DNA from: a virus
IMG/VR virus record: IMGVR_UViG_3300048592_000460
Location: 1-35,123 of that record
DNA length: 35,123 bases
Strand: one strand, 5' to 3'
Shown here: one piece after another, positions 1 to 35,123 of the stretch
How positions within the stretch are numbered: position 1 is the stretch's first letter
Layout of the letters: each line of letters starts with the position of its first letter
Position numbers and translations under genes: made by a program
Notes under the pieces: generated by a model
The model's database searches: none
What the model was told of the DNA's origin: nothing
Seen by the model: the letters and a program-made list of their open reading frames with translations, nothing else

Positions 1-557
1 CTGATCCGCCTTACTCAAGCGGCGGCCTGATGCGCTCCGACCGGAACAACAAGACCTCGGACAAATACACCAAGACCGGAACGCTGAAAATGCACCCCGA
101 GTTCTACGGCGACAACCGCGACCAGAGAAGCTTCCTGGCATGGGCTTCCATGTGGCTCTCCGAGTGCTTCCGCGTGACTAAGGAGGGCGGCGTGCTGATG
201 TGCTTCACCGACTGGCGGCAAATCCCCATCATGACGGACGCCATTCAGTGCGGCGGCTATGTGTGGCGCGGGATCGTGCCGTGGGACAAGACCGAAGGAG
301 TCCGCCCGCAAATGGGATGGTTTCGCGCTCAGTGCGAATACGTCCTGACGGCGAGCCGTGGCAGCATGGGACAAGAACAAACCCGCGACGTGAAAGTGTG
401 CCTGCCGGGAATCTTCCGTGAAAACGTCAGGGCATCGGAAAAGCAGCACATCACCGGGAAGCCGGTGCCACTGATGAAGCGACTGATGGAAGTGCTGCCG
501 CAAGGCTCCATCGTGCTGGACCCGTTCGCAGGCTCTGGGACAACGGCACTGGCCGCC
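1..557. repeat. Terminal direct repeat, left copy (circular genome overlap)
   Basis: Bases 1-557 match 34567-35123 except at two positions: 73 (A here, T at 34639) and 430 (G here, T at 34996). Both differences change an amino acid of the methyltransferase (Lys versus Met, Arg versus Met). The overlap lies inside one gene that reads straight across the join, so it looks like assembly of a circular or circularly permuted molecule, not a biological terminal repeat. The two mismatches probably reflect population variants. Confidence 0.9.
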
Positions 558-716
558 AAGGAGATGAACATGAAAAGCATCAGCGTCGAAATGTCGGCGG
601 CATACTGCGAGCGCATCAAGGACCGACTCTCGCAGGAAGTGCTGCCGCTTTTTGATTCGGCGAACGCCACAGTGGTGGCGCGGGCCGAACAACCAACCAA
701 CACCGAATTGGAATGA
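1..716 (+). CDS. DNA methyltransferase (N6-adenine/N4-cytosine, beta class), 3' part of a gene split by the window
   Basis: The window cuts this gene; the 5' part is at 34395-35123. Joined across the circle it encodes 295 residues. The catalytic DPPY motif is encoded at bases 3-14 (about residues 59-62), and the AdoMet-binding motif DPFAGSGT lies near residue 230. Catalytic motif before AdoMet motif is the order of the beta class of amino-methyltransferases (pfam N6_N4_Mtase). The first in-window ATG at 30 is not the real start because it lies after DPPY. No restriction enzyme is adjacent, so it is probably an orphan enzyme protecting phage DNA from host restriction. The stop overlaps the next start (ATGA). 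The gene is a unit of the cassette-like array: its front octamer at 34468 is complementary to bases 658-665. Confidence 0.9.
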   Translation, partial: DPPYSSGGLMRSDRNNKTSDKYTKTGTLKMHPEFYGDNRDQRSFLAWASMWLSECFRVTKEGGVLMCFTDWRQIPIMTDAIQCGGYVWRGIVPWDKTEGVRPQMGWFRAQCEYVLTASRGSMGQEQTRDVKVCLPGIFRENVRASEKQHITGKPVPLMKRLMEVLPQGSIVLDPFAGSGTTALAAKEMNMKSISVEMSAAYCERIKDRLSQEVLPLFDSANATVVARAEQPTNTELE

Positions 717-768
717 GCACTCCCAAACAACCTACTGATACCCGTCGCCACGCACGACTTGTTCATCC
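658..768 (+). repeat. attC-like palindromic site S6
   Basis: The left end CGGCGAAC (658-665) is followed by GCC. The right arm CCCGTCGCCAC (741-751) pairs with GTGGCGCGGG (675-684), leaving one unpaired base. GTCG at 744 is 17 nt before GTTCATCC (761-768), preceded by CTT. The left octamer is the exact complement of GTTCGCCG at 34468, the front of the methyltransferase unit. It does not match GTTCATCC on the other side of this same site. Confidence 0.8.
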
Positions 769-979
769 GTGCGCCGACTGCGGGAAAGAGGGCGAATGGC
801 CGCTCCTTATGAACTCGACCGTCGTGGGTCACTTCGAGCGCCTATGCCCGGACTGCCGGGAGGAAAACGACCCCGAGAACGTCATGCGGGAACCATGCTC
901 GCACTGCCACGGCTCAGGCCGGGAATGGGAAGGCTGGGACTGCGAATACTGCGACGGAACCGGCTGCGGAGATTATTAG
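713..979 (+). CDS. Small zinc-ribbon protein with DnaJ-like CxxCxGxG repeats
   Basis: Eighty-eight residues with four cysteine pairs: CADC, CPDC, CSHCHGSG and CEYCDGTG. The last two are CxxCxGxG units like those in the zinc-binding region of DnaJ, so the protein probably binds two zinc ions. There is no J domain. The start overlaps the stop of the methyltransferase (ATGA at 713-716), suggesting translational coupling. The cassette-type boundary GTTCATCC (761) falls 16 codons into the gene, so the N-terminal leader is encoded by the preceding inter-gene site. The stop codon lies directly before the matching end GGATGAAC (979-986). Function is unknown; zinc-mediated protein or nucleic-acid binding is the most that can be inferred. 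Confidence 0.75.
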   Translation: MSTPKQPTDTRRHARLVHPCADCGKEGEWPLLMNSTVVGHFERLCPDCREENDPENVMREPCSHCHGSGREWEGWDCEYCDGTGCGDY

Positions 980-1105
980 GATGAACGCTGATGTGCAGGC
1001 GATCCGGACCGGGAGCGCCACGCCGACACCACTCAAACTTCAGTAATCATCATGGAAAACCAACAACATAGCGGGTCCGGGTCGCCTGGCATGACTTGTT
1101 CTCCG
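979..1105 (+). repeat. attC-like palindromic site S7
   Basis: The left end GGATGAAC (979-986) is followed by GC. CAGGCGATCCGGACC (996-1010) pairs with GGTCCGGGTCGCCTG (1074-1088) with one mismatch. GTCG at 1081 is 17 nt before GTTCTCCG (1098-1105), preceded by CTT. The left octamer complements GTTCATCC at 761, the front of its own gene unit. The loop contains the start codon of the next gene. Confidence 0.85.
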
Positions 1106-1465
1106 TCGTCACCGGAGCCGTGGATTGGGAACTGCCCGAAATGCCGCACGGCATATCGGACACACGCCCCGAAGGACACAACGAAGCCGCTTGAAATTCA
1201 ATGTCAGAGAATGGAATGCCTGGGGATGGTAGTCATGACTCCCATCGGAGGGTTCCCAGAAACGGACAACGACACGGAGGCGGAACTGGCCGCATGGGAA
1301 TTGCTCAGGGATGCTCGCGCCGAACTGGAAACGCTCCGTGATGCGGTGCGCAACTTCCGAGACGTGAAAGGGCGCTTCCATACGCAACTGGCCGCTGAAC
1401 GCCTGATCGCCCTTCTTCCGGAGAACGCCAGCCTATCCCACGGGGAGGGCGAAAAAAGACCATGA
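1052..1465 (+). CDS. Small zinc-ribbon protein, Lar-like (putative restriction alleviation)
   Basis: This encodes 137 residues. A short Ser/Gly/Pro-rich leader is followed by a zinc-ribbon pattern, CPKC near residue 29 and CQRMEC about 25 residues later. The second half is helical and charged, probably a coiled coil around residues 75-110. The ribbon, then a threonine/alanine stretch with Trp, resembles the layout of Lar-type restriction-alleviation proteins, but similarity is weak and I would not name it Lar. It lies between two methyltransferases. The start is ATG 1052; ATG 1091 is a possible alternative. The unit boundary GTTCTCCG (1098) lies inside the coding sequence, and the C-terminal PENA is encoded by the complementary end at 1419. 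It overlaps the next gene by 4 nt. Confidence 0.7.
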   Translation: MENQQHSGSGSPGMTCSPSSPEPWIGNCPKCRTAYRTHAPKDTTKPLEIQCQRMECLGMVVMTPIGGFPETDNDTEAELAAWELLRDARAELETLRDAVRNFRDVKGRFHTQLAAERLIALLPENASLSHGEGEKRP

Positions 1466-1518
1466 ATACTGAAACGACATCGCCGCCCTCCCCGTTGGGA
1501 TCAGGCACTTGTTCTCCG
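1419..1518 (+). repeat. attC-like palindromic site S8 (strongest arms)
   Basis: The left end CGGAGAAC (1419-1426) is followed by GCC. ATCCCACGGGGAGGGCG (1435-1451) pairs with the 18-mer at 1484-1501 with a single unpaired T on the right arm. GTTG at 1494 is 17 nt before GTTCTCCG (1511-1518), again after CTT. The loop carries the ATG of the second methyltransferase. Confidence 0.9.
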
Positions 1519-2148
1519 TTGCTGGATCTACGGTTGACCGACTGTATGGACTTCCTGCGGGCGACTCCCGACAATGCCTATGACCTCGCCATCGTGGACC
1601 CTCCGTATGGACTCGGTGACGTGCTGGTGGCTGGAGGAACATGGTCGGTGAAGTATCAGGCCAAGGGGGCGAAATGGGACGTGAAGCCGGAGGCTGAATA
1701 CTTCGAGCAACTCCGGCGCGTGGCGAAAAACTGGATCGTATGGGGCGCGAACTACTACTCGGAACACCTCCCGCCAACGCGGGGATTCGTCGTCTGGCAC
1801 AAGCCGAACATGGAAGGAATGCACACGATGGCGAACTGTGAACTGGCATGGACGAGCTTCGACCGGAACGCCAAGACGGTATCAATCACGCGGCCAAACG
1901 AGGACAGAATCCACGTCTGCCAAAAGCCGGTGAAGCTCTATGACTGGCTGCTGGCGAACTACGCCAAGCCCGGCGACCGCATCTTGGATACGCACATGGG
2001 AAGCGGAAGCATCGCCATCGCCTGCCACTTCCGGGGGCATCCGCTCACGGCCTGCGAGATCGCCCCGGAATACTTTGCTGCCGCAAAAGCCCGCATTGAA
2101 CGGGAGACGGCGCAACTCACCCTTTTTACGGAGAACAGTGAATTATAA
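1462..2148 (+). CDS. Second DNA methyltransferase (beta class, DPPY type)
   Basis: This encodes 228 residues. The catalytic DPPYG lies at residues 46-50 and the AdoMet motif DTHMGSGS near residues 175-182. The order again indicates the beta group of N6/N4 amino-methyltransferases. It is shorter than most, with a reduced target-recognition segment between the motifs, and differs clearly from the methyltransferase spanning the window ends. No cognate nuclease is nearby, so an anti-restriction or epigenetic role is likely. The start overlaps the previous stop (ATGA region at 1462). The first 17 codons lie upstream of the unit boundary GTTCTCCGT (1511-1519); the C-terminal TENS is encoded by its exact complement ACGGAGAAC at 2128-2136. 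This is the last unit of the array. Confidence 0.88.
   Translation: MNTETTSPPSPLGSGTCSPLLDLRLTDCMDFLRATPDNAYDLAIVDPPYGLGDVLVAGGTWSVKYQAKGAKWDVKPEAEYFEQLRRVAKNWIVWGANYYSEHLPPTRGFVVWHKPNMEGMHTMANCELAWTSFDRNAKTVSITRPNEDRIHVCQKPVKLYDWLLANYAKPGDRILDTHMGSGSIAIACHFRGHPLTACEIAPEYFAAAKARIERETAQLTLFTENSEL
2128..2136 (+). repeat. Terminal half-site closing the cassette array
   Basis: ACGGAGAAC is the exact 9-bp complement of GTTCTCCGT at 1511-1519, the front of the same gene unit. Unlike the other seven strong sites it is followed by AG, not GC, and I find no right arm with CTTGTT downstream. The array therefore appears to end here, before the replication genes. The following 2149-2246 is non-coding and has a short hairpin (CGCTCG 2198-2203 with CGAGCG 2214-2219). 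Confidence 0.65.
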
Positions 2149-2246
2149 CTCCAAAAAGTGTCTTTAATCACGTCAGGCGACAAGGCAGTCCGCAGCCCGC
2201 TCGACACCGCTGCCGAGCGCAACATCGTCCCCATCCGCCGCACCGC

Positions 2247-3584
2247 ATGAAATTCGATCCTGATCAACGCGCGGCGCTTGCCCGTATCAACGAAGGCCGC
2301 AATGTGTTTGTCACCGGACCGGCCGGGACTGGAAAGTCATCGATCACCGTGGAGGCCATCCGCCGCCGGCTGGGAGATCGATCGCTCAAAGTGTGCGCGA
2401 CGACCGGCGTGGCGGCACTCAACCTACGCGACAAACTGCACGCGCTGTTCGGCGAACATGTGGACACCTCGACGATCTACCGCTGGGCAGGCATCGGGCT
2501 GGGGCCGCGCGAAGGGCAATCGTTCGACGATTACTTTTCCTACATGAGGACGCGCGGGTATTCATTCAAGGGTGCCTGCGCCCGCATCCGTGGCACCCGC
2601 ACGCTGATCGTGGACGAGGTGAGCATGCTGCCCGGGCGGATCATCGAGTTCGTGGATTACGTGTGCCAAGCGATCCGCAATGACGAGCGGCCGTTCGGTG
2701 GAATCCAGGTGATCGCGGTGGGGGATTTCCTGCAGCTGCCCCCAGTGGCGAAGACCGGACGATACGACTGGGCATTCCAATCAGAAACATGGACGGCGCT
2801 CGATTTCTCGGCGGTCTCGCTGCGCACGGTCCACCGGCAGGACGATCCAGAGTTCATCTCGATCCTCAACCAGTTCCGCGAAGGCACGGTGACCAAGGAC
2901 GGCGCCGCAATCCTGAAAAAGCGGGTGGCGATGTTTCCGAAAGCCTCGATCCTGCGGTTGTTCACCCACAACGCCCAAGTCGACAAGTGGAACGCCTATC
3001 AGCTCGGCGCGATCGATGCGCCCGAACACGTGCTGCATGCGGAAGGCCACGGCCCGAAGGATGAGGTGGAATGGCTGCAGAAGAACCTGGTCACGCCGAC
3101 CGAGCTGCGCATCAAACCCGGCGCCCGGGTGATGGTGACCGCGAACCTGCCGAGCGGCGACGGCGAGACGCTGGTGGCCGCCAATGGCGACTTGGGCGCG
3201 GTGACCGGCTGGGATCCGACGTGCGTGCACGTGCTGCTCGACAACGGCCGGGAGATCGAGGTGGAACCGCACACGTGGGAGTTCGATCCGACGACCGAGG
3301 CGGAAACCGGGGAGTTCATCCAGTTCCCGCTGCGGCTGGCGTGGGCGTGCACGATCCACAAATCCCAAGGGCTCACGCTCGACAACGCGCTCATCGACAT
3401 CCGCGCGGCCCGCGAGCCCGGGCAGGCATACGTGGCCGTCAGCCGCGTGAAGTCTCTGGCAGGCCTGCATCTCAAGGACTGGTTCCAAGGGATGTTCATC
3501 AGCCCGCAGGCCAAGGAGTTCCACCGCCGCATCGCCGCCGGGGTATCAAATGATACCAGCGCTCCGACTTTCAAACTTTCATGA
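2247..3584 (+). CDS. PIF1/RecD-like superfamily 1 DNA helicase
   Basis: This encodes 445 residues with a clear SF1B helicase motif series. Walker A GPAGTGKSS is near residue 24. Walker B LIVDEVSML and then VGDFLQLPP, the PIF1/RecD/Dda-type motifs II-III, are near residues 122-160. TIHKSQGLT, motif V/VI region, is near residue 370. This places it with ATP-dependent 5'-3' helicases that act on forks and recombination intermediates. It heads a cluster with HNH and primase genes, so it is probably part of phage DNA replication. The product lacks the N-terminal extension of cellular PIF1 and is close in length to phage Dda-type enzymes. The stop overlaps the next ATG (ATGA, 3581-3584). Confidence 0.9.
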   Translation: MKFDPDQRAALARINEGRNVFVTGPAGTGKSSITVEAIRRRLGDRSLKVCATTGVAALNLRDKLHALFGEHVDTSTIYRWAGIGLGPREGQSFDDYFSYMRTRGYSFKGACARIRGTRTLIVDEVSMLPGRIIEFVDYVCQAIRNDERPFGGIQVIAVGDFLQLPPVAKTGRYDWAFQSETWTALDFSAVSLRTVHRQDDPEFISILNQFREGTVTKDGAAILKKRVAMFPKASILRLFTHNAQVDKWNAYQLGAIDAPEHVLHAEGHGPKDEVEWLQKNLVTPTELRIKPGARVMVTANLPSGDGETLVAANGDLGAVTGWDPTCVHVLLDNGREIEVEPHTWEFDPTTEAETGEFIQFPLRLAWACTIHKSQGLTLDNALIDIRAAREPGQAYVAVSRVKSLAGLHLKDWFQGMFISPQAKEFHRRIAAGVSNDTSAPTFKLS

Positions 3585-4006
3585 AAACATACTCAGAAAA
3601 ACTCAGGGATCCAAGGTGGCAGCGCAAAAGGCTGGAGATCATGCAGCGTGACGACTTCACATGCACGCAATGCGGTGATTCGAAATCGACGCTCAACGTT
3701 CATCATTGGAAGTACAACGGCGACCCATGGGAGGCTGATGATTACGACCTCTCAACCGTGTGTGAGGCATGTCACGAGATTATCGAAAAAAGGAAGAAGA
3801 TCAGACTACCAACCAGGGCGGGGATAAATCATCGTTTTTTGAACAAGGGTGAAACAATTCAAGAGGGAGATCAATTTTTCAGCGCCACCATAATGGGATG
3901 GATACGCTTTGGAAAAGGTGTTGGAACCAAATATGAAATATATGATTCGGGCGATATGCCTCCAGAATGGAGGCTGCCAAGAGCAAGGCGTCGCCTAGAT
4001 TATTGA
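3581..4006 (+). CDS. HNH endonuclease
   Basis: This encodes 141 residues. The N-terminal half has the HNH fold: CTQCG near residue 24, then LNVHHWKY (the invariant HH), and CEACHE with a final His, so one structural zinc and a metal-dependent catalytic site are expected. The C-terminal half is unlike known nuclease domains and may bind DNA. Base composition is visibly more A/T-rich than in the flanking helicase and primase genes, suggesting recent acquisition, possibly as a free-standing homing-type endonuclease. The position between two replication genes is typical of such elements. An alternative is a packaging-linked HNH, but it lies far from the terminase. Confidence 0.85.
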   Translation: MKTYSEKLRDPRWQRKRLEIMQRDDFTCTQCGDSKSTLNVHHWKYNGDPWEADDYDLSTVCEACHEIIEKRKKIRLPTRAGINHRFLNKGETIQEGDQFFSATIMGWIRFGKGVGTKYEIYDSGDMPPEWRLPRARRRLDY

Positions 4007-4030
4007 TCACTCAAACTGCCGAACCGAAAA

Positions 4031-6694
4031 ATGACCTCACCCATGCGCCTCGCCGACCGCTACCCCAACAAACCCGAACCCAAAGGCCCGAAATTCGACT
4101 ATTACACCCAGGCCGAGGCCGCGCGACCATCGGCCGAAACCACCCTCAAGGATCTGATCGATGCCATTCGTGGAGACGATTTCGCGGAGCCGGTGGCGGT
4201 GATCCGCAAGCTCATTGAGCAGGGGGACAAGAAGGCGGCGGATATCCTCAAGAAGAAACTGCCAGCCGTCAGCATCTCAGGATGCGTGGAAGGCCGCCGA
4301 GCGAAGGCGGCCGAACAGGGGCGCTTCACCCACTCCGGCCTGCTTCAAATCGATCTGGATGCCAAGGATAACATCGGGTGGAGCGTCGAGGAAATGCGTG
4401 ACTTGCTCGCCCGTGACCCGCGCATGGTGGCGGTGTTCGTTTCCGCATCCGGCGAAGGTGTGAAGGGCGTGGCGCGCATTCCCGCAGACGCCAGCACTCA
4501 TCGGGCTTGCTTTCTCGCCGCCGAGGCTCACTTCAAATCGATGAACCTTGTGATCGATCCGGCATGCAAGGACCCTGTGCGGCTGTGTTTCATTTCGCAC
4601 GATCCGCGCGCCTGGTTGCGAATGGATACCGACGAGATGTTTGAGCCGGTGGAGTTGGCCGTGGTGGAGGATTTGGATGATGAAGAAGAGTCATTGGCTG
4701 CCACGAGCGAATCAGAAGACGCCACACCCAAGGCGAAGAGATATTCCGTGAGTGATGGTGGAGGATTGGTGATTCACGCCGCTGACAGGCTGCCGCTCGA
4801 TGCCGCGGCAGTGCGCTCGATGCTGGCCATGATCCCCCCGCGGCCGGAATACAATGAGTGGTTGAAAATCGCCTCGGCGGTGTGGGATGCGCTGGGAGAG
4901 GAAGAAGGCACCGCGGCGCTTTGTGCGTGGAGTCCGGAGGAGAAAGAGGGTGAATACGCCACGAAATTTCAAAAACGGCTCACTGACGTGCACGCTGCCA
5001 CATTGGTGATGCGCGCCAAAGCGAACGGATGGTTTCAGCCCGTGCTCTCGTCAGTGGCCGCACCTCGGGCAATCAAGGATGTGGTGGCTGGCAAAAAGAC
5101 CAAGGATCCCCATGCGATCCCCCCGCACGTCTTTCCCGTGCCAACCGGGGACATCGGATACGATTTGGCCGCGAGACATATTTTCACGATCATCGGCCCG
5201 ACCAAGCGCTTGTTCATCCGCGGCACGACCGTGCATGAAGTCGAGACAGGCGATGACGGCTCGCGAGAACTGCGCGCCGTGCAAGCAAAACGGATGATTT
5301 CCATGATCGAGACGTTTGGCGCCCGCGTGATGCGGCGCGAGATGCGCGAGGACGGCACGCCACGGTGGCGATCGGCAACGTTTCCGGCTCAGTCAGCGGA
5401 CGCGATCATGGAATCCGACGCCGCCCGCGAACTGCTTCCAGCCATCCGGCAGTTGATATCAGCGCCAGTCATTGCTCCGGATGGCAATGGAGGGTCATTG
5501 ACGCTGGCACCTGGCCACCACCCGCATGCAGGCGGGACGTTCATCACAGGCGGAAAAATGCCGCCCACGGTGCCACTCGACCAAGCAAGGGAATTGCTGA
5601 TGGATGCGTTGTGCGATTTCGACTTCCCTGAAGGTGGTGACGCATCCCGCGGATTGGCGTCACTCATTTCACCTGCCCTAAAAATGGGCGGTTGGATCGA
5701 TGATGATTTCCCGCTCGATCTGGCAGAGGCCGATCAATCTCAATCCGGAAAGAGCTATCGGTTCCGGTTGATCCACGCCATTTACCGGGAGGCCCCATCG
5801 GCCATTGCTCAGGCTGTCGGTGGTGTGGGAAGTCTTGACGAGAGGGTTTCCAGGGCGCTCATGAAGGGCCGGCCATTCATCACGTTTGATAACTTCCGAG
5901 GCCGACTCGACAGCCAGATCCTCGAGACTGCAATCCGCGGGCTTGGACGAGTGGACGCCCGGTCCTTGCGCGAAGCCGCGGATATCGATTGCACTCCATT
6001 CGTTTGGCAACTCAGCACCAACGGCGCGGAGTTGACACGGGATATTGCCAACCGATCCGTGATCACCCGCATCCGGAAGCGTTCCGCGGATCATGAGTGG
6101 CGCCACTATCCAGAAGGGGATTTGATTGCCCACGTGAAGCGGAACCAGCCGCTTTACCTTGGAGCGGTGCATGCCGTTGTGCGAGAGTGGGCCGCCCAAG
6201 GATGCCCACGAACACGCGAGTCGAGGCATGACTTCAGAACATGGTGCCAGACGCTCGACTGGATTGTCCAAAACCTGTTCGGATTGCCTCCCCTGCTGGA
6301 TGGGCACCGCGAGGAGCAGATGCGCACCGCCAACCCCAAACTCCAATGGCTGCGGGACGTGATCAACGCACTCGTCAACGATGGCCACCAAGGGCAGGCG
6401 CTCACAGCATCCGACCTTGCCGAAGCCAGCGAAGAACATGACCTGGCAATGCCAGGCCGACGCGATTCATCAGAAGCGATGGAAGTGCGCGTGGGGAAAC
6501 TGCTGGGTAGGTTGTTCCGTGAGGCGGGCAAGGACACGATCAGCATCGACGGGCGATGGTTCTCAAGGCAGGTTTCGAATGAATGGAACCCGGCAAATCG
6601 GACGCATATCGAGCGGAAAATTTACGTCATTGAGGTGTTCAACCCAGAGACGACTACTGTTCAAACTGATGAGACCGACCTGACCTTGCTTTGA
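4031..6694 (+). CDS. Large primase-helicase (VirE-N/BT4734-like, PriCT and P-loop domains)
   Basis: This encodes 887 residues. Residues about 70-200 resemble the BT4734/VirE N-terminal domain, an archaeo-eukaryotic-type primase fold seen in phages and Bacteroidota elements, with LLQIDLDAKD as a likely metal-binding motif. An acidic linker follows. Residues about 265-335 match the PriCT-2 type primase C-terminal helical domain. The last third has an ATPase core: a degenerate Walker A DQSQSGKSY near residue 565, a Walker B-like FITFDNF near 620, and an arginine-rich RSVITRIRKR near 675. The whole resembles fused primase-helicases that start replication at a phage origin. The non-coding region immediately downstream, with iterons and inverted repeats, would be a suitable target. 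The start follows an A-rich leader without a Shine-Dalgarno sequence. Confidence 0.85.
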   Translation: MTSPMRLADRYPNKPEPKGPKFDYYTQAEAARPSAETTLKDLIDAIRGDDFAEPVAVIRKLIEQGDKKAADILKKKLPAVSISGCVEGRRAKAAEQGRFTHSGLLQIDLDAKDNIGWSVEEMRDLLARDPRMVAVFVSASGEGVKGVARIPADASTHRACFLAAEAHFKSMNLVIDPACKDPVRLCFISHDPRAWLRMDTDEMFEPVELAVVEDLDDEEESLAATSESEDATPKAKRYSVSDGGGLVIHAADRLPLDAAAVRSMLAMIPPRPEYNEWLKIASAVWDALGEEEGTAALCAWSPEEKEGEYATKFQKRLTDVHAATLVMRAKANGWFQPVLSSVAAPRAIKDVVAGKKTKDPHAIPPHVFPVPTGDIGYDLAARHIFTIIGPTKRLFIRGTTVHEVETGDDGSRELRAVQAKRMISMIETFGARVMRREMREDGTPRWRSATFPAQSADAIMESDAARELLPAIRQLISAPVIAPDGNGGSLTLAPGHHPHAGGTFITGGKMPPTVPLDQARELLMDALCDFDFPEGGDASRGLASLISPALKMGGWIDDDFPLDLAEADQSQSGKSYRFRLIHAIYREAPSAIAQAVGGVGSLDERVSRALMKGRPFITFDNFRGRLDSQILETAIRGLGRVDARSLREAADIDCTPFVWQLSTNGAELTRDIANRSVITRIRKRSADHEWRHYPEGDLIAHVKRNQPLYLGAVHAVVREWAAQGCPRTRESRHDFRTWCQTLDWIVQNLFGLPPLLDGHREEQMRTANPKLQWLRDVINALVNDGHQGQALTASDLAEASEEHDLAMPGRRDSSEAMEVRVGKLLGRLFREAGKDTISIDGRWFSRQVSNEWNPANRTHIERKIYVIEVFNPETTTVQTDETDLTLL

Positions 6695-7087
6695 CCAATG
6701 AATGCCCAAAAATCCCTTGTAACCACGTTTGCGACCCGTGCGACCCGTTCACCCTATTTACGTAGAGAAGCTACCCAATTTTCAATCCAAAGTGAAAGTT
6801 GGGTAGTTATTCTAGAAATTAACCCCCAACGGGTCGCACGGGTCGCACAGGTCGCGAGATTTGAACACTGTTCAAATGAATAAAAATTGAGTCATGACCC
6901 CGCAACACCCCGCAACGCGCAAAATCATGAGAAAGCCCTGCAACACCCCCGGATCTCCCCCCCCGATGAAAGCGCACGGGGTCCTCCCTGGCGAATGCAT
7001 CGGGCAGTGAACTGTCGCGCATCAAAACGCTAGCGACAGCACATTTGAACACGCCACACGAAAATTGACTTGATCTGCATGCAAGAC
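6695..7087. other. Non-coding control region, candidate replication origin
   Basis: About 390 bp lie between the primase-helicase and terminase genes. It contains GCGACCCG iterons in opposed orientation, a nested hairpin, a 17-bp palindrome TTTGAACACTGTTCAAA (6860-6876), and further TTTGAACA/TGTTCAAA half-sites near 6660 and 7044. GCAACACCCC is repeated at 6902 and 6941. Placement right after a primase-helicase, and at the switch from replication to packaging genes, suggests an origin or a transcriptional boundary. A short open frame at 6698-6883 is probably spurious. Confidence 0.55.
6731..6846. repeat. Nested inverted repeats with iterons
   Basis: GCGACCCGTGCGACCCGTT at 6731-6749 is perfectly inverted at 6828-6846 (19 bp). 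A third, one-mismatch copy of the unit continues to about 6855, giving two iterons in one direction and three in the other. Inside lies a second stem: 6771-6784 pairs with 6793-6806 over 14 positions with one G-T pair and an 8-nt loop. A cruciform or a long RNA hairpin could form. Confidence 0.85.
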
Positions 7088-7495
7088 ATGACGGCAACTG
7101 CAGTGGAATGGGCCCGGGAAATAGGGATTGATCGGCACACGCTGATGGCCCGAATCACGGAGATGAAGCTGAGACCTGCTGGTAAAGTCGGGAAAGGCAA
7201 GGCGGCCGGGACCTCTACATACCGCGTGCGGGATTTGTTCAAGGCCGCGATGGGCGGCGACATCGAAGCGGAACGTTTGCGGAAGACCCGTGAGGAAGCT
7301 GACAAACTGGCGCTTGCAAACGCGCGAAGCCGCGGCGATCTGGTCGAGATCCAGTCAGTGAAAAAGCTTGGCGAAAAGGTGATGGTGGCAGTGCGGAACC
7401 GGATTTTGAACATGCCGTTGACCGATGAGGAAAAAGACCGCTGTTTGACGGAGCTGATGGATCTCGATCGGCTTGATTGGAGTCGTCCTGAATGA
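7088..7495 (+). CDS. Terminase small subunit (Nu1-like)
   Basis: This encodes 135 residues from ATG 7088. In-frame ATG 7079 and TTG 7070 are alternatives. The first 60 residues form a winged-helix-type DNA-binding region (WAREIGIDRHTLMARI, then TSTYRVRDLF). The rest is a charged helix (residues about 65-100) and a short tail, as in lambda Nu1-type small terminase subunits. It would recognise the packaging site and load the large subunit, whose gene overlaps by 4 nt (ATGA). A TTGAC box lies 23 nt before ATG 7088, similar to other late genes, which favours that start. Family assignment rests on layout and context. Confidence 0.75.
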   Translation: MTATAVEWAREIGIDRHTLMARITEMKLRPAGKVGKGKAAGTSTYRVRDLFKAAMGGDIEAERLRKTREEADKLALANARSRGDLVEIQSVKKLGEKVMVAVRNRILNMPLTDEEKDRCLTELMDLDRLDWSRPE

Positions 7496-9333
7496 ACCCA
7501 GCACTTGCAGACATCGCCCGACACTGGTTCGGGATTTTCGCTCCTCCACCGCGGATGACGGTTTCCGAGTGGGCGAACGAGCGGCGCTATCTGAGCGCCG
7601 AGGCGTCGAGCAACCCGGGGAAATATTCGTCCGACATGACGCCGTATGCGGTGGCCTGGATGGACTCGGCCAACGATCCCACCGCGACCGGCACCGTGTT
7701 GATGGTGGCGTCTCAATTGGGGAAGACCGAGGTGCTGAACAACATCATCGGCTACTTCATGGACGTCGAACCAGCGCCGATCCTGATGGTTCAGCCGACC
7801 ATTGATCTGGCCGAGAGCTGGTCGAAGGAGCGACTGGCGCCGATGATCAGGGATACTCCCGCGCTGGCGGGGAAAGTTGCGGACGCCCGCAGCCGAGACA
7901 GCGGCAACACGCTGCTCCACAAAACATTTCCCGGCGGCAACATTGCAATGGCCGGTGCCAACGCGCCGAGCGGGCTGGCATCAAGGCCGCGGCGGGTGGT
8001 CGCCCTTGACGAGGTGGATCGTTTCCCTCCTTCGGCCGGAAGCGAGGGAGATCCCTCATCCCTTGCCATCCGGCGGACAGAGACATTTTGGAACCCGGTG
8101 ATTTTCGAAACATCGACTCCGACAGTGAAGGGGATTTCCCGTATCGAGGCGCGTTTTGAGGAAAGCGATCAAAGGAGGCTTTGGTGCCCGTGTCCCAGGT
8201 GCGGAGGTTATCAGACGTTGAAATGGGCGCAGGTCCGTTATGATTCAGCAGGCGATGGCAGTGACGCCGCTTACGTGTGCGACCGTTGTGAGGAGCCGCT
8301 CACTGATGATGAGCGCCGACTGATGGTGCGCCGTGGCGAATGGCGCGCGGATTTTCCCGAGCGGACACTGCGCGGTTATCATTTGAACGGGCTGGCGTCC
8401 TTGTTTCGCCACAAGCGGGGATACAAGAACCGCCTGCATCAAATGGTGGCGGAGCACTTGAGCGCCAAGCGCAAAGGCAAGGAAGTCCTGCGCACGTGGG
8501 TGAATACATTTCTGGCCGAGACGTGGGAGGATGAAGGGGAGTCCGTGGCGTGGGAACCTCTCATGCAACGCCGCGAAAACTGGGGCGACTTCCCGGCAGG
8601 CGGCTACATCGTCACAGCCGGTGCCGACATCCAAGGCGACCGCATTGAAATCGAATTCGTGGCCTGGGGCACCGATGAGGAAAGCTGGTCGATCGACTAT
8701 GTGGTGATCATGGGTGACTTCAACCGCCCGGAAGTTCAAGCCGAGGTGGACGCGCAGCTCGACCGGAAATGGATGCACCCGAGCGGAGTGGAAATGCGGG
8801 TGATGGCGGCGTTTCTTGATTCCGGACACAAGGCGAAGGCTGTTTACCAGTTCACAAAAAAGCGCGAACGCCGCAAAATTTTCGCATGCAAAGGCCGCGG
8901 CGGGCCGGGGATCCCGCTGGTTTCCCGCCCCACCCGCCAAGGAACGGTTCGCGCGGCATTGTTTACAGTTGGCGCTGACACCGCCAAGGACATCATCTAT
9001 TCCCGCCTCCAATCCGCGGACCGCGGGGCCGGTTACATGCATTTCCCGTCAGACCGGGATGAAACATGGTTCCGGCAGTTGACTGCCGAGACGAAAGTGA
9101 CCCGCTACAAGGAAGGCGTCGCATACTCCCGCTTTGAAAACCCGAGCAAGGCCCGCAACGAAGCGCTCGACATCCGGGTCTATGCGCTGGCAGCACTGCA
9201 GCTCCTCAACATTCACTGGCAGCGTCTGGCGGAATCGTTTGCCCCGGTTGCGGAAAAAACAGAAGTGGCACCCGCCCAGGCGAAAGCCAAACGGCCTGCC
9301 CGCAAAAGCAGCGGATGGGTCAATCAATGGTGA
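7492..9333 (+). CDS. Terminase large subunit (GpA family)
   Basis: This encodes 613 residues, typical length for GpA-type terminases. The ATPase part has SQLGKTE, the deviant Walker A of this family, near residue 76, and RVVALDEVDRF, Walker B, near residues 166-176. A zinc ribbon (CPCPRCGG, then CDRCEE) lies around residues 231-265. The nuclease domain begins with AGADIQGDRIEIEFVAWG near residue 378, whose acidic residues are expected to hold metal. The enzyme pumps DNA into the prohead and cuts it. The upstream gene overlaps by 4 nt. The C-terminal tail is Lys/Ala-rich and probably contacts the portal. Confidence 0.95.
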   Translation: MNPALADIARHWFGIFAPPPRMTVSEWANERRYLSAEASSNPGKYSSDMTPYAVAWMDSANDPTATGTVLMVASQLGKTEVLNNIIGYFMDVEPAPILMVQPTIDLAESWSKERLAPMIRDTPALAGKVADARSRDSGNTLLHKTFPGGNIAMAGANAPSGLASRPRRVVALDEVDRFPPSAGSEGDPSSLAIRRTETFWNPVIFETSTPTVKGISRIEARFEESDQRRLWCPCPRCGGYQTLKWAQVRYDSAGDGSDAAYVCDRCEEPLTDDERRLMVRRGEWRADFPERTLRGYHLNGLASLFRHKRGYKNRLHQMVAEHLSAKRKGKEVLRTWVNTFLAETWEDEGESVAWEPLMQRRENWGDFPAGGYIVTAGADIQGDRIEIEFVAWGTDEESWSIDYVVIMGDFNRPEVQAEVDAQLDRKWMHPSGVEMRVMAAFLDSGHKAKAVYQFTKKRERRKIFACKGRGGPGIPLVSRPTRQGTVRAALFTVGADTAKDIIYSRLQSADRGAGYMHFPSDRDETWFRQLTAETKVTRYKEGVAYSRFENPSKARNEALDIRVYALAALQLLNIHWQRLAESFAPVAEKTEVAPAQAKAKRPARKSSGWVNQW

Positions 9334-9357
9334 GCGTTTGACAACGGCGGCGATGCC

Positions 9358-9603
9358 GTGACATCCGAAGATCGCCTGACCGAAGTCCAAGCCATGCTTT
9401 CGGCGTGTTCCGCGTCGATCACCAAGCTGCTTGGCAAGACTCACCAAAGTGTCTCATTCGGAGATCAGACCTTCACTCTGGCCGATGTCGAGAAACTCAT
9501 GCGACTGCGCGACAAGCTCCGGCAGGAAGAGCGCTCGCTCGAAAGCATCCTCTCCGGAGGCACCAAGCGCCGCACCATCAAAATCCACTTCCCGTCATGC
9601 TGA
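9358..9603 (+). CDS. Head-tail joining protein, gpW-like
   Basis: This encodes 81 residues from a GTG start. The sequence resembles lambda gpW: a helical N-terminus (LTEVQAMLSACSASITKL), a beta hairpin around SVSFGDQTFTLADVEKL, and a second helix RLRDKLRQEERSL. It sits between terminase and portal genes, exactly as W lies between A and B in lambda. gpW seals the portal after packaging and helps attach the tail. The GTG start is supported by a TTGACA box 20 nt upstream (9338). It overlaps the portal start by 7 nt. Confidence 0.8.
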   Translation: MTSEDRLTEVQAMLSACSASITKLLGKTHQSVSFGDQTFTLADVEKLMRLRDKLRQEERSLESILSGGTKRRTIKIHFPSC

Positions 9604-11063
9604 TCGCACTGCGCAACCTTTTCAGCGGCCGCCGGTCCGCGAAACCCGGGGCCCGGAATTTTTCCGGATCATCCACCTCGCGGCTGTCAACGGACTGGAT
9701 CATCGCCCCCCTTTCTGCGGATGCCGCCATGCGCGGCCGATTGTCCGCGTTGCGCAGTCGCTGCCGCGATCTCGAACGGAACAACGAATGGGCGCGCGGA
9801 TTTCTCCGGACGCTCGAAAACAACGTCGTCGGCGAAGCGGGGATTTCCCTGCAAATGCGCATCCGTGAGGTTGCGCGGGATGGCACCGAGCGCTTCGATG
9901 AAGTCGCCAACGACAAGATCGAAAACGCCTGGTGGCAGTGGGGACGGAAAGGGAAATGCACCATCTGTGGCCGGCACACATGGAGGGATGTTCAGCGGAT
10001 GGTTGTTCGCTCGCTTGGTCGCGACGGGGAAATTCTCATCCGCAAAATCCGTCAGCGCGGCGGCCTCAAACTGCAAATCATCGAGGCCGACCTGCTGGAT
10101 GAAAACGCCAACTTCATCGCCAGCAATGGCAACGAAGTCCGCTTCGGAGTTGAGATTGATGGGAACCGTGCCGTCGTCGCCTATCACCTGCTAGGCCGCC
10201 ACCCGGGAGACATGGATTTCCAGGCGCACCATGGAGACCGTGTGCGCATTCCAGCGGAAGACATCATTCATCTTTTCCTGTCCGAGCGGCCCGACCAGAG
10301 CCGGGGGATTCCATGGCTGGTTGCCTCCATGGTTCGGTTGAAAATGCTCGACGGTTACGCCGAAGCCGAGCTGGTGGCCGCCCGGACAGGAGCCGCCAAA
10401 ATGGGTTTCTTCACCAAGTCCACGCCTGAAGGGTGGGACGGGGAGATCGACGGCGACGGGAACCTCTCCATGGATGCCAGCCCTGGCACCATTGAAGAGC
10501 TGCCGCCTGGAGTGGACTTCAAATCATGGTCGAGCGATCACCCGAATTCCGGCTACGGCGACTTCGTCAAATCCGGCCTGCGCGGCGTGGCATCCTCGCT
10601 TGGCATTTCCTACAACACGCTCTCCAGCGACCTCGAGGGAGTGAACTACTCATCCATCCGCGCCGGCCTGCTCGAAGAGCGCGAAGTCTGGAAAGCCATT
10701 CAGCGCTTCCTCATCGAGCACATGTGTGAGGACGTGTTCTCCGAGTGGCTTTCGCTGGAACTTCTGTCAGGACGTCTTGGGCTACCGTTTGAGAAAATGT
10801 GGAAGTTCGACGTGCCGGAGTTCCAAGGACGGCGCTGGGCCTGGGTCGATCCCAAGAAGGACATGGAGGCCGCCATTCTTGCCATCCGTTCCGGGCAGAC
10901 GTCTTTGCGCAAGGTGGTGAGCGAGCAAGGCAGCGACATCTATGACGTGCTGCGCTCCCAGAAGGCTGACAGCGATCTTGCCGCCTCGCTCGGGGTGACA
11001 CTGCCAGAACTTACGGACACGCCCAAGGCTGCCCCCTTACAGGCGGAAATTGACACTGACTGA
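9597..11063 (+). CDS. Portal protein (lambda gpB family)
   Basis: This encodes 488 residues from ATG 9597, which overlaps the end of the gpW-like gene. Hallmarks of the lambda portal family are the early RLRSRCRDLERNNEWARG-type helix (in-frame, about residues 45-65), the NVVGEAGISLQMRI strand, the AEDIIHLFLSERPDQSRGIPWL segment around residues 220-245, and the LSSDLEGVNYSSIRAGLLEE wing and stem helices near 340-360. Twelve copies are expected to form the ring at the capsid vertex. The reading frame is open further upstream, but that part is out of context and overlaps the gpW-like gene, so it was left out. It is followed by the capsid gene after 6 nt. Confidence 0.92.
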   Translation: MLIALRNLFSGRRSAKPGARNFSGSSTSRLSTDWIIAPLSADAAMRGRLSALRSRCRDLERNNEWARGFLRTLENNVVGEAGISLQMRIREVARDGTERFDEVANDKIENAWWQWGRKGKCTICGRHTWRDVQRMVVRSLGRDGEILIRKIRQRGGLKLQIIEADLLDENANFIASNGNEVRFGVEIDGNRAVVAYHLLGRHPGDMDFQAHHGDRVRIPAEDIIHLFLSERPDQSRGIPWLVASMVRLKMLDGYAEAELVAARTGAAKMGFFTKSTPEGWDGEIDGDGNLSMDASPGTIEELPPGVDFKSWSSDHPNSGYGDFVKSGLRGVASSLGISYNTLSSDLEGVNYSSIRAGLLEEREVWKAIQRFLIEHMCEDVFSEWLSLELLSGRLGLPFEKMWKFDVPEFQGRRWAWVDPKKDMEAAILAIRSGQTSLRKVVSEQGSDIYDVLRSQKADSDLAASLGVTLPELTDTPKAAPLQAEIDTD

Positions 11064-11069
11064 TTTTCG

Positions 11070-13118
11070 ATGCGCCCGCCCGTGAAAAATCCGTTTCTGA
11101 TCACCCGTGATGATCCTCACGCGATGCTTCACCGCGTGGCGGAGTTCGACCGGGCCGCGATCAACGAACGCGAGCGGACTGTTGAAATCGCCTTTTCGAG
11201 CGAGGCCCCGGTTGATCGATGGTTCGGAACCGAAGTCCTCGGGCATGAACCGGGAAACGTCCGGCTTGGCCGCCTCAATAATGGCGGTGCCGTGCTGATG
11301 GAACATGACCGCCGGGATCAAGTCGGCGTCGTCGTAAAGGCGTCCGTCGATAAGGACCGCAAGGGCCGGGCGACAATCCGGTTCGGAAAGAGCGCCCGAG
11401 CCGAAGAGATTTTTCAGGACGTGAAGGATGGAATCCGCCGATTGGTTTCGGTGGGCTATCGGATTCACAAGCAGGAAACCGAGAACAAACCCGGCGGTGT
11501 GGAAACCGTCCGTGTGACCGATTGGGAACCCTACGAACTGAGCCTGGTCAGCATCCCGGCTGACGATTCCGTCGGAGTCGGCAGGGGTGAAACAACCGTT
11601 CCGGCGACTCCTAACACTTTTTCACAATCCACTTCCATGAACCGCGAACAAATCCTTGCGCGTCTCCGCGCCCTCAACATCGCTTTCGATGAAAGCGCCA
11701 CTACCGAAGCCCTCCGCGCCTTGCTTCCCGAAGCCGAGCGCAACGCCGCTCCGGTCACCACTCCAGCCCCGGCCGCTCCGGTTGCACAGCGTTCCGCTGA
11801 TCCCGTTCCGGCACCGGTTCCGCAACTTCAAGTCGTCCGCGAAGACCCTGCCGTCATCGCCCAGCGCGCTGTCGAGGTTGAGCGCACCCGCATGTCCACC
11901 ATCACCGCCATCGCCTCCCAAGCGCGCAACCAGGGGATCGAAGTGGACGCCGCCCGCGCTATCGCCGATGGCATCTCCGCTGATGCGTTCCGCACCCAGG
12001 TGTTCGACGCGCTGGTCAGTCGCCAAACGTCCTATCAACCCGGCACCCCGAGCCGCTCCGAACAACGCGACCTTTCGCAGTTCTCGTTTGCCCGCGGCAT
12101 TCAAGCCCTGGTGGACGGAGGCCGTCTCACCGGCATCGAAGCGGAAATGCACCAAGAGGCGCAACGCGAGGCTTCCGCCTCGGGTCTTGCTCTTCGCGGT
12201 GGGTTCAGCGTCCCGCAAGTGATGCTCAACTATGGCCGCCGTGATCAAACCGCCGGCACCGCCGCGGATGGTGGAAACACCATTCAAAACACGTTCGGGA
12301 GTTTCATCGAATTGCTCTATGCCAAGATGGTTCTCCGCCAGCTTGGGGCGCAATTCCTGACCGGCCTTGTCGGCAACCTGCCGATGCCGAAGATGCTCAC
12401 TGGCTCCGCGCCAGTGAAAAAAGCCGAGAACGCCGCGGCCGATGAATCCAGCCCGACTTACGGGCAAGTCACGCTCACGCCCAAGCGGCTCCCGACATTC
12501 ATCGAAGTGTCCAAGCAGTTGCTTCGCCAAAGCGCCGTCGGCATCGAAGGCATTCTGCGCAATGACCTCGCGACCGCGCTTGGCCTTGGCATGGAATACG
12601 GCGCGATTCACGGCGGCGGCACCAACGAACCGACTGGCATCGTAGCCACTGCCGGAATCGGTAGCGTGGCCGGCGGCACCAACGGACTTGCCCCCACTTG
12701 GGCGCACATCGTCGCACTGGAAACCGCCGTTGCCACGGCGAACGCCGACATCGGAAGCCTTGGCTACCTCACGAACCCGAAAGTTCGCGGCAAGCTCAAG
12801 GGCACTTCCAAGGCCGGCACCGAAGCCATCATGGTTTGGGGCGAGGGCGACACGCCGCTGAACGGCTACCGCGCTCCCGTCACCACTCAGGTTTCGAGCA
12901 CGCTCACCAAGGGCACTTCCTCCGGGGTTTGCTCCGCGATCCTTTTCGGCAACTTTGCCGATCTTGTGATTGGCCAATGGGGCGGGATCGACATCCAAGT
13001 GAACCCTTACATCAAGGACACCGAGGGTCTTGTCCGCATCACCGCCGACGTCTATTACGACGCCGCCGTTCGTCGGGCCGGAAGCTTCGCCGCCATGCTC
13101 GACGCCCTCACGGTGTGA
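11070..13118 (+). CDS. Fused prohead protease (S14/U35-like) and HK97-fold major capsid protein
   Basis: This encodes 682 residues. Residues 1-185 are a U35-type prohead protease with likely catalytic His in MEHDRRDQ (about 79) and Ser in YELSLVSIPADD (about 157). Residues 190-330 are helical and Ala/Pro-rich, like the delta/scaffold domain that is normally removed. Residues about 370-682 are an HK97-fold capsid protein (NTFGSFIELLYAKM, PTFIEVSKQLLRQS, GGGTNEPTGI). Protease, scaffold and shell are thus one polypeptide. An in-frame ATG at 11637 (residue 190) lies just where the protease ends and has an upstream sequence like real starts in this genome, so a protease-free capsid precursor may also be made. 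TTGACA lies 20 nt before ATG 11070. A terminator follows. Confidence 0.92.
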   Translation: MRPPVKNPFLITRDDPHAMLHRVAEFDRAAINERERTVEIAFSSEAPVDRWFGTEVLGHEPGNVRLGRLNNGGAVLMEHDRRDQVGVVVKASVDKDRKGRATIRFGKSARAEEIFQDVKDGIRRLVSVGYRIHKQETENKPGGVETVRVTDWEPYELSLVSIPADDSVGVGRGETTVPATPNTFSQSTSMNREQILARLRALNIAFDESATTEALRALLPEAERNAAPVTTPAPAAPVAQRSADPVPAPVPQLQVVREDPAVIAQRAVEVERTRMSTITAIASQARNQGIEVDAARAIADGISADAFRTQVFDALVSRQTSYQPGTPSRSEQRDLSQFSFARGIQALVDGGRLTGIEAEMHQEAQREASASGLALRGGFSVPQVMLNYGRRDQTAGTAADGGNTIQNTFGSFIELLYAKMVLRQLGAQFLTGLVGNLPMPKMLTGSAPVKKAENAAADESSPTYGQVTLTPKRLPTFIEVSKQLLRQSAVGIEGILRNDLATALGLGMEYGAIHGGGTNEPTGIVATAGIGSVAGGTNGLAPTWAHIVALETAVATANADIGSLGYLTNPKVRGKLKGTSKAGTEAIMVWGEGDTPLNGYRAPVTTQVSSTLTKGTSSGVCSAILFGNFADLVIGQWGGIDIQVNPYIKDTEGLVRITADVYYDAAVRRAGSFAAMLDALTV

Positions 13119-13127
13119 GCCATCTAG

Positions 13128-13172
13128 GCCGGGGCGGAGGTTCATGGGTTTTCCTCCGCCCCGGCTCTTTTC
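13128..13172 (+). terminator. Rho-independent terminator after the capsid gene
   Basis: A perfect 13-bp GC-rich stem (13128-13140 with 13153-13165), 12-nt loop and following TCTTTTC. It would cut read-through from the strongly expressed capsid gene into the connector and tail genes. Confidence 0.85.
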
Positions 13173-13194
13173 AACAAAGCCCTTTCTTCACATC

Positions 13195-13353
13195 ATGAAA
13201 AATCTGAGAATCGTTGAATCCTGCCTGTTGAACGGCAAACACGTCGAGGCTGGCACCAAGCTTGAAAATGTGGACAATGCCGTTGCCGCCGATTTGGTTT
13301 CATCTGGCCGTGCCGCCGAAAACCGGCAAGCCCAAGGACGCGGAACCCGCTGA
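13195..13353 (+). CDS. Small head protein of unknown function
   Basis: This encodes 52 residues. The sequence begins MKNLRIVESCLLNGKHVEAG, with LEN and a small valine/alanine-rich segment, then a polar basic tail. Such tiny beta-rich proteins (similar in layout to DUF7210-type phage proteins) often follow the capsid gene in siphoviruses and are head or connector components. It abuts the next ATG directly. The leader CTTTCTTCACATC before ATG resembles that of the internal capsid start at 11637. Function unassigned. Confidence 0.7.
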   Translation: MKNLRIVESCLLNGKHVEAGTKLENVDNAVAADLVSSGRAAENRQAQGRGTR

Positions 13354-13668
13354 ATGACGGCTGAAACTGCCACCGCTCTTGCCGAGGCGTTCCGGGAACA
13401 CCGGGACGCCTTTGGTGTATCCATCACTTTCGGCTCGACGACGATCACCGCGATTGTCGGCGAGTCCGATTTTTCCCGTGAACTGGTCGAAGGCGGATTT
13501 GCCGAGGCCGGAAACCTGCAATCGAAGGTCTTGCTTTCCGACCTTCCCGCCGTGCCGCAAATCGGATCGACGGTGATTTATCAAGACCGCCCGTTCAAGG
13601 TAGCAAGCCTGGCGATCCAACCCGGCGGACTGATCGGGGAAATCGAACTTAGGCCGGCTAACCGGTGA
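13354..13668 (+). CDS. Putative head-tail connector protein
   Basis: This encodes 104 residues starting immediately after the previous stop. A short helical start (AETATALAEAFREH) is followed by beta-rich sequence with GQ/G turns and a C-terminal strand GEIELRPANR. Size, fold pattern and position between capsid and tail genes resemble lambda FII-like or head-tail attachment proteins, which form the ring that joins the tail tube. Direct sequence motifs are lacking, so this rests on context. The next gene downstream is on the opposite strand and converges tail-to-tail with no gap. Confidence 0.6.
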   Translation: MTAETATALAEAFREHRDAFGVSITFGSTTITAIVGESDFSRELVEGGFAEAGNLQSKVLLSDLPAVPQIGSTVIYQDRPFKVASLAIQPGGLIGEIELRPANR

Positions 13669-14373
13669 TCAAAGGTCGGTTAGTAGGGCAATCAGTTGTT
13701 CCGCGTCTTCTTTCAGCGCAGTCCGCTGGTCCTGTGACATTTCGGGAAGCGTTTTGCGAAGCACAGTCAGCAATCGCGTGAGGTGCGGGACATAGTTGTC
13801 ATGTCCGGTTTGCTCGCCGCGTGAGGTGATTTCCTCATCCGAAACGATGCGCGGGGATTCCTCCGCGATCCGGATCGACAACCCGAGCCGCTTCACGGTG
13901 GGGAGCTTCTTAGATTCGGAATCTAAGAGCGCCATCCATTCGAGCCGTTGCGGAGTTGGAAGCGGAGCGAGCAAGCGGTGATGCCCGAACGATAGATGAA
14001 TCCGCCGCTCTTCACGGGGGATCTTGCGGCACACGCTCGCGTATTGGGACAGGGTTTGCCGGTCAAGGCCGGTCGAGGCAATCGCCATGTCGAACACGGC
14101 GGATGGGATGCGGTCCGGCTTTTTCGGGTCGAACTCCGCGCCATCCATCAGGAGTTGTTTCCCCCACTTCCGTTCACCGTAGACCATCCAGTCGCCAATG
14201 CACCATGCGGCGGTTTGTAGGGCTTTGCCGAAGTTCCCGGCGATGGCGGACCATTCGTCGAACGTGAGGTCTTTTGAGAGGATCAGGCCGGTTGGCGTGG
14301 TTTCGATGAACGCGGGGACGGTGGCAACTTCCATGCCACGCGGGATCACGTCAAACTCGACGGCCGAAATCAT
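13669..14373 (-). CDS. LmbU-like putative regulator, antisense insert in the structural operon
   Basis: This encodes 234 residues from ATG 14373. The middle resembles the LmbU family of actinobacterial regulators: FDEWSAIAGNFGKALQTAAW then IGDWMVYGERKWG, LSQYASVCRKIPREERR, LSFGHHRLLAPLP and a downstream helix. These segments keep the family order (EEW-DW-YGE-TL..YA-R-SFGHH). In that family the protein binds DNA or partners as a transcription regulator; here the role is unknown. The C-terminus is a helical segment around EMSQDQRTALKEDAEQL. It is co-transcribed with an HTH gene (4-nt overlap) and opposes the surrounding late genes, like a moron expressed separately. Similarity was judged by eye. 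Confidence 0.65.
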   Translation of the reverse strand: MISAVEFDVIPRGMEVATVPAFIETTPTGLILSKDLTFDEWSAIAGNFGKALQTAAWCIGDWMVYGERKWGKQLLMDGAEFDPKKPDRIPSAVFDMAIASTGLDRQTLSQYASVCRKIPREERRIHLSFGHHRLLAPLPTPQRLEWMALLDSESKKLPTVKRLGLSIRIAEESPRIVSDEEITSRGEQTGHDNYVPHLTRLLTVLRKTLPEMSQDQRTALKEDAEQLIALLTDL

Positions 14374-14738
14374 TGCTCCGCGAGGGATTGCAGACGGGCT
14401 TCGCGGCACCGCTCCCGGTTCTTTTCCGGACGCATGGCCCGGACGGGAGGAATCCCGAACGCATCGCACAAATCCACACAGCGTTTCGATACCGCGGCCC
14501 GCGTGACACCGTGACGCCTGGCGATCTCCGCCATCGAAGATCCTTCATATCCGATGCCAGTAACGAGCGCCATGCACTCGACGCCAAGGGCCGGATTCGA
14601 GTCGGCAAGCATCAGTCCGACCAAGCGGCGAACCATGACCAGTGCTGACCGCTCGGGGCGTGGTTTGTCCTGAATTTCCCGGGCATCCCGGACCGGGACG
14701 CGCTGTCCGTTTTCCCATCCCATCGCTTGACTTGCCAT
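14370..14738 (-). CDS. Helix-turn-helix protein, partner of the LmbU-like gene
   Basis: This encodes 122 residues from ATG 14738; 14786 and 14723 are alternative starts. A helix-turn-helix of sigma-region-4 type lies near residues 74-100: SMAEIARRHGVTRAAVSKRC followed by VDLCDAFGIPP. The N-terminus is basic and polar. It ends with the ATGA overlap into the LmbU-like gene, so the two form one operon. Its 5' end faces the tail gene at 14749 head-to-head with only about 10 bp between, so the promoters must overlap the coding sequences. It likely controls its own operon, or late genes, during lysogeny-like persistence; this is inference. Confidence 0.65.
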   Translation of the reverse strand: MASQAMGWENGQRVPVRDAREIQDKPRPERSALVMVRRLVGLMLADSNPALGVECMALVTGIGYEGSSMAEIARRHGVTRAAVSKRCVDLCDAFGIPPVRAMRPEKNRERCREARLQSLAEQ

Positions 14739-14748
14739 GGCTTGCAGA

Positions 14749-15462
14749 ATGCCCGCCGAAGTCCACGGAATCAAGACGCAAGTCATCCTTCAATCCGAGA
14801 AAAACGGCACCATTGACCGTTACGGCGTGGATATTGTGACCCGGGTCGAAGAGGTTCCATCGTCGGGTTTTCCCGCGTTGCTCAGGTCCAAGTATTCCGT
14901 GCATCCGCGCTTCGTTTCCATGGGCGTTTCCAAGATCAACTGGACGGCCGGCCGCCATGGGAAATTCTATCGGGTCACCTATGTATACGAAGGCTTTCTC
15001 GTTAGCCTGCCGGAGCCCACCTATGTCCTCAATTCCTCCATGGCGGAGGAACCCATCGAGCTGCATCCGGACTTCGCCACCTTTACAGGCACGCCTTCAG
15101 CGCCGTTGAACGGGGCCATTTTCGTGGATCCGGACACGCAGAAGATCACCACGGACAATGCCCGCGGCGTGTTCCGTGAGTTCTTCGCCCGTGCTGGCGG
15201 ATCACCCAATCCCTTCGCAGGCATCGAGGCCTATCTCAGCCCAGGCGCCACGTGGCAGGAAATCAGCTTCTCCGCCACCCGCCCCACGGACATGGGCAGC
15301 CTTGGCACCATCGATGAGCCCAGCGGACCGCAGCCGGCTATCGGCACCGGGCGCACCTGGCTTTATTCCGGTGTGGACTACACGCGCCGCGGCGGGATCT
15401 ACGAGATCCGGAAATCCTGGTTGCTCTCCGCGCGCGGTGGATGGAACACGAGCATTTACTAA
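14749..15462 (+). CDS. Phage structural protein of unknown function (tail region)
   Basis: This encodes 237 residues. I choose ATG 14749 over ATG 14737 because a TTGACT box lies 22 nt upstream, matching other late genes. The product is beta-rich with many aromatic and Gly residues and ends in WLLSARGGWNTSIY. No signal peptide, membrane segment or known motif. Located between connector and tail-completion genes and followed after 7 nt by another unknown structural gene, it is probably a neck, tail or decoration component. Confidence 0.65.
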   Translation: MPAEVHGIKTQVILQSEKNGTIDRYGVDIVTRVEEVPSSGFPALLRSKYSVHPRFVSMGVSKINWTAGRHGKFYRVTYVYEGFLVSLPEPTYVLNSSMAEEPIELHPDFATFTGTPSAPLNGAIFVDPDTQKITTDNARGVFREFFARAGGSPNPFAGIEAYLSPGATWQEISFSATRPTDMGSLGTIDEPSGPQPAIGTGRTWLYSGVDYTRRGGIYEIRKSWLLSARGGWNTSIY

Positions 15463-15469
15463 CCCCACC

Positions 15470-16213
15470 ATGGACCTTGCGGATATCTTCAGCGGCGCGA
15501 TCAGTCCGGCCAAGTGGCGGGCCCTCGGCGAGTTTCTTGGTAAAAGCCGGATCACTGGCGGCCAAGGCGTGCGTGTGCGGCAGGTGGCAGGGCAGACCAT
15601 CATTTCCGCGCGGCGGGAGGGGCGCTGCCTGTTGGATTCCTATCGTCATCCGTTCCAAATTTTCGCCGCGGAAGTCTCTGGGAATCCGGTGATCCGCGTG
15701 GCGGATGGAGCCTTCACCGTTCAATCATGGTTCACCAACGGCAACACCATTGAGTGCAACGCGCTCGAAGATCCGGTCTTGATCGGCGGCGGCTCGCTCG
15801 GAGTAGATTCCGGGGATGGATATCTATCCGTTTCACCTTCCACCACCTACGGCGTGTTTGTAGTGGCCAAGACATTGGCCACCAGCGGATCCGCTTTTAC
15901 CAACGGAACCGGCTACCCCGGCAAGATCCGGATTTATGACCCGATCATTGCCATCAGCAGCAGCAACACCACCGCCTCCAGCCTCAACGCCATGACCAGC
16001 GCAGGCACCTATGCCGGGTATTGCGGCTGGTTCCTCGGCACGGTGGCGGTGGATGCCGGTGGTGCCATGGTCATCAGCCACCACCGGAAAAGCGATATCA
16101 GCGTCGTGGAGCCGGCATGGGTCTATCAGACAATCGTCAGCGCTGATACTTCCGGCGGAACCAACAGCATCACCCCGGGCAGCGACGGCGGGGCCTACTA
16201 TGTCGAGCCATGA
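15470..16213 (+). CDS. Phage structural protein of unknown function
   Basis: This encodes 247 residues from ATG 15470. The N-terminal third is mixed and basic (AKWRALGEFLGKSR, VRQVAGQTIISARREGR). The rest is Ser/Thr/Gly-rich and beta-predicted, with a Tyr-rich centre and a Gly-Ser-rich end, the composition of many minor tail or decoration proteins. It follows the preceding gene by 7 nt and overlaps the next start (ATGA at 16210), so it belongs to the tail operon. No catalytic motif is visible. Confidence 0.65.
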   Translation: MDLADIFSGAISPAKWRALGEFLGKSRITGGQGVRVRQVAGQTIISARREGRCLLDSYRHPFQIFAAEVSGNPVIRVADGAFTVQSWFTNGNTIECNALEDPVLIGGGSLGVDSGDGYLSVSPSTTYGVFVVAKTLATSGSAFTNGTGYPGKIRIYDPIIAISSSNTTASSLNAMTSAGTYAGYCGWFLGTVAVDAGGAMVISHHRKSDISVVEPAWVYQTIVSADTSGGTNSITPGSDGGAYYVEP

Positions 16214-16998
16214 TCGACATCGACATCGACACCTCCAATCTCGAGGCCGCCATTGCCGAGTTCGCGGAAATGACGCGCAAGGATTTGGCGGAGGTCACCA
16301 AACAACAGGCAGGAATCCTCGTCGGTCATGTGATTGCCATCACGCCTCCCGGCCATCAGCAGGCCATGAGCGACAGCGGCGGGATCGCGCTCGACGCCAA
16401 GAAATCCGGCGAGGCCCGCATCGCCGCAGACATCGCCCGGCTGTTCGTCACCACCCGCTTGCCCGAGCCGGTCATCGAGCGCGTATTGCATGCCGAGGTG
16501 TTCCGCGATTACGAATGGCAGAACCCCATGCCAAACGGCCGCCCGGTTCGCGTCTGGCAGCGCGCCAACAGCATGCGGGACATGAAAATCATCCACCAGG
16601 CAGGCAGATCGAACCGCACCGGCCGCACCAACCAAGCCGGCGGCGGGAACATGGCCATCACCCGCGCCGCGCTCGTCAGGCAATACACGCGCAATGAGAT
16701 TCGCAAAGTAGGCCTGCTCAATGCCGGCTGGCTGAGTGCAGCCCGCCAGCTCAAAACATCCAGCCGCAATACCCCCGCATGGATCAAGCGCCACGGTGAG
16801 CGTGGAGGTGGCGTGAACGTCGCGGACAAAGGCCCGCGCGTCCGCATTCAGATTTACAACACGCAAACATGGTTCCCACAGGGCATGGAGACCCGCGTGC
16901 GGATCGCCGTCGCCCGCCGTGAAGCGGGCTTGCAAAAGGCCATGGAGGCTGTGCTAAAGCGCCGTGCCGCCGCTGCGGAGAAACGCATGGGCCGTTGA
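16210..16998 (+). CDS. Minor tail protein Z / HK97 gp10-like tail component
   Basis: This encodes 262 residues. The N-terminus (DIDTSNLEAAIAEFAEMTRKDLAEV) is an amphipathic helix typical of gp10/protein Z head-tail proteins. ITPPG follows near residue 44, a motif often seen after the first helix. The C-terminal third is highly basic and helical (RVRIAVARREAGLQKAMEAVLKRR, spread over the last 45 residues). These proteins help join or complete the tail. It lies directly before the tail-terminator candidate; its TGA is within the TTGAC box of that gene. Confidence 0.65.
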   Translation: MIDIDIDTSNLEAAIAEFAEMTRKDLAEVTKQQAGILVGHVIAITPPGHQQAMSDSGGIALDAKKSGEARIAADIARLFVTTRLPEPVIERVLHAEVFRDYEWQNPMPNGRPVRVWQRANSMRDMKIIHQAGRSNRTGRTNQAGGGNMAITRAALVRQYTRNEIRKVGLLNAGWLSAARQLKTSSRNTPAWIKRHGERGGGVNVADKGPRVRIQIYNTQTWFPQGMETRVRIAVARREAGLQKAMEAVLKRRAAAAEKRMGR

Positions 16999-17014
16999 CT
17001 GTCTGGCTGGCTGC

Positions 17015-17419
17015 ATGACCCGTGCCACCGTCATCGCGGCCATTCGCGAGTTCCTGACCGCGAATTACCGCGGCCCCATCACCATCCTGCCGGAAACCTC
17101 CACCGAAGAACTTTCCCCGCCGTATGCCGTGATCCGGATCGGCTCCGGCGAGCAACTCTATCCAGGTATCGCGGAGATTTGGGACATGAATGTGCTGATC
17201 GGCGTGTTCCACGATGCGGATGCCACTTCCGCCGAAACGGCCGAGGCGCAGGCCGGCGAGTTGTTCGCCATGCTCGATGACCCCGCGCTCCTGTTTGCCC
17301 ACTCCGCGGAAACGCTTGCATGGTCCGCGCTCGAATACCTCACCACCGAAGCATCGATTGTCGAGCAGCGCTGGCAGCACGTCGCCGGATTCCGCGCCAT
17401 CGTCGCCCCGGCTGCGTGA
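17015..17419 (+). CDS. Putative tail terminator / completion protein (gpU-like)
   Basis: This encodes 134 residues from ATG 17015; upstream in-frame ATGs overlap the previous gene. TTGACT lies exactly 20 nt upstream. The pattern MTRATVIAAIREFL at the start, a central strand pair PYAVIRIGSGEQLYPGIAEIWDMNVLIGVF and an alternating helix fits tail terminator proteins that cap the tube (lambda gpU class), which also precede the major tail gene. Assigned by size, fold pattern and position. Confidence 0.6.
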   Translation: MTRATVIAAIREFLTANYRGPITILPETSTEELSPPYAVIRIGSGEQLYPGIAEIWDMNVLIGVFHDADATSAETAEAQAGELFAMLDDPALLFAHSAETLAWSALEYLTTEASIVEQRWQHVAGFRAIVAPAA

Positions 17420-17443
17420 AAATTGACACCGAGCGGATGAATT

Positions 17444-17836
17444 ATGTCCGCCGCGATCAAAGGCAAACAAGTTCTCTGGGGCGTCGCCGCTGGCGCCATC
17501 TCCGCGGCAAACGTCGCCGTCACCGGGGGTATCATCACCTCCTTTGAAATCGATTCCCAAGGAGGCACCACCACCGTGGGCGATGAGGATGACGACATCG
17601 TCACCCGCATCGATCATGCCGCTGAAAACAAAATCACCATGGAAGTCGATTGCGTGGCCGCCACCACCAAGCCTGCAAAAGGCACCGAGCTGACCGGCCT
17701 CAGCACGATCGACGGGGTCACCTTCGGCACCGGCCGCACCTTTGTGGATTCCTCAAAAGTCGTCTACGCCCGCAATGGCGTGAAGAAAATCTCCGTCTCA
17801 GCCACCCATTACCCGGGCATGGCGGCGGATGCCTAA
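17444..17836 (+). CDS. Major tail tube protein candidate
   Basis: This encodes 130 residues. It lies after the terminator candidate and before the tail chaperones, where the major tail protein normally is. The sequence is beta-rich with Thr/Gly/Val repeats, a Gly-Thr-Thr loop and DEDDDIVTRIDHAAENKITMEVDC near the centre, consistent with a tail tube fold. It is shorter than lambda gpV (246 residues) and lacks the extra Ig-like domain. TTGACA lies 21 nt upstream of ATG 17444. The assignment is by context. Confidence 0.6.
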   Translation: MSAAIKGKQVLWGVAAGAISAANVAVTGGIITSFEIDSQGGTTTVGDEDDDIVTRIDHAAENKITMEVDCVAATTKPAKGTELTGLSTIDGVTFGTGRTFVDSSKVVYARNGVKKISVSATHYPGMAADA

Positions 17837-17845
17837 CCGTTTTTC

Positions 17846-17921
17846 AAACGCGGAGTAGTTCAGTTGGTAGATCAGCGGACTCATATTCCGCAGCGCGTCG
17901 GTTCGATTCCGACCTCCGCAT
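17846..17921 (+). tRNA. tRNA with CAU anticodon and initiator-like C1xA72 mismatch, CCA encoded
   Basis: A full cloverleaf of 76 nt. The acceptor is 17846-17852 with 17911-17917, whose first position is an unpaired C opposite A. The D arm has the usual A14, GG and A21 but a U-U mismatch at 11-24. The anticodon stem GCGGA/UCCGC carries loop CUCAUAU (anticodon CAU). The T arm GUCGG/CCGAC has loop UUCGAUU. U is the discriminator and CCA is encoded. C1xA72 marks bacterial initiator tRNA, but the three G-C pairs of the initiator anticodon stem are incomplete (GGA/UCC) and U73 is unusual. Elongator Met or tRNA-Ile2 are alternatives. Confidence 0.85.
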
Positions 17922-17951
17922 CCAGCTTTTTTCTCAAAACCAGCCAGCCAT

Positions 17952-18491
17952 ATGACAGCCGCCCCGCCCGAACCGACCCTCGATGACATCGCCGCGGCCC
18001 GCGCCGCCACCGATGGGAAAACACCGCTCGCCGTGCTTTCCGCATTCATCCCCAAACCGGTCTCCCACCTCGGGCAAACATTGCTGCCACTCACCGCCGG
18101 CCACGAGCTGCTGCTCTCCCAGATCGGCCACCCGCTGGCCACAGGCGGGAAATGGGAGGATGTCGATGTCCTCATGGCGCTTTTCGTCTTCTCCCGCCCC
18201 TCCCGCGCCTTGTTTGAGATGGTCGCAAACGACACCCTTGAATCCGAATTCTTCGGATTCATCGACAGCATCCCGAGCGCGGATATCGCCGTTCTCGGCC
18301 CTGACATGGTCGCCCACTGGATGACCGCCCGGGTCACCGCGCTGCACATGGAAAGCAAGCATGCCGGAGCTCAAAAAAAAACGGCGGTTTCGGCTGGTGG
18401 CTCAACACCGTCACAGCAGCTTGCAAAGTCTTCGGCTGGGATCCGCAAGTGGCTATCCACGACATTCCGCTCGCGCAAATCTTTGCCCTGA
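17952..18491 (+). CDS. Tail assembly chaperone, unshifted product (G-like)
   Basis: This encodes 179 residues. The first 140 are acidic-helical (PTLDDIAAARAATDG, ALFEMVANDTLESEF, DMVAHWMTARVTALHMESK) as in gpG-type tail chaperones, which bind the tape measure during tail assembly. The position between major tail protein and tape measure is diagnostic. After residue 143 the frame runs through an A9 tract; the remaining 36 residues are low-complexity Ser-rich and probably only the tail of the unshifted form. A -1 shift gives the longer product. Confidence 0.75.
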   Translation: MTAAPPEPTLDDIAAARAATDGKTPLAVLSAFIPKPVSHLGQTLLPLTAGHELLLSQIGHPLATGGKWEDVDVLMALFVFSRPSRALFEMVANDTLESEFFGFIDSIPSADIAVLGPDMVAHWMTARVTALHMESKHAGAQKKTAVSAGGSTPSQQLAKSSAGIRKWLSTTFRSRKSLP

Positions 18492-18601
18492 ACGCCTGCC
18501 ACGCCTGGGGCGAAGGACTTGAGATCGCGGATGCAAACTATCAGGACCGCGACTATCTGGAGGAGCTCTCCCGCATCGTCGCCGCCCGCGCCGGGGCTTG
18601 A
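17952..18601 (+). CDS. Tail assembly chaperone, -1 frameshift fusion (GT-like)
   Basis: Reading shifts -1 in the A-tract at 18373-18381: codons CAA AAA AAA ACG in frame 0 become AAA AAC GGC in the -1 frame. The extension adds 73 residues (begins NGGFGWWLNTVT, contains HDIPLAQIFALNACHAWGEG) and stops at TGA 18599-18601, giving 216 residues. The added domain is open, compositionally normal and ends just before the tape measure gene, the classical arrangement of lambda G/GT. The TTGAC box of the tape measure gene overlaps this stop. Confidence 0.8.
18372..18382 (+). other. Programmed -1 frameshift slippery site (A9)
   Basis: Nine consecutive adenines between C18372 and C18382. Both frames place AAA codons in the P and A sites, so tandem slippage by -1 keeps pairing. 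It is the only run of this kind in the chaperone genes and lies where the second frame becomes coding. Confidence 0.8.
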
Positions 18602-18618
18602 CAAGCAGCCTTCACCCA

Positions 18619-20046
18619 ATGGCCGGAATTTCCATCAACCTGGCGGGCAACTTCGGGAAGCTCGATGAACTCAAGGACAAGGCGCACAAGACCGCCGCAT
18701 CCATCAAGAGCGCCTTCGGCTCCACCGCGGCCAAGGCCATGTTCGCAGGCATCGCCACCGCAGGCACCGCAGCCTTCGCGGGCGTCGTGGCCGCCATGAA
18801 ATCCGCCATCGATGCCGGGGGCGAACTCTCCGACATGATGGCCCGCACCGGTGCCGCAGGTAAAGGCCTCATGGTCCTGCAGCAGGCGTTTTCCAATGCA
18901 GGGATCGCCGCCGGCCAAGTGCCTGCCGTGCTCAACAAAATGCAGAAAGCCCTCGCCGGGGTGAACGAAGAGGGCGACCGCGTCACCACTCGCGTGTTCG
19001 ACGACCTCGGGCTTTCCATCGATGCCCTGCAATCCATGGATCCGGCCGAGGCCTTTCGAAAAATCGGCGAGGCCATTTCCCAATTCGAAAGCCCCGCCAA
19101 GCGCGCCGCCATCGCCATGGAAATCTTCGGCCGCTCCGGCGGCGAGCTGCTGGTCCTCATGCAGGACAGCCGCGCCTTTTCCACTGCCGAGCAGCAGATC
19201 GGCGGGCTGGCCAATACTCTGGCCACCAACGCAGATTCTTTTGATGCCGTTTCCGACTCGCTGCAGCTCCTCGGAGTGAAATACAAACAGCTCGGCGCAG
19301 AAGTCGCGCTTTCACTGCTGCCGCAGCTTACCGCCTTTTCCCAATGGGCCAATGAAGTGGATCTCTCACAAGTCGGAAGCGAAATCGGAATGCTCGCTGA
19401 ACACGTCGTGACGCTGTCCATCGCCCTGGCTCAAACCGTCAAGCAGCTGCCCGGCATGGCGGCGCTGGCCAAGCACCTTGAAACGATTGCGAAAAACAAC
19501 CCGGCGCCAGGCATCGCACTGCCCACCCCGGATGTCGTCATCGGCGCTGATGGCATCGCCCGCCGCACCCAAGACACCGGTGCCGCCGCCGCCGACCAGG
19601 TCTTCGGCGAAGTGTTCGCAGAAGCGGACAAAGACCCCTTCGCAGAACCGGACGTGCCCAAGGAGCAACGCGACAAGGCCATCAAAGAATGGGAAGGCGA
19701 GCTGGCTGAAAACCGCGCCCATCAAGACCGCGTCCGCGCCATCGAGGATGAAGACGCCGCCCGCAAAAAAGCCATTGCCGACGCCAAGCGCAAAGCTGCG
19801 GAAGATGCCAAAGCCGCCATTCAGGACGTCTTGGCCGGCAAAGTGAACACCGCCCAAGGCAAGCTCGATGCACTCGGCTATCAGTCATCCATCGGGGCGC
19901 TCGGATCGCTTCAGCGTGTCGGCGGTGGTGGCGGTGCCGTCAGTTCCGGCCTCGACTACGCACGGCAGGCCGCAGACCTCCAGCGCGAGGCAAACGGCTA
20001 TCTGCGCCAGCTGATCGAAATCTCCCGCCGCGATATCGACCTCTAA
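18619..20046 (+). CDS. Tape measure protein
   Basis: This encodes 475 residues from ATG 18619, with TTGACA 21 nt upstream (overlapping the chaperone stop). Features are long Ala-rich helices, a hydrophobic stretch near residues 35-60 (ALA/GTAAFAGVVAAMKSA) suited to membrane passage, TP901-type segments such as AKRAAIAMEIFGRSGGELL around 155-175, and a charged coiled coil (KAIKEWEGELAENRAHQDR and DAARKKAIADAKRKAAEDA) around 350-410. At about 0.15 nm per residue a tail near 70 nm would be expected, short for a siphovirus. The C-terminal end is Gly-rich then helical. Confidence 0.88.
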   Translation: MAGISINLAGNFGKLDELKDKAHKTAASIKSAFGSTAAKAMFAGIATAGTAAFAGVVAAMKSAIDAGGELSDMMARTGAAGKGLMVLQQAFSNAGIAAGQVPAVLNKMQKALAGVNEEGDRVTTRVFDDLGLSIDALQSMDPAEAFRKIGEAISQFESPAKRAAIAMEIFGRSGGELLVLMQDSRAFSTAEQQIGGLANTLATNADSFDAVSDSLQLLGVKYKQLGAEVALSLLPQLTAFSQWANEVDLSQVGSEIGMLAEHVVTLSIALAQTVKQLPGMAALAKHLETIAKNNPAPGIALPTPDVVIGADGIARRTQDTGAAAADQVFGEVFAEADKDPFAEPDVPKEQRDKAIKEWEGELAENRAHQDRVRAIEDEDAARKKAIADAKRKAAEDAKAAIQDVLAGKVNTAQGKLDALGYQSSIGALGSLQRVGGGGGAVSSGLDYARQAADLQREANGYLRQLIEISRRDIDL

Positions 20047-20070
20047 TCCTTTGACAGCCCGCCCATCGCC

Positions 20071-21006
20071 ATGCGCTTCGTCATCGATCTTGATTCCCTC
20101 GAACTCATCGAATCCGCCACCGACCGGCGCCGTGTATCCCTTGTCGAAGGCAAGCGCGGGGATGACGCGCCATTCGAAGTGATCTTCGTTCGTTCAGGTG
20201 TCGCCGAAGAGCTTGCCGCATCCTCCGTGCTGACCTTCGGGGCCAAGCAGGAAAACAAATACGACGCCAACGCCGTCGTGCTCGATGATTCGTTTGCCAA
20301 ATCCGGCAGCGGAACAGCCGCCAAATACCTGGCCAATCCATCGTTCAACACCACCGCGCTCAACGCCCTCTTCGCCATCGATGCCAACGATACCAATGAT
20401 CCGCCCTACGTCGACCTCATGGCGGAGTTCGCCTGGCAAGTCGGCACCGGCGCACCCACCTCCACCAAGACATTCCGTTACCGCGTCCACAATGACGTGA
20501 TCCGCGGCGACGAAGTCGGTCCGGTGGAGATCACCGGCGGCACCCCCGTCAATCAGGCCTTCGCCAGCCTCGAGATCGAGTTCGATATCCTCCCCACCGC
20601 CGGAGACATCCTCACCATCGAGAGCGACGTCACCGAGACCTGGGAATTCGTCACCGGCACCCCCAGCGGCGGAGAAATCCAGATTGGCGCCACCCTCGCC
20701 GATTGCGCCGCAAACCTTGCCGCCGTGCTCGGCTCGACCGCCGTCGATGCCGCCCAGGTCGGCAGCACCCCCGCCGTCATCCTCACCGCCTATGTCGGCG
20801 GCACCGCCGGGAACGCCATCACCGTCACCAGCTCCAATACCGGCCTCTTCGGCGTCGATCTCGATGCCGAGCCCCTCGCCGGCGGAGTCGATGCCACCGC
20901 CGGCCGACTCGGCACCATGAAAGTCGCCAGCGGATTTCTCTACATCGTCGATAGCGTCACATCCGACGTTCCCACCTGGAAAAAAATCGCCCTTTCCGCC
21001 CTCTAA
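20071..21006 (+). CDS. Tail tip / distal tail protein, unknown family
   Basis: This encodes 311 residues with TTGACA exactly 20 nt upstream. The N-terminal 170 residues are beta-rich with Asp/Asn, similar in position to BppU/distal-tail-type upper baseplate proteins. Residues about 175-275 look like a repeated Ig-like, Gly/Thr-rich domain (TPSGGEIQIGATLADCAANLA, VGGTAGNAITVTSS). That sub-sequence occurs in many phage structural proteins and often fixes decoration domains. No enzyme motif. It heads a close-set series of tail-tip genes. Confidence 0.6.
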   Translation: MRFVIDLDSLELIESATDRRRVSLVEGKRGDDAPFEVIFVRSGVAEELAASSVLTFGAKQENKYDANAVVLDDSFAKSGSGTAAKYLANPSFNTTALNALFAIDANDTNDPPYVDLMAEFAWQVGTGAPTSTKTFRYRVHNDVIRGDEVGPVEITGGTPVNQAFASLEIEFDILPTAGDILTIESDVTETWEFVTGTPSGGEIQIGATLADCAANLAAVLGSTAVDAAQVGSTPAVILTAYVGGTAGNAITVTSSNTGLFGVDLDAEPLAGGVDATAGRLGTMKVASGFLYIVDSVTSDVPTWKKIALSAL

Positions 21007-21009
21007 CCA

Positions 21010-21360
21010 ATGGCACGCGCAACACTCAACCTGGAAATCCAGCGGTTCGTCACCTTCGGCCCCATCCAGATCGTCTGTAAAAACGCCTCCGGGGTTGTGG
21101 TTCCGCTCGCCGGCTACCAAGCCTTTGCTGAAGTCAGGAAAGATGAAAAGTCCTCCCGAATTCTCGACCTCGCGCCAGTCATCGCGGCCGATGACGCTGA
21201 CGGTCTCATCACCATCCCGGAAATCCCGTGGCAATTGACCGATGATCTTTCGCCCGTCATCGCTCAATGGGATCTCATTTTGGAAGATCCAAATGGGAAA
21301 CGCCTGCCACCAATCGTCGGCGGGCGAATCAACATCAACACCCCAATCAGCCAGCCGTGA
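21010..21360 (+). CDS. Small tail-tip protein, BppU-like domain
   Basis: This encodes 116 residues, beginning 3 nt after the previous stop. Beta-rich, with the pattern GxxVPLAGYQAFAEVRKDEKSS then DGLITIPEIPW and W-Q-L-T, ending in GKRLPPIVGGRI. This resembles the small N-terminal domain of phage baseplate upper proteins, where a linear-combination polarity sentence (PLAGYxAxAxVRxxxxs) is common. It probably links the tail to the fibre that follows. The stop overlaps the fibre start. Confidence 0.6.
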   Translation: MARATLNLEIQRFVTFGPIQIVCKNASGVVVPLAGYQAFAEVRKDEKSSRILDLAPVIAADDADGLITIPEIPWQLTDDLSPVIAQWDLILEDPNGKRLPPIVGGRININTPISQP

Positions 21361-22616
21361 ACATTCAAACACTCATTGTGACGCTGCCGGTCGCTGGGAT
21401 ATCGGAAATTCAGGTAAGCCAAATTGGAGCACCTGGGGCAAACGGGAAATCCGCCTACCAGAGCTACCTCGATTCCACTGCTGACGACCCACCACTCACC
21501 GAAGAAGAATGGTCTGCCGGCACCGGCGGCGCATCCGCATTCGTTGATCTAACCGACAAAGCCACCGCCGACCTCCCCGCCATCAACGGCCCCCTCGCCA
21601 GCGCCCTGGCCGGGAAATCCTCCACCGGCCACACCCACGATTACAGCGCCGTCTATCAGCCGCTCAACACCCGCCTCACCTCCATCAGCGGCCTCACCTA
21701 CACCGGGAACCAGCTCAAAGTCCTCCGCGTAAACGCCGCCGAAAGCGCCTTCGAACTCGTCTCCATCTCCGTCGGCGGCGGCGATGCCCTCGTCGCCAAC
21801 TCCCTCGATCAATTTGCCGATGTCACCCAGGCCGCAGGCAAAACCCTTTCCATCACCGAAAGCACCACCCTCGCCGGCGGCACCCACTCAGGCACCAACA
21901 CCGGCGATCAGGACCTCTCAGCCTACGCCCCCCTTGCGAATCCCACCTTCACCGGCGTCCCCGCCGGCCCAACCGCCGCCCCTGGAACCAACACCACCCA
22001 GCTCGCCACCACCGCCTTCATCCAGGCCGCACTCGCCGCCCTCATCAACTCCGCCCCCGGCGCGCTCGATACCCTCGACGAGCTCGCCGCCGCCATGGGA
22101 GACGATGCCAACTTCGCCGCCACCGTCACCACCGCACTCGCCGGCAAGCAGCCGCTCGATGCCACCCTCACCGCCCTCGCCGCCCTTACCACCGCCGCGG
22201 ACAAACTCATCTACGCCACCGGCTCAGACACCTTCGCCACCGCAGATCTCACCGCCTTCGGCCGCCAGCTCGCCGCCGCCGCCAATGCCGCCGCAGTCAT
22301 CTCGCTGCTCAGCCTCGGCACCGCCGCCACCAAAAACACCGGCACCACCTCCGGCACCATCCCCGAGTTCGGCACCGGCGGCAGCCTCGCCCTCGCCTCA
22401 GTTTCCATCAGCGGAGAAACCAGCTACGGAAACTCCGCTTATTGGACCTACGGCACCGGCCGCGCCGCAGAGCACCGCACCGCCCTCAAAGTCCCCGCCA
22501 GCGACAACACCGGCATCACCGGGGCCGATGCCCTCTCCAACATGGTCTCCCTCACCCAGGCCGAATACGACGCCATCGGCACGCCTAACGCCACAACCCT
22601 CTATTTCATCCCATGA
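21357..22616 (+). CDS. Tail fibre protein
   Basis: This encodes 419 residues from GTG 21357 (GTGA overlap); upstream in-frame ATG 21267 would overlap the previous gene. The protein starts with a collagen-like hint (IGAPGANGKSAYQSYLDSTADDPP), the usual phage fibre EEWSAGTGG segment, then GHTHDYSAVYQPLNTRLTSI and ATTAFIQAAL motifs found in many tail fibres, with NTGDQDLS-type repeats and Ala/Thr-rich coiled stretches. The C-terminus SLTQAEYDAIGTPNATTLYFIP is a widespread tail-fibre ending. It is likely to contact the host surface. Confidence 0.85.
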   Translation: MNIQTLIVTLPVAGISEIQVSQIGAPGANGKSAYQSYLDSTADDPPLTEEEWSAGTGGASAFVDLTDKATADLPAINGPLASALAGKSSTGHTHDYSAVYQPLNTRLTSISGLTYTGNQLKVLRVNAAESAFELVSISVGGGDALVANSLDQFADVTQAAGKTLSITESTTLAGGTHSGTNTGDQDLSAYAPLANPTFTGVPAGPTAAPGTNTTQLATTAFIQAALAALINSAPGALDTLDELAAAMGDDANFAATVTTALAGKQPLDATLTALAALTTAADKLIYATGSDTFATADLTAFGRQLAAAANAAAVISLLSLGTAATKNTGTTSGTIPEFGTGGSLALASVSISGETSYGNSAYWTYGTGRAAEHRTALKVPASDNTGITGADALSNMVSLTQAEYDAIGTPNATTLYFIP

Positions 22617-23320
22617 GCATCAAGCTGGGCAGCACGCCTATTACCAAGATCATGCTCGGTTCCACGCCGATCAGCAAGGTCATGCTCGGATCGAGCCTCG
22701 TGTGGGAAGCGGCGGGGGGAATCGCCTATCTACTGGAAGAGAATTTCGAGGGAACCGGCTACGAGAACACATGGACCGAAACCGGGACACCAGACGAGGA
22801 TTACAGCACCACAGGACTGAGCATGCAAGGCAGTCAGTGCGTGCGGTTTAATGCGACAGAAACATACATAACCCACACGCTCCCGTCTGCTTACTCGCCC
22901 ATTGAGGTCTATTTTCAACTCCGATTTGCCGCATGGCCATCGCCGGCCCGCAATATTCTCACACTGCAAAATGCTTCAGGGACAAATCAACTGGTCATCT
23001 ACAAGGGGACCGCTGACAGCATTACCCTCCGCACACCAACTTTGGCACCGCAGACCACCCTATATGGTTTGGCTCTGAACACCACTTACCATGTCTGGAT
23101 TCGCTATGAAAAGGGCACAGGAGGAAACGCAAAAATGTGGCTTGCGCTTTCAACCGATGGAATCCGCCCAACCAGTGGCAGTCTGTATGCCTACCGAGAC
23201 ACCGGCACTGCAACTAAGGACATCTCGAAGATCGCCATTGGAATGCTGCTATCAGCCACAGTCGATATGTTCGTCGACCGAATCCTCGTTTCTCAAGATC
23301 CAATCGGAGACAACCCCTAA
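22613..23320 (+). CDS. Tail tip protein with LamG/concanavalin-like domain, putative receptor binder
   Basis: This encodes 235 residues, overlapping the fibre gene by 4 nt. The first 32 residues hold three tandem copies of a K-(I/V)-M-LGST-P-I unit, an anchoring motif repeated in fibre ends. Residues about 40-230 form a jelly-roll with lectin-like segments: YLLEENFEGTGYENTW, EVYFQLRFAAWPSPARN, TTYHVWIRYEKGTGGNAKMW. This is the LamG-type fold used to bind glycans. The base composition is distinctly less GC-rich than the fibre gene, which suggests separate acquisition and host-range evolution. Confidence 0.75.
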   Translation: MSIKLGSTPITKIMLGSTPISKVMLGSSLVWEAAGGIAYLLEENFEGTGYENTWTETGTPDEDYSTTGLSMQGSQCVRFNATETYITHTLPSAYSPIEVYFQLRFAAWPSPARNILTLQNASGTNQLVIYKGTADSITLRTPTLAPQTTLYGLALNTTYHVWIRYEKGTGGNAKMWLALSTDGIRPTSGSLYAYRDTGTATKDISKIAIGMLLSATVDMFVDRILVSQDPIGDNP

Positions 23321-23325
23321 CCACC

Positions 23326-23751
23326 ATGCCCCTCGCACTCACCACCACCCAACAAGCCGCCGCCTCCGTCCTCGCCGGTCTCCGCGCCCTTCGCGGTTCC
23401 TACGAATCCGCATCGCGTCACCTCGACAGCATGATCAACGGCCTCCTCGGACTCTCCAACGACGACCTCGCCGCCATCGGCAACGAAATGGGACCCGAGC
23501 AAATGACCGCGCTGCTAACAGCCCACGCCCAACAGGTCGCCGGCTGCAACGCGCTCGCCCTCGGCACAGCCGAGATCATCGCCGCCCTCACCCAAGCCCC
23601 CGTCGTCCCCGGCCGGCTCGCCAACACCGCCACCCTCGAAGCCCGCCTCGCAGCGCAGTATCGCGCTATAGTCCCGGATCCACAAACCGGCCTCTTGTCC
23701 GTTGTCGACCTCCCGCGGCCGGAACCGGAGCCCGAACCCATTCCCGAATGA
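23326..23751 (+). CDS. Tail-associated protein of unknown function
   Basis: This encodes 141 residues. It is helical and Ala/Leu-rich with a polar first half (TTTQQAAASVLAGLRALRGSY, SRHLDSMINGLLGLS) and a proline/glutamate tail (PRPEPEPEPIPE). There is no membrane segment. Its place between receptor-binding and lysis genes suggests a fibre chaperone or late accessory; neither is proven. The start follows the previous stop by 5 nt. Confidence 0.6.
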   Translation: MPLALTTTQQAAASVLAGLRALRGSYESASRHLDSMINGLLGLSNDDLAAIGNEMGPEQMTALLTAHAQQVAGCNALALGTAEIIAALTQAPVVPGRLANTATLEARLAAQYRAIVPDPQTGLLSVVDLPRPEPEPEPIPE

Positions 23752-23793
23752 AAGCCTGAATCCCTAACCGAAAATTGACTCATCCAAATAGCT

Positions 23794-24123
23794 ATGACTG
23801 ACCACCTCGCCACCACTGCCGCTGCCGTCGCCATCATCGGATCTACAACCCTCGGTGCTAAAGTAGGATCATCGCTGGCCACCGTCGCTGGGGAAGGAGC
23901 ACCCGCATGGATGGGGATTTTTCTTGGCCCCCTCGGTGCGCTGGCTGGCATGATTTTCGCGGTTTGGTGGCTGGCTGGCCGATTGAACAAAGCCGAAGAG
24001 AAAGCGGACAAACGCGAGGCCGAGCGTGATGCGGACCGCAAATCGCTGATCACTGTCGTCGAGCAGAATTCGCAGGTGATTCGCGAGGTCAAAGAGGTCA
24101 TCCACAAATGCCGAGGCCAATGA
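23794..24123 (+). CDS. Holin candidate
   Basis: This encodes 109 residues. Residues about 5-30 (TTAAAVAIIGSTTLGAKVGSSLA) and 37-61 (PAWMGIFLGPLGALAGMIFAVWWLAG) are hydrophobic. A charged helix follows (LNKAEEKADKREAERDADRK), then a basic end. Two membrane segments with a charged cytosolic tail next to an endolysin gene are typical of small holins, which permeabilise the inner membrane at lysis. TTGACT lies 19 nt before ATG 23794. The stop overlaps the start of the endolysin (ATGA at 24120). Confidence 0.75.
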   Translation: MTDHLATTAAAVAIIGSTTLGAKVGSSLATVAGEGAPAWMGIFLGPLGALAGMIFAVWWLAGRLNKAEEKADKREAERDADRKSLITVVEQNSQVIREVKEVIHKCRGQ

Positions 24124-24680
24124 TCGATTTCCTGAAAGCCTACCTGCAAGCATGGCGCGAGGAGAAGGCCCTCATCGCGGAATACGACCGGCGCCGGAGA
24201 GAACAGCAAAACAACCCACCACCCACTGCCATGGTCGATTTCAAAACGTTCGAAGAATTTTTCGAGTCCATGAAGGACACTGTCGGGATCAAACATTTCA
24301 AATGTGAGGAATTCACCGCATACTTCCACGTGACCCGCCGCGGCGTGAAAAACTCACAGCCTCCGCGGGAAATGTGGGGAAACATCACGCCCACCCTCAA
24401 GATCGTCGACGACCTCCGCGGATACCTGAACCGGCCGATCGTGCTGCTCTCCAGCTACCGCTCACCGGAATACAACCGGGCGATCGGGGACGCGGCACCC
24501 AAGTCCCTCCACATGCAGTTCAAGGCGCTCGACATCGCCGTGGCAGGCGTGGCGCCCCACACGATTTTCAGGATACTCAAAGAGTGGCGCGATCAAGGGA
24601 AGTTCAAAGGTGGGCTCGGATTGTATCAGACCTTTGTGCACGTGGACACCCGCGGGAGCAACGCCACCTGGGGCGAGTGA
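24120..24680 (+). CDS. Endolysin, peptidase M15 family
   Basis: This encodes 186 residues from ATG 24120 in overlap with the holin stop; ATG 24108 is less likely. The C-terminal two thirds fit Peptidase_M15_3 (D-Ala-D-Ala carboxypeptidase-like cell-wall enzymes): LNRPIVLLSSYRSPEYNRAIG near residues 100-120, SLHMQFKALDI (His and Asp zinc ligands) near 128-138, and FVHVDTRG (third ligand His) near 170-177. It would cut peptide cross-links in murein. The N-terminus is a charged helix without a signal peptide, so it needs the holin. No spanin gene is evident. Confidence 0.85.
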   Translation: MIDFLKAYLQAWREEKALIAEYDRRRREQQNNPPPTAMVDFKTFEEFFESMKDTVGIKHFKCEEFTAYFHVTRRGVKNSQPPREMWGNITPTLKIVDDLRGYLNRPIVLLSSYRSPEYNRAIGDAAPKSLHMQFKALDIAVAGVAPHTIFRILKEWRDQGKFKGGLGLYQTFVHVDTRGSNATWGE

Positions 24681-24687
24681 AGACCGG

Positions 24688-25188
24688 CTAGACTATCAGA
24701 ACGTTCCGAAAAGTTCCGACGAAATGGGCTTTTTGCATCATTCTATAGCCCGAAAAAAGCCGCAAACCGTTCATTTTTCGTTCGCACGGCAATGGGTTCT
24801 CGTTTCGAATGCGGGTGATCTCCGCGCCTAGTTTGGGCAGTTTCTTGGTATCCACGTGAGGCATGAACGCCGAAATTTTGGGTCTGGCAAGGTTCACCAG
24901 TTCTTCCATGATCCGCCCCATCCCCGGGTCAGTTTCGGCAATTTTTGAAAGCTCCATGGCAGTCGGAGAGATGGCGGATTGCTGCCAGTCCATCGGATTG
25001 AGATCCAAGGTGAGAGCATCATTGAGCTTGTCTATCAGATCCGGGGTAAGCCTCACGACTTCACCTTTCAACAGCTTCGAAATGTGGGAACGATGGTAAC
25101 CGATTTTCGCGGCAAGCTGGCTTTGGTTCATCTTCTTCGCCTTCAGGGCGATCTGGATCTTGTTGATCAAATGCGTGGTAATTTTCAC
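24688..25188 (-). CDS. XRE-family repressor (CI-like)
   Basis: This encodes 166 residues from GTG 25188; TTG 25248 would add 20 residues. An HTH_XRE domain lies in the first 60 residues: LINKIQIALKAKKMNQSQLAAKIGYHRSHISKLLKGE. The rest is a helical dimerisation or regulatory part (ISPTAMELSKIAETDPG and a long polar end), without a LexA-type Ser/Lys protease motif. It converges on the lysis genes and diverges from the early operon, the place of a lysogeny repressor. The intervening region contains a likely promoter and inverted repeats it may bind. Without an integrase gene, lysogeny would have to be extrachromosomal or depend on host functions. Confidence 0.8.
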   Translation of the reverse strand: MKITTHLINKIQIALKAKKMNQSQLAAKIGYHRSHISKLLKGEVVRLTPDLIDKLNDALTLDLNPMDWQQSAISPTAMELSKIAETDPGMGRIMEELVNLARPKISAFMPHVDTKKLPKLGAEITRIRNENPLPCERKMNGLRLFSGYRMMQKAHFVGTFRNVLIV

Positions 25189-25272
25189 GGTTTTCTCGAG
25201 TTGGGGATTTTCTGAACGCGCCGAGGGGGTAAATGGAAAATGGGACAAAGTGAAAATTATTCAACTTTTCTC

Positions 25273-25309
25273 TTGTAGAATCGGGCGGGACATGTTAAAT
25301 TCGGCCCGA
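25273..25309 (+). promoter_or_regulatory. Early promoter with overlapping inverted repeat
   Basis: TTGTAG (25273-25278), 16-bp spacer, TTAAAT (25295-25300), so transcription would begin only a few bases before ATG 25311. TCGGGC (25281-25286) and GCCCGA (25304-25309) form an inverted repeat over the -10 region, a likely operator for the divergently encoded repressor. Score against the sigma-70 consensus is moderate. Confidence 0.55.
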
Positions 25310-25310
25310 C

Positions 25311-25508
25311 ATGAAAACTCTGAAGGTTTACGACCACGCACACACCGCCGTCAAAGTGGCCGCCGCCCAAACAGGGAGGACCACGACCAACATCGCCTCG
25401 TCGATCCTTCTCTACCATTTCCAGCGCATTGCGGATGGAAGTCTTACTATGGGGGAGCTGCCGGCATCCGATTCTGAAGTGGAAACCGAAGAGGACTCCG
25501 AGTCATGA
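25311..25508 (+). CDS. Small ribbon-helix-helix-like DNA-binding protein
   Basis: This encodes 65 residues. The pattern KTLKVYDHAHTAVKVAAAQT followed by TTTNIASSILLYHFQRI has the short strand plus two helices of Arc/CopG-like regulators. The C-terminus is acidic and disordered. It is the first gene of the rightward operon after the divergent control region, where Cro-like regulators often lie. The promoter operator overlaps the start. ATGA overlap with the next gene. Confidence 0.65.
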   Translation: MKTLKVYDHAHTAVKVAAAQTGRTTTNIASSILLYHFQRIADGSLTMGELPASDSEVETEEDSES

Positions 25509-25729
25509 GCGCCGACCGACTCCTCACCTCCGCTGAGCTGGCCGATGCGCTGGGACTGCACCGCAACACGGTGAAGAAATGGCAGGCCGCCGGCACGATC
25601 CCCGTGGCGATCCGCGAGGGCAATACGCACCGCTTCGATCTGGCCGATGTGCGCAAGGCGCTGGCCAAGCGGGCCGCGAAGGCCGCGAAGACCAGCGGAG
25701 CGATGCCCGACAAGGTGCTCACCTTCTGA
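25505..25729 (+). CDS. MerR/excisionase-type helix-turn-helix protein
   Basis: This encodes 74 residues. The core LLTSAELADALGLHRNTVKKW followed by AAGTIPVAIREGNTHRFDLADVRKALAK is the HTH_17/excisionase (Xis, MerR-like) wing fold that bends DNA. In integrative phages it acts with an integrase, but none is encoded, so it is better read as a transcription regulator of the early operon. The start overlaps the previous stop (25505-25508). Confidence 0.75.
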   Translation: MSADRLLTSAELADALGLHRNTVKKWQAAGTIPVAIREGNTHRFDLADVRKALAKRAAKAAKTSGAMPDKVLTF

Positions 25730-25750
25730 TCTCTCACCCCCACTGTTCCG

Positions 25751-25972
25751 ATGACCTACCAAGAATACCAAGCCGAACTTGCTGCGATGACGCTCTCCCC
25801 GAGCGATGCCGCCCGCTCCGCGTGGGATGCGGCCTTGTGCGCGTTGCAATCCATCATGTTCGACACGGACGGCAAGCTGCTGCCAGCAGCCGAGATTTCC
25901 GCCGCCGCGAGCCGCCTGCACAGCTGGGCGACCGAACCGAAGGCCGAACCCGCAACCGCCACCACGCCATGA
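25751..25972 (+). CDS. Small early protein of unknown function
   Basis: This encodes 73 residues: helical, starting MTYQEYQAELAAMTLSPSDAARSAWDAALCALQ with tyrosines and alanines, Pro/Glu-rich towards the end. No motif. It lies in a run of short, overlapping early genes, which in phages commonly act on host processes. The stop overlaps the start of a small membrane peptide. Confidence 0.6.
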   Translation: MTYQEYQAELAAMTLSPSDAARSAWDAALCALQSIMFDTDGKLLPAAEISAAASRLHSWATEPKAEPATATTP

Positions 25973-26052
25973 TCCTCTCCGGTGCTATCATTCTTGTCCT
26001 GCTAGGCTGCTGCCTGCTCATCGCATCACTCAACGCATACCCAGACCACTGA
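25969..26052 (+). CDS. Small single-span membrane peptide
   Basis: This encodes 27 residues: MILSGAIILVLLGCCLLIAS then a short polar end. The core is a clear hydrophobic span with paired cysteines. The gene is translationally linked to its neighbours (4-nt ATGA overlap with the preceding gene, 2-nt gap to the next), which makes chance unlikely. It may be an early membrane effector, such as one for exclusion; that is inference. Confidence 0.6.
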   Translation: MILSGAIILVLLGCCLLIASLNAYPDH

Positions 26053-26054
26053 TC

Positions 26055-26270
26055 ATGAAAACCGTCATCATGCCACCCATCACCCGCCGCATCGACGGCG
26101 TGAAACGCGACACCTATCAGCCGCAGCGCCTCGGGTATCCGATCTATCACACGCGCTCGCCGCGCTCCAACAAGGCCCATCCGGCGCTCCGTGCGCTGAT
26201 CTTCGGAGGCTCTGCGCTGGTCTCCATTTCCACCATTCTGGTGGCATACCACTTTCTCACAACGCTGTGA
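26055..26270 (+). CDS. Small protein with C-terminal membrane segment
   Basis: This encodes 71 residues. A basic, proline- and tyrosine-rich N-terminal half (TRRIDGVKRDTYQPQRLGYP) precedes one membrane span (LIFGGSALVSISTILVAYHF). The topology is N-in by positive charges, predicted from sequence. It directly follows the membrane peptide, so the two may function together. No family recognised. The structured element in the following gap begins 7 nt after its stop. Confidence 0.6.
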   Translation: MKTVIMPPITRRIDGVKRDTYQPQRLGYPIYHTRSPRSNKAHPALRALIFGGSALVSISTILVAYHFLTTL

Positions 26271-26277
26271 ACCCAAC

Positions 26278-26341
26278 GGGGCGGATGCCCGAGACCGCAA
26301 GGATCGGGTGGGTCTAGGGAATCCCGAACAGCATCCGCCCC
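26278..26341 (+). ncRNA. Structured intergenic element A
   Basis: An 11-bp closing stem (26278-26288 with 26331-26341) encloses a small hairpin: CCGA/TCGG, a 2x1 internal loop, then two base pairs closed by a GCAA tetraloop. A short GGGAATCCC stem (26317-26325) follows. The same architecture recurs at 27650-27717. The sequence is not followed by a T-run, so it is not a simple terminator. It may be a cis-acting RNA element, riboswitch-like or a processing signal. Family not recognised. Confidence 0.45.
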
Positions 26342-26363
26342 ACCCCCTTTCCAACACAACACA

Positions 26364-26456
26364 ATGGCCGGCGGATGCGGATGCACCATGAAGATGGTTC
26401 TAACCAATAATGCCGAGTCGACCCGGCCACCCACTCTCCATCAACCAAAACCATGA
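26364..26456 (+). CDS. Possible tiny cysteine-containing peptide
   Basis: This encodes 30 residues beginning MAGGCGCTMKM with two cysteines in a CxC motif, then a hydrophilic tail. The stop overlaps the next start (ATGA at 26453). No membrane segment. Evidence is only the start, the overlap and the lack of another frame, so this is a weak prediction. Confidence 0.3.
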   Translation: MAGGCGCTMKMVLTNNAESTRPPTLHQPKP

Positions 26457-26725
26457 AAAACAGCACCATTAAGCCCCAGCGGGCCACCAAGAAGACGAGC
26501 GCGAAACCCGCGCCGAAGTTCCGCATGAAACTTGAAAAGCCGTTGGGAGGCAACGCGGAGTTTGCGGCCACCGCGATGCTGGCCGAGCTGCCGACACGCC
26601 TGCTGGCATCGATGTGCAAAGCGCACCAGGTGCCAGTGGCCAAATATAAAGACGACATGGTCGAGCGCCTCGCCCGCAAGCTGATCCTCGAACTCGGACG
26701 GCGCGTGATCGTGAAGATTCTCTAA
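26453..26725 (+). CDS. Small basic protein with SAP-like C-terminal fold
   Basis: This encodes 90 residues. The N-terminal 30 residues are Lys/Pro/Ala-rich (NSTIKPQRATKKTSAKPAPK) and probably bind nucleic acid or protein. The last 55 resemble a SAP/Rho-N-like helix-extended-helix: AELPTRLLASMCKAHQVPV then KDDMVERLARKLIL. SAP folds bind DNA. It precedes an OB-like protein and may be part of the recombination set. Confidence 0.6.
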   Translation: MKNSTIKPQRATKKTSAKPAPKFRMKLEKPLGGNAEFAATAMLAELPTRLLASMCKAHQVPVAKYKDDMVERLARKLILELGRRVIVKIL

Positions 26726-26771
26726 TTGAACCAGACACAAAAACGAAACCAACGAAATAACAGAAACCAAC

Positions 26772-27515
26772 ATGAAGCTGAGTGAAAAAAAAGGCGGGGA
26801 CTTTACACCCCATCCGGAAACGGAAGGCACCGTCAAAGGTGTCATTGTGGATGTGACACCTCTCAAAAAGGTGCAATCCGAATACGGCGAGCGCGATGTG
26901 TTCCGCATCGTGTATGAAACGGAGGTGACGGACGACGAGGGCAAGCGCTTCTGCATCTGGAGCCGCCCCTATACGCCATCGCTGAATGAGAAGGCGAACT
27001 TCCGCAAGGATGTGAAGAAGATCATGGGCCGCGATCTGACGGCGGCCGAGCTCGACGAGTTCGACACCGAAGGGCTGATCGGGATGGGCGTGAAGCTCAT
27101 CGTGCAGCACGAGGAGGGCAAGGATGGCAAGACCTACTCGGTGATCAGCTTCCTCGGTCCGGACAAGGACAAGGCAATCTTGAAGCCGAGCGGGAAATAC
27201 ACCCGCGTGAAGGACCGCGAGGAAAAACACGGCGGCGGATCCGCGGGCGATGGTGCGAGCTACCGCAAGGCACCGGCCGCGACCGAGGACGAAGGCCGCG
27301 CGGATTGGCAGAAGTGCAAGGTGCACGTGGGCAAGCATGCCGGCGTGGACCTGGGCGACCTGGACGAGGAAGCGGTGCAAGCGCTGATCGACAAGTGGCT
27401 GCCGAAGCACAAGGAGAACGCCAAGCCGAAGGCCGACGACAAGCGGCTGGCTGCCGCCCTCGAAGAGGTGATGGCGCTGCTGGGTGCGGGCGCGGAAGCC
27501 GAACAAGAGTATTGA
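26772..27515 (+). CDS. OB-fold-like single-stranded-DNA-binding protein candidate
   Basis: This encodes 247 residues. Residues 1-130 look like an oligonucleotide-binding fold: alternating strands VKGVIVDVTPLKKVQ, DVFRIVYETEVTDDEG, then FCIWSRPYTPSLN, and GMGVKLIVQHEEGKDGKTYSVISFL. This pattern occurs in phage ssDNA-binding proteins linked with recombination operons. The remainder has a Gly-rich linker and an acidic helix (ADDKRLAAALEEVMALLG), a usual partner-binding tail. It is upstream of clamp-like and RusA genes, fitting a DNA-metabolism cassette. Confidence 0.6.
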   Translation: MKLSEKKGGDFTPHPETEGTVKGVIVDVTPLKKVQSEYGERDVFRIVYETEVTDDEGKRFCIWSRPYTPSLNEKANFRKDVKKIMGRDLTAAELDEFDTEGLIGMGVKLIVQHEEGKDGKTYSVISFLGPDKDKAILKPSGKYTRVKDREEKHGGGSAGDGASYRKAPAATEDEGRADWQKCKVHVGKHAGVDLGDLDEEAVQALIDKWLPKHKENAKPKADDKRLAAALEEVMALLGAGAEAEQEY

Positions 27516-27580
27516 TGCCTGTAAGGGGGAATCAAACGGAGTTGATAGAACCGAAAGCCATCTATCTGCGGCGAGGCTGA
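27515..27580 (+). CDS. Possible 21-residue peptide (TGATG overlap)
   Basis: Reads MPVRGNQTELIEPKAIYLRRG from ATG 27515, with a start overlapping the stop of the upstream gene (TGATG), an arrangement typical of coupled translation. It ends before the hairpin at 27613 and may be a leader peptide for the structured region. There is no independent evidence for expression. Confidence 0.3.
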   Translation: MPVRGNQTELIEPKAIYLRRG

Positions 27581-27612
27581 CGCGCCAAAGAAAATCGATC
27601 ACCGAAGGAAAC

Positions 27613-27643
27613 GCCTCACCCTGGGAAACCGGGGTGGGGCTTT
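27613..27643 (+). terminator. GC-rich hairpin with GAAA tetraloop, terminator or attenuator
   Basis: A 12-bp stem (27613-27624 with 27629-27640, two G-U pairs) closed by a GAAA tetraloop and followed by only TTT. Together with element B (27650-27717), just 10 nt away, it may form an attenuator in front of the gene at 27737. As an intrinsic terminator it is weak because of the short T-run. Confidence 0.55.
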
Positions 27644-27649
27644 CCGGGC

Positions 27650-27717
27650 GAGAGGCGGACGGCCCGCACGGCAACGCCGGGCTCTGTCGGAGAAAGCAGC
27701 CTATGCGTCCGCCTCTC
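27650..27717 (+). ncRNA. Structured intergenic element B
   Basis: An 11-bp closing stem GAGAGGCGGAC (27650-27660) with 27707-27717. Inside is hairpin GCCCG/CGGGC (27662-27666, 27678-27682), a 2x1 internal loop and two pairs closed by a GCAA tetraloop (27671-27674), followed by CTG/CAG. Element A has the same closing-stem length, internal loop and tetraloop, with different bases. Conservation of structure with changed stem bases argues for a selected RNA. No T-run follows. Confidence 0.5.
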
Positions 27718-27736
27718 ACCCCAACCTCTTACAGCC

Positions 27737-28330
27737 ATGCCAACGATTGCCGAGATCCTCGCCGCGCGAAAGGCGGCTGCCGCGAAGCCTGCACCTGCAC
27801 CAGCGGCTGATTTGTTAGGTGATCCGATATCAAACCGTGTGATCGTGATGACGGAGGGTCCGCACTATGCGAAGCTGGTGGACTCTTCGGGACGGTTTTT
27901 GAAATGGTTGCCGAAGCCAGAGACGCTCGCCGAGCGGGCGGCCACGAAAGAGGCGATTGACCGGATCGATCCGCCGGGAAAGCAGGCGCGGGCGGTGGCC
28001 CGCGGGCTGGTGCTCAACAAGGACATGCCGGTGCCACCGCGCGAGAACCGCGGGCAGGCGACGCACATCAGCGGACCGGAGGAGCGGGCGCTGGCAGTCA
28101 CCCAGGGCGAGGTGATCGACATGACGCCAACGGATGCGCCAGCGGCGGACCGGCAATGGCACTCGGCGCTCGCCTCGCTGGAAAGCGAACTGTGCGTGAT
28201 GCGGGACCCGGCGGACCCGGAAGCGTGCTGGCTGGCACTGCGGAGTGCGGGGGCGGAGCGCCGGCCGCTGCTGCTGCACCGGCTGCCGTGGCTGCTGTGG
28301 GAAGCGCCGGGGAGTGCCGATCCGTTCTAA
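27737..28330 (+). CDS. Early protein of unknown function
   Basis: This encodes 197 residues. An Ala/Lys/Pro-rich leader is followed by mixed segments: VIVMTEGPHYAKLVDSSGRFLKW, ARAVARGLVLNKDMPVPPRENRG, and a Trp/Leu-rich C-terminus (PLLLHRLPWLLWEAPGSADPF). No catalytic motif, signal peptide or membrane segment. Neighbours are the OB-like and coiled-coil genes, so a role in DNA metabolism is possible. The upstream 220-bp gap carries a hairpin and element B, implying post-transcriptional control. Confidence 0.6.
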   Translation: MPTIAEILAARKAAAAKPAPAPAADLLGDPISNRVIVMTEGPHYAKLVDSSGRFLKWLPKPETLAERAATKEAIDRIDPPGKQARAVARGLVLNKDMPVPPRENRGQATHISGPEERALAVTQGEVIDMTPTDAPAADRQWHSALASLESELCVMRDPADPEACWLALRSAGAERRPLLLHRLPWLLWEAPGSADPF

Positions 28331-28350
28331 GCATCACCGAACGCCTGGCC

Positions 28351-28518
28351 ATGGACGCGAGAAACCGAAGGCATGCGCTGATGGGACCGAAGGCGGGGCA
28401 CTGCGAGGTGTGCCACTGGCGGTGGCGCAGGCAGCTCCTTTCCGGCCAGTGCGTGTGCACGGGCCACATTGATCTGACCTGGCGAGGAGCCGGGTTGTTT
28501 ACCAAACCAAAACCATGA
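28351..28518 (+). CDS. Small CxxC protein, zinc-binding candidate
   Basis: This encodes 55 residues from ATG 28351. CEVCHWRW and QCVC supply four cysteines in a CxxC-x10-CxC arrangement, plus His, with basic and aromatic residues around. It may hold one zinc. The stop overlaps the next ATG (28515). It lies 20 nt after the preceding gene. Function unknown. Confidence 0.55.
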   Translation: MDARNRRHALMGPKAGHCEVCHWRWRRQLLSGQCVCTGHIDLTWRGAGLFTKPKP

Positions 28519-29273
28519 ATGACACGACTGAAGCAACAACGGCCCTGATCCTATCCGGACAGGGGTATGAGATCGAAATCGCCCCCGAGGCGCTGACCAG
28601 GCGCGCGGAATTGATCGATGCGTCCGCCTGCATCACGAAGGTGACCAGCAACGATGAATCCGCCGTGGCGGCGCGTCACATGCGCTCGCTGGCCGCGTTG
28701 CGCATCGAGGTGGAGAAGTGCCGCAAGACGATCAAGGAGCCGGTGCTGGCGGTCGGCAAGCGGATCGACCAGGCGGCGAAAGCCTACCTCGATGATGTGG
28801 AAGCCGAGGAGGCGCGGCTGAAGAAGCTGATCGGCGCGCATGCCGAGGAGGTGGCACGGCTGAAACGGATCAAGGAGGAGGAGGAACGCCGCGCCTTCGA
28901 GGAAGCACGGCGGGCCCGCGAGGAGGCGGAGCGCGCGGCGGAAGCGGCTGCCAGCAGTGGCAAGATCGCGGATGTGATCGCGGCAAAGCAGGCGGAGAAG
29001 GAACGGCGGGAGGCGATGGCCGCCCGCATGGATGCCTCCGCGGAAGTGGCCGGCACGAAGGTGGCGGACGGCGTGCGGTTCGCCTGGGATTTCGAGGTGG
29101 AGAACGAGGATACGGTTTACCGAACGGCCCGTGACTTTGTGGATCTCACGGTGAAGCGAGCGGCGGTGCTGGCATGGCTGAAGGGCATCGATGAAGCCGA
29201 CGCCGATCCTGTGGCTCAAGCGGCCGCGTGCGGCATCCGCGCGTTCAAGAAGCCGGTGGTTTCCACGCGGTGA
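28515..29273 (+). CDS. Long coiled-coil protein, DUF1351/recombination-accessory-like
   Basis: This encodes 252 residues. The N-terminal domain (about 1-75) is mixed. A strong charged coiled coil occupies about 85-165 (EAEEARLKKLIGAHAEEVARLKR and EEEERRAFEEARRAREEAERA). The C-terminal domain (about 185-250) has FVDLTVKRAAVLAWLKGID and a DFVDLT stretch. This build fits accessory proteins that accompany phage ssDNA-annealing systems, though no RecT/Erf gene is seen. The family assignment is uncertain. Confidence 0.6.
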   Translation: MNDTTEATTALILSGQGYEIEIAPEALTRRAELIDASACITKVTSNDESAVAARHMRSLAALRIEVEKCRKTIKEPVLAVGKRIDQAAKAYLDDVEAEEARLKKLIGAHAEEVARLKRIKEEEERRAFEEARRAREEAERAAEAAASSGKIADVIAAKQAEKERREAMAARMDASAEVAGTKVADGVRFAWDFEVENEDTVYRTARDFVDLTVKRAAVLAWLKGIDEADADPVAQAAACGIRAFKKPVVSTR

Positions 29274-29303
29274 AAATCTCAGCAACTCTCAACAACCATC
29301 AAA

Positions 29304-30284
29304 ATGAGAAACATCACGAAATTCGACGCGGAGGTCATCACTGAATATCATCCGCTGTTCCGCAGCCTGCTGTGGGTCTCGACGGCCCGCAGCAAGGACG
29401 ATGAGCGGTTCATCCTGCAACACGTGCACATCGAGCGCGACGCGCTGAGCTATCACATTGTGGCGACGAACGGGAAGCGGATGCACGTGGGGACGTTTGA
29501 CCCGGGCATGTTTGACGATGACATCGCGGCCATCGCGCCGGGTGATTACGAGGTGGTGGCGAAGGCCGCCAAGAAGATCGTGCTGTCCGCGAATGACGAG
29601 GCAGGCAACTACCCGAACTGGCGGCAGTTGATGCCGGAAGACCTGCCGGTGGCCCGCGAGGTGGTGACCCGCGCGAGCATCAGCCGCCTGGGGATCCGCT
29701 CGGGCGTGTTGCTGGCTACCGACTTTGTGATCGAGGCGTGCGGATTTGGCTGCGGCTATGGCAAGGACGACAGCGTGCATGTGGAGTTTGCCAGCGAGCG
29801 CGAGGGCGGGCCATTCCTGATCCAGCACGAGCTCGGCAAGGCGATCGTGATGCCGCTGCGGATGGACAGCGATGGCGCGGAATCCGAAGCGGATGCCACG
29901 GCGGAAATCCCCGGCGCGCTCGATGGCGTGGATACTGAGGAACCCGTCGGCGATGATCCGGATTTCAGCCTGGAGGCGGAAGACGGCCCGCGCATCGTGG
30001 ATGTGGAGGATGAAGAAGCCAACGAGCTCGATGACTATCAGCTTCAGAACATGCTGATCGATCTGGAAAAGGGGCCGAAGCTGAAACGCCGACAAAATCT
30101 CAACGCGCTGCTCGAGCAGCACGGGCCGGAACTGATTTACAAGCTGGCCTCATACCGCGATTGGAACGAACCGGACAAGCACTTGCTCAAGATCATCGAA
30201 GACAAGGCCGAAAGCATCGCCTATCTCGACGCGCTGGCCGAGCAGGAGAAATCCCAACCGGAGGGCGACAGCGATGATTACTGA
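29304..30284 (+). CDS. Sliding-clamp-like protein (DNA polymerase III beta-type)
   Basis: This encodes 326 residues. Sequence features resemble a beta clamp: HIVATNGKRMHVGTF near residue 48, YPNWRQLMP near 108 (cf. YPDYRRVIP), and the C-terminal IVMPLRM near 189 (cf. MPMRL). It probably covers one or two of three clamp domains, followed by an acidic, disordered region and a helical end (PKLKRRQNLNALLEQHGPELIYK). A truncated clamp with an acidic tail may be a phage processivity factor or a decoy for host polymerase. It starts 30 nt after the coiled-coil gene and overlaps the next. Confidence 0.6.
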   Translation: MRNITKFDAEVITEYHPLFRSLLWVSTARSKDDERFILQHVHIERDALSYHIVATNGKRMHVGTFDPGMFDDDIAAIAPGDYEVVAKAAKKIVLSANDEAGNYPNWRQLMPEDLPVAREVVTRASISRLGIRSGVLLATDFVIEACGFGCGYGKDDSVHVEFASEREGGPFLIQHELGKAIVMPLRMDSDGAESEADATAEIPGALDGVDTEEPVGDDPDFSLEAEDGPRIVDVEDEEANELDDYQLQNMLIDLEKGPKLKRRQNLNALLEQHGPELIYKLASYRDWNEPDKHLLKIIEDKAESIAYLDALAEQEKSQPEGDSDDY

Positions 30285-30564
30285 GCACGGATTCATCGAC
30301 ACCGCGGAAACGATCGGCGAGCAAGCCGTGCGGCTGATGCACGAAGACGATGCCGCCTACACCCAGTTCGGCAAAGACCTGCAGGAAGACGCCCTGGCGA
30401 TTCTCGGCACAATGCGCCACCTGCTGACCGGCTACGAGATGCTCCATTGCGAGAAGGCGGCTGACCTCGACGATGCCGACGAGATCGACGTGGCGGTGAT
30501 CGAGCGGCTGCGCAACCAATACAGCCGCGAGATCGCGGCGTGGAAAGACGGGGTGAGTGCATGA
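30274..30564 (+). CDS. Small acidic helical early protein
   Basis: This encodes 96 residues that overlap the clamp-like gene by 11 nt. Helical, acidic, with segments EQAVRLMHEDDAAYTQFGKDL and AVIERLRNQYSREIAAW. No motif. The tight packing in the operon supports a real gene. The stop overlaps the next ATG (ATGA at 30561). Confidence 0.6.
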   Translation: MITEHGFIDTAETIGEQAVRLMHEDDAAYTQFGKDLQEDALAILGTMRHLLTGYEMLHCEKAADLDDADEIDVAVIERLRNQYSREIAAWKDGVSA

Positions 30565-30980
30565 ATACGACCAAAGCCGAGTGCAAGTTCTACCTGAATA
30601 TCACCTCGTCCAATTCGGGAGACGTGTGGCCATTTGAAGCCCGCGAACACCCGGAGATCGATGAACGGATCCGCGATTCCTACTATGCGGACGAAGACGA
30701 CGCATCATGCGGATTTGATATCAAGGACATGGAAGACCTGCTGAAGATCCTCAAGTTCTACGATGGGAAGTCAGTCCGGATGACGATGGGAGTGGAGGTG
30801 ACAACGGCGGAAGTCGAAACGTCGGCAAGCCTTTCCCCACAGTGGCAAGGCGGGGCAAAAGGATTTTTCCGCTCTCTTGAAAAAGACGACATTTCACCCG
30901 GCGCGGCATCCAGCAAGATGATTGCAATCGCTCATGCTCTTAGCCGGTGGGAGAAGAACCAACAGAAAGCGAAACCATGA
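30561..30980 (+). CDS. Acidic early protein of unknown function
   Basis: This encodes 139 residues from ATG 30561; an upstream in-frame ATG at 30540 overlaps the previous gene more. Contains DVWPFEAREHPEIDERIRD, many acidic residues (DEDDASCGFDIKDMEDLL) and a basic end (RWEKNQQKAKP). Possibly a DNA mimic or antirestriction protein by composition, though this is speculative. The stop overlaps the following ATG (30977-30980). Confidence 0.55.
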   Translation: MNTTKAECKFYLNITSSNSGDVWPFEAREHPEIDERIRDSYYADEDDASCGFDIKDMEDLLKILKFYDGKSVRMTMGVEVTTAEVETSASLSPQWQGGAKGFFRSLEKDDISPGAASSKMIAIAHALSRWEKNQQKAKP

Positions 30981-31363
30981 ATACGCACGAATCACAACCC
31001 ATCACCGTTGGAAACCCGCGCAACGTGCCGCTGCTGGCCTATCACCGACACGCCATGACTGCCTGCATCGATGCGATGTGGGACGATCCTGTGATGTCTC
31101 CACATCGCAAAGAGATCGAGCCGATCTTTGCCCAGCTCGCCATCGATGATGACATCGATTCCGCGATTGAGGATGCTTGTGAATACTTCCTCGACGGCGT
31201 GTTCGATGACGAGCACCAAGCAGCGCAGTGGAAGACCGCCATGGAGCACTGCGAAGGATGGATACGCGAATACTCGGAACTTTGGCTGAAGCTGAACCGG
31301 GCCGAACTGAAGGAGATGGAGCGCATTCTATCAAAACTCGACAAGGAAAAGACAAAGCCATGA
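30977..31363 (+). CDS. Acidic helical early protein of unknown function
   Basis: This encodes 128 residues from ATG 30977. The pattern is helical and acidic (IEPIFAQLAIDDDIDSAIEDA, EYFLDGVFDDE), then a basic helix ending in LKEMERILSKLDKEKTKP. No motif. It is translationally coupled on both sides, with RusA following (ATGA at 31360), so it belongs to the recombination operon. Confidence 0.55.
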   Translation: MNTHESQPITVGNPRNVPLLAYHRHAMTACIDAMWDDPVMSPHRKEIEPIFAQLAIDDDIDSAIEDACEYFLDGVFDDEHQAAQWKTAMEHCEGWIREYSELWLKLNRAELKEMERILSKLDKEKTKP

Positions 31364-31842
31364 GAAACACCGTTCCAGAAACCACGATTCAGCGCATTCC
31401 GCTGCACACGTTCCGCGCCAATGGAATGCCGAAGGGACAGCCACGCCCGCGGGCATTCACCCGGGGCGCCCGCGCCGCTGTCTATGACCCCGGCACGGCC
31501 GAAGGCTGGAAGGGCGATGTGGCCCGCGCCTGCGCCGAGCTGGAAGGCCAACGGATCCACGTGCCGCTCTCGGTCACGCTGACATTTTACATGCCGCGGC
31601 CCAAGGGCCACTACCGGACCAACGGCCAATTGAAGCCCGCCGCACCGGTTTTCATGCATACGGGGAAACCGGATGCCGACAATCTGGCAAAGGCGGTGCT
31701 TGACGCGCTGACCAACATCGGAGCATGGCTCGACGATGACCAGGTGTGCGAGTTGGTGATCCGGAAGTATTGGGAGCAGCCCTCGACGCATGGCCCGGGT
31801 TGTGTGATCCGGATCAGCGAAATGCGGGAGGTGGAACTGTGA
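31360..31842 (+). CDS. RusA-type Holliday junction resolvase
   Basis: This encodes 160 residues. RusA hallmarks are a PKGQPRPRAFTRG start segment, PRPKGHY, and KPDADNLAKAVLDAL followed by DDDQVCELVIRKY, in which the Asp residues coordinate the metal that cuts four-way DNA junctions. The enzyme resolves recombination and replication intermediates before packaging. It is the last gene of the early operon; the cassette-like array begins downstream. Length is slightly above the E. coli enzyme (120 residues). Confidence 0.88.
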   Translation: MRNTVPETTIQRIPLHTFRANGMPKGQPRPRAFTRGARAAVYDPGTAEGWKGDVARACAELEGQRIHVPLSVTLTFYMPRPKGHYRTNGQLKPAAPVFMHTGKPDADNLAKAVLDALTNIGAWLDDDQVCELVIRKYWEQPSTHGPGCVIRISEMREVEL

Positions 31843-31926
31843 ACCGCGCGCGGCCATCGCATCGAGCAGCGCTCCCAACGCAAAGGACGCATGATCCATT
31901 CATCCTACCGCCTGCCATGAGCCTCA

Positions 31927-31993
31927 CCTGGACAGCTACGAAAAAGCCAATGAACCGCGAAAGGCTCATTGGCTGCGCTGACTGGTCCTGCGG
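31927..31993 (+). repeat. attC-like palindromic site S1 (weakest of the series)
   Basis: The left end TGGAC (31929-31933) sits against GTCC at 31985. AGCCAATGA (31945-31953) pairs with TCATTGGCT (31966-31974), and ATTG at 31968 is 17 nt before GTCCTGCGG (31985-31993), preceded by CTG. GTCCTGCGG matches the complement of the unit end CCGCAGAAC (32646-32654) at 8 of 9 positions. The left arm does not carry AACGC. Confidence 0.5.
31941..31974 (-). terminator. Rho-independent terminator of the leftward two-gene operon
   Basis: On the minus strand, a perfect 9-bp stem (31974-31966 with 31953-31945) is followed by a run of five T (31945-31941). It terminates the operon 32519-31997. Its stem is the inner arm pair of site S1. 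Confidence 0.75.
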
Positions 31994-31996
31994 TTT

Positions 31997-32251
31997 TCAG
32001 ATGCCAAGACGCGTCCGGACGCTTCGCAAAGGAACCGGCTTTTCGTCGCGCCTAGCTGCCGCAACGGCGACATCAGGATCTCCCTTGGGAACTGGAATTG
32101 ATCGGATGGCCATTGCAGCTTCCGAGGTAATCGTAGCCGCCCCAGTTTCGCGGCGGGTAACGGTCTCGCGGGTGATACCAAGGATGTCAGCCAGTTTTGA
32201 TTGTGTGACTCCAAGTCGCTCACGAGCGGCTTTGTATTGTTCGGCGGTCAT
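31997..32251 (-). CDS. XRE-family helix-turn-helix protein
   Basis: This encodes 84 residues. The start MTAEQYKAARERLGVTQSK followed by LADILGITRETVTRRETG is a full HTH_XRE domain. The C-terminus is a short basic segment without extra domain. It lies 4 bp after the upstream gene of the same strand and before terminator S1. It may be a repressor of its own cassette or an antitoxin-like factor. No toxin is recognised next to it. Confidence 0.75.
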   Translation of the reverse strand: MTAEQYKAARERLGVTQSKLADILGITRETVTRRETGAATITSEAAMAIRSIPVPKGDPDVAVAAARRDEKPVPLRSVRTRLGI

Positions 32252-32255
32252 GGCA

Positions 32256-32519
32256 TCAGTCCTTGAGTTCCCAGTAGAGGGCGAGGTCAGTGGTTCTCCA
32301 ATCGCCCCGTGCCGATGCCGCGACGGCGCAAAGAAAAATATCGGCGTGAAGCGGAGAGATTCCGCCAGCGATCAAATCGTCTTTCGTGACGGTCATCAGC
32401 GCGGTGTCTTTTTCGTCACAGACGAAACGATCGGTGAACAAAAACTCAAACATTCCGCCTTCCTGCATTCCGTCTTTGACGGCTTGGATTTCGGACTTGG
32501 GGTATTCGGTGGTGGTCAT
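32256..32519 (-). CDS. Small protein of unknown function, paired with XRE protein
   Basis: This encodes 87 residues from ATG 32519 (the upstream TTG 32579 would add a poorly supported leader). Segments YPKSEIQAVKDGMQEGGMFEFLFTDRF and DLIAGGISPLHADIFLCAVA are of mixed structure. It precedes the XRE gene in a two-gene operon. A toxin-antitoxin-like or restriction-type role is possible but not supported by motifs. Confidence 0.6.
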   Translation of the reverse strand: MTTTEYPKSEIQAVKDGMQEGGMFEFLFTDRFVCDEKDTALMTVTKDDLIAGGISPLHADIFLCAVAASARGDWRTTDLALYWELKD

Positions 32520-32645
32520 GGTGGGGTGGTTCTTTTGGATTCTTACGGATCGCGTCGTGCTCGCCGTCAACGCAGGCAATGTGACTTATCCTCACCACAA
32601 ACACAAGAGAAAAATGTGATTTTTTTTCACACGGCGGATTTTTGT

Positions 32646-32767
32646 CCGCAGAACGCTGAGCCCACACACCCCGCCGACAACGCATGATCGCTGCCCTCCA
32701 GATGCTTAAAAACCCCGCCAACTCCAACTGCGGAGCGGGCGGGGTTGTGTGCGGCGTCTTGTTGAGT
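32646..32767 (+). repeat. attC-like palindromic site S2
   Basis: Left end CCGCAGAAC (32646-32654), followed by GC. CACACACCCCGCC (32663-32675) pairs with GGCGGGGTTGTGTG (32738-32751), leaving one unpaired base on the right arm. GTTG at 32744 is 17 nt before GTTGAGT (32761-32767), preceded by CTT. GTTGAGT is complementary to ACTCAAC at 33439, the end of the same gene unit. Confidence 0.85.
32709..32746 (-). terminator. Rho-independent terminator of the ParB-like/XRE operon
   Basis: On the minus strand, AACCCCGCC and GGCGGGGTT (9 bp) enclose a GC-rich loop; the second arm is followed by TTT. It lies 30 bp beyond the stop of the XRE gene (32777). Its promoter-distal stem uses the right arm of site S2. 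Confidence 0.75.
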
Positions 32768-32776
32768 ATCTTTGAC

Positions 32777-33013
32777 TCAAACGAGGGTGGACATGACATT
32801 CAGGGCGGCGGCGGTCGGCATCCTGCCTTGCTCCCAGCCCTCGACTGTGCGCCGCGATACTCCGCAGAGATCGGCAAGCGCCTGCGTGGTCAGCCCGCCG
32901 CACTTGTTGCGGATCGCCTTGATGCCCGGAGCGTAGTCCATGACTTGGCCAGCGTCGTTGATGATGATGGGCTGGCCGTAACTACTGGATGGATGGTTGG
33001 TGGTGACTCTCAT
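32777..33013 (-). CDS. XRE-like regulator of the ParB-like operon
   Basis: This encodes 78 residues. The C-terminal half is an HTH: LTTQALADLCGVSRRTVEGWEQGR. The N-terminal part is a short polar arm with an IIINDAGQVMDYAPGIKAIRN stretch. The start is 4 bp after the stop of the ParB-like gene. It probably controls the palindromic operators at 33364 and 33396. Confidence 0.7.
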   Translation of the reverse strand: MRVTTNHPSSSYGQPIIINDAGQVMDYAPGIKAIRNKCGGLTTQALADLCGVSRRTVEGWEQGRMPTAAALNVMSTLV

Positions 33014-33016
33014 GGC

Positions 33017-33337
33017 TTACTCCTCCTCAAAAGTGATCATGTGGGGGTTGCTTCCGCAGTCGTAGATGTCCGCAAAAGTGTAGGGATCTTCAAAGGTGCC
33101 GGGAAAAACCTCGTTGACCTCTTGGTCCAAGTCTTCGACTTCGTATTCTTCGATCTCTGGCGTAAGGCCGAGGGCTTCGGCAGCGCGCAAGCGGTGGCAG
33201 CCCTCCAGCGCGAACCAGATGCCGTGGCACTCGCTCCAAATGGCCTTGATGGTCGGAGCACCAATCTCGCGCATTTCTGCGATCACTTTAGCGAGGTGGC
33301 CTTTGTCGTAGTCGGAGTGGAGGAGGACGATTGTCAT
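33017..33337 (-). CDS. Small ParB/sulfiredoxin-like domain protein
   Basis: This encodes 106 residues. Near residues 42-60 it has the ParB-type signature: WFALEGCHRLRAAEALGL, that is (D/E)G-x-HR-x-x-AA, with an upstream TIKAIWSE strand, indicating the ParB/Srx CTPase or nuclease-like core. The remaining part is acidic. It lacks the DNA-binding HTH and C-terminal dimerisation of full plasmid ParB and there is no ParA, so it is more likely a stand-alone nuclease or regulator. It is first in a two-gene leftward operon with a strong promoter. Confidence 0.7.
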   Translation of the reverse strand: MTIVLLHSDYDKGHLAKVIAEMREIGAPTIKAIWSECHGIWFALEGCHRLRAAEALGLTPEIEEYEVEDLDQEVNEVFPGTFEDPYTFADIYDCGSNPHMITFEEE

Positions 33338-33360
33338 GGCGGTCAGTGGTTACGGAGGAG

Positions 33361-33413
33361 AGATTACGCAATCGTGCGTAAGAGTCAACAACTATTTACG
33401 CAATCGTGCGTAT
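33361..33413 (-). promoter_or_regulatory. Leftward sigma-70 promoter with two palindromic operators
   Basis: Minus-strand -35 TTGACT (33388-33383), 16-bp spacer, -10 TAATCT (33366-33361). Two 18-bp copies of TTACGCAATCGTGCGTA(A/T), with 7-bp TTACGCA/TGCGTAA arms (the last base of the second copy differs), lie at 33364-33381 (in the spacer and on the -10) and 33396-33413 (upstream of -35), centres 32 bp apart. A dimeric repressor bound here would shut off the operon; the encoded XRE protein is the prime candidate. Confidence 0.85.
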
Positions 33414-33438
33414 TTTTTCTGCGGGCGGTTTTTCGTCC

Positions 33439-33526
33439 ACTCAACGCCTCTGTGATGGCACGGCCAGATGGCGGCCTGAATACCTAACCGACGTTCCAGC
33501 CGTTGCCATCCACGGCTGGTTCTGCC
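33439..33526 (+). repeat. attC-like palindromic site S3
   Basis: Left end ACTCAAC (33439-33445), then GCC. GTGATGGCACGGC (33452-33464) pairs with the right arm 33499-33513, leaving two unpaired bases (a C and a T on the right arm). GTTG at 33502 is 17 nt before GTTCTGCC (33519-33526), here preceded by CTG. The left end complements GTTGAGT at 32761, not GTTCTGCC. Confidence 0.85.
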
Positions 33527-33554
33527 TCTTCCGAATTACCAACCAACCCCGAAT

Positions 33555-34007
33555 ATGGAAACGCAAGATCCCCACGAATGGTGGGCCAAGCAGGCCGCCA
33601 ACATCGCCACTCTGATGAAAAATACCGGAGTCGGAGAACTCATCATCCGCCGCAAGCCTGATGGGAAATACACGTTCGAGGTCACGCCGGAGGGCGAATC
33701 CCGCAGGATCTCAGGAAGCGAAATGATCTCCACCGAACGCGAGCGGCAAGTAACCTCCGAAGGGTGGACTCCAGAACATGATGACGAACACGACAAAGCG
33801 GAACTCGCGCAGGCCGCTGGCTACTACCTACACGAAGCGATCATCAAGACAAAATATGGCACAAATTCACTCCACTACGAACACCCGATTCGCTGGCCGT
33901 GGGAGGAAAAAAGCTGGAAGCCGTCTGAAGATCCTGCGCGCAACCTGGTTAAAGCTGGCGCACTGATCGCGGCGGAAATCGACCGTCTTTCTCGGCAGAA
34001 CGCCTAG
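33555..34007 (+). CDS. Conserved phage accessory protein (ERxRQ...EGWTPEHDD family)
   Basis: This encodes 150 residues. The motif TERERQVTSEGWTPEHDDEHDKAELAQAAGYYLHEA followed by WPWEEKSWKPSEDPARNLVKAGALIAAEIDRLSR is split over residues about 59-148 and belongs to a family of small proteins widespread in phages and integrated elements whose biochemical role is unknown. This is the only unit of the array in which the boundary (33519) precedes the start codon. The C-terminal RQNA and stop are encoded by the unit's own end GGCAGAAC-GCC (33994). It starts 36 nt after the boundary. Confidence 0.75.
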   Translation: METQDPHEWWAKQAANIATLMKNTGVGELIIRRKPDGKYTFEVTPEGESRRISGSEMISTERERQVTSEGWTPEHDDEHDKAELAQAAGYYLHEAIIKTKYGTNSLHYEHPIRWPWEEKSWKPSEDPARNLVKAGALIAAEIDRLSRQNA

Positions 34008-34116
34008 CTCTGGCACCGCGCCGAGAGCGCGGCCAGACACACCTAGAATCTATGAAACCACCAATCAAATCCGACACGGAGCGGGGCGCGGTTGACCAGC
34101 CGCGGCTTGTTCTGCC
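33994..34116 (+). repeat. attC-like palindromic site S4
   Basis: Left end GGCAGAAC (33994-34001), then GCC. CTGGCACCGCGCC (34010-34022) pairs with GGCGCGGTTGACCAG (34085-34099), leaving two unpaired bases on the right arm. GTTG at 34091 is 18 nt before GTTCTGCC (34109-34116), preceded by CTT. Left end and front of the unit at 33519 are exact complements. It includes a separate hairpin (TCTGGC 34009-34014 with GCCAGA 34039-34044). Confidence 0.85.
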
Positions 34117-34393
34117 TTTCTTTCGCGTCATCGTATCCAAGCTCGAAGGCGGGCACCGCTGGCGCATCGTCTCAAATCCTCGCTGGGATCATTGCACGAG
34201 AGGCCAATCGGCGATCCTCGACAACACGTGCAACGACTACGCGGAATACACCAACTGCGGCGTCGTCTATCGCATGATCCGCATGGAGAAAATCCGCGAA
34301 TACGTGGACGGTCGGAAATTCGATCCGGCGTGGTCTCTCGATCCTCGGCAGAACGCACAAGGTGACTCACAGCCCACCGACGAAAGACCTTAA
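34052..34393 (+). CDS. Accessory protein of unknown function
   Basis: This encodes 113 residues. A polar leader (first 19 residues) is encoded by the loop and right arm of S4, followed by QPRLVLPFFRVIVSKLEGGHRW, a beta-rich middle and a basic Asp/Arg-rich end. The GTTCTGCC boundary (34109) is in frame and encodes the VLP of this region. The C-terminal part RQNA is encoded by the unit end GGCAGAAC at 34347. The stop precedes the methyltransferase start by 1 nt. No family recognised. Confidence 0.65.
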   Translation: MKPPIKSDTERGAVDQPRLVLPFFRVIVSKLEGGHRWRIVSNPRWDHCTRGQSAILDNTCNDYAEYTNCGVVYRMIRMEKIREYVDGRKFDPAWSLDPRQNAQGDSQPTDERP

Positions 34394-34475
34394 TATGGAA
34401 ACGAATACCGAAATACCAGAAACCTCCGCCGAAGCGGAAACGGGTGGGCTGTTGAGTCCACCGCCTTGTTCGCCG
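34347..34475 (+). repeat. attC-like palindromic site S5
   Basis: Left end GGCAGAAC (34347-34354), then GCA. The 18-mer at 34361-34378 pairs with the 20-mer at 34443-34462, leaving two unpaired bases on the right arm at the same relative positions as in S3. GTTG at 34451 is 17 nt before GTTCGCCG (34468-34475), preceded by CTT. Left end complements 34109 (own unit front), not the GTTCGCCG of the next unit. Confidence 0.9.
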
Positions 34476-35123
34476 TTTTGGGTGTGCGACTACGCCACCG
34501 TCTATGCTGGCGACTGTCTCAACGTCCTGCGCTCGCTTCCAAGCCAAAGCGTGGACGCTGTGGTCACTGATCCGCCTTACTCAAGCGGCGGCCTGATGCG
34601 CTCCGACCGGAACAACAAGACCTCGGACAAATACACCATGACCGGAACGCTGAAAATGCACCCCGAGTTCTACGGCGACAACCGCGACCAGAGAAGCTTC
34701 CTGGCATGGGCTTCCATGTGGCTCTCCGAGTGCTTCCGCGTGACTAAGGAGGGCGGCGTGCTGATGTGCTTCACCGACTGGCGGCAAATCCCCATCATGA
34801 CGGACGCCATTCAGTGCGGCGGCTATGTGTGGCGCGGGATCGTGCCGTGGGACAAGACCGAAGGAGTCCGCCCGCAAATGGGATGGTTTCGCGCTCAGTG
34901 CGAATACGTCCTGACGGCGAGCCGTGGCAGCATGGGACAAGAACAAACCCGCGACGTGAAAGTGTGCCTGCCGGGAATCTTCCGTGAAAACGTCATGGCA
35001 TCGGAAAAGCAGCACATCACCGGGAAGCCGGTGCCACTGATGAAGCGACTGATGGAAGTGCTGCCGCAAGGCTCCATCGTGCTGGACCCGTTCGCAGGCT
35101 CTGGGACAACGGCACTGGCCGCC
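34395..35123 (+). CDS. DNA methyltransferase, 5' part of the gene split by the window
   Basis: ATG 34395 starts the 295-residue enzyme whose remainder is at 1-716 on the circle. The first 24 residues are an acidic, Thr/Glu/Pro-rich leader encoded by the loop of S5; the fold begins around VCDYATVYAGDCLNVLRSLPS with the GD(C)L motif, and DPPY follows at about residues 59-62. The unit boundary GTTCGCCG (34468-34475) falls within the leader, and its complement CGGCGAAC ends the unit at 658-665. The coding frame is open to the window end. Relative to the copy at 1-557, this copy has Met for Lys and Met for Arg at the two variable positions. Confidence 0.9.
   Translation, partial: METNTEIPETSAEAETGGLLSPPPCSPFWVCDYATVYAGDCLNVLRSLPSQSVDAVVTDPPYSSGGLMRSDRNNKTSDKYTMTGTLKMHPEFYGDNRDQRSFLAWASMWLSECFRVTKEGGVLMCFTDWRQIPIMTDAIQCGGYVWRGIVPWDKTEGVRPQMGWFRAQCEYVLTASRGSMGQEQTRDVKVCLPGIFRENVMASEKQHITGKPVPLMKRLMEVLPQGSIVLDPFAGSGTTALAA
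34567..35123. repeat. Terminal direct repeat, right copy
   Basis: Partner of 1-557, with T at 34639 and 34996 where the left copy has A and G. Both differences create or remove CATG. Confidence 0.9.

Follow-up and report, generated by a model that had tools for sequence, protein, structure and literature searches.

An array of seven apparent integron cassettes with antisense, frame-locked genes in a tailed-phage genome lacking an integrase

The stretch of DNA analysed here (35,123 nt, hereafter the window) belongs to a tailed phage and carries seven cassettes, with sites designated S2 to S8, between genes for a RusA resolvase and a Pif1-like helicase. The record is circular: positions 34567-35123 repeat positions 1-557 as an inexact 557-bp end repeat with 2 mismatches, so that the array runs uninterrupted from one half to the other, as the original prediction had it. 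The first 12 kb had no match among known phages by Megablast. The features are as follows, with bit scores from the covariance models R1 and R2 introduced below.

31228-31842, plus strand: RusA resolvase, left flank
32647-32768, minus strand: attC site S2, closing the last cassette when read in attC orientation (R1 46.9 bits; R2 40.5 bits)
32654-33444, minus strand: HTH-regulator cassette; genes on the minus strand, HTH gene 33013-32777
33337-33017, minus strand: ORF of ParB-like appearance in the HTH cassette, no Pfam match
33438-33526, minus strand: attC site S3 (R1 41.2 bits)
33445-34000, plus strand: 150-aa ORF cassette (ORF 33555-34007, uncharacterised protein)
33994-34116, minus strand: attC site S4 (R1 49.6 bits; R2 30.5 bits)
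34001-34353, plus strand: 113-aa ORF cassette (ORF 34052-34393, uncharacterised; starts within S4, stops within S5)
34347-34475, minus strand: attC site S5 (R1 47.8 bits; R2 48.3 bits)
34354-34566 joined to 1-664, plus strand: MT1 cassette, N6/N4 DNA methyltransferase (Pfam N6_N4_Mtase, 1.6e-26); gene 34395 to 716 via the circle join, with its start codon in S5
658-768, minus strand: attC site S6 (R1 48.4 bits)
665-985, plus strand: zinc-ribbon/DnaJ-CXXCXGXG-like cassette (gene 713-979; Pfam DnaJ_CXXCXGXG 5.6e-5, below cut-off)
979-1105, minus strand: attC site S7 (R1 46.6 bits; R2 30.7 bits)
986-1425, plus strand: 137-aa ORF cassette (ORF 1052-1465; its stop overlaps the next start as ATGA)
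1419-1518, minus strand: attC site S8 (R1 45.9 bits); a homologous attC accompanies MT2 in phages L253 and L255
1426-2135, plus strand: MT2 cassette, N6/N4 DNA methyltransferase (gene 1462-2148; Pfam 7.7e-13)
2136-2147, minus strand: attI-like end without a hairpin, TATAATTCACTG^TT
2247-3584, plus strand: Pif1-like helicase, right flank and backbone marker

The array thus holds the methyltransferases, zinc-ribbon protein and regulator that had been named as its cargo. The C-terminal part of the 150-aa protein is common across viral contigs. From S2 to the right end of the array, the front of every unit is exactly complementary to the end of the same unit, so that the claimed complementarity is exact in 7/7 units: GTTGAGT/ACTCAAC at 32761/33439, GTTCTGCC/GGCAGAAC in two units (33519/33994 and 34109/34347), GTTCGCCG/CGGCGAAC at 34468/658, GTTCATCC/GGATGAAC at 761/979, GTTCTCCG/CGGAGAAC at 1098/1419 and GTTCTCCGT/ACGGAGAAC at 1511/2128. 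The joint probability of these matches by chance is about 1e-21, the GTT/AAC cores being taken as given.

S2 to S8 are attC sites, whose complementary R''...AAC and GTT...R' boxes are restored within one cassette. A custom covariance model, as the original prediction had envisaged, was built from phage sites that included S2-S8 themselves (R1). It recovered all seven at E<=2e-9, the next-best place in the window having E=0.5. When applied to two class 1 integrons, it placed attC-aadA exactly where that site is known to lie, with the orientation inferred here. R1 was run with default filters; with the filters off several true sites scored lower, probably because of their long loops. The second model, R2, was trained on bacterial and class 1 plasmid sites only (n=27, picked and aligned using the phage-derived R1) and recognised four of the seven window sites at E<=1.1e-5, all on the minus strand, with nothing further in the window to E=2. 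Since a bacterial-only model recognises attC here, the proposal of an integron-related system with a diverged core holds in that these are integron cassettes, but they are not merely a diverged relative. Covariation within the sites was 0.498, against 0.172 for shuffled and 0.08-0.10 for slid alignments. The sites have two extra-helical bases, an unpaired spacer and a variable terminal loop, and the definition of attC includes two extra-helical bases on the R''-L'' arm with a spacing of 6-8 nt (Bouvier 2009; PMC2727003). These bases lie on that arm 6 bp apart and are A (T on the bottom strand); in S7 a mismatch replaces the second of them, and S4 is slightly irregular. The window sites depart from the class 1 core consensus RYYYAAC, and an Rfam search returned tRNA only and no attC family.

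The arm that bears the extra-helical bases adjoins the plus-strand GTT, and a minus-strand reading makes it L''. Judged by sequence, the attC sites are therefore on the minus strand, the joint is plus-strand AA^C (minus-strand G^TT), and each hairpin belongs to the cassette of the plus-strand gene on its right, an assignment made directly by homology breakpoints in another phage. Together these two observations reverse the original orientation, in which the sites lay on the plus strand with the crossover at G^TT. The minus-strand reading also resolved a discrepancy, namely that a plus-strand hairpin scan with AACGC cores had missed most sites.

With the orientation settled, the cassette genes of phages prove to be antisense to attC in 41/45 cases across all phage arrays scored, against 4/13 in bacterial cassettes (a control of 13 cassettes from 3 loci). 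Five of the six scored cassettes of the window are antisense, the HTH cassette alone having standard polarity, so that the sense polarity of gene and attC that is usual, although not strictly defining, does not hold in the window. Phage cassette genes run in the same direction as intI and the phage operon; by plain ORF length, 3/15 phages of the integrase clade described below are not co-directional. Cassette genes both start and stop within attC, and five plus-strand genes of the window begin inside a hairpin. Reading frames are locked across the joints: 45/58 are in phase 0 (p=6e-12), against 32/80 and 7/17 in the controls. As GAACGC outside arrays is itself in phase 0 in 40% of cases, the effect is about five-fold in odds and smaller than the full departure from one third would suggest. 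Bacterial sites have no frame lock.

The window phage has no match to PF00589 anywhere in its record and hence no tyrosine recombinase, which agrees with the absence of an integrase noted originally. With seven attC sites, the array is a CALIN (two or more attC sites with no neighbouring intI); as an integron it is incomplete, intI being missing and only an attI-like end being present. That end is comparable to TTAATCAYTG^TT, which adjoins intI in related phages. Complete integrons, with intI, attI and an array, occur in L020 and others. The IntI of L020 scores 268.6 bits, above the TIGR02249 trusted cut-off of 265, has the Vibrio integron integrase 2a3v as its best PDB match and, when aligned to IntI1 (38% identity overall), carries the IntI-specific insert KYP..HALAWFWVFPQH. 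Among 35 viral records examined, 16 are above the IntI cut-off, and five of these 16 have attC and terminase as well. In 14/16 phages the first boundary beside intI is identical (8/8) to R'' in the neighbouring attC, and in the other two it matches at 7/8. These integrases form a mostly viral, Verrucomicrobiota-associated clade, and the hosts of the cassette-sharing phages are probably Verrucomicrobiota. In two pairs of phages with similar integrases (L062/L063 and L048/L052) the arrays differ and only the intI region is common.

The array might be an ordinary CALIN, acquired in a single event from an integron on a host chromosome, inert by now and never adapted to the phage. Such clusters and host-derived integrons do occur in phages (Qi et al. 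2023, PMC9892861), the window lacks an integrase, and four Verrucomicrobiota MAG integrases fall within the same clade as the viral ones. We nevertheless consider this explanation unlikely. Bacterial arrays are mostly sense to attC, including those of the same-clade MAGs L088 and L090, and neither this polarity nor the lack of a frame lock at bacterial sites is what the phages display. Moreover, a nearly identical cassette in an unrelated phage points to recent movement.

That cassette is MT2 (1426-2135), which has 94.7% nucleotide identity in L252/L253 and 74% in L255. The match between the window and L253 is confined to 1420-2139, ending at the predicted joints, and L253 is a different phage, with no backbone match and with its own DnaB and head protein. 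MT2 keeps attC S8 but has a different left neighbour in each of the three phages (that of the window, L253 and L255); a homologous HTH cassette adjoins MT2 in L255 and lies five cassettes off in the window. In all three phages the breaks fall at the attC-strand G^TT. The original prediction had turned on such changes of cassette order, and both order and content do differ, with breaks at the joints. The high identity of MT2 across phages shows past, not present, movement. In L005, RusA directly abuts the helicase with no insert, an empty site, and an array of its own lies between helicase and primase. The 150-aa and MT2 genes have many distant homologues, most without a recognised attC nearby, and attC searches in L006-L008 and L010-L013 gave none at a convincing score. 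The gap between RusA and the helicase is variable and, in relatives without attC, is filled by other genes, as might be expected of phage mosaicism through homologous or illegitimate recombination at short shared sequences without any integrase. But in three phages the breaks on either side lie only a few bases from the predicted joint, the exchanged unit is exactly one attC and one gene, and relatives with intI exist, which makes mosaicism a very improbable source of the pattern.

The MT2 homology also takes in the entire left hairpin, which bears on whether attC might after all lie on the plus strand, with crossover at G^TT and each hairpin owned by the gene on its left. Complementarity of fronts and ends by itself fits both orientations. 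The plus-strand alternative nonetheless deserves hardly any credence: the placing of the extra-helical bases speaks against it, every R1 and R2 match has minus-strand orientation, a hairpin is missing at the array's right end but present at S2, and five plus-strand genes begin within hairpins. On the plus-strand reading we had taken these in-site starts for N-terminal fusions made by recombination, an idea dropped once the orientation was settled. Of the eight sites originally claimed, seven stand as attC, and S1 (31927-31990) does not: its perfect hairpin, with T5 after it on the minus strand, is terminator-like, although the unit end is nearly complementary (GTCCTGCGG/CCGCAGAAC). Although S1 is of that kind, and attC sites may double as weak terminators (PMC9892861), we practically dismiss the notion that the sites are just terminators or intergenic RNA hairpins with no role in recombination, given the compensatory changes, the conserved AAC/GTT and unpaired bases, their recognition by the bacterial model R2, the exchange at joints and the start codons in loops.

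Overall, we regard it as highly probable that the window carries seven integron cassettes, antisense and frame-locked, that are adapted to a phage operon and presumably served by an integrase in trans. Each cassette comprises a minus-strand attC and the one gene unit on its right, bounded by plus-strand AA^C. An integron integrase would cut the folded single strand of attC, releasing the cassette as a circle that could re-insert into a different attC or into the attI-like sequence 2136-2147. As the window phage has no integrase, movement would depend on one from elsewhere, presumably a co-infecting phage (of the type of L020, L047, L048, L052, L060 or L061) or the host. The antisense arrangement lets the array, intI where present, and the replication genes all run in one direction. 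A gene, its start codon often in the attC terminal loop, reads in a fixed frame, with AAC as a codon, through the joint and stops in the next attC, and this stop frequently overlaps the start that follows (ATGA). Cassettes in any order would therefore be in frame and could be expressed as a translationally coupled operon.

Integrons are known as bacterial systems, and phages have been thought of as occasional carriers of integron pieces. Because closely similar cassettes are present in unrelated phages and the matching recombinase in some relatives, there appears to be a phage-adapted trade in anti-restriction and other accessory genes, and phages appear to run their own version of the integron, with gene direction and frame fitted to a one-way operon. 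We lean, with some reservation, towards a dedicated viral integron, whose two components would be an IntI lineage largely restricted to phages and a common stock of back-to-front, frame-locked cassettes, made for shuffling as modules within a phage operon, rich in DNA-modifying anti-restriction genes and shared by unrelated phages. If so, this stock would be the viral counterpart of the bacterial cassette pool, and its genes, placed in an ordinary bacterial integron, would lie antisense to the cassette promoter. Two questions become testable: site-specific swapping of single, putatively beneficial anti-restriction genes (Mom, Dam, N6/N4 and C5 methyltransferases) among unrelated genomes, and evolutionary inversion of attC polarity relative to the gene.

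The presence of attC in phages together with methyltransferases is already published (Qi 2023). The CALINs described there, in Tetrasphaera phage TJE1, Polaribacter phage P12002L and Pseudoalteromonas phage PH101, are likewise integrase-free attC arrays in tailed phages with DNA methyltransferase cassettes, and IntI1 used 5/6 of the tested sites (PMC9892861). The TJE1 sites, missed by R1 but found by our direct scan, are in sense with their genes, unlike those of the window. The four intI-bearing phages of that study carry Vibrio, class 1 or Shewanella integrons (PMC9892861), and its available text describes no frame lock, no shared viral integrase clade and no case of one cassette exchanged among phages that are unrelated. 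Polarity, frame lock and integrase lineage appear to be novel; our literature search, with preprints and most subscription journals outside its coverage, turned up no account of inverted polarity or of an integrase lineage belonging to phages. Bacterial chromosomal (sedentary) and class 1 integrons share with the phage arrays the AAC/GTT attC cores, extra-helical bases and G^TT boundary, and bacterial integrons share with the phage relatives an attI adjoining intI and an IntI above the TIGR02249 cut-off. In bacteria, however, genes are sense to attC and divergent from intI (32/36 loci), whereas in phages they are antisense and co-directional. Treponema integrons resemble the phages in that intI and the cassette genes share one direction, but in Treponema it is intI that has been turned round, so as to read toward attI (PMC3607928), whereas in phages intI has its usual place and direction and the cassette genes are flipped relative to attC. 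A likeness to the frame lock is found in ORF-11 at attI1, whose frame crosses the crossover, ends at a stop codon within the following cassette and aids translation (PMC8876359); it is a short leader at attI1 only, whereas in phages whole genes cross most attC joints in a fixed frame.

The window record is circular, comprising 34,566 bp plus an end repeat of 557 bp, and its array spans the circle join between two flanking genes:

31228-31842, RusA
2247-3584, Pif1-like helicase

As originally noted, the front and the end of each array unit are exactly complementary; this holds in 7/7 units, and with the GTT and AAC cores taken as given, the probability of all these matches arising together by chance is about 1e-21. 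Folding each site on both strands and then aligning the arms located the unpaired bases on the arm adjoining the plus-strand GTT. In the published attC layout, the R''-L'' arm bears the extrahelical bases, a T lies 6-8 nt from the first of them, and a G follows the bottom-strand AAC of R' (PMC2727003). The window sites have this same layout. The strict pattern AAC-N8-[base]-N6-[A]...GC-GTT found five window sites, all on the minus strand and inside the array, against 2, 0, 1, 0, 0 and 0 matches in six shuffles. R1, a custom covariance model built from 15 phage sites, seven of them from the window, recovered these seven at E<=2e-9, every one on the minus strand, with no further match below 0.5. 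In two class 1 integrons, it placed the attC of aadA cassettes at the exact known position and in the orientation inferred here. R2, whose 27 source sites all come from bacteria and class 1 plasmids, contains no window or phage sequence, but is only partly independent because its members were picked and aligned by R1; it matched S5, S2, S7 and S4 on the minus strand only (E 4e-10 to 1e-5), with no other match in the window up to E=2. S1, initially counted among the palindromic sites, drops out: its perfect hairpin at 31951-31982 runs into T5 when read on the minus strand, and is likely a terminator-like hairpin serving the minus-strand HTH gene 31997-32251. No hairpin is present at the right end of the array (2136), in keeping with a minus-strand attI end. 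The two end-repeat copies differ by 2 mismatches (A/T at 73/34639 and G/T at 430/34996), both inside the methyltransferase gene MT1, which suggests a strain mixture or an assembly join. A tRNA-Met (CAT) gene lies among the structural genes at 17849-17924.

Had these sites been inert, gene order in related phages would be expected to continue unbroken across them; instead, the neighbours of the methyltransferase cassette MT2 (1426-2135) vary, and homology ends at the joints. Among viral contigs searched for MT2 relatives, L252 and L253 carry this cassette at 94.7% DNA identity, with homology spanning window positions 1420-2139, both ends a few bases or less from the predicted joints; the L255 cassette is 74% identical. 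To the left of MT2, the window has a 137-aa ORF cassette (c137), L253 a DUF4326 gene, and L255 an HTH cassette homologous to the window HTH cassette, which sits five cassettes from MT2. Despite these changed neighbours, the S8 hairpin is retained beside MT2. This places the joint at AA^C rather than at the plus-strand G^TT initially proposed, in agreement with the minus-strand model matches. None of the tested window backbone genes is common to the L253 or L255 contigs; L253 has its own DnaB and head protein, and L255 its own terminase. In L005, a close relative with a backbone mostly 76-86% identical to the window, RusA immediately adjoins the helicase, and its own array is sited between helicase and primase. 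In another close relative, L009, the array occupies the window's position, but the first cassette differs. The predicted cargo of methyltransferases, zinc-ribbon proteins and regulators was borne out: 53 cassette proteins include two Mom proteins, methyltransferases of the N6/N4 (two) and C5 (one) types, one Dam, and members of the HNH, HTH and zinc-ribbon groups, although the majority of the 53 have no family. Anti-restriction would be the obvious theme, one that Qi et al. also propose for their phages (PMC9892861). The same paper describes phage attC clusters with methyltransferases, active in an IntI1 assay.

The prediction that the carrier phage lacks an integrase also held, as no tyrosine recombinase was found in the window. 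L020, which has a helicase/primase backbone in common with the window, encodes an integron integrase immediately beside its array, on the attI side. This protein scores 268.6 bits against the integron integrase family TIGR02249 (cut-off 265), shares 38% identity with IntI1, contains the IntI-specific insert, and has the Vibrio integrase 2a3v as its best solved-structure relative. A viral contig scan yielded 42 loci; of 35 viral records examined, the TIGR02249 cut-off was passed by 16, and most of these 16 have attC matches on the expected strand. Five (G016, G017, G020, G023 and G024) also carry a terminase on the same contig. Viral status is based on IMG/VR and named hallmark genes, some records being fragments, and host on integrase kinship only. 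In a quick-method tree of 117 sequences, with the genome scan retaining the best 80 of 565 relatives, one fully supported group unites 20 viral proteins with just four from bacteria, each encoded in a Verrucomicrobiota MAG, and stands apart from every other sequence, the remaining Verrucomicrobiota integrases among them. For 14 of the 16 phages, the first boundary adjoining intI equals the R'' of the neighbouring attC at 8/8 positions, and TTAATCAYTG^TT is common to many phages there. The window boundary reads TATAATTCACTG^TT, with similar sequences in L009 and L255; by their sequence, these are attI-like ends remaining without a detected intI. Outside the main clade, a second set of integron integrases from viruses (L065-L083) groups close to several lineages, Thermodesulfobacteriota and Myxococcota among them; some members have attC arrays (L083), the genes are again mostly co-directional, and the format may thus have had more than one origin. 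In KX853513 (Virus Rctr41k), a gene annotated "xerD" (4680-5678), 38% identical to the L020 integrase and on a long tree branch, is set among small co-directional genes including methyltransferases.

In standard integrons, cassette genes are sense to attC and point away from intI. Scoring each attC-bounded cassette by its better-scoring reading frame, we found 41/45 phage cassettes antisense to attC versus 4/13 in a small bacterial control (Fisher p=3.5e-5); by strict ORF length, the counts were 30/45 and 1/13. In a comparison that did not rely on attC, the genes lying upstream of intI were co-directional with it in 12/15 clade phages versus 4/36 bacterial loci (p=4e-6). L088 and L090, both Verrucomicrobiota MAGs within the clade, have standard polarity, and therefore the flip tracks phages rather than the integrase clade. 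A third, L089, is not standard by the intI measure; its 8-kb contig has phage-like co-directional genes beside the clade integrase and could be a binned phage fragment. In Treponema integrons, intI and cassettes also share direction, but there intI itself is flipped (PMC3607928), whereas in the phage arrays the cassette genes are antisense to attC. The window's single standard-polarity cassette (HTH, 32654-33444) has the 17-bp TTACGCAATCGTGCGTA twice, exactly, at 33364-33412, immediately upstream of its minus-strand genes; these copies are likely operators, which would provide the cassette with its own promoter.

The reading frame across the joints is also constrained. At 45/58 joints, AAC forms a codon of the incoming gene (phase 0; p=6e-12 versus one third), compared with 32/80 GAACGC outside arrays and 7/17 bacterial sites. 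Of the 45 phase-0 genes, 43 have their stop codon within the attC of the cassette that follows, and 17 overlap the following start as ATGA. Thus, the downstream neighbour can be replaced with stop and coupling kept. The swap at MT2 is a direct example, since c137 and the DUF4326 gene each end there in ATGA. Translational coupling over a joint is already known at attI1 (PMC8876359); in the papers searched, no report was found of an inverted, frame-locked cassette format, a mostly viral integrase clade or one cassette exchanged between unrelated phages. At the N-termini of cassette proteins, leaders encoded by attC produce recurring tails, for example CSP or LV, around the GTT core and in two frames.
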